DNA from: a virus
Strand: one strand, 5' to 3'
IMG/VR virus record: IMGVR_UViG_3300033146_001603
Coordinates: 1-31,492 of that record
DNA length: 31,492 nucleotides
Shown: in pieces, positions 1 through 31,492 of the stretch
Layout of the letters: each line of letters opens with the position of its first letter
Position numbering within the stretch: position 1 is the first letter of the stretch
The notes under the pieces: generated by a model
The model's database searches: none
What the model saw: only the letters and a program-made list of their open reading frames with translations
What the model was told of the DNA's origin: nothing
Made by a program: the position numbers and the translations under genes

Positions 1-1
1 T

Positions 2-298
2 GTAAGTGATTTGATTAAAGATCATAAATTTGATCAAATCATTCATACCGTAATTGATCCAAATATTTTCGAGCCTGCCGTTTTAGATATTATCAATTTT
101 GATTTTGTGACATCTTCAAATGCCAAAATGTGTTATGATAATCATATTATGAAACTACCTCAATTCAAAATATACATTGATGATAAAAAGATACAAATTG
201 AAAATGAAGAAAAAGAAAAACGAGAAGCAATTGATTATCTGGTTAAAAGGGAAGAAATAAAGGAATACGAGCGAATCAAAGAAAAATACAATCTATAG
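2..298 (+). CDS. 3' end of an unknown phage protein (truncated by window edge)
   Basis: The reading frame is open to the left edge of the window (it can be read from base 2), so the true start lies upstream and only about the last 98 residues are visible. No stop precedes the first internal start-like TTG at 11. The C-terminal third is rich in Lys and Glu and probably forms a charged helix. I do not recognise the family. The stop is followed after 8 bases by the radical SAM gene, whose ribosome-binding site (ATAGGAG) overlaps this stop, so the two are likely co-transcribed. Confidence 0.75.
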   Translation, partial: VSDLIKDHKFDQIIHTVIDPNIFEPAVLDIINFDFVTSSNAKMCYDNHIMKLPQFKIYIDDKKIQIENEEKEKREAIDYLVKREEIKEYERIKEKYNL

Positions 299-306
299 GA
301 GTAAAA

Positions 307-1335
307 ATGAATCTTGAAATGTTTGAAAATGATAAAATAAAAGAAGTTTCCTCCTCTTCTTATAATTATCATTTTGATAAAATGACAGGACAATTTGCTC
401 GGTGGGGATATTCTTTTGAGTCTGATCCTGAATATGCTCCTGCTCCTGAAATTCTTGATATAGAAGTCACAACCATATGTGATCATGGTTGTGCTTTTTG
501 TTATAAATCAAATACCGCAAATGGCACAAATATGTCATTTGAAACCTTCCGAACTATCATTGATAAATTTCCAAAAATGTTAACACAAGTTGCTTTTGGA
601 GCAGATGCTTCCGCAACTTCAAATCCTGATTTATTTCGAATGATGTGGTATGCTCGTGGTGCTGGTTTCATTCCAAATATAACGGTTGCTGATATTTCTG
701 ATGAAACGGCTATTAAATTAGCAAATGTATGTGGTGCGGTAGCTGTTAGCAGATATAGTGATGCTCAAGTATGTTATGATTCAATTAAGCGACTTACCGC
801 TGCGGGCTTGGAGCAAGTGAACATTCATGTTTTGGTAAGTTTGGAAACTCTTCCATGGATTTATAAAACATTTGATGATTATTTGAACGGGAAAATTCCT
901 GGTTTAAATGCGATTGTTTTATTGGGGTTGAAGCAAAAAGGACGTGGGGAACATTTCAATCGTGTTGATCAAAAGAGTTATAATAAGATAATTGAATATG
1001 CTTTACATTTTGATATTCCGATTGGTGCTGATTCATGTTCTGGTCCGAAATTGATTCAAGCTGTTCAAGGTCGTGATGATTATCAAAAGATTTATGATAT
1101 GGTTGATCCATGTGAATCAACATTATTTAGTTGGTATGTTGATGTTGATGGAATTGGTTATCCTTGCTCTTTTACACCTGGAAATCCAAATTGGGAAAGT
1201 GGTATTGATATGACCAAGATTGATAATTTCAATAAAGATGTTTGGATACAAAAGAAAGTTCTTGACTTTAGACGCAATCTGGTAAATAATAAAGATTGTA
1301 ATGGTTGTAGGGAATGTCCACTTTATACGATTTAG
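307..1335 (+). CDS. Radical SAM protein with C-terminal auxiliary cysteine cluster (SPASM/twitch-like)
   Basis: This is a radical S-adenosylmethionine enzyme of 342 residues. The CX3CX2C motif that holds the catalytic 4Fe-4S cluster is at Cys58, Cys62 and Cys65, just after a beta-strand-like stretch typical of the family. The C-terminal part has Cys269, Cys287 and a CX2CX2C group at 331, 334 and 337, which looks like an auxiliary Fe-S domain of the SPASM/twitch kind. Enzymes with that layout often modify peptides or proteins (sulfatase maturation, RiPP maturation), but the substrate cannot be read from sequence. An AGGAG site sits at good distance from the ATG. Downstream within 10 bases begins a zinc ribbon gene, then two proteins with identical N-termini, which are candidate substrates (inference). 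A distant NifU/IscU scaffold gene at 4486 might supply clusters. Confidence 0.9.
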   Translation: MNLEMFENDKIKEVSSSSYNYHFDKMTGQFARWGYSFESDPEYAPAPEILDIEVTTICDHGCAFCYKSNTANGTNMSFETFRTIIDKFPKMLTQVAFGADASATSNPDLFRMMWYARGAGFIPNITVADISDETAIKLANVCGAVAVSRYSDAQVCYDSIKRLTAAGLEQVNIHVLVSLETLPWIYKTFDDYLNGKIPGLNAIVLLGLKQKGRGEHFNRVDQKSYNKIIEYALHFDIPIGADSCSGPKLIQAVQGRDDYQKIYDMVDPCESTLFSWYVDVDGIGYPCSFTPGNPNWESGIDMTKIDNFNKDVWIQKKVLDFRRNLVNNKDCNGCRECPLYTI

Positions 1336-1344
1336 GGGTTTAAC

Positions 1345-1551
1345 ATGCCTGAAAGAAAAATTTATTGTTCTGGTTGTCAATTATTTTTGGGAACTATTCA
1401 TAAAGCTAAATTAAGAAAGAATATGGTATTTCTCTGTGAGACATGTGAGATGAATCGATATTTGGATAAAGGCAAGGCGAATAAAACTGAAACCAAAACA
1501 GATAATCCATTTGGTGATATCTTTGGTGGAGCTTTCAAGGGGAAAATGTAA
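1345..1551 (+). CDS. Small zinc-ribbon protein
   Basis: This 68-residue basic protein has two CX2C knuckles, Cys8/Cys11 and Cys31/Cys34, that would bind one zinc ion in a ribbon fold. The rest is a short charged tail ending in a Gly/Phe-rich segment (residues 55-68). It follows the radical SAM gene by 9 bases, and its TAA overlaps the ATG of the next gene by one base (TAATG), so translation is probably coupled. No enzyme motif is present. It could be a nucleic-acid or protein adaptor; the exact role is unknown. Confidence 0.8.
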   Translation: MPERKIYCSGCQLFLGTIHKAKLRKNMVFLCETCEMNRYLDKGKANKTETKTDNPFGDIFGGAFKGKM

Positions 1552-2045
1552 TGAAAATTAGAAATGGTTTTGTGAGCAATTCAAGTTCAAGTTCTTTTAT
1601 TGTTAATCTTGGCAAACGAGTTAAAACGAAAGATGAACTTGCCGAGGTTCTGGGTGAATGTAACCCTCGAAGAGTTTCAACAAAATTTGTCACTATTGAT
1701 GATGTAGTGGATTATGTTTGGAATAATTTAACATGGGTTGATGAAAGCCCCAATGCCATTTTCACAATGAATGATGTTGAAATTGATGATTTCTCAATCT
1801 CTGAATATTTGTTTAGAGATATTATTTCTGATTATGTTAATCGTTCATGGGGTGAAGATCGTCAGACGATTGCTGAATTGAAGAAAAATTTAATTGAAGC
1901 TCTTGATAAGAGACTCACCACAAAAGGTGATTATAGTACATATATTGAACTTGACATCTCTGATTGTACTGATTTTGGGAGTGCTTTAGAACAAGGTGAA
2001 ATTTTTCGGAACTGTAAATCCGTAAATCGAATTTCTCATCATTAG
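1551..2045 (+). CDS. SNSSSSSF-motif protein 1 (unknown function)
   Basis: This 164-residue acidic protein begins with MKIRNGFVSNSSSSSFI. The same 17 residues begin the next gene, after which the two sequences diverge completely. From memory, this N-terminal block opens many otherwise unrelated hypothetical proteins of phages and bacteria; it has no function that I know of. The remainder (residues about 25-164) looks soluble, with alternating acidic and hydrophobic segments and no recognised motif. It overlaps the zinc ribbon gene by one base. The pattern (constant head, variable body, two in tandem) suggests a recognition or processing signal, possibly for the upstream radical SAM enzyme; this is inference. 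Confidence 0.85.
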   Translation: MKIRNGFVSNSSSSSFIVNLGKRVKTKDELAEVLGECNPRRVSTKFVTIDDVVDYVWNNLTWVDESPNAIFTMNDVEIDDFSISEYLFRDIISDYVNRSWGEDRQTIAELKKNLIEALDKRLTTKGDYSTYIELDISDCTDFGSALEQGEIFRNCKSVNRISHH

Positions 2046-2054
2046 GAGAGAATA

Positions 2055-2492
2055 ATGAAAATTAGAAATGGTTTTGTAAGCAATTCTTCAAGCTCAAGTT
2101 TTATTATCAATATTGGTATTGTGAAGAATGAAGAAAAATTTAATAAATTCCTGAACAAACATAAGATTAAACAAGGTTGGGAATTTATCATGATGAATAT
2201 GGCTGAATATCTTGAAAATGATGATTCTTATCCTGTATGGTCAGAATGTGATTGGGCAGGATATTATGGTGGAAAATATAGCATTGACGAAATTTTCAAA
2301 GAAGATCCCAACGCAACTGTATTTGTTAAAATTGGCACAGGACCGAGTGATGATAGTCATTTTTGGAATGGTTATGATTATGATTATGATGTTGATCTTA
2401 GTGAATTTGATGAAGTCGATCAAAATATTGGAAATGTTGATAATGGGGTAATGCTGGTAGAAACTCATTTTGGAGCAGGTCGAGATGGATAG
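2055..2492 (+). CDS. SNSSSSSF-motif protein 2 (unknown function)
   Basis: This 145-residue, strongly acidic protein opens with the same 17 residues as the gene before it. An AGGAG site (TTAGGAGAG) precedes the ATG. Residues about 18-60 are Lys-rich; residues about 61-145 are rich in Asp, Tyr and Gly, with a Tyr-Asp run near residues 105-115. No catalytic motif is seen. Codon use in the shared head differs from that of its neighbour at several synonymous positions, so the heads are not just a fresh DNA copy. Its stop overlaps the start of a short hydrophobic ORF. Confidence 0.85.
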   Translation: MKIRNGFVSNSSSSSFIINIGIVKNEEKFNKFLNKHKIKQGWEFIMMNMAEYLENDDSYPVWSECDWAGYYGGKYSIDEIFKEDPNATVFVKIGTGPSDDSHFWNGYDYDYDVDLSEFDEVDQNIGNVDNGVMLVETHFGAGRDG

Positions 2493-2610
2493 GCAAACAG
2501 AATTTTGTTGCTTCGCAGTTTTAATTGTAATTTGTTTAATCAATCTTAATTGTGGTGAACCATCATTGATTGATTTGTTCAGGGAATGGTTGCGGTCATT
2601 TGGATATTGA
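2485..2610 (+). CDS. Small hydrophobic protein (41 aa)
   Basis: A 41-codon ORF starts inside the end of the previous gene (8-base overlap) with a GGAG 12 bases upstream. It encodes a short head, one hydrophobic Cys-containing stretch at about residues 8-23 that could cross a membrane or act as an uncleaved signal, and a charged tail ending in Arg-Ser-Phe-Gly-Tyr. It fills the space before the late promoter at 2624. Being so short it may be non-functional, but it is the only candidate for this stretch. Confidence 0.45.
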   Translation: MDRQTEFCCFAVLIVICLINLNCGEPSLIDLFREWLRSFGY

Positions 2611-2623
2611 AAAATTTCATCTT

Positions 2624-2631
2624 TATAAATA
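2624..2631 (+). promoter_or_regulatory. T4-type late promoter element (TATAAATA)
   Basis: An exact match to the T4 late promoter core lies in non-coding DNA 38 bases before the tail-fibre-like gene. By analogy with T4, where sigma factor gp55 recognises this element at about -13 to -6, transcription would start near 2637 and cover the fibre, chaperone and Fe-S scaffold genes. No -35 hexamer is present, as expected for late promoters. Confidence 0.7.
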
Positions 2632-2669
2632 ATAACAATAATAATGAAATATAGGAGATTCCAAATATT

Positions 2670-4001
2670 ATGAGTAATATAAGTGATTTTTTAGGAAGTG
2701 GTGGGAATAGTGTTAGTGGTGGGGATATTAATACTGTTGTTGAAACAACAACCATTGACGCTGAAAATGGGTATTATCATGAGCTTTATAGTAAAAATTT
2801 ACTTCATCAATATACGTTAAGTACACCATCAGAAGATATATCAATTTTAGTGACGAATAAGGGTCAAACAGTTTTAGTTGTTAATGGTTATCATTTAAAT
2901 AGCGGTGATGAATTGGGTTTTGTTTATACAAACAATACTTGGTATATTGCGAATGAAAATTTAATCAAATTCCCATATCCTACTTCTTCAGATCTAAAAT
3001 ACCAAACAATATGCTCAATTGATTCAACACATTTTTTATTAGTTTATTCTGATCCAAATAATCTTTCGATATTAAAGGCTGTTGTTTGTACAATAACAGG
3101 CGTTAATTTTACTTTTGGATTAGAAAACACGTTGTTTACCGCAGCTGGCACTTGTTCATATTTAACCGTTGCAAAATTAACTTCATCTTCTTGTGCGTTA
3201 GGTTATACCATTTACCCTTCGGGAAAAATGTGTGTTTTAAGTATATCAGGAGATACAGTTACTGCGGGCACTTCAACTTCAGTTGCGAACTATGTACAAT
3301 ATAGTAAATTGGTTAGTCTTGATTCAACCCATGTTAGTATGATTTATTATTATTATAATGGTTATATCGTTAAGTGTGTTGGAGCAACAATTTCAGGAAC
3401 AACTGTCACGATGGGTTCATCAAAGACAATCATAGATTCGAACTCATCAGCCCGACCAAATTTTGATATATGCTTTCTTGATTCAACTCACGTATGTTTC
3501 GTTGTTGAAAATACAGAAACATCTAAAACTGAAGCATTTATTGGTACTTTATCGGGTTCTACTATGTCTGTTGGTGCTTCAAATCGGATTAGTAATGAAG
3601 GGGATAATTATGAAATTCTTAGTGTATGTTCTTTAACCCCAACAAAAGTTGTAATTTCACATCAGAATAATTTTAAATATATAAAGGTTGGTGATATTTC
3701 AGGAAACACTATAACTTTTGGTGGTTTAGGTATTCAAGTTGTTAATTCATATGGTTATATTAAAGAAATGGTGGCTTTAGATTCCACAACTTGTATAGTT
3801 ATTGATAAAACAGCAATATTAGGAAAATACAATATTTCAGGAAATGCTATTTCTGAGGATTTGTCTAGCATTTTAACCACGTATAGTAATACTAATACTT
3901 GTAATACAATTGTAGAATTAACCCCAGGTTTTTATTTAATACCGTATATAAGCTCATCCGCTGGTTTATGTTTTCAGCTTTATGATACATCTTTAGCATA
4001 A
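2670..4001 (+). CDS. Tail fibre-like protein with about seven propeller-type repeats
   Basis: This 443-residue protein is probably a virion surface or receptor-binding component. The N-terminus (MSNISDFLGSGG) resembles the start of many phage fibre or structural proteins. Residues about 30-100 form a beta-rich domain. From about residue 112 onward there are seven diverged repeats of roughly 50 residues with the pattern hydrophobic-LDSTH-beta strand-(variable)-ISG(N/T)T(V/I)T-G, beginning near residues 114, 168, 215, 268, 319, 367 and 414. That count fits a seven-bladed beta-propeller. Cys residues recur at strand positions. The gene lies behind a late element and just before a likely fibre-assembly chaperone. 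The AGGAG is 12 bases from the ATG, a little long. Confidence 0.75.
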   Translation: MSNISDFLGSGGNSVSGGDINTVVETTTIDAENGYYHELYSKNLLHQYTLSTPSEDISILVTNKGQTVLVVNGYHLNSGDELGFVYTNNTWYIANENLIKFPYPTSSDLKYQTICSIDSTHFLLVYSDPNNLSILKAVVCTITGVNFTFGLENTLFTAAGTCSYLTVAKLTSSSCALGYTIYPSGKMCVLSISGDTVTAGTSTSVANYVQYSKLVSLDSTHVSMIYYYYNGYIVKCVGATISGTTVTMGSSKTIIDSNSSARPNFDICFLDSTHVCFVVENTETSKTEAFIGTLSGSTMSVGASNRISNEGDNYEILSVCSLTPTKVVISHQNNFKYIKVGDISGNTITFGGLGIQVVNSYGYIKEMVALDSTTCIVIDKTAILGKYNISGNAISEDLSSILTTYSNTNTCNTIVELTPGFYLIPYISSSAGLCFQLYDTSLA

Positions 4002-4032
4002 CAGAATTAATCATGAAAATTGGGAGATAAAA

Positions 4033-4467
4033 ATGAATTTCAGATTTGACGAAAAATTTTTCTTTGTTGAAACAACTTATAATTTTAATAAAGAAAATAC
4101 CACAAATATTGCTCCACCTGCTTTAATTAAAAATTATAAATTTAATAAAGAGTTAAATATTTGGGAATATATTCCAGATAAGGAAATTTGGGATATTCAA
4201 CAAAAATATGTAAACATGGCAAAAGAAGCAAATGCCAAATTTAGTGATTTAGAAATAACTACTTTTGATACGCAAAGAACTGAATGGTTATATTGGATAC
4301 AAGATAATTCAACCAATACCCCAGCTGTTGATGCTCTAGCTTTGGCAAGAGGTATATCAAAAGAAGAACTTATGAATAAAATTGGAGTAGCTGTAACTAA
4401 TTTAATGACTTTGGTTGGTCAACAACAAAAAGAAGAAGATGAATATAAAGCTTCTTTAACAGAATAA
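4033..4467 (+). CDS. Probable tail fibre assembly chaperone
   Basis: This 144-residue protein has no enzyme motif. Residues about 80-135 have a pattern I associate with tail-fibre assembly proteins (Tfa-like): a TFDTQR segment, a Trp-rich helix, TPAVDALA-ARGI, and a helix ending in a Gln/Glu/Lys-rich tail. Position supports this: it follows the fibre-like gene by about 30 bases with its own GGGAG site. Chaperones of this kind often bind the fibre tip and are encoded directly downstream of the fibre. It could instead be a short tail protein. Confidence 0.55.
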   Translation: MNFRFDEKFFFVETTYNFNKENTTNIAPPALIKNYKFNKELNIWEYIPDKEIWDIQQKYVNMAKEANAKFSDLEITTFDTQRTEWLYWIQDNSTNTPAVDALALARGISKEELMNKIGVAVTNLMTLVGQQQKEEDEYKASLTE

Positions 4468-4485
4468 TTATTAATTAGGAAAAAT

Positions 4486-4854
4486 ATGTATAGTGATAAA
4501 GTAATGGATCATTTTTCAAATCCACGAAATGTTGGGGATTTAGAAAACGCAAATGCTGTTGGTGAAGTAGGAAATGCCACCTGCGGTGATATAATGCGAA
4601 TGTATTTAATAGTTGAAGATAATATTATTAAAGATATTCGGTTCAAAACATTTGGGTGCGGTGCTGCTATAGCCACGTCTTCAATGGCAACAGAAATGGC
4701 AATAGGTAGGACTTTAGAAGAAGCTGAAGCTCTAACGGATTTGGCGGTAGCTGAAGCCTTAGAAGGATTGCCACCGGAAAAAATGCATTGTTCAAATTTA
4801 GCTGCAAGTGCTATTCATGAAGCAATTAAAAATTATCGTTTAGAAAATTCTTAA
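4486..4854 (+). CDS. NifU/IscU-type iron-sulfur cluster scaffold
   Basis: This 122-residue protein matches the N-terminal NifU/IscU scaffold domain over its whole length. It begins with the family's YSDKVMDHFSNPRNVG signature. All three cluster-binding cysteines are present (Cys33, Cys58, Cys102), as is Asp35 in the NATCGD loop. The LPPEKMHCS segment (95-103) carries the LPPEK form seen in NifU-like proteins rather than the LPPVK of E. coli IscU. It should assemble Fe-S clusters for transfer to apo-proteins. It sits at the end of the late fibre unit and ends tail-to-tail with the HNH gene (4-base overlap). No cysteine desulfurase is visible, so host IscS/NifS would have to supply sulfur. A potential client is the radical SAM enzyme at 307. 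Confidence 0.92.
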   Translation: MYSDKVMDHFSNPRNVGDLENANAVGEVGNATCGDIMRMYLIVEDNIIKDIRFKTFGCGAAIATSSMATEMAIGRTLEEAEALTDLAVAEALEGLPPEKMHCSNLAASAIHEAIKNYRLENS

Positions 4855-5105
4855 AAAGTATATACCGCTGGGTTAATGCGTTCAATTATATTGGATTCAT
4901 TTTCCCAGTGGTATAATAGTTTATAACCATCTGTCGTTAAAAACCGTCCTTCTAAAATTATCATTCCCATATGTACTCGTCTATGACAATTAGGACATAT
5001 ATGAGCTTTATTTGAAAGTTCATTTGTTCCACCCTCAGACACCGAAACAATATGATGTTCATCTAATATAATATTTGTTTCTGAGCAAATTTCACATAAA
5101 TTCAT
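4851..5105 (-). CDS. HNH endonuclease (small, possibly homing)
   Basis: This 84-residue protein is the only confident minus-strand gene. It shows a compact HNH fold: CX2C at Cys4/Cys7, the His17-His18 pair of the first catalytic strand, the central Asn32, and CX2CH at Cys37/Cys40 with His41 and His45. It probably makes nicks or double-strand breaks in DNA. I chose the ATG at 5105 because an AGGAG lies 8 bases before it; longer in-frame versions would start upstream of the promoter. A minus-strand TATAAATA precedes it. It may be a homing nuclease inserted next to the endonuclease VII gene, or a packaging-type HNH protein. Its 3' end overlaps the scaffold gene by 4 bases. Confidence 0.85.
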   Translation of the reverse strand: MNLCEICSETNIILDEHHIVSVSEGGTNELSNKAHICPNCHRRVHMGMIILEGRFLTTDGYKLLYHWENESNIIERINPAVYTF

Positions 5106-5124
5106 TCGTTTTTCTCCTGTCATA

Positions 5125-5138
5125 TATTTATATAAATA
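5125..5138. promoter_or_regulatory. Overlapping divergent late promoters (TATTTATATAAATA)
   Basis: The 14-base palindrome contains TATAAATA on the + strand (5131-5138) and the same element on the - strand (5132 down to 5125). It sits exactly between the minus-strand HNH gene and the plus-strand endonuclease VII gene. Each predicted start point falls at or next to the ribosome-binding site of its gene (AAGGAG at 5144-5149; AGGAG at 5118-5114 on the - strand), giving leaders of only about 10-15 bases. Confidence 0.65.
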
Positions 5139-5155
5139 TAGATAAGGAGTAAATA

Positions 5156-5644
5156 ATGAAACAATTAAAACAAAAAGAATTAAAAGATTTACGTGAAAAA
5201 TTGTACGCAGAACAAAAAGGTATTTGTCCACTTTGTAAAACCAAAATTCGACTTGATGAAGCGGTTATAGATCATCAACATAAAACACTAAAAGAAGAAA
5301 TCGGTGCTGATGGCGCAGGGTTAGTTCGTGGCGTTTTGTGTCATAGATGTAATACTGTCGAAGGTGGAATGATTAACAAGTTCAGACGCTATGGAATATA
5401 CCTAAAGGACTATACCCAATTTTTAAGAAATTTAGCGGATTATTTGGATCAAGAACCTCTCCCCTATATTCATCCTACCGAAGCTCCAAAAATCCCCAAA
5501 TTAGGCAAACGTGATTTCAATAAATTATTAAAACTTTATAAAGCGAAATATCCAAGAAGAAAAAAAGGATTAACTTATCCGAAATCAGGTAAGCTTACTA
5601 AAAAATGGATAGATTTATTGGAAGAATTTAAGGAGGATTGGTGA
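5156..5644 (+). CDS. 49: Recombination endonuclease VII (Holliday junction resolvase)
   Basis: This 162-residue homologue of T4 gp49 (157 residues in T4) resolves branched DNA before packaging. The zinc cysteines are Cys24/Cys27 and Cys62/Cys65, the catalytic Asp39-His40 pair sits in VIDHQH, and Asn66 completes the His-Me active site (CHRCN). The C-terminal half is Lys-rich and helical, in keeping with the dimer-forming and DNA-binding part of the family. AAGGAG lies 6 bases before the ATG. A late promoter element directly precedes it, which fits the late need for this enzyme. Its TGA overlaps the LpxC start by one base. Confidence 0.92.
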   Translation: MKQLKQKELKDLREKLYAEQKGICPLCKTKIRLDEAVIDHQHKTLKEEIGADGAGLVRGVLCHRCNTVEGGMINKFRRYGIYLKDYTQFLRNLADYLDQEPLPYIHPTEAPKIPKLGKRDFNKLLKLYKAKYPRRKKGLTYPKSGKLTKKWIDLLEEFKEDW

Positions 5645-6483
5645 TGCTAATGAAACAACGAACATTAAAAGATGAATATAAATTTGAAGGGATTGGTCTT
5701 CATAGTGGACAACGATCTAAATTGATATTAAAACCAGCTGGTCCAAATCATGGAATTGTGTTTCATGCCAAACATTCTTTTGTTATAACAAAAATTCCAT
5801 ATTGTATTGAAAACGTTACTGATTCTAATTATTCAACTACTATTGGGAAAGATGGCGTATATGTTCAAACAATTGAACATTTAATGTCAGTTCTTTATGC
5901 GTTACATATTGATAATTTAGATATTTTCATTGAAGGTGATGAAGTTCCAGCTTTAGATGGTTCAGCTTTGGAATTCTGGATCGGGATCAATTATGTTGGT
6001 CTTGAATTCTATGAAAAATTCAATCAAGAGCCAATTAAAATAAAAGAGCCTTTGGAAGTCCATGATGGCAATTCATATATTAAAATCTCCCCCTGTAATC
6101 ATAAATTAGATATTCGATGTAGTATTGATTTTCCAAATACGGTAATTGGCAATCAAAACATTCAGATGATAATGGAAACAAGAAGTTTTATTACTGAAAT
6201 TATGTCTGCCAAAACGTTTGGATTTATGAAAGATTATGATGAATTGTTAATTAAAGGATTAGCTCAAGGTTCAAATCCACAGAACACAATTATTATTGGA
6301 AATCCTAATATCATCAATCCAAATGAGATGGTTCATTCTGATGATTTTGTTCGGCATAAAATATTAGATTTAATGGGTGATTTATCCTTGTTAGGGAGAC
6401 CATTATGTGGTTCAATTGATTCTTATTGTGCTGGTCATTCATTAAATCAAAAAATAGTGAAAAAGATACTTGACAATTGTTAA
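5644..6483 (+). CDS. lpxC: LpxC: UDP-3-O-acyl-N-acetylglucosamine deacetylase
   Basis: This is a full LpxC-family protein of 279 residues from the ATG at 5644, which has AGGAGG 7 bases upstream and overlaps the previous stop (TGATG). LpxC is the zinc enzyme that commits UDP-GlcNAc derivatives to lipid A synthesis in Gram-negative bacteria. Zinc ligands His79, His238 and Asp242, the general base Glu78, the catalytic His265, and Thr191-Phe192 all fall at the same numbers as in E. coli LpxC. The GIGLHSG start, IEHLMS, DGSA and VRHKILDLMGDL blocks are clear. The protein ends at residue 279, so it lacks the last 26 or so residues of the 305-residue E. coli enzyme, the region that holds the FtsH degradation signal. 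A role in altering host LPS or envelope synthesis during infection is inference. Confidence 0.93.
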   Translation: MLMKQRTLKDEYKFEGIGLHSGQRSKLILKPAGPNHGIVFHAKHSFVITKIPYCIENVTDSNYSTTIGKDGVYVQTIEHLMSVLYALHIDNLDIFIEGDEVPALDGSALEFWIGINYVGLEFYEKFNQEPIKIKEPLEVHDGNSYIKISPCNHKLDIRCSIDFPNTVIGNQNIQMIMETRSFITEIMSAKTFGFMKDYDELLIKGLAQGSNPQNTIIIGNPNIINPNEMVHSDDFVRHKILDLMGDLSLLGRPLCGSIDSYCAGHSLNQKIVKKILDNC

Positions 6484-6498
6484 GTATTCGTATATAAT
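6470..6498 (+). promoter_or_regulatory. Sigma70-type promoter for the topoisomerase/modification unit
   Basis: A perfect TTGACA (6470-6475), 17-base spacer and perfect TATAAT (6493-6498) overlap the last codons and stop of lpxC. The start point should be near 6505. The wider -35 box (ACTTGACAATT) is shared with the promoters at 18454 and 23844. It can drive everything from 6505 to 14396. Confidence 0.88.
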
Positions 6499-6504
6499 AC
6501 AGGT

Positions 6505-6651
6505 ATGAAAAAGTCAATTCCAAAAATAAATAAATTAGCCGGACTTAGGTTGAAAACCAAAGCTCCGGTTACTTTTGTTGATAAAAAGAAATCAACGAAT
6601 AAATCTGCTTGTCGTGGAAAGGTAAAGAATGGCAACTTTGAGAAAGAATGA
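6505..6651 (+). CDS. Possible small basic leader protein (48 aa)
   Basis: A 48-codon ORF begins at the predicted transcription start of the promoter before it, so the message would be leaderless. No Shine-Dalgarno site is present. It is strongly basic (many Lys, one Cys) with no recognised motif, and overlaps the start of the topoisomerase gene by 23 bases. It may be a real small protein, or simply an open stretch in the 5' leader. The leader also contains a possible weak hairpin (CCGGA near 6539 with TCCGG near 6565). Confidence 0.35.
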   Translation: MKKSIPKINKLAGLRLKTKAPVTFVDKKKSTNKSACRGKVKNGNFEKE

Positions 6652-8500
6652 TATTCAAACACTTGGGGAATTAGAATATGTTCTCAAGCGACCTGGAATT
6701 TATATTGGTTCAATCAAGGAAGAAATGGTTGAAAAATATATGTATGAAGGTGCTAAGATGGTTAAAAAAACTGTACCTTTTATCCCTGGTTTAATTAAAA
6801 TTATTGAAGAAGTTATTGATAATTCAATTGATGAATCCATTGAAACGAATTTTGTCTTTGCTAATAAAATCAATGTCACTTATGATAATGGTATTATTAC
6901 AGTTAAAGATAATGGTCGTGGTTTGCCAATTGCCAAAGATAAATTAACCGGAAAAAATGTAGTTGAAAATATCTTTACAGAACTTCGTACTGGTTCAAAT
7001 TTTGATGATGAAAAACGAGCCGAAAAAGAAAAGAAGGGGATGAATGGCGTTGGTGTTTCCCTTACTAATATTTTCAGTGATTGGCTTCAAGTTAAAACCG
7101 CCAATGGTGCTCGACAATATATCCAAAAATTTGAATTGGGACCAGTTAAACGTCTTCCTGCTAAAATAACAGAATCTGATAATAATTTTACTGAAGTCAC
7201 ATTTAAACCGAATTATGCTTATTTTGAGCCTTCAGAAGAATTCATGAAAGTTTTACCTGATTTAATTTATCGGGTATTACGAAATGCTGCTTTCTGTTTT
7301 CCCGAAATCAATTTCAAGTTTAATGGTAAAAAAATTGGTGGTTCCAATTTAAGACAATTCATGTTAACAATTCATCCTATCAATGAATTCACCGAAAATG
7401 AAAAAGTACGTCTTGGTGTATTCTGTTCAGATGATGGCTTTCAACATCTAAGCTTTGTGAATGGTTTGGATACCTCTCGCGCAGGAACACATATTGATTA
7501 TGTAACAAATACTATCGTTAATAAACTTAGAGAATATATTAAGAAAAAATATAAATTGGAAGTTAAACCAGCCGATATTCGAAATAAATTATTCATTTTG
7601 TTGTCAGTACGGATACCTGCGCCTGATTTTGATGGTCAAACTAAAGAACGATTGATTACTCCAAATTCTTCATATAATGATCGAATGATTAGTATATTCA
7701 GTGATAAGTTTTTCAAGCAATTGATTAAGAATGAAGAAATTATTGAACCAATAGTTGAATCATATCGTTTGAAAAAACAAGTTGAAGAAAATATTAACTT
7801 GAAGAAAATCAGCCAACAAAAACAAACCAAAATTCGTGTTGAAAAATATCTCCCAGCGACCAAACATCGTAAATGGTTAGTATTAACTGAAGGTGATTCT
7901 GCCAAAGGTTCAATATCAGCGGTATTAGGTCGGGAGGAATACAGTTATTTTCCCCTCAAAGGGAAACCACTCAATGCTTATGAAGCAAAACCAAGCGTAA
8001 TTGTTAAAAATGCTGAATTTCAGAATATCGTTAAAATAACAGGAATGCGTTTAGATAAAGATATTCAAAATCAACTTAGATATGAGAATATTTTATTTGC
8101 GACAGATCAAGATGCTGATGGAAGTCACATTAAAGCTTTATTATTAGCATATTTTGGGAGATTTGGTATTTCGTTAATCAAAGCCAAGAAGATTCATTTT
8201 CTCAGAACACCATTGATAGCAATTAAGAAAAAGGGAAAGATTGTAGATTATTTTTTCGATTTTGAAGATTATAATAAAAGTAACACAAAAGGTGGAGATG
8301 TTTTATACTATAAAGGGTTGGGAACTTGGGATGCGAAAGATCTCAAAGGAATTATTAAAAAAGATGGAATCAATAATTTCATTTTAACATTCACTTGGGA
8401 TGATGAGTCAAGTCAATCTTTGAAAAATTGGATTGGTTCAGATGCCGATCTCAGAAAACCTTTATTGCGAGGCAAAACATTTAGTTTTGATGGTGTTTGA
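6629..8500 (+). CDS. 39: Type II DNA topoisomerase large subunit (gp39/gp60 type)
   Basis: This 623-residue ATPase/toprim subunit corresponds to T4 gp39 plus gp60 in one chain; T4 itself splits it. The GHKL ATP site is complete: the EEVIDNSID box around 60-68, DNGRG at 94-98 and GMNGVGVS at 137-144, with the QTK lysine of the transducer at 337-339. The toprim half has EGDSAKGS (421-428), PLKGKPLN (442-449) and DQDADGSH (493-500), the Mg-binding acidic cluster. It works with the gp52-type subunit at 13074 to relieve supercoils during replication. GGAAAGG precedes the ATG. The stop overlaps the next gene by one base (TGATG). Confidence 0.96.
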   Translation: MATLRKNDIQTLGELEYVLKRPGIYIGSIKEEMVEKYMYEGAKMVKKTVPFIPGLIKIIEEVIDNSIDESIETNFVFANKINVTYDNGIITVKDNGRGLPIAKDKLTGKNVVENIFTELRTGSNFDDEKRAEKEKKGMNGVGVSLTNIFSDWLQVKTANGARQYIQKFELGPVKRLPAKITESDNNFTEVTFKPNYAYFEPSEEFMKVLPDLIYRVLRNAAFCFPEINFKFNGKKIGGSNLRQFMLTIHPINEFTENEKVRLGVFCSDDGFQHLSFVNGLDTSRAGTHIDYVTNTIVNKLREYIKKKYKLEVKPADIRNKLFILLSVRIPAPDFDGQTKERLITPNSSYNDRMISIFSDKFFKQLIKNEEIIEPIVESYRLKKQVEENINLKKISQQKQTKIRVEKYLPATKHRKWLVLTEGDSAKGSISAVLGREEYSYFPLKGKPLNAYEAKPSVIVKNAEFQNIVKITGMRLDKDIQNQLRYENILFATDQDADGSHIKALLLAYFGRFGISLIKAKKIHFLRTPLIAIKKKGKIVDYFFDFEDYNKSNTKGGDVLYYKGLGTWDAKDLKGIIKKDGINNFILTFTWDDESSQSLKNWIGSDADLRKPLLRGKTFSFDGV

Positions 8501-9447
8501 TGTTAGATGATAATCAAAAGGAAGATTTATTATTTGAATTGATGACTTCACAGAAAGATACTTCTGTAACATCTAATATGATACAAACACGTCAAGATGA
8601 TTATAATGAGGATGTTTGTTGGCAATATAATATTAGGGTTAATAATTTAGAGGATGATTTAAAGAAAGCATTTCTCACCAAAGAAGAAGTTTCGAATTTA
8701 AGAACTTCGGATTTCACTTTTCGATTATTAGAAACCAAACGTGAGCAGAATGAAGCGGTGGAATTTATTAAACGGCATGAGTGGTTGGGTACAATTTCAC
8801 AATTCACAACTCATTGGTTTGGTGCTTATTATAATGATATTTTAAGTGGTATTATTTTAATGAATCAACCTAATGCTTTTAGTAAGATGTTGGGAGAAGC
8901 CACGCCACAACTTGAACGTTTAGTTTCTAGGGGTGCTTGTATTTCTTGGTCTCCAAAAAATTTAGCTTCGAATTTTTTAATGTGGTGTATCAAATATATG
9001 GTACAAAATACACAATATCGTTTATTCACAGCATATTCTGATCCTGAAGCAAAAGAATTAGGCACAATATATCAAGCATGTAATTGGTATTATTTGGGTC
9101 AAACATTTGGAGCCAACAGAAGATATTATTCACCATATACCGGAAAATTGGTTTCTGATCGTACATTTAGATGTGTATCATTTTATCGAAAATATGCGAA
9201 AGAACTCGGAATTCGCTGGGAGAAAAATTGGGTTGACAAACAGAAAATTTTATGGGATAATATGCCTAAAGATGTAGAAGATAAATTACGTTTGATGTCA
9301 AAAACCAAACAACAAGAATCTGATTATATTGAACCACCATTAAAACACAAATATGCTTATGTTCTTGGTGATAATAAAAAGGAAACAAAACGATTGAAAA
9401 AACAAATGGCATTAATCAAAACATACCCTTATCCCAAAGAACGTTAA
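8500..9447 (+). CDS. Mom-like GNAT acyltransferase 1 (putative DNA modification)
   Basis: This 315-residue protein has a GNAT-like core in its middle part. Residues about 75-205 show an HEWLG entry, strands around WFGAYYNDILSG, a LERLVS-RGACISWSPKN segment, and the hallmark YSDPEAKELGTIYQACNWYYLG (179-200). That block closely resembles the S-D-G/P...GxIYQAxNWxYxG block of the phage Mu Mom family, which converts adenine to N6-carbamoylmethyladenine. An N-terminal extension of about 70 residues and a Lys-rich tail of about 80 residues are extra. It starts one base inside the topoisomerase stop (ATG at 8500) and overlaps the methylase stop-start by one base. It may be an acyltransferase acting on DNA bases; the exact chemistry is not known. 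Confidence 0.72.
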   Translation: MLDDNQKEDLLFELMTSQKDTSVTSNMIQTRQDDYNEDVCWQYNIRVNNLEDDLKKAFLTKEEVSNLRTSDFTFRLLETKREQNEAVEFIKRHEWLGTISQFTTHWFGAYYNDILSGIILMNQPNAFSKMLGEATPQLERLVSRGACISWSPKNLASNFLMWCIKYMVQNTQYRLFTAYSDPEAKELGTIYQACNWYYLGQTFGANRRYYSPYTGKLVSDRTFRCVSFYRKYAKELGIRWEKNWVDKQKILWDNMPKDVEDKLRLMSKTKQQESDYIEPPLKHKYAYVLGDNKKETKRLKKQMALIKTYPYPKER

Positions 9448-10322
9448 TGATAACTTTTTTTAGATATTCTGGTACTAAAGCAAATCCATTATATATTGAT
9501 AAAATTAATGAATTTGTGAATTCATGTACTAATGAAATTTATGTTGAGCCGTTTGTGGGTTCGGGTGGAATTTTCTTTAATTTAGAAAAATCATTCCAAC
9601 ATTATATTTTAAGTGATCTTGATTCAAATATTATTAGAATCTATAAATCATTTAAGGAAATGAAATCATATTCTCAATATATTGAAATTTATACAGAAGT
9701 CTTTAATAAATTTGGAACATTATTAATTGATAATCGATATTGTGACCAAAAACAAGCAGAAGAATTAAAACGTTCATATTATGAATTTAGAGCTTGGTTC
9801 AATCAAAATTATTGGAAAACCGATACATTTGAAGAAGGAGTTTATTTACATTTATTGACAAATTCATGTTTGAATTCATTCTTGAGATTTGGACCAAATG
9901 GGATGAATCAATCATATGGGTTAAGGTGTTATCTATTATCTCAAACCAATTTTAATGTTATCAATTCCAAATTACAAAAATGTGATTTAATTTGTTCGGA
10001 TTATCAAAGCATTATTAATGATAATCCAACAGCTTTGTTTTTTCTCGATCCACCATATCAATCTCAAGATAGTTCATATACTCCCTTTGATGAAAATGAT
10101 TTAAAAGAATTTATTAAAAAAATTAAACCAATAGAATTTATCTATACAGATATTTTGAATAATATAAATTCAACATTAAAACATAAATTATATCTGAGAA
10201 ATATTAATAGCACTTCACCAAATCGAAAAGAAACCGAAACAAAAAATGAAGAATTCTTATTCACTTATAAGGAATTCCCAAAGAATGGTTTATTATCATT
10301 CATAGAGGATAACGAAATATGA
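9447..10322 (+). CDS. Dam-type DNA adenine N6-methyltransferase
   Basis: This 291-residue protein is a D12-class (Dam-like) adenine methylase. It begins with FFRYSGTKANPL, the counterpart of the Dam YxGGK segment, has the AdoMet-binding motif I EPFVGSGG at 34-41, a middle target-recognition region, and catalytic motif IV DPPY at 201-204. It would methylate adenine N6, or a modified form of it, in phage DNA. It overlaps its neighbours on both sides (TAATG at the start, ATGA at the end), so it is translationally coupled to the Mom-like gene before and the second methylase-fold gene after. Confidence 0.9.
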   Translation: MITFFRYSGTKANPLYIDKINEFVNSCTNEIYVEPFVGSGGIFFNLEKSFQHYILSDLDSNIIRIYKSFKEMKSYSQYIEIYTEVFNKFGTLLIDNRYCDQKQAEELKRSYYEFRAWFNQNYWKTDTFEEGVYLHLLTNSCLNSFLRFGPNGMNQSYGLRCYLLSQTNFNVINSKLQKCDLICSDYQSIINDNPTALFFLDPPYQSQDSSYTPFDENDLKEFIKKIKPIEFIYTDILNNINSTLKHKLYLRNINSTSPNRKETETKNEEFLFTYKEFPKNGLLSFIEDNEI

Positions 10323-11380
10323 AAAAAATATTAACTGTTGAAGATTTCAAAAATCATGAAATTCAATATGGTGTAACCGTTAATGGGAGAAAATATCCCT
10401 ACTATGTTCAAATGGATGATGAAACATACAACACACTCATTGAACTAATGACCACCAAACCAAATTTGGATAAAGTAAAATATGAGATAAGACAATTACA
10501 TAATGGGAATAACAAAACCTCTTTGGTAGAGAAATATTTCTTCTTGGATTTAATGTATAAAGTTGAAACAAAAGTTTCAAAAAAATCAATTGAAAAAACA
10601 CTCCAAAATAAAGATTTGATGTCTTATATGGTTGCGAAAATTTTAGTTAAACGGAAGTTGTTTTATGATAGACTAATGATTAATAATTTCCTCAAATGTT
10701 TTAGTATGTCAACTTTTGAATTTGGGGGAAAACCACCAAATTATCCAATTAAATCAGTAAAGGAAGTATTGATAAAATATAACATCAATGATAATTATTA
10801 TGATTATTCCTGCGGGTGGGGAAATCGGTTATTGGGTTCTTTAGTTGAAAAAGTTAATTATCATGGTACTGATCCAAATTATTTATTGACAGAAAGATTA
10901 AAAGAATTAGCTGATACATATGAGGAAGTGAATACATTAAAATCAAGTGTTGATATACGGACACAAGGTTCGGAGATATTCATTCCTGAATGGGAAAATA
11001 AAATGGGGATGGCATTTAGTTCTCCACCATATTATGATGTAGAAGATTACAAAATTGGTGATCAATCTGTTAAAGCAAACACCTCATATGATGAATGGTT
11101 GAATACCTATTGGTCAGGCACTGTTAAAAACATTAAAAAGTATTTGGTTGAGAATGGTTTCTTCCTTTTGAATATGAAGAACATGAAAAAATATAATCTA
11201 TTGGATGATATGTCTGAAATCATATTGAATAATGGGTTTAATCTGTTTGGGAAAGAATTGCTGGTTAATATCACTCGAAAAGTTGATGAAGATAATAATG
11301 AGGATATTGTGGTGTTTATAGATGAACATTCAGATAATCCTCAAACGAATAATTCAAGTTTGGAGTCATTTTTTGATTGA
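10319..11380 (+). CDS. SPPYY-motif methyltransferase-fold protein with clamp-binding-like C-terminus
   Basis: This 353-residue protein has an N-terminal helical region (about 1-130) and a Rossmann methylase core. The core includes YDYSCGWGNRLLGS (161-174) as motif I, HGTDPN (182-187) as motif II, and SSPPYYDVEDY (234-244) as motif IV. The S-P-P-Y form is typical of N4-cytosine or related beta-class enzymes, but the target base cannot be inferred. The last ten residues, NNSSLESFFD, resemble the DNA polymerase tail in this window (SLEDFFS) and the RB69 polymerase clamp-binding tail. It overlaps the Dam-type gene by 4 bases and the PLP gene start by 8. It probably takes part in DNA modification with its neighbours. 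Confidence 0.8.
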   Translation: MKKILTVEDFKNHEIQYGVTVNGRKYPYYVQMDDETYNTLIELMTTKPNLDKVKYEIRQLHNGNNKTSLVEKYFFLDLMYKVETKVSKKSIEKTLQNKDLMSYMVAKILVKRKLFYDRLMINNFLKCFSMSTFEFGGKPPNYPIKSVKEVLIKYNINDNYYDYSCGWGNRLLGSLVEKVNYHGTDPNYLLTERLKELADTYEEVNTLKSSVDIRTQGSEIFIPEWENKMGMAFSSPPYYDVEDYKIGDQSVKANTSYDEWLNTYWSGTVKNIKKYLVENGFFLLNMKNMKKYNLLDDMSEIILNNGFNLFGKELLVNITRKVDEDNNEDIVVFIDEHSDNPQTNNSSLESFFD

Positions 11381-12263
11381 TGTAAATTGGATATCGCCTA
11401 TTGAAGAATATGATATATTGTATAAACGAGATGATTTATTTTCTCCATTTGAAAATGGGGTTAATGGTGGTAAAGCTCGGCAAGCAATATCATTGATATA
11501 TAATAATCTTGATCATATACGTGAGAATTGTAATAATACAATAATTACTGCGACAAATATAGATTCCCCTCAAGGAATAATCATTTCCACGGTAGCAAAA
11601 CATTTTGGTGTTCGTTCAAAAGTTGCGTTTGGTTATGTTGGAAGGGATAAAGACAAGCTTTGTAAAAATCATTTAGTTCAAAAAACAATTGCTGCGGGTG
11701 GGGAAATTGAAATCATAGCAAATGCGCCTTATACCGCAGCTGTTAATAAAGCGTTACGTGAAGTTGTATCTGCCCGAAAATATTTCCCGATTAAATTTGG
11801 TATAAATGCTTCTGATAATGCTGATAGTATTTTTGGTGTTATTGAAAATCAAGTTCAAAATATACCAAAAGATTTAGATTTATTAATAATTCCTGTGGGT
11901 AGTGGTTTAATATTTAGTGGTATTTTGCGTGGATTATTAAAATATAACTTGACACCAAAAAGAATTATTGGTATACTGAGTGGAATGGATAGTTCAAAAG
12001 ATATTGAAAAGAATCTTACATCATATGGGATAAAGCGTAATTGTCAAAATAGTTCTATATTGGATTTTATGGGAAGTGAAACCAAATTAGAATATGAAAT
12101 TCACAAAAGTGATTTAAAATATCATCAGAAAAAATATATTGATGAGCCATTTAGTTTTGATCCTATTTATGAAGTAAAAGCACTTTTGTGGTATAAAAAA
12201 AACATAAAAGAAACAGGCAAACATTTATTATGGGTTGTTGGCAATCAAAGATTTATGTATTAG
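11373..12263 (+). CDS. Fold-type II PLP-dependent enzyme (ACC deaminase / cysteine desulfhydrase-like)
   Basis: This 296-residue protein resembles the tryptophan-synthase-beta superfamily of pyridoxal-phosphate enzymes, closest in pattern to ACC deaminase and D-cysteine desulfhydrase. It has KRDDLFSP (18-25), the PLP lysine Lys34 in NGGKARQA, an SPQG turn (65-68), and the phosphate-binding loop PVGSGLIFSG (174-183). I chose the TTG start at 11373, with GGAG 7 bases upstream; the ATG at 11322 would force a 59-base overlap and add 17 residues with no match to the fold. Its position inside the Mom/methylase cluster suggests that it makes or processes an amino-acid-derived group for base modification. 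That is inference; it could instead be an unrelated metabolic gene. Confidence 0.82.
   Translation: MIDVNWISPIEEYDILYKRDDLFSPFENGVNGGKARQAISLIYNNLDHIRENCNNTIITATNIDSPQGIIISTVAKHFGVRSKVAFGYVGRDKDKLCKNHLVQKTIAAGGEIEIIANAPYTAAVNKALREVVSARKYFPIKFGINASDNADSIFGVIENQVQNIPKDLDLLIIPVGSGLIFSGILRGLLKYNLTPKRIIGILSGMDSSKDIEKNLTSYGIKRNCQNSSILDFMGSETKLEYEIHKSDLKYHQKKYIDEPFSFDPIYEVKALLWYKKNIKETGKHLLWVVGNQRFMY
11949..11977 (+). promoter_or_regulatory. Internal sigma70-type promoter inside the PLP gene
   Basis: TTGACA (11949-11954), a 17-base spacer and TATACT (11972-11977) match the pattern of the intergenic promoters in this phage exactly. It lies within coding sequence about 300 bases before the second Mom-like gene and could provide extra transcripts of that gene and the topoisomerase medium subunit. 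Confidence 0.5.
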
Positions 12264-12272
12264 GATTATTAT

Positions 12273-13061
12273 ATGAAACAAATTATTGGCAAAAAATATT
12301 ATGTAAAAGAAACAACTCCCGAATTAGCTAGGAAAATCATAAAGAAATTTCATTATTCGAAAAAATGTGTTTCTAATTCAAACGTACATTTGGGTGTATT
12401 TAGAATAGATGATCATAATCTGATTGGAGCACTTCAATTGGGTCCAAGTATGAATGGATACAAAACAACATCAAAATTTCATACATCTGAAAAATGTTTA
12501 GAATTAAATAGAATGGCTATTGATGAGTCTGAACCAAGAAACACCGAATCACAAGTTTTGGCATTGATGTTTAAATGGTTGAAGAAATATACTGATATAG
12601 ATTTTCTAATTTCATTTAGTGATGGAAAAGAAGACAATGTTGGATATATTTATCAAGCAACGAATTGGATATATGTTGGTTATTTGATTAGTGATAGTTT
12701 TTGGGATTTAGATGGTAAAATTTTACATAGTGTTACGGTTTGGCATCAATTTAAAGAAAAAAAAGATATAGTTAAAGAAAATTCATTAAATGTTTTTTTG
12801 GGGGTTGAAACTATTCCGAAAACTACTAATGAATATTTATGTGAAGTTTTTGATAATGTAAGTGTTATTACTTCAAAGCAGCATATCTATCTATATCCAA
12901 TAAAAAAACGAATTAAATTTAAATTAGAAAAACAAAAATATCCTAAAATGGATACAGAAATTCCTATATTAAAAAGAAAAATTATTAAAGAAAATGGTAA
13001 AATATTGAAACAACCAAAACATAAAGTTTATTCTAATGAACCACTAAAACCATGTATTTAA
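12273..13061 (+). CDS. Mom family adenine-modification acyltransferase 2
   Basis: This 262-residue protein is the clearest Mom homologue of the window. It has the FHYSKKCVSN entry near 26-35, the HLGVF...LIGALQLGP strands (39-58), LELNRMAIDESEPRNTES (76-93) with the conserved R-N-(T/S)-ES, and SFSDGKEDNVGYIYQATNWIYVG (114-136), followed by a DGKILHS segment. Mu Mom installs the N6-carbamoylmethyl group on adenine and protects DNA from restriction. A basic C-terminal tail of about 90 residues may bind DNA. It follows the PLP gene by 9 bases and lies directly before the topoisomerase medium subunit. Two Mom-type genes in one cluster may act on different bases or in sequence. Confidence 0.85.
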   Translation: MKQIIGKKYYVKETTPELARKIIKKFHYSKKCVSNSNVHLGVFRIDDHNLIGALQLGPSMNGYKTTSKFHTSEKCLELNRMAIDESEPRNTESQVLALMFKWLKKYTDIDFLISFSDGKEDNVGYIYQATNWIYVGYLISDSFWDLDGKILHSVTVWHQFKEKKDIVKENSLNVFLGVETIPKTTNEYLCEVFDNVSVITSKQHIYLYPIKKRIKFKLEKQKYPKMDTEIPILKRKIIKENGKILKQPKHKVYSNEPLKPCI

Positions 13062-13073
13062 TTGGAGATATAA

Positions 13074-14396
13074 ATGACAGAAATTAAAGTACAAGAATTT
13101 TTCAAAACCGAATTTCCAAATTTTGCGGTGTATAACTTGTATCGTATGGTTGCCTCTTATGTTGATGGTTTGAAACCCTCTCAACGTAAAATTGTTTATA
13201 CGGTAATGGAAAACAATATTCAAAAACCAATTAAAGTAAGTCAATTAGCAGCAAAAACATCAGAATTTACACAATATCTACATGGGGAAGTTAATCTCCA
13301 AGGTGTTATTGTGAATATGGTACAAGATTTCACTGGAACAAATAATATGAATGTTTTGTATCCTGAATCTTCATTTGGAAATAGATGTTTTCCACAAGCA
13401 GCTGCTGCTCGATATATTTTCACTCGTAAAGCTGATTGTTTTGATAAAATTTATAATAAACTTGATACATCATTATTACCTCAACAAACATTTGAAGGTG
13501 ATGATATTGAGCCAAAATATTTCATTCCTGTTTTACCAATGATTTTAATAAATGGTTCTGAAGGAATTGGTTCTGGTTGGGCACAAAAGATTCTCCCAAG
13601 AAATCCAAAAGATGTTAAAAGGGAGATTATTCAATATCTTCATGGGAAACCAAATCGACAAATCAAACCATGGTTCAAAGATTTTGAAGGGGAAGTGAAA
13701 CATATTGAGAAAAATACTTGGGAATTATGGGGAGTTTTATTTCAAAAGAATTTGACTACATTTGAAATTACAGAAATTCCACCAAATATTTCTTTAGATA
13801 GATTTACTGCGAATTTGATCAAATTAGAAGATTCGGGGGAGATTGTTTCTTTCACAGATTATTCTGATCCTGGTACTAATAATTTTCATTTTACGATCAA
13901 GACTAAAAGGGATTTTACCAAGAAGAAGAGTTTTGAGCAAATCATGAAGAAGTTTCATTTGATCAAACGGGTTACTGAAAATTTTACTTGTATTGATGAA
14001 AATAATAAGGTTCGAGAATTTCAAAGTGGTGTTCAAATACTTGGTAATTATTGCGATCTAAGATTAACCTACTACCAGCATAGAAAAGAAAAGATCGTTC
14101 ACGAGAAGGAATATCTGATAGATTCCTTACGCAACAGACAACGATTTATTGAACACATTATAAAAAACAAATTAAAAATTAAAGATTTGAAGAAATCCGA
14201 AATTATAACCTACCTAAAAGATAATAATTTCGCACTGAGAGAAAGAACATATAATTATCTTTTGAATATGCCTATCTATACAATCAGTAAAGATCAATTC
14301 GAAAAGATTAAAAAAGAATTGGTTCAAATCAGTCTGGAATTAGATCTCATTAAATCCAAAACCATAACTCAAATGTGGTTGGAAGATTTAAAATAA
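13074..14396 (+). CDS. 52: Type II DNA topoisomerase medium subunit (gp52)
   Basis: This 440-residue GyrA-like cleavage subunit is almost the length of T4 gp52 (442). The start shows VASYVDGLKPSQRKIVY (26-42), then the winged-helix region and QAAAARYIFTR, in which Tyr114 is the catalytic tyrosine that bonds to DNA. The IGSGWAQKILPRNP segment (about 164-179) is the family's conserved turn into the tower. It pairs with the large subunit at 6629. It has a GGAG site 8 bases before the ATG and ends the unit; the next gene has its own promoter. Confidence 0.95.
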   Translation: MTEIKVQEFFKTEFPNFAVYNLYRMVASYVDGLKPSQRKIVYTVMENNIQKPIKVSQLAAKTSEFTQYLHGEVNLQGVIVNMVQDFTGTNNMNVLYPESSFGNRCFPQAAAARYIFTRKADCFDKIYNKLDTSLLPQQTFEGDDIEPKYFIPVLPMILINGSEGIGSGWAQKILPRNPKDVKREIIQYLHGKPNRQIKPWFKDFEGEVKHIEKNTWELWGVLFQKNLTTFEITEIPPNISLDRFTANLIKLEDSGEIVSFTDYSDPGTNNFHFTIKTKRDFTKKKSFEQIMKKFHLIKRVTENFTCIDENNKVREFQSGVQILGNYCDLRLTYYQHRKEKIVHEKEYLIDSLRNRQRFIEHIIKNKLKIKDLKKSEIITYLKDNNFALRERTYNYLLNMPIYTISKDQFEKIKKELVQISLELDLIKSKTITQMWLEDLK

Positions 14397-14430
14397 ATCC
14401 AAAATAAATCACTTTTTATGCTTTTTTTCC

Positions 14431-14459
14431 TTGACATTAAACTCGAAATTCGTTATACT
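14431..14459 (+). promoter_or_regulatory. Sigma70-type promoter
   Basis: TTGACA (14431-14436), 17-base spacer and TATACT (14454-14459) follow a T-rich stretch. The start is predicted near 14466, giving a leader of about 30 bases to the ATG at 14497, with AAAGGAG before it. Confidence 0.85.
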
Positions 14460-14496
14460 GTAGTTACGTTAAAGGAAGCAATTCAAAGGAGATAAA

Positions 14497-14721
14497 ATGA
14501 GATTTCAAGACCTGATGAAAAAATTTCGAGAAGCAGAAGAAAATCAACTCCCAAACCGAAAGATCGTCAGCGGTCTTGAAATGGATGATATTGTTACTTT
14601 CCAGAATGTTCGTGATGCTGTTTCTTGGTACTACGATGAAGGAACCAATGAGTTTGAAATGATGGTTCGCTGGGTTGAAAGTCAAGTCATGATTACAATG
14701 TTGAATGTTGAAACACTTTAA
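14497..14721 (+). CDS. Small protein of unknown function (74 aa)
   Basis: The protein is acidic and soluble, with a charged helical head (residues 1-20) and a Tyr/Trp-containing middle. No motif is recognised. It is the first gene after a strong promoter and has a perfect AAAGGAG ribosome site, so it should be highly expressed early; small early phage proteins often modulate host machinery, but nothing in this sequence shows such a role. Confidence 0.8.
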   Translation: MRFQDLMKKFREAEENQLPNRKIVSGLEMDDIVTFQNVRDAVSWYYDEGTNEFEMMVRWVESQVMITMLNVETL

Positions 14722-14733
14722 TAGGGGTCTGTC

Positions 14734-15048
14734 ATGAAAGAGAAATTCGAAAAAAAAGCTATTATGCTTGGTCGAAAAGAATACTCTCAAGAATATTATA
14801 ATGGTCATATTGGTGGGAGATGGGTGGGAGAAGCCCTAAGAATTCTGGTTGATCTTTGGATTGATGTTCAAGAACTTGAAAATAATAACGAAAATTACCA
14901 AGCAACGTGGTTGTGGATTGAAGCTGCTCGGGGTAAAGGTCGAAAATTAGAGAAAAAAGATATTCAAGCTGGCAATCGTGCCAACAATCGCAGATTGGTC
15001 AAAGAACGAGCCGAAGCAAAAATGACCGTGAAAGGATTTGGATTATGA
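14734..15048 (+). CDS. Unknown protein, Trp- and Lys-rich (104 aa)
   Basis: Residues about 20-60 are rich in aromatic and acidic residues, and the final 45 residues are strongly basic (GRKLEKKD and a run with many Arg/Lys), suggesting contact with nucleic acid. The family is not recognised. It is second in the unit from the promoter at 14431, and its stop overlaps the next start (ATGA). Confidence 0.75.
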   Translation: MKEKFEKKAIMLGRKEYSQEYYNGHIGGRWVGEALRILVDLWIDVQELENNNENYQATWLWIEAARGKGRKLEKKDIQAGNRANNRRLVKERAEAKMTVKGFGL

Positions 15049-15221
15049 AAAGACGTTATCTTTGGATTGAAAAAGATGATCTTAGTGATCGTGGTTTTGA
15101 TATGGCTGTTGAAGTCTATGAACTCCACAATGATGACTTTCCTCATTATGTTGGTGGCAATTATCGTTTGAGTCACCGTTCGAACTACGGTTATAAAAAG
15201 ATATCGAAATTAAAGGATTAA
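15045..15221 (+). CDS. Small basic protein (58 aa)
   Basis: The ATG overlaps the previous stop by 4 bases. The 58-residue product starts with MKRRYLWIEK, has an acidic middle and ends in a basic, Tyr-rich tail. There is no known motif. Length, tight overlap and clean end just before the next promoter make it a credible gene. Confidence 0.7.
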   Translation: MKRRYLWIEKDDLSDRGFDMAVEVYELHNDDFPHYVGGNYRLSHRSNYGYKKISKLKD

Positions 15222-15244
15222 ATGAATAAAAAGTGATTATTTAG

Positions 15245-15273
15245 TTGACTTTGTAGATAGAATTTGATATAAT
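15245..15273 (+). promoter_or_regulatory. Sigma70-type promoter
   Basis: TTGACT (15245-15250), 17-base spacer and TATAAT (15268-15273). The leader that follows (TGTAGTTA... TTCAAAGGAG) resembles the leader of the promoter at 14431. Confidence 0.85.
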
Positions 15274-15319
15274 GTATTTGTAGTTAAGACAAAGCAACCA
15301 CTTTCAAAGGAGTTACAAG

Positions 15320-15679
15320 ATGGCTTATATGACGCAAGAACACAAAAAAGAATTAGCACCAAAGATTAAAGCAGTATGTAAAAAATATGATGTCAAAGCA
15401 ACTCTTGGTGTTCGGCACTATTCAACTTTGGTTTTGAATATCAAATCCAGCTCAATTGATTTTGATTTGGGTGATAATTCTTATGAAAGTGTTAATGTAT
15501 ATCATATTGATGGACATTATAAAGGTAAAGCCAAAGATTTTTTGAATGAAGTTCACTCCGTTATGATGATGGGAAATCATAATAATTCTGACATTATGAC
15601 TGATTACTTTGATGTTGGTTGGTATACTGATATTAACATTGGTAATTGGAATAAACCTTATATCCAAATCAAAGGTTAA
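15320..15679 (+). CDS. Conserved phage protein of unknown function (119 aa)
   Basis: The protein begins MAYMTQEHKKELAPKIKAV, continues with VKATLGVRHYSTLVLNIKS, and ends with DYFDVGWYTDINIGNWNKPY. From memory this layout belongs to a widespread phage and plasmid family without a known function; I cannot confirm that here. It looks like a small soluble alpha/beta protein. TTCAAAGGAG precedes the ATG, and it is the first gene of its unit. Confidence 0.82.
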   Translation: MAYMTQEHKKELAPKIKAVCKKYDVKATLGVRHYSTLVLNIKSSSIDFDLGDNSYESVNVYHIDGHYKGKAKDFLNEVHSVMMMGNHNNSDIMTDYFDVGWYTDINIGNWNKPYIQIKG

Positions 15680-15683
15680 AATA

Positions 15684-15830
15684 ATGGGTTCAGAATTTAA
15701 TTTTACACTTTTTATTATTGGCTGCGCGAAAATCGCAGCCATCGTTATACTTTGTATCGTATTGTTTAGTGGTGATCCTGATATTGTGGATTCCATTGGA
15801 ATGTTGATCCGAAGTTTTGCTGTAAAGTAA
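15684..15830 (+). CDS. Single-span membrane microprotein (48 aa)
   Basis: The 48-residue product has one hydrophobic segment at about residues 7-28, then a short polar tail. I chose the ATG at 15684, right after the previous stop, over the TTG-type extension into that gene. It is the first of three small membrane-type ORFs in a row, which suggests an envelope-directed role (for example lysis control or exclusion), but no family is recognised. Confidence 0.65.
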   Translation: MGSEFNFTLFIIGCAKIAAIVILCIVLFSGDPDIVDSIGMLIRSFAVK

Positions 15831-15840
15831 AGGATAAATA

Positions 15841-15918
15841 ATGATAAGAGATGGATTAGGAATTTTATTTATGGCAATTTTAGGATATTTCGCATGTGTC
15901 GGAATGTTCGTTTTCTGA
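15841..15918 (+). CDS. Membrane microprotein (25 aa)
   Basis: A 25-codon ORF lies between two better supported genes with 10-11 base gaps on both sides. An AAAGG site lies before the ATG. Nearly all of residues 5-25 are hydrophobic, with one Cys. Position and neat fit argue that it is translated; length alone could be chance. Confidence 0.5.
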   Translation: MIRDGLGILFMAILGYFACVGMFVF

Positions 15919-15929
15919 GGAGTTAACAA

Positions 15930-16145
15930 ATGATTAGTTGGATTTTAGTTGGAATTTTAGGTGGGGCAGTTTATTGGTGTTGGTCAACTCGTAATGATAA
16001 AGATGAGATTGAACCAAAAAGTGAAGCTGATATGGAACGTGAAATTATCGAGCGTTACAAAGCCAAATATCCACACGAATCACATGATAGTGATGATGGT
16101 GGATTTAATGATACAGTTCAAACAAATAATGATCACGACCGTTAA
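15930..16145 (+). CDS. Membrane-anchored acidic protein (71 aa)
   Basis: An N-terminal transmembrane segment (about residues 2-18) is followed by a polar, Asp/Glu- and His-rich tail that would lie in the cytoplasm or periplasm. GAGGAG precedes the ATG. No family is recognised. It belongs to the run of small membrane genes that starts at 15684. Confidence 0.72.
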   Translation: MISWILVGILGGAVYWCWSTRNDKDEIEPKSEADMEREIIERYKAKYPHESHDSDDGGFNDTVQTNNDHDR

Positions 16146-16157
16146 TTTGGAGATAAA

Positions 16158-16610
16158 ATGAATCAACGAATTTGGATTATTCGTGGTTTGCCTGGTTCGG
16201 GCAAATCCACGTTTGCCAATGCGATTGCCCTTTCAAATGAAGTGGTAGTTGAAGCAGATCAATTTCATATGATTGATGGTCAATATGTTTATCGACCTGA
16301 ATTAGCTGGAAGAGCGCATGAATGGTGTCAAGCTCAAGTCGCTTATTGGTTGAACCAAGGAAAAACTGTTTTTATTTCAAACACTTTTTTAACTTTAAGA
16401 ACACTTGTTCCTTATTATGAAATGTCACAGGAATTTAATGTTCTGTTTGAAATTAAAACTTTAACTCAAAATTATGGTACTATTCATGATGTTCCTGAAG
16501 ACACTTTAATTGCCATGAAAGAACGTTTTGAAGATATCACATTAGAATCTTTTATGGAATATTATAATAAATTTCATAATATATTTGATGATTTTACAAA
16601 GGAGAAATAA
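16158..16610 (+). CDS. P-loop kinase (polynucleotide kinase / N4BP2-like)
   Basis: This 150-residue protein has a Walker A site GLPGSGKST at 10-18 right at the start, EADQFH (33-38) as the acceptor-side acidic box, a GRAHEWCQ segment (51-58) and a VFISNT strand. That order resembles the kinase domain of T4 polynucleotide kinase and N4BP2-like proteins, which phosphorylate 5' ends of nucleic acids. No phosphatase domain is attached. It could also be a small-molecule kinase. It overlaps the next gene by one base (TAATG). Confidence 0.8.
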   Translation: MNQRIWIIRGLPGSGKSTFANAIALSNEVVVEADQFHMIDGQYVYRPELAGRAHEWCQAQVAYWLNQGKTVFISNTFLTLRTLVPYYEMSQEFNVLFEIKTLTQNYGTIHDVPEDTLIAMKERFEDITLESFMEYYNKFHNIFDDFTKEK

Positions 16611-16969
16611 TGTCTTTTATGGAATTTTCTGGCATGGTAATGTGGTTTTTAGTTCTGATTCTTGCTATTGCTTATCTTAGTTTGATTATTTTAGATAGAC
16701 TTGAGATTTTGAAATTTGAGCAAAAGATTAAACGCTTTGAGCAAAAGATTGAACGCGAAAAACAAAGTCAAATTGAAATCGGCAACGCTATTTTTAATAA
16801 TGCTTATTGGCTAAGTGGTGATGAATTCAATGATGTTCATCCATATGTGCTTATGAAAACACTCGGAGAAATGATTCGTTTTTCGGATTCTTCATTTATA
16901 AATATGAATGACTTCAGAGAAAAATGTATTGATGAAACAAACATATATAAAGGAGATCAATTAAGATGA
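16610..16969 (+). CDS. Membrane-anchored coiled-coil protein (119 aa)
   Basis: An N-terminal transmembrane helix (about residues 6-29) is followed by a coiled coil built on a repeated heptad (FEQKIKR, FEQKIER; residues about 36-49), then a soluble tail. The heptad comes from a 21-base tandem duplication. The family is not recognised. It overlaps the P-loop kinase by one base and the cytochrome by 4 bases (ATGA), so the membrane protein and the cytochrome are translationally coupled. A function related to the cytochrome is possible but not shown. Confidence 0.75.
   Translation: MSFMEFSGMVMWFLVLILAIAYLSLIILDRLEILKFEQKIKRFEQKIEREKQSQIEIGNAIFNNAYWLSGDEFNDVHPYVLMKTLGEMIRFSDSSFINMNDFREKCIDETNIYKGDQLR
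16715..16756 (+). repeat. 21-bp tandem duplication inside a coiled-coil gene
   Basis: Two adjacent 21-base copies (16715-16735 and 16736-16756) differ at one base. They encode successive heptads FEQKIKR and FEQKIER, so the change is in frame and lengthens a coiled coil by two helical turns. Confidence 0.85.
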
Positions 16970-17307
16970 AACTTTTTATCGTTTTTTTACTATTGTTGGT
17001 CAGTTTATTCGTTATCGGTGCTTCATGCGTTAAATCTTCAACAGATATCCCTGAAGTATTTGTCATGGAAAATTCAAAAGGGGTTGTAACTTTTAATCAT
17101 AAACAACATTCTGAAGCATTTGAACATGATTGTGGCGTTTGTCACCATACAGGGGTTAAAAATCAAACTTGTTCGAATTGTCATAAAGAGAAGAAAACAG
17201 AAATTCTTTCTTCAAAAAATGCTTATCATAAAACCTGTAAAGGTTGTCATAAAATAATGGAACAGGGTCCGACTAAATGCGGTGAATGTCATGAAAAAAT
17301 TCATTGA
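16966..17307 (+). CDS. Tetraheme c-type cytochrome (class III / c3-like), exported
   Basis: The 113-residue product has a hydrophobic signal segment (residues 2-19) ending at Cys21, which may be a weak lipobox or a plain signal peptide. It carries four CXXCH heme sites: 56-60, 69-73, 91-95 and 105-109. His45 and His48 in the FNHKQH segment, and His54, His61 and His88, are candidate sixth ligands; the FxHxxH opening before the first heme is typical of cytochromes c3 and c7 of sulfate and metal reducers. It should carry electrons in the periplasm, with heme attached by host maturation proteins. It overlaps the membrane coiled-coil gene by 4 bases and the next gene by 17. It is very unusual in a T4-like phage and points to an anaerobic Gram-negative host. 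Confidence 0.92.
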   Translation: MKLFIVFLLLLVSLFVIGASCVKSSTDIPEVFVMENSKGVVTFNHKQHSEAFEHDCGVCHHTGVKNQTCSNCHKEKKTEILSSKNAYHKTCKGCHKIMEQGPTKCGECHEKIH

Positions 17308-17851
17308 TTTCAAAATAGAAGAATCTTTTGATTTGAATAACACTTCAAACGTCAAAAAGGTTATTCCAAAACAAATTCGTGAACTAATACTTGCCAGATA
17401 TATTGAAGCTAATATGGTTAATGCTCAAGATATTAGGAATCATTCAGATATATTAAAGAATTATAAGTTTTTGCGTGGTTTCACATTTACGGATAAAGAC
17501 AAATTTTTAATTATTTTTATGATTGAAGATAATATGAAAGAAGTTCATTTAATGAATTTAAGTGATGGGGATGGTGCTGAACAAACATTTAATTTAGGAA
17601 AATCATCTCAAACGGCATTTGCGACAACATTAAAACAAGTTGTTATATTTTTGGAAAAATATTCTGGTCCGTTACGAATTAAATTTGAATCATCTAGGTT
17701 GGGGTTATACGAGAGAATTTTAAAGAATGTTCTTAAAAATCATCTGCCGAAATTCGAATTAAAAAAATCATATCGTGATGGTCGAGATCATATTTTTATA
17801 ATCGACAAACAATCTAAATATTTTATGGAAAATATTTTTAAGAGGAGTTAA
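17291..17851 (+). CDS. Unknown protein (186 aa)
   Basis: The ATG at 17291 lies inside the cytochrome gene (17-base overlap), and a GTG 9 bases earlier is also possible. The product is soluble, alpha/beta, with a Lys-rich C-terminus and no known motif. The start MKKFIDFKIEES loosely resembles capsid-targeting peptides of T4 internal proteins (aromatic pair followed by [LI]xE), but the gene is not behind a late element, so I treat this as weak. The next gene follows by 3 bases. Confidence 0.8.
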   Translation: MKKFIDFKIEESFDLNNTSNVKKVIPKQIRELILARYIEANMVNAQDIRNHSDILKNYKFLRGFTFTDKDKFLIIFMIEDNMKEVHLMNLSDGDGAEQTFNLGKSSQTAFATTLKQVVIFLEKYSGPLRIKFESSRLGLYERILKNVLKNHLPKFELKKSYRDGRDHIFIIDKQSKYFMENIFKRS

Positions 17852-17854
17852 TAA

Positions 17855-18085
17855 ATGGTATCAAAATATATTGGTTTAGTAGAATTAACAGATGAAAGTT
17901 ATTATGATGTAATTTTAGAGGATAATTTTTTAGTATTTGGTTCAAATTCAAATTCAACTTTTTTTGAACATCATAAATTTCCATATGATGACTTTTTTAG
18001 TTTAGATGAAAATTTACAAGAATGTATTAATGAATTAGAATATCAAATTTCTAATACAAAATGTAATAATGATTGTAATGATTGA
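17855..18085 (+). CDS. Unknown acidic protein (76 aa)
   Basis: AGAGGAG precedes the ATG. The product is acidic, with a Ser/Asn-rich middle (GSNSNST), Phe-rich segments and a Cys/Asn/Asp tail. No family is recognised. It lies in the same unit as the cytochrome and the preceding gene. Confidence 0.75.
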   Translation: MVSKYIGLVELTDESYYDVILEDNFLVFGSNSNSTFFEHHKFPYDDFFSLDENLQECINELEYQISNTKCNNDCND

Positions 18086-18122
18086 TACAACAAATTTAAA
18101 TAATCAAACATGGAGTAAAGCA

Positions 18123-18452
18123 ATGAATGAACCAAAAATTGAACAAGAAAATTTTAAATCCGAAGAAACTCCTCAAGAACGTTACAATGCGTTGGTTGAT
18201 CAATTTGTACTGACCAAAGGATGGTCAAAACGCAAAGCCAGACGTTATCTGGATGCTTTTGCCAAACGTGAAAATGCTCGAATTATTAAAGAAGGAAAAG
18301 CACGTCAAGAAAAATTACGCAAAGAAGGAAAATTGATTGATACACAAGAAGATCGATTTAAAATGGAAGAAGAATTCAAAGATCAACTTAAAGAAGCTGG
18401 AATTAATTTAGAAGAAGAATCAAATTATAATCCACCAACATCGGATTTTTAA
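18123..18452 (+). CDS. Unknown charged helical protein (109 aa)
   Basis: I chose the ATG at 18123 because a GGAG lies 7 bases upstream; a longer in-frame ATG at 18069 would overlap the previous gene and has no site. The product is almost entirely charged helix: Lys/Arg-rich at about residues 35-80, then Glu-rich. KGWSKRKARRYLDAFAKRE (around 37-55) could contact nucleic acid. The family is unknown. It closes the unit; the next promoter begins one base after its stop. Confidence 0.7.
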   Translation: MNEPKIEQENFKSEETPQERYNALVDQFVLTKGWSKRKARRYLDAFAKRENARIIKEGKARQEKLRKEGKLIDTQEDRFKMEEEFKDQLKEAGINLEEESNYNPPTSDF

Positions 18453-18453
18453 C

Positions 18454-18482
18454 TTGACAATTGCTCCAAAATATATTATACT
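18454..18482 (+). promoter_or_regulatory. Sigma70-type promoter
   Basis: TTGACA (18454-18459), 17-base spacer and TATACT (18477-18482), directly after the previous stop. Start near 18489; the hydrolase ATG at 18507 has GAGAGGAG just before it. Confidence 0.87.
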
Positions 18483-18506
18483 GTTTATGAAATGAGAGGA
18501 GCTTTT

Positions 18507-19055
18507 ATGAAAACATTATTTCTACATGGATTTAATGGCGGTTCGGGATTGGTTCCTGAAGAATGGATTAGTCCTCAATTAGATTATTCGGATGTACAAG
18601 GAACATTGAAATCAATTCGAAAAACGATTGAAGAAAAGAACATTTCATATGTTGTTGCTAAAAGTATTGGTGCTTATTTTGCTTTGGCTTTATACAATGA
18701 AGATCCTGATTTAACATTATTTTTAATTAATCCATCATTACGTCCTTATGAGACATTAAAAAAACATGATGGAACAACCCTGGAAAATTATAAACATCCT
18801 TCGATTATTTCTAAGATTCCGGTTAATTTTTCAGAAGAATTAAAACGTATTGATCCTATCCCATTTGATAACTTCATTTATTACACAGGTATGTTATTTG
18901 TTGAATTTGGGGATGAGGTAGTTGATCAAGTTAAAAACTATCATATGATTAATTGTATGAAAAAAAATTGTTATGAAGATGGCGATCATGCGTTTACCCG
19001 AATGGAAGAAACTGTTAAATATATAAATACCTTTATTAAATATGATTTTGTATAA
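18507..19055 (+). CDS. Alpha/beta hydrolase, YqiA/UPF0227-like esterase
   Basis: This 182-residue single-domain hydrolase has the oxyanion-side LHGFNGGSG (6-14), nucleophile Ser53 in AKSIGA, Asp136 in EFGDEV and His161 in DGDHAF, which fits the catalytic triad order of the small YqiA-type esterases. Substrates of such enzymes are short-chain esters or thioesters; the target here is unknown. I start at the ATG at 18507, since its GAGGAG is at the right distance; the ATG 15 bases upstream is less likely. It is the first gene after its promoter, and its last codons contain a late promoter element for the next gene. Confidence 0.85.
   Translation: MKTLFLHGFNGGSGLVPEEWISPQLDYSDVQGTLKSIRKTIEEKNISYVVAKSIGAYFALALYNEDPDLTLFLINPSLRPYETLKKHDGTTLENYKHPSIISKIPVNFSEELKRIDPIPFDNFIYYTGMLFVEFGDEVVDQVKNYHMINCMKKNCYEDGDHAFTRMEETVKYINTFIKYDFV
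19022..19029 (+). promoter_or_regulatory. Probable late promoter element (TATAAATA)
   Basis: An exact TATAAATA lies in the last codons of the hydrolase, 40 bases before the candidate internal capsid protein. The predicted start near 19035 gives a 35-base leader with AAAGGA. Matches also occur by chance in coding DNA here, so support comes mainly from position. Confidence 0.5.
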
Positions 19056-19069
19056 TAAAGGATTATTTC

Positions 19070-19681
19070 ATGGACAATTTCAAAACATTTTTAACAGAAA
19101 AGTTTGTTAATTTATTTCCGGCTGATGAAGACAAAAAAAGGGAGTATGCGCCCAAGGTTTGGGATATGCTTCAAAAGTCCTATGAGAAAATGGGTGGGAT
19201 TAAAGGAAATGGATTTAATTCTCAAGAAGATATGGTAAAGAAAATTCCGTTTTGGAAAGTTGTTAAGAAAAACGGAAAAGTTATTGCTGCGTTAATGTAT
19301 AAAGATAAAACTGGTCGAAAGCGTGTAGCTACTTGTTCAGATGGCTCAGCAGATGCTAAAATCGCTATAGCAAATGCGTTTAAACAAGAACCACAGCGGG
19401 GATATTTTGAAGTATCTAAATCATCTTGGGGTTTTATTCGAAAATTATTAGATAAAAAAGATTTAGTTACTTTTATGATTCCACCAGTAGCAGCAGGAAA
19501 ATATTTGGGGAAAGAAATCACACCATTAAAATATATACCTACAAAAGAATTAAATGATGCTGGTTTAAATCCAAATGATATGGCTAATAAGCCATTTAAA
19601 GATTTTATATATGGTAGAGAAATTGGTGGGGCTGTTCATGCTAAAATTATGATTGGAACGATTGGCAAAATTATTGAATAA
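19070..19681 (+). CDS. Candidate internal capsid protein with N-terminal targeting peptide
   Basis: The 203-residue protein begins MDNFKTFLTEKF. In T4, internal proteins start with MKTYQEFIAE, a capsid-targeting sequence cut by the prohead protease gp21 after (L/I)-x-E. Here Phe4, Phe7, Leu8-Thr9-Glu10 match that pattern, and a late promoter element lies 40 bases upstream. The body is basic alpha/beta with a KKNGKVIAALMYKDKTGRKR segment (about 64-83) that looks like a nucleic-acid- or GNAT-related sheet, but I do not assign an activity. If packaged, it would be injected with the DNA. The targeting role is inference from the first 10 residues plus the promoter. Confidence 0.6.
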   Translation: MDNFKTFLTEKFVNLFPADEDKKREYAPKVWDMLQKSYEKMGGIKGNGFNSQEDMVKKIPFWKVVKKNGKVIAALMYKDKTGRKRVATCSDGSADAKIAIANAFKQEPQRGYFEVSKSSWGFIRKLLDKKDLVTFMIPPVAAGKYLGKEITPLKYIPTKELNDAGLNPNDMANKPFKDFIYGREIGGAVHAKIMIGTIGKIIE

Positions 19682-19692
19682 AAGGAAAACAA

Positions 19693-20016
19693 ATGAATGA
19701 ATTAGATGGATTTAAAATTAGGGTACAAAGAGGACACTGGGGTGCTGGATATGATGTCATTTTAATGAAGCATCCCAAAGACTCAAAAGATGTAATTGTA
19801 ATAGATAATATAACGGTAAAAAGTGTTGGTTATGATAGAATTATCGATCCACTTTTCTCGTTAAAAAAACAAGAAGCTCAAACACTAATGAATGATCTAT
19901 GGGATGCTGGTTTGCGTCCATCTGAAGGTTCGGGTTCTGCTGGTGCTTTACTAGCAACTCAAAAACATTTAGATGATATGCGAAAGATTACTTTTAATCA
20001 GCTAAAAATTGGATAA
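19693..20016 (+). CDS. Conserved phage protein of unknown function (107 aa)
   Basis: The protein is small and alpha/beta, with the ending LWDAGLRPSEGSGSAGALLATQKHLDDMRK, a combination that I recall in many phage hypotheticals, often near other early genes; no function is known to me. AAAGGA precedes the ATG. It lies 11 bases after the internal-protein candidate. Confidence 0.82.
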   Translation: MNELDGFKIRVQRGHWGAGYDVILMKHPKDSKDVIVIDNITVKSVGYDRIIDPLFSLKKQEAQTLMNDLWDAGLRPSEGSGSAGALLATQKHLDDMRKITFNQLKIG

Positions 20017-20020
20017 ACTA

Positions 20021-20986
20021 ATGGACTTAAAACAAATTGCTTTAGATAATAAAATTCTCGAAATTTATGTAGGTTCTCATCTCTACGGCACGAATACGCC
20101 TGATTCAGATATTGATTTAAACGGGATATTTGTCGCACCAAAAGAATTCTATCTTGGATTAAAAACTGTTAATGAAGTTGATCTTTCAACTGTTTCTAAA
20201 AAAGAAAATGGTCGAAATGATAAAGATGCTGTTGACCGCAAATTTTATGAATTGCGGAAGTTTATCAATTTAGCTGCCAGAAACAATCCTAACATCGTTG
20301 AGCAATTATTTGTAAACAATGAAAATATCATGTATGGTAATTCATTAGGTTATAAATTATTGGAGAATCGGTATATTTTCCCATATAAGGGATGTTATGA
20401 TTCTTTCATTGGATATTCAATTTCTCAAAAGAAAAAGATGATCATCAAAAAAGATAATATGAATGATATCATCTTGGCATTAGAATTTTTTAATGGTTGT
20501 GATGTTCCCTCAAGAAATTATGTTGTTCAATATAAAAAACAAATCTTGAATGCTGGCTTTCAAAATGTTAAAGATACTGGTCAGCATATTCAAATTGGTG
20601 ATACAACCATTCAAAAGAATGATACCATTAAACAAGCTATTCGGAAATTATCTGATAGACGAAATAAGTTTAGTAGTCGTTTTGATGATTTCGTATCCAA
20701 ATCCGGTTATGATACCAAATTCGCTTCACATTTAATTCGTCTCTTACTTGAAGGTAAAGAATTATTAGAAACGGGTTCAATTGAATTTCCGCTTAAAGGA
20801 AAAGAATTAATTTTAGATATCAAAAGTGGTAAATATACATTAGATAATATTTTAGATTTGTCAGATGATTTAGAATTTGAAATGGAAAAAGCTTTAAATG
20901 AATCCCAATTACCTGATAAACCACAAATTGATAAAATTGAAACTCTACTGATTGAATTAGTAGAAGAAAGTTGGAGTACAAAATGA
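20021..20986 (+). CDS. Nucleotidyltransferase (RlaP-like, PF10127-type pattern)
   Basis: This 321-residue protein has an N-terminal polymerase-beta-type nucleotidyltransferase motif: GSHLYGTNTPDSDIDLNGIFV at residues 18-38, where Gly18-Ser19 and the Asp30/Asp32 pair are the catalytic core. The following FINLAARNNPNIVEQLF segment (about 86-102) and the helical C-terminal part fit the predicted nucleotidyltransferases found beside RNA ligases. It would add or move a nucleotide onto RNA or another acceptor. No RNA ligase is seen in the window. I use the ATG at 20021, 5 bases after the previous stop. It overlaps the next gene by 4 bases. Confidence 0.85.
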   Translation: MDLKQIALDNKILEIYVGSHLYGTNTPDSDIDLNGIFVAPKEFYLGLKTVNEVDLSTVSKKENGRNDKDAVDRKFYELRKFINLAARNNPNIVEQLFVNNENIMYGNSLGYKLLENRYIFPYKGCYDSFIGYSISQKKKMIIKKDNMNDIILALEFFNGCDVPSRNYVVQYKKQILNAGFQNVKDTGQHIQIGDTTIQKNDTIKQAIRKLSDRRNKFSSRFDDFVSKSGYDTKFASHLIRLLLEGKELLETGSIEFPLKGKELILDIKSGKYTLDNILDLSDDLEFEMEKALNESQLPDKPQIDKIETLLIELVEESWSTK

Positions 20987-21216
20987 AAATACACCCAAGA
21001 TATAAATGTAGAGCTTGCGGTAAGGTGATCACTCTTGAAAACCATACCGCAATGAGTATTGATGAAGTGGATTGTTTTTCTCAATCCATAACGCATATTT
21101 GCGATGTTAAAATTATTGGGGATGAACGTTTAAACCAAGATGTTCAACAAAAAGAATATGTTGGTATTTGTAATCTTGTAGGATATGTAGAAATTAAACC
21201 ACTCGGAGTATTGTAA
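20983..21216 (+). CDS. Small cysteine-motif protein (77 aa)
   Basis: CX2C at Cys9 and Cys12 is near the start; further Cys and His residues at about 31-40 (CFSQSITHIC) could complete a zinc site. The rest is an alpha/beta-like stretch. It overlaps the nucleotidyltransferase (ATGA) and the next gene (TAATG). The family is not recognised. Confidence 0.75.
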   Translation: MKIHPRYKCRACGKVITLENHTAMSIDEVDCFSQSITHICDVKIIGDERLNQDVQQKEYVGICNLVGYVEIKPLGVL

Positions 21217-21503
21217 TGTTTGAATTTTTTGTGAAAATTAAAGAACATATTAAAATCTGGCATGTACTTTTAACTGCTTTTCTGTTGTTTATTATAACAA
21301 TTGGAAGTGTTGTTATAATCATGTTTAGTATTCCGAAATTCACAACATATTTGGAATTACAAGAAATGCGAAAAGAAGTATTATGGGTTGAAACTCATGC
21401 TAAATTGGCAGAAGCTTACGGTCCGGTTTTTCAAAAGTATCCAGAATATGGAAAATTCATCATGTATCAACAAAATGATGATTTAGAAAGTATAGGGAAA
21501 TGA
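21216..21503 (+). CDS. Single-span membrane protein (95 aa)
   Basis: A strongly hydrophobic segment at about residues 16-41 follows a short basic head. The C-terminal 50 residues are amphipathic and acidic. This layout is like many small phage membrane proteins; lysis-control (spanin-like) proteins could look similar, but nothing here proves it. Its stop overlaps the next start by 4 bases. Confidence 0.75.
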   Translation: MFEFFVKIKEHIKIWHVLLTAFLLFIITIGSVVIIMFSIPKFTTYLELQEMRKEVLWVETHAKLAEAYGPVFQKYPEYGKFIMYQQNDDLESIGK

Positions 21504-21811
21504 TAGGAAAAGGTTTTTATTCACACGACCCTTCTCAATTGCAAGATCATATTTTTTGGCTGGAGAATTCATGTTATAAATGTGGATTGTTTCATAATGA
21601 TGTTTATATACCTGATATCATCAATCCAAAAAAAGATAAACAAACATATACTTGTTCACGTTGCCAGAGTAAATGGACAATTGACCTGGATATGGGGAAA
21701 CCGGAACGAATACAAAAAATAGATGATATGGTTAATATAGCACACGAAAGGAATCATCATTATGAAGAGTTCCAGCGATTAGATAAAATAATGAAAAAAT
21801 ATGAAAAATAA
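21500..21811 (+). CDS. Zinc-ribbon protein (103 aa)
   Basis: Two CX2C knuckles (CYKC, about residues 25-28, and CSRC, about 52-55) flank a 20-residue loop, as in single-zinc ribbons. A helical, charged tail of about 40 residues follows. It is probably an adaptor or nucleic-acid binder. It is the last gene before the next promoter. Confidence 0.78.
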   Translation: MIGKGFYSHDPSQLQDHIFWLENSCYKCGLFHNDVYIPDIINPKKDKQTYTCSRCQSKWTIDLDMGKPERIQKIDDMVNIAHERNHHYEEFQRLDKIMKKYEK

Positions 21812-21823
21812 AGTGTTTTTCTA

Positions 21824-21852
21824 TTGACATAAGGAGTCTTTTTTGTTATACT
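21824..21852 (+). promoter_or_regulatory. Sigma70-type promoter
   Basis: TTGACA (21824-21829), 17-base spacer and TATACT (21847-21852) lie in the short gap after the zinc-ribbon gene. The start is predicted near 21859, and AAAGGAG sits before the ATG at 21881. Confidence 0.87.
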
Positions 21853-21880
21853 GTTTATACCTTAACAAAGGAGATTACTT

Positions 21881-23113
21881 ATGTCAAAATTTTTCGTACC
21901 TGCCCAAAAAATCGAATTGCTCAAAAAAGATTTCAAGAAAATTGAAAAGCGAGCTAAAAAATTGGGGATGGAAGCTCCCGTTTTTCGAGTGAATGAAGAT
22001 ATTTTTGAAATTCGTAAAGTTTATCAAGAAGATTATCATCGCCAAATCGAACGAAATATTCGATTTGTTGAAGTTGAAGTTTCCGGTAAATTGCCTGTTT
22101 ATACAGGTTGGAATTTGGTTTCTTCAATTGAACATTCCCGTTTGAAAGAAGAAGAAGTTTCATATAATACCGTTCGGATGAATCCTGATTATCCTGAGAA
22201 TGTTGATTATCGGACATTACCTCCTCATTGTGAACATTGCGGTCATAATCGTTATCGCAAAAACACATATATCTTGTTCAATACCGATACTGGCAAAAGC
22301 ATTCAAGTGGGTTCCACCTGTATTAAAGATTTCTTGGGTGAAGAAAATCCTGATTTTATTATTGGCGCAGCCACTTATATTGATCTGTTGGGTAAATTTG
22401 TTGATACTTATGAAAATGGTTCTTTCGGTTCCTTTGCTAAAGAATTCCCCATTGAAGAGATTCTTAGTGTTACCTCTGCCGAAATCCGGTTACATGGTTG
22501 GGTGAGTCGTGGTGATGTTTGGAATAATGGTGGGGCGAGTACTTCAGAATGGGTTGATAATGTCTTGTCAAAAACTCCTGATATGTATTCCGAAACCGAA
22601 AAAGAAATCAATGATGCGGTTAATGATTATGATAAATTCATTGCCAAAGGTGCTATTGAGTGGTTGAACACTTTCGATCTAAGTGATCCCTCTTTGAATG
22701 ATTATCTTTATAATTGTGCTCTTTGTGTTAAAAAAGAATATTTAGGTTCAAAAGATTTGGGTGTTGCTTGTTCAATCGTTAGTTCTTATAAACGCAAATT
22801 GGCTAAAGATTTGGAAAAGAAAGCTCCTAAACAAATTTCAGAATTTGTCGGTGCTGAAAAAGAGCGTTTGAAAGATTTGAATTTGATCTTTGTTAATGCT
22901 TGGACATTTGACAGTTCCTGGGGTGTTTGTACAATTGTACGATTGAAAGATTCTGATGGTAACATCTTTGTTTGGAAAACTGGTTATTTTGAAGAAATGG
23001 AAGTTGGTACTGTGTTAATCCTAACTGGTACTGTGAAAAAACATGAAATTTACAAAGAAACCAAACAAACCATTATCACTCGTTGTAAATGGGATTACGC
23101 AGAGGAGAAATAA
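21881..23113 (+). CDS. Large conserved phage/plasmid protein with Cys motif (410 aa)
   Basis: The protein starts with a helical head and contains a GWNLVSSIEHSR segment (76-87), then Cys117/Cys120 in HCEHCGHNRYRKNTY and Cys147 in QVGSTCIKDFLG, which look like a zinc site. From memory, this arrangement is common to a family in phages and mobile elements with no fixed function. The last 60 residues (WDxTG-type turn, TGTVKKHEIYKETKQT) look like an OB-fold strand set. It is the first gene after a strong promoter with an AAAGGAG, so it is likely abundant early. It may bind nucleic acid; this is inference. Confidence 0.85.
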   Translation: MSKFFVPAQKIELLKKDFKKIEKRAKKLGMEAPVFRVNEDIFEIRKVYQEDYHRQIERNIRFVEVEVSGKLPVYTGWNLVSSIEHSRLKEEEVSYNTVRMNPDYPENVDYRTLPPHCEHCGHNRYRKNTYILFNTDTGKSIQVGSTCIKDFLGEENPDFIIGAATYIDLLGKFVDTYENGSFGSFAKEFPIEEILSVTSAEIRLHGWVSRGDVWNNGGASTSEWVDNVLSKTPDMYSETEKEINDAVNDYDKFIAKGAIEWLNTFDLSDPSLNDYLYNCALCVKKEYLGSKDLGVACSIVSSYKRKLAKDLEKKAPKQISEFVGAEKERLKDLNLIFVNAWTFDSSWGVCTIVRLKDSDGNIFVWKTGYFEEMEVGTVLILTGTVKKHEIYKETKQTIITRCKWDYAEEK

Positions 23114-23535
23114 TGAATAAAAAATTGTTATTCAAATTAAAGCATCCAATTATGTACATACGGCTCAAAATACGTTTGCGAAAGGAAATTAAAGATTTCC
23201 CGAAATTGTTGTTGGTTGTTTTGTCTTGTGAAAATTATGCTCAATGTAAATCTGCATTCTTTTATTTGGAACGTTATATGCGTTTTCATAATATGAAAGG
23301 TTCCAAAAACAAACAAAATTTGTTGACAAACATGATTATGGAACGAATTGCTATGTATCTTCAAGATACCATGGAACATGATATTAAATCATTCCATCAT
23401 AGTCAAATTCGAGGTGATGAGCTTACTAAAACCTGGCCCGATTTAACGGAGTATGTTGGTGTATTATTGGATTTACGTTTTCCTAAAGTCTGGACGAAAG
23501 GATGTAGTATTGTTCAAGGAGCATTAGATGGCTAA
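23113..23535 (+). CDS. Unknown basic protein (140 aa)
   Basis: The protein has a basic N-terminus (residues 1-30) and a helical body, ending with LTEYVGVLLDLRFPKVWTKG. The ATG at 23113 overlaps the previous stop by one base with GAGGAG before it. No motif is recognised. It overlaps the MazG-like gene by 8 bases. Confidence 0.78.
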   Translation: MNKKLLFKLKHPIMYIRLKIRLRKEIKDFPKLLLVVLSCENYAQCKSAFFYLERYMRFHNMKGSKNKQNLLTNMIMERIAMYLQDTMEHDIKSFHHSQIRGDELTKTWPDLTEYVGVLLDLRFPKVWTKGCSIVQGALDG

Positions 23536-23863
23536 TTATATTACTAGACGAATGACAGAACAGATTAAAAATGATATCAATGATGAACGGCATAGGCAAA
23601 ACGAAACGTGGGGTTATAACGATCATCATATTTTCAAATGGTTAGCGATTATCACTGAAGAATTAGGTGAATCATCTGCTGAAGCATTGGAGATTGATTT
23701 TTTAGAAAGGAAATACAAAGATGCGCCTGCTCCTGATTCTTATGTTTATTTATTGGTACTTGAACATCAGAAAAAGTTAAGAAAAGAACTGATCCAAGTT
23801 GCTGCCTCGGTGGTGGCTGCGTTAGAACATTTAGATAGAAAACTTGACAATTCGGAAATGTAG
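23528..23863 (+). CDS. MazG-like nucleotide pyrophosphohydrolase
   Basis: This 111-residue all-alpha protein resembles the MazG-like family found in phages. It has the ER..QNETWG lead-in (residues 20-29), the metal-binding EELGE box at about 43-47, and KELIQVAASVVAALEHL near 88-104 as the second acidic helix. Asp of the usual ExxD is Gln here, a change I believe occurs in phage members. The enzyme would cleave non-canonical or excess NTPs, or (p)ppGpp-like nucleotides. It ends inside the promoter of the clamp operon. Confidence 0.7.
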   Translation: MANYITRRMTEQIKNDINDERHRQNETWGYNDHHIFKWLAIITEELGESSAEALEIDFLERKYKDAPAPDSYVYLLVLEHQKKLRKELIQVAASVVAALEHLDRKLDNSEM

Positions 23864-23871
23864 TGTATACT
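23844..23871 (+). promoter_or_regulatory. Sigma70-type promoter for the clamp/clamp-loader unit
   Basis: TTGACA (23844-23849), 16-base spacer and TATACT (23866-23871). The -35 lies in the last codons of the MazG-like gene and has the same ACTTGACAATT context as the promoters at 6470 and 18454. AAAGGAG precedes the clamp ATG. Confidence 0.87.
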
Positions 23872-23902
23872 GAATTAAACTAAAAACTAAAGGAGAAAAC
23901 GA

Positions 23903-24580
23903 ATGAATTTTTCAGAAACAGAACTTACGATTCTTAGCAATTTTGCTAAAATCAATCCTTCACAAATTATCAAACCTACTGGATTTGGTGCGAAAGAACC
24001 ATCTGCGTCAATTGTTGGTGTTTATGATTTTGAGGAATCTTATGATTTTGAACCGTTTGGAATTTATGAAGTGCCAATGTTCCTCCAAGCACTCGAAGCA
24101 TTTGATAAACCAAAAATTGATGTAAAACCTGATCGTGTTGTGATTAAAGAGGGTTCATCAAAGATTCAATTTTTCACAACTCCCCTTGATTTGATCAAAA
24201 ATTCTGAAGTACCAAATATTGCGCCCAAGTTTGATAAATTGGATTGTGAATTGGATTTTGATCTTCCTGCCGATAAACTTGCGACAATTTTCAAAACTGC
24301 CTCGGTTTTCAAAGCCAAATATCTATTTCTTGAATCAGATTCAAAAGGTGTTCGTTTAACTGTTTCATCTGATACTCCTGGTTCGAGTGCCAATTCATTT
24401 GAAATTATGATTCGTGATAATGTTCGTTCAAATGAACTTGCCAAAACAGTTTTGAAAATTCCTTTTGCGGAATTGCGTATTATTCCTGGTGATTATTCAA
24501 TTAAAGCATCCGCTAAGAAAATTTCTAAATGGGCTTGTTTTAATGATGTAACTTATTATGTTGGATGTATGATTGACTAG
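23903..24580 (+). CDS. 45: Sliding clamp (gp45)
   Basis: This 225-residue protein matches T4 gp45 (228 residues) in length, layout and neighbours. It opens with a helix like T4's (FSETELTILSNFAKINPSQIIK), alternates strands typical of the clamp fold, and ends with the PGDYSIKASAKKISKWA segment, where T4 has PGNYKLLLWAKGKQGAVKF. As a trimer it would ring DNA, hold the polymerase and, in T4, also activate late transcription with gp33/gp55. The gp44 and gp62 genes follow within 11 bases and with an overlap. Confidence 0.93.
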   Translation: MNFSETELTILSNFAKINPSQIIKPTGFGAKEPSASIVGVYDFEESYDFEPFGIYEVPMFLQALEAFDKPKIDVKPDRVVIKEGSSKIQFFTTPLDLIKNSEVPNIAPKFDKLDCELDFDLPADKLATIFKTASVFKAKYLFLESDSKGVRLTVSSDTPGSSANSFEIMIRDNVRSNELAKTVLKIPFAELRIIPGDYSIKASAKKISKWACFNDVTYYVGCMID

Positions 24581-24590
24581 GAGTAATTGA

Positions 24591-25559
24591 ATGTCTAAAC
24601 AAGATTCATTATGGGTTGAAAAGTATCGACCTAAAACTATCGCTGATGTTGTTTCACCTGCTTCAACACAGAAGCTACTTGAAACTATTGTTAAAACGAA
24701 AGAATTAACCAATATCATGTTTTATGGTTCTGCGGGTTTGGGTAAGACAGCCACGGCTCGTTCAATTGTTAATGATTTAGGCGCAGAAGAATGTTATATT
24801 AACGGTTCTTTGGAAACTTCGGTTGATGTAATTCGTAATCGTGTTATTCAATTTGCTATGACTCATTCTGTTGCGGGTTTACTTATGGATGAAAAACCCG
24901 CCCCAAAAATTGTTATTATTGATGAGTGCGAGCGTCTTTCTCCTCAAGCTCAAGATTCATTAAAAGTGGTTCTTGAGGAAGCGAGTTCAAATTGTCGATT
25001 TATTTTTTGTACTAACAATCTTCAAAAAATCATTGATCCGCTTCAATCCCGATGTAAATTAGTTTCATTTAATTATGGTTCTGATCAATCCAAAGATATC
25101 ATGTTAAAGTATTTCAAACGTATTTGTTTTATCTTGGATAAAGAAGGTCATAAATTAGATAAACAGGGAAAAGGAATTATTGCTGAATTTGTTCAACAAT
25201 TCTTTCCTGATTTTCGGAAAATGATCAATGAGCTTCAAGGGTATCTTATGGAGAAAGATACGATTGGATTGGATTTATTACGTGCTGGTGATTCCTCTCA
25301 AACACATGATATGATCAATTTAATTAAAGCAAAGCAATTCAACAAAGTTGCTGCTTTATGTTCGGAGATCGATTCGAATTCATTTTATTCTTCATTTTAT
25401 GCGGAGATTAAGAAATTTATCAATCCCGCTTCAATACCGGATGTAGTATTTATTTTGCGAGATGGTATGCATACCCATGCTTTGGCTGTTGATCAAGAAA
25501 TTAATTTGATAGCTGTATGTGTAGAGCTTATGTCCGCCCTTGATGGGAAATGGAAATAA
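24591..25559 (+). CDS. 44: Clamp loader large subunit, AAA+ ATPase (gp44)
   Basis: This 322-residue AAA+ protein (T4 gp44: 319 residues) starts with LWVEKYRPKTIADVV, the RFC-family box. It has Walker A GSAGLGKT at 46-53, Walker B IIDECERL (109-116, DExx box) and the SRC arginine-finger motif at 153-155. Four copies with one gp62 load the clamp onto DNA. It follows the clamp by 10 bases; its TAA overlaps the small subunit start. Confidence 0.96.
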   Translation: MSKQDSLWVEKYRPKTIADVVSPASTQKLLETIVKTKELTNIMFYGSAGLGKTATARSIVNDLGAEECYINGSLETSVDVIRNRVIQFAMTHSVAGLLMDEKPAPKIVIIDECERLSPQAQDSLKVVLEEASSNCRFIFCTNNLQKIIDPLQSRCKLVSFNYGSDQSKDIMLKYFKRICFILDKEGHKLDKQGKGIIAEFVQQFFPDFRKMINELQGYLMEKDTIGLDLLRAGDSSQTHDMINLIKAKQFNKVAALCSEIDSNSFYSSFYAEIKKFINPASIPDVVFILRDGMHTHALAVDQEINLIAVCVELMSALDGKWK

Positions 25560-25948
25560 TGGCTCAATTATTTGACTACATAAAACGACTCACAAACAAA
25601 GAACTGATTGACGAAACTCAAGATGTATTTGAAAAAGATTATTCTCCATATATGATCAATCGGTTTTTTGCTTGTGATCGTAAATTGTTAATGCTTGCTA
25701 AAGAAATGAATCGAGCAGGTATCACCAAACAAATGCATTTTGATTTTATGGATACAATTGTTCCAAAATCAAATAAATTCATCAAATATAACCTAAAGAA
25801 AACCAAAGCTGATAAAGATATTAAATATATTTGTGATTTTTATCAAGTCAATATTGAAATCGCCAAAAGCTATTATAAAATATTGAAACGAAATAAAGAT
25901 GAAATGAAACAAATTCGTGATTATTATGAGAAAAGAGGTACAAAATGA
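25559..25948 (+). CDS. 62: Clamp loader small subunit (gp62)
   Basis: The 129-residue protein starts at the ATG overlapping the gp44 stop (TAATG). It is shorter than T4 gp62 (187). The middle HFDFMDTIVPKSNKFIKY and the later FYQVNIEIAKSYYKIL match T4 (HFNYLMAAVPRGKRYGKW and RYQVNTNDAINYKSIL). It lacks most of the C-terminal Lys/Leu-rich part of the T4 protein. Gene order 45-44-62 is the T4 order. Confidence 0.88.
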   Translation: MAQLFDYIKRLTNKELIDETQDVFEKDYSPYMINRFFACDRKLLMLAKEMNRAGITKQMHFDFMDTIVPKSNKFIKYNLKKTKADKDIKYICDFYQVNIEIAKSYYKILKRNKDEMKQIRDYYEKRGTK

Positions 25949-26136
25949 GTTTTGATGGTTCTTTATTTCCATGTCCGGTATGTGGAAAAAATTGTTATCC
26001 TGTTGATGATGCTTATGATGAACGAGCAGCATTAGACTGGGTTCGATGTGGTTCTTGTAAAGAAATTTGGAGTCCGATGTATATTAGAGCATTTTGGGCA
26101 GGTTATGCTAAAAAGGAGAAAGAAATAAATGGATAA
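25945..26136 (+). CDS. Small zinc-ribbon protein (63 aa)
   Basis: CX2C at Cys10/Cys13, an additional Cys17, and CX2C at about Cys36/Cys39 suggest one zinc ribbon. The C-terminal 20 residues are aromatic and charged. It is translationally coupled to gp62 (4-base overlap) and to dUTPase (8-base overlap). It has no known role; a replication-associated adaptor would fit the position. Confidence 0.75.
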   Translation: MSFDGSLFPCPVCGKNCYPVDDAYDERAALDWVRCGSCKEIWSPMYIRAFWAGYAKKEKEING

Positions 26137-26713
26137 TGAAAAATATACTTTAGATAATGATGTTAATGATGTTATTGAAGTTAATAATGATAATACCAGT
26201 GGTTATTATTATGTGAATACACCCGTTAATAAATACGTTAATCGCCCATCAATCAAATTTGCGAAAATGGGAAATACTGATGTTCAATCCCCTGTACGTG
26301 AAACTAAATATTCAGCGGGTATTGATTTCTTTATTCCCGATGATTGGAATGATGGCGTTCAATATACGATCAGACCTCAAGAAAAAATTGTCATTCCAAT
26401 GAAAATTTGTATTGATATGATTGGTTCTGGTCTTGAAAATTATATGTTGAAATTTGAAAACAAATCAGGAATTGCGGTTAAAAAGGGATTGGTGGTTGGG
26501 GCTTGTGTTATTGATGCGGATTATCAAGGTGAATTAATGGTTCATGTTTATAATGCTTCAAACGAACCTACTGCGATTTTTCCTGGGGGTAAAATCATTC
26601 AAGGTATTATTACTGAAGTGATTTATGCTTCTCCAAGCCAATATCATATTGATGATTTATTTACAACTCAATCTGATCGTGGGGCGGGAAGATTCGGTTC
26701 GACTGGGGATTAA
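26129..26713 (+). CDS. dut: dUTPase (trimeric type)
   Basis: All five dUTPase motifs are visible in this 194-residue protein: AGIDFF (63-68), NKSGIAVKKG (111-120), VIDADYQGE (127-135) with the catalytic Asp, PGGKIIQG (152-159) and RGAGRFGSTG (184-193). It hydrolyses dUTP to dUMP and so keeps uracil out of DNA and feeds dTMP synthesis. An N-terminal extension of about 45 residues rich in Asn/Asp/Val/Tyr is unusual and has no motif. It overlaps the zinc-ribbon gene by 8 bases; gp1-like kinase follows. Confidence 0.95.
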   Translation: MDNEKYTLDNDVNDVIEVNNDNTSGYYYVNTPVNKYVNRPSIKFAKMGNTDVQSPVRETKYSAGIDFFIPDDWNDGVQYTIRPQEKIVIPMKICIDMIGSGLENYMLKFENKSGIAVKKGLVVGACVIDADYQGELMVHVYNASNEPTAIFPGGKIIQGIITEVIYASPSQYHIDDLFTTQSDRGAGRFGSTGD

Positions 26714-26715
26714 AT

Positions 26716-27441
26716 ATGAAAGAAGTTTATGGATATGTAGGGGAGATGGGTTCAGGCAAAACATATTTCGCATTACAAAAAGTAAAAGAGATGAAAGGGA
26801 ATGGAAAAACTGTTCTTATGATTTCTTGGGCAGATCCAATTAAAGAATTATTAAATCATGAATTTGGTTTATTAAAATCTGGAATGGATAATTCATATAA
26901 TTTTTCAAATGTAAGTCATGCTAATTTCATTAAAGGTATCAGAGAAAATATTTTAGCAATCGCAATGACACTTCCAGTTGAATTACGTGGTGAAGATTTT
27001 CAAAGATTTGGTGCTGCTTTATTCAGTCAAAGTGAAGTATTAAGAGCTATTAAGATTAACATATCAAACAATTTGAATTATTCAGAAAATTATCGATCAC
27101 TAATTCAGATTGTTGGTACGGAATTAGGTCGGTGTTTATATGATAACATTTGGATTGACACAACGCTAAACAATATTTCATTGGCATTTGAGATGAACAT
27201 TGCTCATTGTGCTATTATTGACGACATACGATTTACAAATGAATTTGATTCATTATCAAAATTTGGTTCTTCAAAAAATTACAAGTGTACTATTTATGGT
27301 GTTAATGCCGATATTAAAACTCGTTCGGCTCGTTTATGGATAGACACAGAAGATCTTCGGGATTTTCAAAAACATGAATCGGAGAAACATATATCAACAT
27401 TATTAACACAAATACCAAATCAATTTCAAATATTCAATTAA
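26716..27441 (+). CDS. 1: Deoxynucleoside monophosphate kinase (gp1-like)
   Basis: This 241-residue protein has the Walker A GEMGSGKT at 9-16. The later LIQIVGTELGRCLYDNIWID segment (about 135-154) and AIIDDIRFTNEFD (about 167-179) match T4 gp1, in which RRLMQALGTDL...YWV and a D-x-R strand occur at the same places. The enzyme phosphorylates dGMP, dTMP and modified dCMP. The N-terminal Walker sequence differs from the RSGKDT of T4. It is the last gene of the clamp unit; a terminator follows immediately. Confidence 0.82.
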   Translation: MKEVYGYVGEMGSGKTYFALQKVKEMKGNGKTVLMISWADPIKELLNHEFGLLKSGMDNSYNFSNVSHANFIKGIRENILAIAMTLPVELRGEDFQRFGAALFSQSEVLRAIKINISNNLNYSENYRSLIQIVGTELGRCLYDNIWIDTTLNNISLAFEMNIAHCAIIDDIRFTNEFDSLSKFGSSKNYKCTIYGVNADIKTRSARLWIDTEDLRDFQKHESEKHISTLLTQIPNQFQIFN

Positions 27442-27444
27442 AAA

Positions 27445-27472
27445 TTGACAAATAAGAAAAGTCGTGTATAAT
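27445..27472 (+). promoter_or_regulatory. Sigma70-type promoter for DNA polymerase
   Basis: TTGACA (27445-27450), 16-base spacer and TATAAT (27467-27472). The -10 lies in the left arm and loop of a terminator hairpin. Predicted start is near 27479, in the loop, so the promoter's own transcript carries only the right arm. Confidence 0.85.
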
Positions 27473-27500
27473 TAAATAAATACACGACTTTTCTTTTTTT
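27454..27500 (+). terminator. Rho-independent terminator overlapping a promoter
   Basis: A 15-base perfect inverted repeat (AAGAAAAGTCGTGTA at 27454-27468 and its complement at 27481-27495) with a 12-base AT loop is followed by a T-run (27494-27500). It should stop transcription coming from the dNMP kinase gene. Confidence 0.85.
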
Positions 27501-27511
27501 AGGAGCACTAC

Positions 27512-30100
27512 ATGTCAAAATCTCTTTTATCAATCGAAATGGTAAATAAAAATACCATATATCACCGTTATCTGGAAAATGGATCAAGAGAAGAAGAATA
27601 TATTGAATTCAAACCATTTTGTGGTGTCATAACTGATAAAAAATCATCCATTAAAACATTATATAATAAGCCATTGGAATTAAGGAAATTTGATAATATT
27701 TCTGAATTCAAAAAATGGACTCGTGAGAATGAAGATTATATAGATATTTATGGTAATATTCGACCTGAATATATGTTTTTATCATCAGTTTATCGTGAAG
27801 AAATCCCGTTACAATGGGATGATATGCGGATTGATAACTTCGATATTGAAGTTGTACGTGAAGATGGATTTCCAGATGCGCAGATTGCTGATTGGCCCGT
27901 GACAGCTATCACAATCCAAGATGTTATTAAAAAAACATATACAACATTTGGATTCAAAAATTATGTTAATCATGATCAAAAAAGAATAAATTATATTCAT
28001 TGTGATGATGAAAAAGATTTATTGAAAAAATATATTGCTTATTGTGTAGAACGGAGACCTGACATTTTAACAGGTTGGAATATTGTTAATTTCGATATTC
28101 CTTATATGGTAAATAGAATCAAAAAAGTTCTCGGTAAATCTTGGGCTAATAAAATTAGTCCAATTGGGAAACTAAGAGCTCGAGAATATAAAGATACTTT
28201 TGAAAATGAAATTAACACATATGATATTTTAGGTACAGTCATCTATGATTATATGGAGCTTTATTCGAAATTTCAATTTGAACCAAGAGATGGAAAATCA
28301 TTAGAAGTTATCGCTCAAGCAGAATTGGGAAAAGGAAAATTAGATTATAAAAAAGGTGATAATCGCTCATTAACCGAACTTTATCATAATGATTTTCAAA
28401 CCTATATTGATTATAATATAAGAGATACCGAATTGGTTGGATTAATCGATGATAAACGAGGTTACCTGAGACTCGCTATCAATATGACATATATGGCAAA
28501 ATGCTTGTTCAGTGACGTGTTTGGAACTGTCGGTATTTGGGATGCTTACCTATATAATATCCTATTGAATAAAAAAATATTGTGTCCACCAAGAAAAACA
28601 AATATCAAATCCTCATTCCCAGGCGGGTGGGTTGAAAAACCACATAAAGGTCTAAATGGCTGGAATATGGTATTTGATATTGCTTCCTCATATCCAAATT
28701 CAATTATCAGTTATAATATTTCAACCGAAACCATAATTGAATTTAGTTCTTTGCCGAAAGAATTACAAAACTTAGCAGATTCAATTCGACCATTTTATTC
28801 TCAAGGTGAATCTACATGGTTAATCAATGATAAAATATATGATGTAGATTGGCTGGAGGAAAACGCCAAAGAATTATTAGAAAAATACGATTTGTGTATG
28901 ACTCCATGGGGTGAATTTTTCCGGAGAAATGAAATTGGATTTATCCCTGAAGTAGTCGATAAGATATTCAAATCAAGAAAAAAAGTTAAAGGGGAAATGA
29001 AAACAATTGATTTTAGTTCAAATGAATATGCTGCGTTAAACGCTCAACAAATGGCGTTCAAAACACTCATGAATTCATTATATGGAGCTATGTCAAATAT
29101 TTGGTTTAGGTATTTTGATATTAGAATGGCAGGTTCTATTACCTGCGCAGGACAAGCATCTGTTAAAGGTTCTTCAAAATACATTCAAGATAATATCAAG
29201 GGTATGAAGAACTTTTATACTGATACTGATTCAATCTTTTTAGATTTACAACCATTCATTGATGCTCGATTTAAAAATAAAGAACATACTTTTGTTGATG
29301 AACATGATTTCTGTATGAAATTATCGACACAATTAGTTGAACCAAAATTAACTGAATTCTTTGATCGATTAACTAAAGGTTTGAATACATTCACAAATAC
29401 GTTAACAATGGAATCAGAAGTTTTAGCTGATGCGTGGATAAGTGTTGAAAAGAAAAAGTATTCAATGCGGATTATCAATGATGAGGGTGAAGAATTTTTC
29501 AATCGTGAAACCCTAGAATTAGGTAAATGGAATTTTGATAAAACTGAATTTGAGGTTGGCAAAGTCAAATTGAAAACTAAAGGTCTTTCTTTGATTCAAT
29601 CCACAACTCCACAATTTTCAAGATCAAAATTAAAACAATCTCTTGAATTGATTTTTCAATATAGAGATCAGGAAGTCATTAAAGATAAATTTAAGGAGTG
29701 GAAAGATGAATTTATGACTTTACCTTTTGAAGAAATTTCAATGCCAAGAGGGGTTACTATTTTTAATAAATATGTTGAGAATCCTGCGGGTGCTCAAGCT
29801 CATGTTAGATCGGCAATTGCGTTTAATAAAGCTTTGATTGATTTGAAATTAGATAAGACATTTCAAAAGATAAATCAAGGTGATAAAATTCGTTATGCCT
29901 ATATTGAAGTTCCAAATATTTTTGGTATTGAAGTTATGGCTGTAAAAGATAAGATGCCTGAACTTATAAATAACAATATTAAAGTAAATTGGGATATTCA
30001 ATGGCAAAAATGTTTCACCTCACAATTAGAGAAAATATTTGAAACAATCGGTTGGAATATATCTGAAGATGATGTATCTTTAGAAGACTTTTTTAGTTAG
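27512..30100 (+). CDS. 43: DNA polymerase, family B with 3'-5' exonuclease (gp43)
   Basis: This 862-residue replicative polymerase corresponds to T4 gp43 (898). Exonuclease motifs are intact: FDIEVV (Asp111/Glu113), the FDIPY region (Asp195) and YNIRDTE (Asp305). Polymerase motif A is FDIASSYPNSI (Asp389), motif B KTLMNSLYG (517-525), motif C YTDTDS (569-574), and VEKKKYS (645-651) is the KxY box. The C-terminus, VSLEDFFS, is the expected clamp-binding tail (RB69 ends SLFDMFDF). AGGAG precedes the ATG. A promoter embedded in a terminator drives it independently of the clamp operon. Confidence 0.97.
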   Translation: MSKSLLSIEMVNKNTIYHRYLENGSREEEYIEFKPFCGVITDKKSSIKTLYNKPLELRKFDNISEFKKWTRENEDYIDIYGNIRPEYMFLSSVYREEIPLQWDDMRIDNFDIEVVREDGFPDAQIADWPVTAITIQDVIKKTYTTFGFKNYVNHDQKRINYIHCDDEKDLLKKYIAYCVERRPDILTGWNIVNFDIPYMVNRIKKVLGKSWANKISPIGKLRAREYKDTFENEINTYDILGTVIYDYMELYSKFQFEPRDGKSLEVIAQAELGKGKLDYKKGDNRSLTELYHNDFQTYIDYNIRDTELVGLIDDKRGYLRLAINMTYMAKCLFSDVFGTVGIWDAYLYNILLNKKILCPPRKTNIKSSFPGGWVEKPHKGLNGWNMVFDIASSYPNSIISYNISTETIIEFSSLPKELQNLADSIRPFYSQGESTWLINDKIYDVDWLEENAKELLEKYDLCMTPWGEFFRRNEIGFIPEVVDKIFKSRKKVKGEMKTIDFSSNEYAALNAQQMAFKTLMNSLYGAMSNIWFRYFDIRMAGSITCAGQASVKGSSKYIQDNIKGMKNFYTDTDSIFLDLQPFIDARFKNKEHTFVDEHDFCMKLSTQLVEPKLTEFFDRLTKGLNTFTNTLTMESEVLADAWISVEKKKYSMRIINDEGEEFFNRETLELGKWNFDKTEFEVGKVKLKTKGLSLIQSTTPQFSRSKLKQSLELIFQYRDQEVIKDKFKEWKDEFMTLPFEEISMPRGVTIFNKYVENPAGAQAHVRSAIAFNKALIDLKLDKTFQKINQGDKIRYAYIEVPNIFGIEVMAVKDKMPELINNNIKVNWDIQWQKCFTSQLEKIFETIGWNISEDDVSLEDFFS

Positions 30101-30109
30101 GAAGAATTA

Positions 30110-30496
30110 ATGATTTTTTTATTTGTAATGATATTGTTTAGTACAGCGGGTTTTTCTTTATATTTGTATTTGAATGAATTGGTAACTAATCCATTGATTT
30201 ATGTTTTGTTAGGTTGGGGAACGGTTGTTGGAGCACATTATTTAAGTTACTTTTTTGATTTATTAAAAATTAATATATTAAACAGAAATTTTCAAGCCTT
30301 TGTTATAAATGGTGAAGGTGAATTTTGGGATGGCGTTTGTTTCACTGAAGGAAAAGAAACTGACACTGACCCACTTTTTGTGTATAATGACCTACAAATG
30401 GATACATTAGTTAAACGGATTATTCGATTAACAGGTCAAAATGATTTATATGTTAGAATCATGCCAACAGAACCGTTGGAAGATATAGGAGAATAA
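30110..30496 (+). CDS. Membrane protein of unknown function (128 aa)
   Basis: Two hydrophobic stretches (about residues 2-21 and 29-50) are followed by a soluble, acidic region with GEGEFWDGVCF and an RIMP motif-like tail. No family is recognised. It lies 9 bases after the polymerase and one base before the next gene, so the two form a unit. Confidence 0.75.
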   Translation: MIFLFVMILFSTAGFSLYLYLNELVTNPLIYVLLGWGTVVGAHYLSYFFDLLKINILNRNFQAFVINGEGEFWDGVCFTEGKETDTDPLFVYNDLQMDTLVKRIIRLTGQNDLYVRIMPTEPLEDIGE

Positions 30497-30497
30497 A

Positions 30498-30860
30498 ATG
30501 GTTAAGAAAACAAAAGATTTTTTCGCGTTGTTACCTTCTTGGATTAAATACGCTACCACAATTATTTCATTAGTTGTTACTTTGGGTGGTGGTTTATATG
30601 CTATGGATGATCGATATGTTTCTGATAAAGAAGCTGCACAATCTCTGCAAAGTTTTGATAATAAAATTCAACATGATTTGACTAAGATTCAATTACAAAT
30701 TCTTCAATCCGAATTAGAAAGTGTAACAGATTCTTATTATAAGCATAAACATCTCATGAAAGTATATCCTGATGATCAAGAACTTGAAGATGAATTGATT
30801 TTAATTAAGGAAAGACGAGAAAAAATTAAAGAAGAAATATCAGAAAAAGTAGGAATATGA
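30498..30860 (+). CDS. Membrane-anchored coiled-coil protein (120 aa)
   Basis: A transmembrane helix at about residues 18-35 is followed by a long, highly charged coiled coil to the C-terminus (residues 50-120). The layout resembles spanin-like or membrane-tether proteins, but no motif gives a function. AGGAG lies before the ATG. The unit with the previous gene ends here, before a late promoter. Confidence 0.75.
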   Translation: MVKKTKDFFALLPSWIKYATTIISLVVTLGGGLYAMDDRYVSDKEAAQSLQSFDNKIQHDLTKIQLQILQSELESVTDSYYKHKHLMKVYPDDQELEDELILIKERREKIKEEISEKVGI

Positions 30861-30879
30861 ATATTGAATAAATCTTTAT

Positions 30880-30887
30880 TATAAATA
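30880..30887 (+). promoter_or_regulatory. T4-type late promoter element (TATAAATA)
   Basis: An exact late core lies in the 59-base gap before the acidic/basic late gene at 30920. It sits in a short palindrome (CTTTATT and AATAAAG arms, 30874-30890). Start predicted near 30893, with AAAGGAG at 30906-30912. Confidence 0.68.
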
Positions 30888-30919
30888 AAGGTATATTATA
30901 ATATTAAAGGAGAAAATAT

Positions 30920-31492
30920 ATGTCTGATGATGTATTATATGAATTATTTAAACAGGGTGATTTCTCGCATGAGGAAGAAGAACATTATAATCCTGTTATA
31001 ATGTTACGTGATGTAATTGAAACCATTCGATACACAGAAGATCCTGATGGTGATGCTGAAGAATTTGGTTCAATTGATCCAGCTTTGGAAATACTTCATG
31101 AAGTAGCTCCTAAATTATCACAAGACGTAATTGAAGAAATCATCCTAAATTATCACAAGACGTAATTGAAGAAATCATACAGGGTTTATTTGATTATTAT
31201 TTAGATGATGAAGAAGATGAAACCGAATATTATGAAAGTAAAGTTGAAGATATTGATGAAGATATTGATGAATTAATTGAATCTTTTGATCTTCTTGATG
31301 AAAAAGTAAATGCGGTACAGAAAAAGCGTTTACGTTATTTAAAGAAAAAGCGTAGAGGACAATTAGGAAAGCGTGGGAATTCTGCTGCGTTCAAACGTAC
31401 TCATCATTTTGACAATAAAAAGAGAAAATTTGTTAAGCGTAAGAAAGCAATTACTGTTTCTGCAATGCGTAAGAAAGCAAGAATTTTCAAAA
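30920..31492 (+). pseudogene. Late gene broken by a 35-bp tandem duplication (acidic/basic protein; runs off the window)
   Basis: The intact frame from the ATG at 30920 gives 81 residues and stops at 31165 with a spurious tail. The continuation is in another frame: after the second copy of the repeat, from about 31144, translation reads on without a stop to the window end. Joined by removing one repeat copy, the protein would have an acidic first 120 residues (many Asp/Glu, IDEDIDELIE) and a strongly basic, Lys/Arg-rich last 60 residues with RRGQLGKRGN and KRKKAITVSAMRKKARIF. The downstream frame has stops at 31099 and 31111 and no ATG until about 31465, so it is not a separate gene. The late promoter and acid-then-basic layout suggest a prohead core or DNA-binding virion protein (inference). 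A sequencing or assembly artefact is possible. Confidence 0.75.
31108..31177 (+). repeat. 35-bp perfect tandem duplication causing a frameshift
   Basis: Bases 31108-31142 and 31143-31177 are identical (start TCCTAAATTATCACAAGACG). Because 35 is not a multiple of 3, the reading frame shifts by two. The copy encodes P-K-L-S-Q-D-V-I-E-E-I and is read once in each frame. Confidence 0.95.

Follow-up and report, generated by a model that had tools for sequence, protein, structure and literature searches.

The window analysed here is the whole 31,492-nucleotide stretch of the IMG/VR virus record IMGVR_UViG_3300033146_001603, which comes from an uncultivated phage sequenced in environmental DNA. On its plus strand, at 5644..6483, it carries an lpxC gene for UDP-3-O-acyl-N-acetylglucosamine deacetylase, assigned by Pfam, NCBIfam, alignment and an AlphaFold2 model. 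Directly upstream lies the gene for endonuclease VII (5156..5644, plus strand; Pfam and PHROGs), whose stop codon overlaps the lpxC start codon ATG at 5644, and a Shine-Dalgarno sequence, AAGGAGG (5630..5636, plus strand), stands 7 nt ahead of this ATG. Because stop and start overlap, translational coupling between endonuclease VII and lpxC is likely. An alternative in-frame ATG at 5650 would give a protein that is 2 residues shorter. A predicted sigma-70 promoter with the exact consensus TTGACA-17-TATAAT (6470..6498, plus strand) has its -35 box within the final lpxC codons, and is followed by a small conserved ORF (6505..6648, plus strand) and by the gene for the T4-type topoisomerase II large subunit (6629..8500, plus strand; Pfam and PHROGs). 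Exact sigma-70 sites are expected at 0.003 per shuffled window on the plus strand; near-consensus promoters with at most one mismatch, the site at 6470-6498 included, number nine in the window, eight of them on the plus strand, versus 0.94 expected.

The PHROGs matches in the window comprise topoisomerase II subunits, DNA polymerase, clamp, clamp loader and endonuclease VII (phrog_543, 551, 262, 168, 223, 423). These T4-type core replication genes bear out the T4-like nature that the original prediction had ascribed to the genome. A dUTPase is also encoded in the window.

LpxC, a drug target, carries out the step that commits a bacterium to lipid A synthesis. The window lpxC is a complete ORF of 279 amino acids, with exactly the coordinates and the end at residue 279 given by the original prediction. 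Its product matched Pfam PF03331 with E=1.9e-84 (283.8 bits, cut-off 27) and the NCBIfam equivalog TIGR00325 with 253.1 bits, above the cut-off of 187.25, and PDB sequences were matched with E values down to 1.3e-51, scores that place the family match far beyond chance. Given this family membership, the protein is probably an active enzyme. The bifunctional LpxC/FabZ model PRK13188 was matched over the LpxC part only, with 196 bits against the 465 required, and no FabZ is fused to the protein. An N-terminal receiver domain is likewise absent, as the ORF begins at 5644 (or at 5638, with TTG) at the end of the endonuclease VII gene.

In the alignment with E. coli LpxC, the residues E78, H79, T191, F192, H238, K239, D242, D246 and H265 are the same and carry the same numbers in both proteins. 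This agrees with the original prediction, which had read Glu78, His79, His238, Asp242 and His265 at their E. coli positions and concluded that the active site is intact; all catalytic and zinc residues are present in the window LpxC. Following the LpxC literature, we take Glu78 to be the general base, His79, His238 and Asp242 to be zinc ligands, and His265 to be the catalytic histidine. Glu78 and His79 are encoded at 5875..5880, codons 238-242 (with His238, Lys239 and Asp242) at 6355..6369 and His265 at 6436..6438, all on the plus strand, with 14 residues after His265. Across the aligned LpxCs, E78, H79, H238, K239, D242, D246 and H265 were kept in 156/156 sequences and T191 in 155/156.

The AlphaFold2 model, computed from an input alignment of 34 LpxCs, reached a mean pLDDT of 94.4 and a pTM of 0.92. 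It adopts the two-domain LpxC fold, with TM scores of up to 0.95-0.96 to LpxC crystal structures in the PDB. Superposition on the Aquifex LpxC with its native product bound (4oze_A) gave a TMq of 0.91 and an rmsd of 1.6, and superposition on Pseudomonas LpxC a TMq of up to 0.95. The predicted fold is thus common to the window LpxC and the enzymes of Aquifex aeolicus and Pseudomonas aeruginosa (TMq 0.89-0.95), as are the zinc and catalytic residues and the catalytic core. Unlike these bacterial enzymes, to which it is 34-36% identical, the window LpxC is encoded in a T4-like phage operon and has 14 residues past the catalytic histidine. The final helix of the model, residues 265-278, is complete and the chain stops there. 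As modelled, the short C-terminus is a compact end directly past the last helix and does not prove that a degradation signal was lost.

A second contig from the same sample, IMGVR_UViG_3300033146_000616, has the same arrangement: endonuclease VII, a short stretch, lpxC, an exact sigma-70 promoter at the place equivalent to 6470-6498 of the window, the small ORF and topoisomerase II. The endonuclease VII overlap, the gene's own ribosome binding site and the presence of an LpxC in the same slot of this sister contig establish that the window lpxC is a genuine phage gene. Across the two loci of contig 616 that were compared, 26 of the 48 window genes were matched, and LpxC was the least similar of them, with 35% identity against 48-91% for the others (82% for endonuclease VII, 55% for the small ORF and 86% for the topoisomerase II large subunit). 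At the DNA level, similarity between the two contigs stops ~15 bases before lpxC (window position 5629) and resumes at 6554; within the gene it amounts to one 37-base piece only. The window LpxC is nearer to that of 3300033146_001182, also from this sample (43% over 261 residues), which sits among other genes. From this contrast in identity between lpxC and its neighbours, rather than from a tree, it appears that LpxC was either replaced by another LpxC in an unchanged slot or diverged much more quickly than the genes around it, replacement being the likelier course. The AU test did not reject the window and sister LpxCs as a pair (p 0.327).

LpxC is very rare in phages; the original prediction had called an enzyme of lipid A synthesis unusual for a T4-like genome. 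No PHROGs family matched the window LpxC, the viral structure library BFVD gave no fold match at E 0.001, and a tblastn search of 50,697 named phage records found an LpxC match in 7, among which the Vibrio phages K566 and K567, both with a remote LpxC, were the sole real-looking carriers. The record of Acinetobacter phage MD-2021a is bacterial, with an ftsQ-ftsA-ftsZ-lpxC cluster, and a second Acinetobacter-labelled record had the same match at the same place. A Salmonella enterica record was set aside on its title, and two unannotated fragments hold LpxC in open frames of 465-469 aa, one of them of LpxC/FabZ length. Our literature search, which covered open-licence papers, returned no description of a phage-encoded LpxC. 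In excerpts, lpxC appears in one paper whose title concerns cellular contamination, as an entry of its table on the KEGG functions of viral metagenomes (PMC3877843), and in another within a list of virulence-related genes (PMC12837969).

The K566 protein resembles the window LpxC in retaining the equivalents of E78, H79, H238, D242 and H265, and in both cases a gene of the LpxC family sits in a large phage. It differs in being a remote family member (28% identical, T191 lost, below the TIGR00325 cut-off), and the neighbourhood of its gene in the 255-kb K566 genome is not that of the window. The K566 gene adjoins a gene (9535-9984 of locus L007) annotated as PagP by the depositors, for which we found no Pfam or NCBIfam match.

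Scans of IMG/VR limited to short motifs recovered LpxC in five contigs: 616, 3300033146_001182, 3300037540_000189, 3300028534_000076 and 2903405734_000002. Since such scans miss divergent genes, these carrier counts are lower bounds. Single-sequence scans (P0001) of viral and genome contigs gave no match, and two-row and six-row alignments were needed. The contigs 3300033146_001170, 001310, 004101 and 005143 gave no LpxC match, a result of little weight since each is a fragment. The LpxCs of the first four carriers are 34-43% identical to that of the window, score above the NCBIfam cut-off and keep the active site; retention of the active site at such identities argues for selection on activity. 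The 3300028534 contig also encodes endonuclease VII, an exonuclease and a dUTPase, and the 3300037540 contig a phage-family AIR synthetase and a homing endonuclease. The fifth contig, 2903405734_000002 (215 kb), is classed as viral and was kept apart from the phage set because its phage nature is unclear; its LpxC, at 8001-8933, is 58% identical to that of E. coli and ends in STLILA, which resembles the degron-bearing end of the E. coli protein.

Judging by the genomes sampled, the phage LpxCs do not appear to be recent copies of host genes. No cellular LpxC in these genomes exceeded 44% identity. That highest value came from Campylobacterota, which we rejected as the source since the trees did not support it. 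A quick tree of 73 rows (7 phage rows and 66 others out of 160 candidate loci, after clustering and hand changes) served for orientation only, and further trees had 44 and 42 hand-chosen rows. In these trees, the phage LpxCs form long branches without a fixed place. Neither a shared ancestry of all four T4-like phage LpxCs (p 0.34) nor the placement of three among them with Campylobacterota (p 0.334) was rejected by AU tests. Derivation from a cellular group of receiver-fused LpxCs was also considered and is not claimed here: its support of 96/87 in one tree, with three phages, was only 63/23 in a later one, and the GHxEN/GHxDN motif of that group is missing from the phage LpxCs.

A weak hint at the host comes from a tetraheme cytochrome of the cytochrome c3/c7 family (16966-17307, plus strand; 113 aa), which has four CxxCH haem motifs and a signal-like start. 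It had no match in the 50,697 named phage records or in the two contig 616 loci compared. Matches were found in 102 of 148 genomes of the phylum that holds Desulfobacteraceae and Desulfomicrobium, the best at 46%, and in 10 of 150 Campylobacterota-group genomes, all of them weak. The relatives of the cytochrome thus point weakly to the former phylum as host.

By our own count, 33 of these 148 genomes carry LpxC in an open frame of at least 418 aa (418-1423 aa), and in 32 of the 33 this is the sole LpxC match. Among the six that were read (L204-L209), three have a receiver-LpxC and three a receiver-sigma-54 AAA-LpxC architecture, LpxC being in each case the output part of a response regulator. 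We rejected the idea that the long frames are LpxC-FabZ fusions: those fetched end soon after LpxC, and the six read have an N-terminal receiver. Our literature search, at the level of titles and abstracts, yielded no description of LpxC as a response-regulator output domain.

The window LpxC lacks the C-terminal 26 residues of E. coli LpxC, the LAxxxxxAVLA degron included, and ends in ...GHSLNQKIVKKILDNC. From this short end, the original prediction had argued that the enzyme lacks the degradation region and may be stable. In the window, 14 residues follow the catalytic histidine, compared with 16 in the sister contig 616, 16 in 001182, 13 in 3300028534, 22 in 3300037540, 24 in Vibrio phage K566, 41 in the 215-kb contig and 40 in E. 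coli. Among 148 non-redundant cellular LpxCs, 15 have 16-20 such residues and the remainder 21-65. This set is not random, consisting mostly of best matches to the phage proteins with 20 hand-picked from phylum searches, and one row of LpxC/FabZ length (L010) was left out of it. Some of the short-ended proteins lie in open frames of just 281-311 aa (L166-L170), and all 14 that are named, the shortest of the 15, belong to the phylum that includes Desulfobacteraceae and Desulfomicrobium.

According to excerpts from published work, the LAxxxxxAVLA degron and the control of LpxC by FtsH are largely restricted to Enterobacteriaceae, alphaproteobacterial and neisserial LpxCs being without the degron (PMC12444477), and an additional degron inside the protein is reported for E. 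coli LpxC (PMC10998244). With a degron found mostly in enterobacteria, and with 15 of the 148 cellular LpxCs nearly as short, the argument from a lost degron to a stable enzyme is unsupported. Judged from these sequences, the phage LpxCs end at the short edge of the range, with some cellular ones nearly equal, and the tail is no evidence for stability. The comparison with LpxC ends of the host clade, which the original prediction had proposed, went partly against the stability idea at the level of the phylum: cellular LpxCs ending 16-20 residues past the catalytic histidine do exist, at least 14 of the 15 in the weakly hinted host phylum.

The window lpxC is a new phage auxiliary metabolic gene with an ordinary enzyme. 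It resembles the auxiliary metabolic genes of T4-like phages, in which a host-type metabolic enzyme lies amid phage core genes. Starting from the gene, its phage context, its active site, its predicted fold and its recurrence in other phages, we infer its activity, expression time and benefit as follows. With a probability of about 0.55, it encodes a compact LpxC, trimmed to the catalytic core of two domains and probably active, by which lipid A synthesis is maintained or increased in the course of infection. That it keeps this synthesis running is our best guess, on grounds other than the tail. LpxC would be translated together with endonuclease VII and, in the infected cell, would deacetylate UDP-3-O-acyl-GlcNAc to UDP-3-O-acyl-glucosamine. 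The output of lipid A could thereby be kept or raised when the host LpxC is no longer renewed or is restrained by the host's own regulation, and the outer membrane might stay intact up to lysis by the phage. Apart from lpxC, a Pfam scan of 30 window proteins recognised no lipid A gene, and since the record is a 31-kb fragment, further ones may be missing from view. Excess LpxC is toxic in E. coli, according to an excerpt from PMC1838920, so a boost by the phage could also harm the host cell early.

It is possible, and in our view unlikely, that the gene instead serves to remodel the cell surface, shifting the LPS/phospholipid ratio or the LPS amount and hence receptor density, so that other phages are excluded or virions are not trapped on debris. 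Excerpts from two papers describe the LPS/phospholipid balance as set by the LpxC level (PMC1838920, PMC10998244), and the putative lipid A palmitoyltransferase PagP beside the K566 lpxC would fit such a role. However, the PagP annotation lacks a profile match, the K566 LpxC is itself remote and below the TIGR00325 cut-off, and no lipid A modifying gene was seen in the window. Less probable again is a repurposed deacetylase with another N-acetylated sugar nucleotide as its substrate, for example in DNA or surface sugar chemistry. The long branches, and identities that do not exceed 44% to the cellular LpxCs found, would suit this idea, as would two Mom-like proteins and a Dam-like methylase in the window, which suggest that DNA modification is part of this phage; against it, the protein retains T191, F192, K239 and the entire LpxC fold, and scores above the equivalog cut-off.

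Slightly less likely still is that the phage enzyme has lost the host's degradation tail, resists proteolysis and outlasts the host's own LpxC. The four T4-like phage LpxCs are indeed the shortest, with 13, 14, 16 and 16 residues past the catalytic histidine versus 16-65 in the 148 cellular ones, but the 15 cellular proteins at 16-20 residues, the largely enterobacterial FtsH control (PMC12444477) and the reported internal degron (PMC10998244) all weigh against this. An assembly artefact or cellular contamination, in favour of which one may cite that some LpxC-bearing 'phage' records such as MD-2021a are bacterial, is for practical purposes refuted by the sister contig with the same arrangement, and further contradicted by T4-type genes on both flanks of lpxC, with gene overlap, and by the lack of any cellular LpxC above 44% identity among those found.

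If the phage enzyme does sustain lipid A synthesis, the supply of outer-membrane lipid, besides nucleotides or energy, would limit infection in some hosts. Phage LpxCs would also be natural compact versions for probing the control of LpxC, and the putatively swapped slot would make it a testable question which LpxC a phage needs in which host. A bolder version, which we put forward tentatively and rather doubt, is twofold: a T4-like phage lineage would bring lipid A synthesis under its own command at the committed step, using an LpxC core free of the host's control of LpxC, and the place of lpxC between endonuclease VII and topoisomerase II would be a swap site, its flanks remaining 82-86% identical, at which LpxC variants suited to the envelope chemistries of different hosts are exchanged.

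The window holds several other genes of interest, all on the plus strand. Two Mom-family DNA modification proteins and a D12-class (Dam-like) adenine methylase are encoded near each other (8497-9447, 9447-10322 and 12273-13061); they are absent from the two contig 616 loci compared. A PALP-family PLP-dependent enzyme at 11322-12263 is ACC-deaminase-like and scores far below the cut-off for that function. The adjacent proteins at 1551-2045 and 2055-2492 had no Pfam or NCBIfam match; they share a common start, MKIRNGFVSNSSSSSFI, diverge thereafter and lie behind a radical SAM gene (307-1335, phrog_7293). Finally, 4486-4854 encodes a NifU/IscU-type Fe-S scaffold protein that scores above its NCBIfam cut-off (TIGR03419).

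Follow-up and report, generated by a model that had tools for sequence, protein, structure and literature searches.

Base hypermodification in phages blocks restriction and CRISPR nucleases. In phage Mu, the product of Mom is N6-carbamoylmethyladenine, and this adenine modification is not known to involve a PLP-enzyme partner. Pathways to amino-acid-bearing thymidines start from a hydroxymethyl handle: thymidine hypermodification of the ViI type, reportedly described by Lee and colleagues in 2018, is said to combine a 5-hydroxymethyluracil kinase (HMUDK) with a PLP enzyme. The CmoX/CmoY pair resembles the pathway proposed here in that a methyltransferase-fold enzyme acts first and another enzyme then joins an amino acid to the base (PMC12783734), but it differs in using a C5-cytosine methyltransferase with carboxy-SAM and an ATP-dependent ligase, with no PLP enzyme.

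Modification genes between two topoisomerase subunits

The locus lies in a 31,492-base IMG/VR record (IMGVR_UViG_3300033146_001603:1-31492), a genome fragment of a T4-related phage, the whole of which we call the window. An earlier note had placed five closely packed genes between the topoisomerase subunits gp39/60 and gp52, and this arrangement was borne out: all five, like the two boundary genes, lie on the + strand and are joined by overlaps or separated by a gap of 9 bases. On the left, the gene for the topoisomerase large subunit gp39/60 (6629..8500; PHROG 1e-175) ends in a stop codon that has one base in common with the ATG of Mom1 (8500..9447), a long Mom-family protein of 315 aa. It is followed by a D12-class adenine methylase (9447..10322), an SPPYY class I methyltransferase (MTase; 10319..11380), a fold-type II PLP enzyme (PALP; 11373..12263) and, after the 9-base gap, the Mu Mom-like protein Mom2 (12273..13061); gp52 (13074..14396; PHROG 1e-122) closes the block on the right. 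An ATG at 11322 would give the PLP gene a 59-base overlap with the MTase gene and a TTG at 11373 an overlap of 8 bases; judging from the homologues, which align from the TTG, the latter appears to be the better placed start.

About 130 bases upstream of gp39/60, at 6470-6498, we observed a perfect 12/12 match to a sigma-70-type promoter (TTGACA-17-TATAAT), which could drive the whole gp39-cassette-gp52 block. The region to the left also encodes an LpxC (lipid A deacetylase; 5638-6483), which matches Pfam at 2e-84, scores over the NCBIfam equivalog cut-off and has a counterpart in the same place in L005 (1044-1865), the relative discussed below. Near the left end of the window are a radical SAM/SPASM protein (307-1335; phrog_7293 1e-103) and a NifU N-terminal (Fe-S scaffold) protein (4486-4854; 8e-48).

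Both proteins called Mom-like in the earlier note pass the Pfam Mom cut-off of 27.1 bits (PF25680), Mom1 with 51.7 bits (1.1e-13) and Mom2 with 157 (6.3e-46). Mom1 also matches the PHROG Mom-like family (2e-20) and is 59% identical to a protein of Vibrio phage 501E54-1. The structure of Mu Mom (PDB 8bv8) was matched by Mom2, which aligns with it over 149 residues (2.5e-20) and covers the entire Pfam model, but not by Mom1, whose profile found no match among solved structures. Unlike Mu, the window carries two divergent copies in one locus. Mom multiplicity itself is not new, because several Mom enzymes per phage have already been reported, five of them in PA5oct (PMC7824862).

The adjacent methylase carries the expected DPPY motif (FFLDPPY) and matches MethyltransfD12 (PF02086) with 71.9 bits against a cut-off of 22 (8.9e-20). 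Its score against NCBIfam dam (TIGR00571; 2.2e-24, 86.6 bits) falls under the cut-off of 114.85, so by sequence comparison the enzyme is Dam-like, not Dam. The view that DNA-modification enzymes are packed together at this site is supported.

Gene order in related loci

A scan with a gp39 alignment recovered only one close relative, L005, whose gp39 and gp52 are 86% and 71% identical to the window's. Its gp39-gp52 interval holds a single gene, an SPPYY MTase 56-58% identical to the window's, and no Mom gene was found in its 64-kb record. In two further records (L010 and L012) gp39 and gp52 are adjacent or nearly so, and in L011 the gap between them contains unrelated ORFs. Because these four records differ there, the gp39-gp52 site is variable; the MTase is the gene common to the window and L005, and the five-gene order is not kept.

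A scan for the Mom1 family gave 78 loci, or 79 with phage 501E54-1, in 41 groups at 90% identity. Mom1 relatives are mostly alone in these loci: the PLP enzyme and the window's D12 methylase are absent from the fetched flanks of all 79, and a few contain, kilobases off, another Mom gene or an SPPYY-like one. The family itself (L018-L095) is strikingly conserved, at 43-64% identity to the window's protein over at least 41 groups. Its genes often adjoin DNA polymerase genes, and an SPPYx or other methylase lies within 3 kb in about a quarter of cases.

Seen from the PLP enzyme, a Mom protein over the cut-off occurs in 1 of the 27 records of the window's branch (L134), and the PLP-Mom link is therefore confined to the window and that record. 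The L134 operon runs PolB-Mom-HhH-methyltransferase-PLP with 4-base overlaps. Its HhH gene (L134:1847-2230), overlapping within the operon in the Mom-MTase interval, encodes a small HhH-GPD-like protein (Pfam 1.7e-5). MTase-family and Mom genes adjoin both here and in L256.

These comparisons bear on the earlier interpretation of the five genes as a single pathway, in which an amino-acid-derived group is made ready by the PLP enzyme and attached by the Mom proteins, at sites selected or acted on by the methyltransferases. The close packing in the window would fit such a pathway, as would the presence of Mom, MTase and PLP genes in one L134 operon and the adjoining MTase and Mom genes of L256; the 79 Mom1 loci without a PLP gene, the 1 record in 27 with a Mom protein, the lack of both PLP and Mom genes at the L005 site and the case of Mu, which is not known to need a PLP partner to modify adenine, all argue against it, and we consider it improbable. 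A conserved five-gene unit was ruled out by the synteny of L005, the Mom1 loci and the PLP records; the loci compared are contig fragments, in which absence from one record is no proof for that phage. PLP and Mom genes, whose separation in relatives the earlier note would have counted against itself, are indeed largely found apart; PLP and MTase genes are not.

Two genomic settings of the PLP enzyme

The PLP enzyme matches Pfam PALP (PF00291) with 38 bits against a cut-off of 35 (1.6e-9), and a Foldseek search with its predicted model (pLDDT 89.7) returned D-cysteine desulfhydrase and ACC deaminase (E about 1e-10). The NGGK motif pointed out earlier proved to be the PLP-lysine region, conserved across the PLP family, with Lys34 invariant. 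Along with this lysine, Ser65 and Tyr266-Glu267 are conserved, and the three positions align with ACC deaminase residues that we take to be Lys51, Ser78 and Tyr295-Glu296 (numbers partly counted from the alignment). The window's enzyme thus shares the fold, the PLP lysine and the substrate serine with both enzymes, and the YExK signature with ACC deaminase. It differs from them in its low identity (~16-18%), its shorter length, its place in a phage operon and its scores far under the family cut-offs (24.4 bits against 550 for ACC deaminase, NF010646). Its sequence and model make activity on an amino acid likely.

As a lone query, the window's PLP protein found no matches among viral contigs; relatives were recovered with alignments as queries, which yielded 86 loci in 49 groups. 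In a maximum-likelihood tree built from 45 representatives, the window's branch is separated from a sister branch (support 98/97), and the window's enzyme is itself long-branched within its group. The genomic context splits along the same line (Fisher p about 1e-7 and 5e-7). On the window's side, an SPPYx MTase lies no more than 5 kb away in 16 of 22 representatives, the window included, and HMUDK is absent from all 22; on the sister side, HMUDK is found in 16 of 23 and a radical SAM gene nearby in 3, with no SPPYx MTase. At the level of records, 14 of 19 from the sister branch contain the HMUDK helical domain, versus 0 of 27 from the window's. Among the members of the sister branch are Ackermannviridae relatives of Vi01_182 of phage ViI, and the loci of this branch carry HMUDK and thymidylate-synthase-like genes, which is the setting of 5-hmdU-derived bases (PMC6449724). 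The idea that relatives of the PLP enzyme reside in DNA-hypermodification loci is supported.

Neighbouring genes of other kinds were also seen. In L132 (6823-9495), an Asp/Arg-hydroxylase-like 2OG oxygenase gene lies upstream of the PLP gene with a 4-base overlap and is another modification-type partner of it; an N6_N4-type methylase comes next, with the motif SLPD in place of SPPD. Two loci whose PLP enzymes group with the HMUDK-linked ones, L137 (6399-8828) and L144 (4778-7489), have consecutive ParB-like (ParB_N 0.006 in L137), radical SAM and PLP genes near terminase-like genes.

The locus thus shares with ViI-type hypermodification a homologous fold-type II PLP enzyme, but the window's branch is separate in the tree and has SPPYx methyltransferases in place of the kinase. 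Membership of the window's enzyme in the ViI branch was ruled out by the tree (98/97) and by the absence of HMUDK from the 27 records of its own branch. No HMUDK kinase was found between gp39 and gp52. The phage might still make ViI-like 5-hydroxymethyluracil-derived bases if the kinase were encoded elsewhere in the genome and the PLP enzyme acted there, as its homology to Vi01_182 (28% identity over 265 aa) and the fragmentary nature of the 31-kb window would allow; with its separate branch and the 0 of 27 records, we find this doubtful.

A further alternative is that the locus is a loose set of independent anti-restriction genes, with the PLP enzyme a metabolic deaminase or desulfhydrase unrelated to DNA. 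Its nearest folds and conserved catalytic residues would agree with such a role, as would the many MTase genes without a PLP neighbour among the matches listed, but the pairing with MTases in 16 of 22 representatives and the HMUDK loci of the sister branch speak against it, and we regard it as rather unlikely. The recurrent partner of the PLP enzyme is the MTase, not Mom. A genome scan with the PLP alignment found the same MTase-PLP pair in one marine metagenome-assembled contig. Conversely, the PLP enzyme is no more than an optional accessory, because the MTase family mostly occurs without a PLP gene: the two are adjacent in 0 of 46 groups among the matches listed, outside which lie known pairs such as L127. 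By analogy with the sister branch and from its neighbours, the PLP enzyme probably attaches or edits an amino acid linked to a base.

The methyltransferase, its clamp-like tail and a proposed pathway

Profile comparison placed the window's SPPYY protein (METHYLTRANSFERASE) and the PLP-adjacent MTases of 410-540 aa in one family (hhalign probability 100, E 9e-39, 285 columns), with invariant motifs around D-S-C-G-W-G-R, DPN, SPPY, E-x-Y and QS; the window's protein reads YDYSCGWGNR and SSPPYY. An AlphaFold model (pLDDT 89) predicts the class I MTase fold that had been proposed from the motif, and the protein combines this fold with a SAM loop and a [DNS]PP[YFW] motif, the features of an amino-group DNA methyltransferase (N4-C/N6-A). 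The protein matches a PHROG DNA methyltransferase family (4.9e-6) and has no significant match in Pfam, N6_N4_Mtase included, against which its L005 relative reached 19.6 bits, under the cut-off of 26.7. PADLOC returned generic methyltransferase models only.

In Foldseek, the top matches among solved structures are the RNA methyltransferases Bud23 and Trm11, as would be expected if the protein methylated RNA or protein rather than DNA. We think this very unlikely: the top viral matches include proteins annotated as N4-cytosine DNA methyltransferases, a profile search gave a distant match to a DNA modification methylase, and the MTase has a polymerase-like tail. On sequence and model, DNA is the likely substrate, and the target is most likely the exocyclic amino group of cytosine (N4) or adenine (N6).

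In T4-type polymerases, gp45 is held via a C-terminal peptide. Of 44 window proteins checked, only 2 have a polymerase-like C-terminus: the MTase, which ends in SLESFFD (11357..11377, +), and the gp43 DNA polymerase B (27512..30100, +; PHROG 3.7e-207), which ends in SLEDFFS. The proposed docking partner is the gp45 sliding clamp (23903..24580, +; PHROG DNA polymerase processivity factor 4.8e-34). With 80 further loci fetched with PLP-adjacent MTases, the tail was present in 51 of 65 distinct MTases (related sequences, not independent), in 42 of 47 ORFs related to PolB and in 0 of the 355 remaining ORFs (p ~4e-53). Background ORFs of the first two sets of loci rarely show the pattern (8 of 1556); of the 33 MTases close to Mom1 or PLP genes in those sets, 6 do. 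Other clamp-tailed proteins, one of them HNH-like, are found at L039:1611-2588, L048:5750-6145 and L171:6619-7929. The Mom genes that adjoin the MTase in L134 and L256 share its tail (NLEDFFA and STLESFMQ), a hint in favour of the earlier single-pathway reading; Mom1 and Mom2 of the window lack it.

From its motif, the MTase tail probably binds the clamp as that of the polymerase does, and because the two proteins share it, it suggests that DNA may be modified while it is copied. T4 alpha-glucosyltransferase is likewise a DNA-modifying enzyme associated with a phage sliding clamp: it co-purifies with gp45, and its clamp binding does not set the modification level (PMC13216743). It differs in being a glycosyltransferase, not an MTase, and the interaction in the window is predicted from the C-terminal peptide.

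The reading that we prefer, with a probability of roughly one half, is that the variable gp39/60-gp52 site holds a composite DNA-modification locus, with the SPPYY MTase as its clamp-tethered core, an optional PLP partner and separate Mom and D12 enzymes. The SLESFFD tail would dock the MTase on the sliding clamp as in the polymerase, so that bases would be modified just behind the fork. The ACC-deaminase-like PLP enzyme would attach or edit an amino-acid-derived group on the same base as the MTase or a neighbouring one, a role like that presumed for its sister branch in 5-hydroxymethyluracil loci. Both Mom proteins and the D12 methylase would act separately, modifying adenine for further protection. 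More tentatively, the clamp-tailed MTase family and the PLP enzyme, sometimes joined by a clamp-tailed Mom, might form a replication-coupled pathway to an undescribed amino-acid-bearing base that needs no hydroxymethyl handle.

What is new here is the pairing of the PLP enzyme with the MTase and the presence of a clamp-like tail in a widespread family of MTases. If the PLP enzyme does work with an amino-MTase, the pair would be another route to amino-acid-bearing bases; and if a common MTase family is tied to the sliding clamp, it would become testable how phages modify their DNA before host nucleases can act on it.

Follow-up and report, generated by a model that had tools for sequence, protein, structure and literature searches.

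A candidate sliding-clamp-binding tail common to a viral DNA methyltransferase and the DNA polymerase of the same genome

The methyltransferase locus and the replication genes

The window, i.e., the whole stretch of 31,492 nucleotides analyzed here (IMG/VR record IMGVR_UViG_3300033146_001603), contains a gene for a putative DNA amino-methyltransferase whose last residues resemble those of the DNA polymerase encoded some 16 kb downstream (Table 1). The same genome codes for a gp45-type sliding clamp and for both subunits of a gp44/gp62-type clamp loader. The position of the clamp gene had been correctly anticipated in the original prediction, and the loader genes lie downstream of it. The clamp aligns with the gp45 proteins of T4 and of cyanophages, but without their last six to eight residues past the final strand (24480-24580). 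Its structural model is poor (mean pLDDT of 60.5), too low for an analysis of the binding pocket, and a PDB sequence search with this protein gave only chance matches to catalases.

The methylase gene is one of several genes found between two topoisomerase subunit genes (6629-14396), the others being two coding for Mom-like proteins, one for a D12-type methylase, and one for a PLP-dependent enzyme. In the contig carrying the closest homolog of the methylase (IMGVR_UViG_3300033146_000616, hereafter G001), the tailed methylase stands alone between the topoisomerase genes, and in another related contig (G002) the interval contains an unrelated ORF of 255 aa. The interval thus looks like a hotspot of DNA-modification genes, and the genes it contains in the window possibly constitute an unknown hypermodification pathway. 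The terminus of the D12 methylase (NGLLSFIEDNEI) bears a faint likeness to the tail of T4 gp55 (PSLDFLYEAND). An LpxC gene, coding for an enzyme of lipid A biosynthesis (5638-6483, Pfam 2e-84), is also found in the window, and G001 too has LpxC, adjoining the topoisomerase genes.

Table 1. Positions of the genes and features discussed in the text (numbering of the window)
Feature	Position	Strand	Evidence or remark
Mom-like DNA modification protein 1	8497..9447	+	Pfam Mom, 1.1e-13; no clamp tail
D12/Dam-type adenine methyltransferase	9447..10322	+	Pfam MethyltransfD12, 8.9e-20; end GLLSFIEDNEI, not a clear clamp tail
DNA amino-methyltransferase, N6/N4-type, 353 aa	10319..11380	+	PHROG 498 'DNA methyltransferase', 4.9e-6; candidate clamp client
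Presumed SAM-binding motif I DYSCGWG, residues 162-168	10802..10822	+	Conservation in 30 homologs
Catalytic motif IV SSPPYY, residues 234-239	11018..11035	+	Conservation in 30 homologs
Linker, residues 336-346, after last beta strand	11324..11356	+	pLDDT drop; differs in G001; absent in most homologs
Sliding-clamp-binding-type tail SLESFFD, residues 347-353	11357..11377	+	Identical in G001; also on gp43 (function-blind scans)
PLP-dependent enzyme, ACC-deaminase/threonine-dehydratase-like	11322-12263		Possible true start TTG 11373
Mom-like DNA modification protein 2	12273..13061	+	Pfam Mom, 6.3e-46; no clamp tail
gp45-type sliding clamp, 225 aa	23903-24580	+	PHROG 223 'DNA polymerase processivity factor', 4.8e-34
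gp44-type clamp loader	24591..25559	+	PHROG 168, 1.1e-80
gp62-type clamp loader subunit	25550..25948	+	PHROG 225, 1.4e-24; Pfam Phage_clamp_A, 4.7e-7
gp43-type family B DNA polymerase, 862 aa	27512..30100	+	PHROG 262, 3.7e-207
Polymerase tail SLEDFFS	30077..30097	+	Counterpart of the gp43 tails of T4, RB69, and cyanophages

The methylase and its C-terminus

Among the 30 aligned members of the methylase family, 22 match Pfam PF01555 (N6_N4_Mtase). The methylase of the window itself reaches the threshold of no Pfam family, and it is therefore best regarded as a divergent relative of PF01555 rather than a member. N6/N4 amino-methyltransferases are recognized by a motif I together with a (S/D/N)PP(Y/F/W) motif, and the protein has DYSCGWG, presumably the SAM-binding motif I, and SSPPYY. 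Within the first of these, D162, S164, and G166 are invariant in the 30 homologs and C165, W167, and G168 nearly so; within the second, P236, P237, and Y238 are invariant and S235 nearly so. Judging from motif and family, the target would be N6-adenine or N4-cytosine. The AlphaFold2 model has a confident methyltransferase fold (mean pLDDT of 92.4), whose Foldseek matches are class I SAM methyltransferases, Trm11 and Bud23 among them. The last strand of the model spans residues 328-335. Beyond it, confidence is lost: the pLDDT, about 91 up to there, is 63 and then 49 over residues 336-353, where a short helix (348-352) is the only predicted element. Such a profile is expected of an exposed linear motif on a flexible linker. 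Burial of the tail would have spoken against a docking role, and the model instead predicts it to be disordered and exposed.

The methylase terminates in QTNNSSLESFFD-TGA, its last ten residues being NNSSLESFFD, and the polymerase in SEDDVSLEDFFS-TAG, its last residues being DDVSLEDFFS. Both ends are as described in the original prediction, as is the RB69 tail to which they were compared (RB69 gp43 ends in KKASLFDMFDF). T4 gp43 terminates in KASLDFLFG and T4 gp55 in SPSLDFLYEAND (PSLDFLYEAND). A hydrophobic/acidic consensus is common to SLESFFD, SLEDFFS, STLDDFFS, ASLDFLFG, PSLDFLYE, and ASLFDMFDF, which are tails of the gp43/gp55/gp33 type, and SLESFFD occupies the very C-terminus of the methylase (its last seven residues), the sliding-clamp-binding motifs (SCBM) of T4-type phages lying there or very close to it. 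The polymerase tail is kept as [LM]EDFF in all five related contigs. Exactly two ORFs of the window have an S-L-E-x-F-F terminus. From composition, one would expect 2.4e-4 such ends among the 64 ORFs of at least 60 aa, and none was found in 2000 shuffles of these ORFs. Nor does S-L-E-x-F-F occur internally in the 72,043 aa of ORFs of the window and five related contigs.

The methylase has a single close homolog, that of G001, which comes from the same sample series and is 56% identical; profile scans of the viral contigs for further close relatives of the polymerase or of the methylase gave none. The G001 protein ends in NTSSLESFFD, so that the last eight residues are identical in the two proteins. 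Three of the eight tail codons differ, every change being silent, and the linker that precedes the tail diverges. Given the low expectation in the window, this conservation, and the recurrence of the tail on other modification enzymes (described below), a fortuitous resemblance between the hydrophobic ends of methylase and polymerase has a negligible probability, and we regard it as refuted. There is also no support for the methylase gene having recently acquired a copy of the polymerase 3′ end, since the Leu and Glu codons are TTG GAG in one and TTA GAA in the other.

Another explanation invokes selection on nucleotides. The TTGGAG within the tail codons could be a ribosome-binding site for the overlapping gene of the PLP-dependent enzyme, the amino acids being a by-product; indeed, GGAG (11362-11365) sits 7 bases ahead of the possible TTG start in the frame of that enzyme. 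However, G001 keeps the eight amino acids through silent changes, has GGAA instead of GGAG, and has a different gene downstream, after a gap. Hence, a ribosome-binding site in the window cannot explain the conservation of the tail, and we reject this origin as highly improbable.

Conservation of the tail in homologs, on which the original prediction could be checked, is found in the one close homolog but not in most of the distant ones. The distant relatives usually stop just past the last strand (KKKDM, KKKN, or QK), and those without the tail include proteins of Herelleviridae, Bacteroides, and Vibrio phages. Four of them (L240, L241, L244, and L251) lack it although their contigs encode gp45. 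Because distant homologs usually end after the last strand, the methylase tail is best seen as a lineage-specific addition, as is common for linear motifs. In one genome in which TAG is read as Q (L013), the methylase bears a long unrelated extension. Among 26 relatives without a gp43-type tail, six have LF or LW as their last residues (e.g., KQTTLF), namely those of L037, L191 (two paralogs), L187, L202, and L207. Such ends are expected in 1.2% of proteins (binomial probability of 5e-7 if relatedness is ignored), and they are possibly a motif of the type that binds the host beta clamp, in phages without gp45.

Distribution of the tail among viral proteins

Codon patterns of the tail, blind to function, were run over 2.9 million viral contigs, and the matching proteins were assigned to families with Pfam and PHROGs. 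The patterns are codon-restricted, so that the lists are incomplete and the counts are lower bounds, and many of the polymerase matches are near-duplicates. SLEDFF-x-stop is found at no fewer than 120 loci, and the matches listed include 115 gp43, three DNA α-glucosyltransferases, one GNAT, and one truncated ORF. LESFFD-stop is found at a minimum of 21 loci, corresponding to 10 gp43 (most of which end in KLREESSLESFFD), the G001 methylase, one TET-associated glycosyltransferase (TAGT), and nine chance ORFs of at most 10 aa. SLESFF-x-stop is found at at least 16 loci, corresponding to eight gp43, four Tet/JBP dioxygenases, the G001 methylase, one HNH protein beside gp43, and two chance ORFs. 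The non-polymerase full-length ORFs are thus mainly DNA-modification enzymes. Since the scans returned gp43 proteins with the same end, the exact tail of the methylase (SSLESFFD) is elsewhere a polymerase tail. The HNH-like ORF (147 aa, locus L273 of contig G019) directly follows gp43, and its end, GCEPEKQGSLESFFK, resembles the polymerase C-terminus; it may result from the insertion of a homing endonuclease at the 3′ end of the polymerase gene.

A second survey covered 134 loci (1078 ORFs) retrieved solely through the polymerase tail, so that the other genes were unselected. The tail is present on 119 of 125 gp43, on 19 of 27 ORFs of modification families, and on a single one of 926 other ORFs (Fisher p of about 1e-32, a value inflated because relatives are counted separately and because the family representatives were chosen from tailed proteins, the tails being removed for classification). 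The counts themselves do not depend on this p-value. The tailed enzymes are Tet/JBP, TAGT, C5-cytosine methylases, an N6/N4 methylase, and GNATs; for the latter, we know of no proven role on DNA. The N6/N4 methylase, a relative of that of the window, ends in ALDSFFG, the polymerase there ending in SLEDFFG (L101). A further N6/N4 methylase, adjoining gp43, ends in TLENLFGE (L254). The C5-cytosine methylases end in SLENFL (L132 and L133) or SLEAFL (L077). Polymerase and client tails of one contig resemble each other without always being identical: TLEDFFG is found with SLEDFFG (G016 and G020), SLESFFA with SLESFFG (G017), and TLEAFFQ with SLESFFA and SLEDFFE (G015). The latter pair belongs to an operon beside a T4-type replisome (L284, 728-3694), which codes for a Tet/JBP protein (SSLESFFA), an unknown protein of 298 aa (HALEGFM), and a GNAT (SLEDFFE), and is a candidate for a new hypermodification pathway.

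Named isolates mostly agree with this pattern. In phage C48C1 the polymerase ends in ATLEDFFG, the D12 methylase directly downstream in STLDAFFG, and the Tet/JBP protein in SLEEFFV. In Stenotrophomonas phage DLP_6 the corresponding ends are ATLDSFFA for the polymerase, ATLGDFFV for Tet/JBP, and DLSSFFN for TAGT. The Tet/JBP protein of Caulobacter phage Cr30 ends without a clear tail. Among the Tet/JBP-type proteins of isolates, the one of C48C1 is a Pfam Tet_JBP match annotated as hypothetical; its counterparts in DLP_6, Cr30, and S-CBWM1 (L291, L292, and L293), identified by tblastn with a Tet_JBP query, carry the annotation 'SNF2 DNA repair protein'.

A putative coupling of DNA modification to the sliding clamp

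In T4, tails of this kind, with divergent linkers, allow client proteins to bind gp45 at a hydrophobic patch of its C face (PMC2988020 and PMC7892883), and the motifs of gp43, gp33, and gp55 are interchangeable (PMC2988020). The clamp-binding character of the methylase tail, as originally predicted, is strongly supported by sequence: its conservation in G001, its predicted exposure, its identity with gp43 tails, and its recurrence. Binding to gp45, the pocket concerned, the timing of methylation, and the base methylated are inferences; coupling of modification to the replication fork would be a further step. SLESFFD is very probably a gp43-type motif by which the methylase docks on gp45, and which would direct it to nascent DNA. 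The tail, on its linker of about 11 residues, would insert into the hydrophobic pocket on the C face of the trimeric gp45 clamp and keep the enzyme attached to clamps that remain on newly copied DNA, so that nascent phage DNA would be methylated (N6-A or N4-C) as it is replicated or soon afterwards.

Could the tail bind another partner, for example some other component of the replisome or the beta clamp of the host? Two neighboring methyltransferase genes in contig G011 (L282, 9189-10645) both end in LEGFFE, and no match to gp43 or gp45 is found in this fragment of 31 kb, which fits such a partner. Yet viral contigs are fragments, so that a missing gp45 proves nothing. Moreover, the C-terminal tail of gp43 is an established gp45 ligand in T4 and RB69 (PMC2988020), every contig with a tailed modification enzyme and gp43 was T4-type, and the tail has no Q, a residue of the bacterial beta-clamp motif. 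A partner other than gp45 is therefore improbable.

Docking on gp45 might also serve purposes other than protection from restriction, such as confinement to replicating foci, competition for clamps, strand marking, or the timing of transcription. gp45 has three pockets and also a role in transcription (PMC2988020), and in T4 the balance between α- and β-glucosylation is set mostly by expression, more than by clamp binding (PMC13216743). On the other hand, the slot of the methylase gene holds Mom-, D12-, and PLP-type modification genes, which fits genome protection, and the other tailed enzymes are hypermodification enzymes, so that we consider these other purposes rather unlikely. Because expression sets the share of α-glucosylation in T4 (PMC13216743), fork coupling may affect the timing or place of modification and not its total amount; by analogy, clamp binding of the methylase need not control the modification level.

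The tailed modification enzymes suggest that such viruses mark their DNA while copying it or just after. In phages of the T4 superfamily, the polymerase tail probably is one interchangeable clamp-docking tag placed on many unrelated modification enzymes, which would couple modification to the replisome through the clamp. Its carriers would be N6/N4, D12, and C5 methylases, Tet/JBP, α- and TET-associated glycosyltransferases, and possibly GNATs. If this is true, the tag could serve in searches for new DNA-modification enzymes and help to assign unknown ones, such as the GNATs, to these pathways, and it bears on the question of how phages mark their genomes fast enough against restriction.

Clamp binding is already known for one phage DNA-modification enzyme, the α-glucosyltransferase of T4, which is reported to bind gp45 (PMC6024577), as confirmed by pull-down in 2026 (PMC13216743). 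In the open-licence literature, text searches gave neither a link between a phage methylase and the clamp, nor a polymerase-identical tail on a methyltransferase, nor the recurrence of such a tail on several unrelated modification families; an earlier description may exist elsewhere. The transferable seven-residue motif would turn the α-glucosyltransferase, seemingly a single case in that literature, into a general hypothesis. The methylase resembles T4-type SCBM clients in its extreme C-terminal [S/T]-L-x-x-[F/L/M]-[F/L/Y], in its flexible and divergent linker, and in belonging to a phage with gp45, gp44, and gp62. It differs from them in being a DNA methyltransferase, with no role as polymerase or in transcription. 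SPPYF-type amino-methyltransferases of Herelleviridae, of Bacteroides and Vibrio phages, and of MAG contigs are of the same family but have no gp43-type tail. Like the T4 α-glucosyltransferase (Sommer 2004, cited in PMC6024577; PMC13216743), the methylase may be a phage enzyme that modifies DNA after replication and makes use of the clamp. Unlike it, the T4 enzyme has an unrelated fold and chemistry and ends in EQFDIITK; as it lacks a gp43-type C-terminus, it docks by other means. The T4 β-glucosyltransferase does not bind gp45. A more distant analogy is the mammalian DNMT1, a DNA methyltransferase brought to new DNA by a motif that binds the clamp PCNA (PMC9690074), but there enzyme, motif, and clamp are all unrelated to those of the window, and the function is cellular maintenance methylation.
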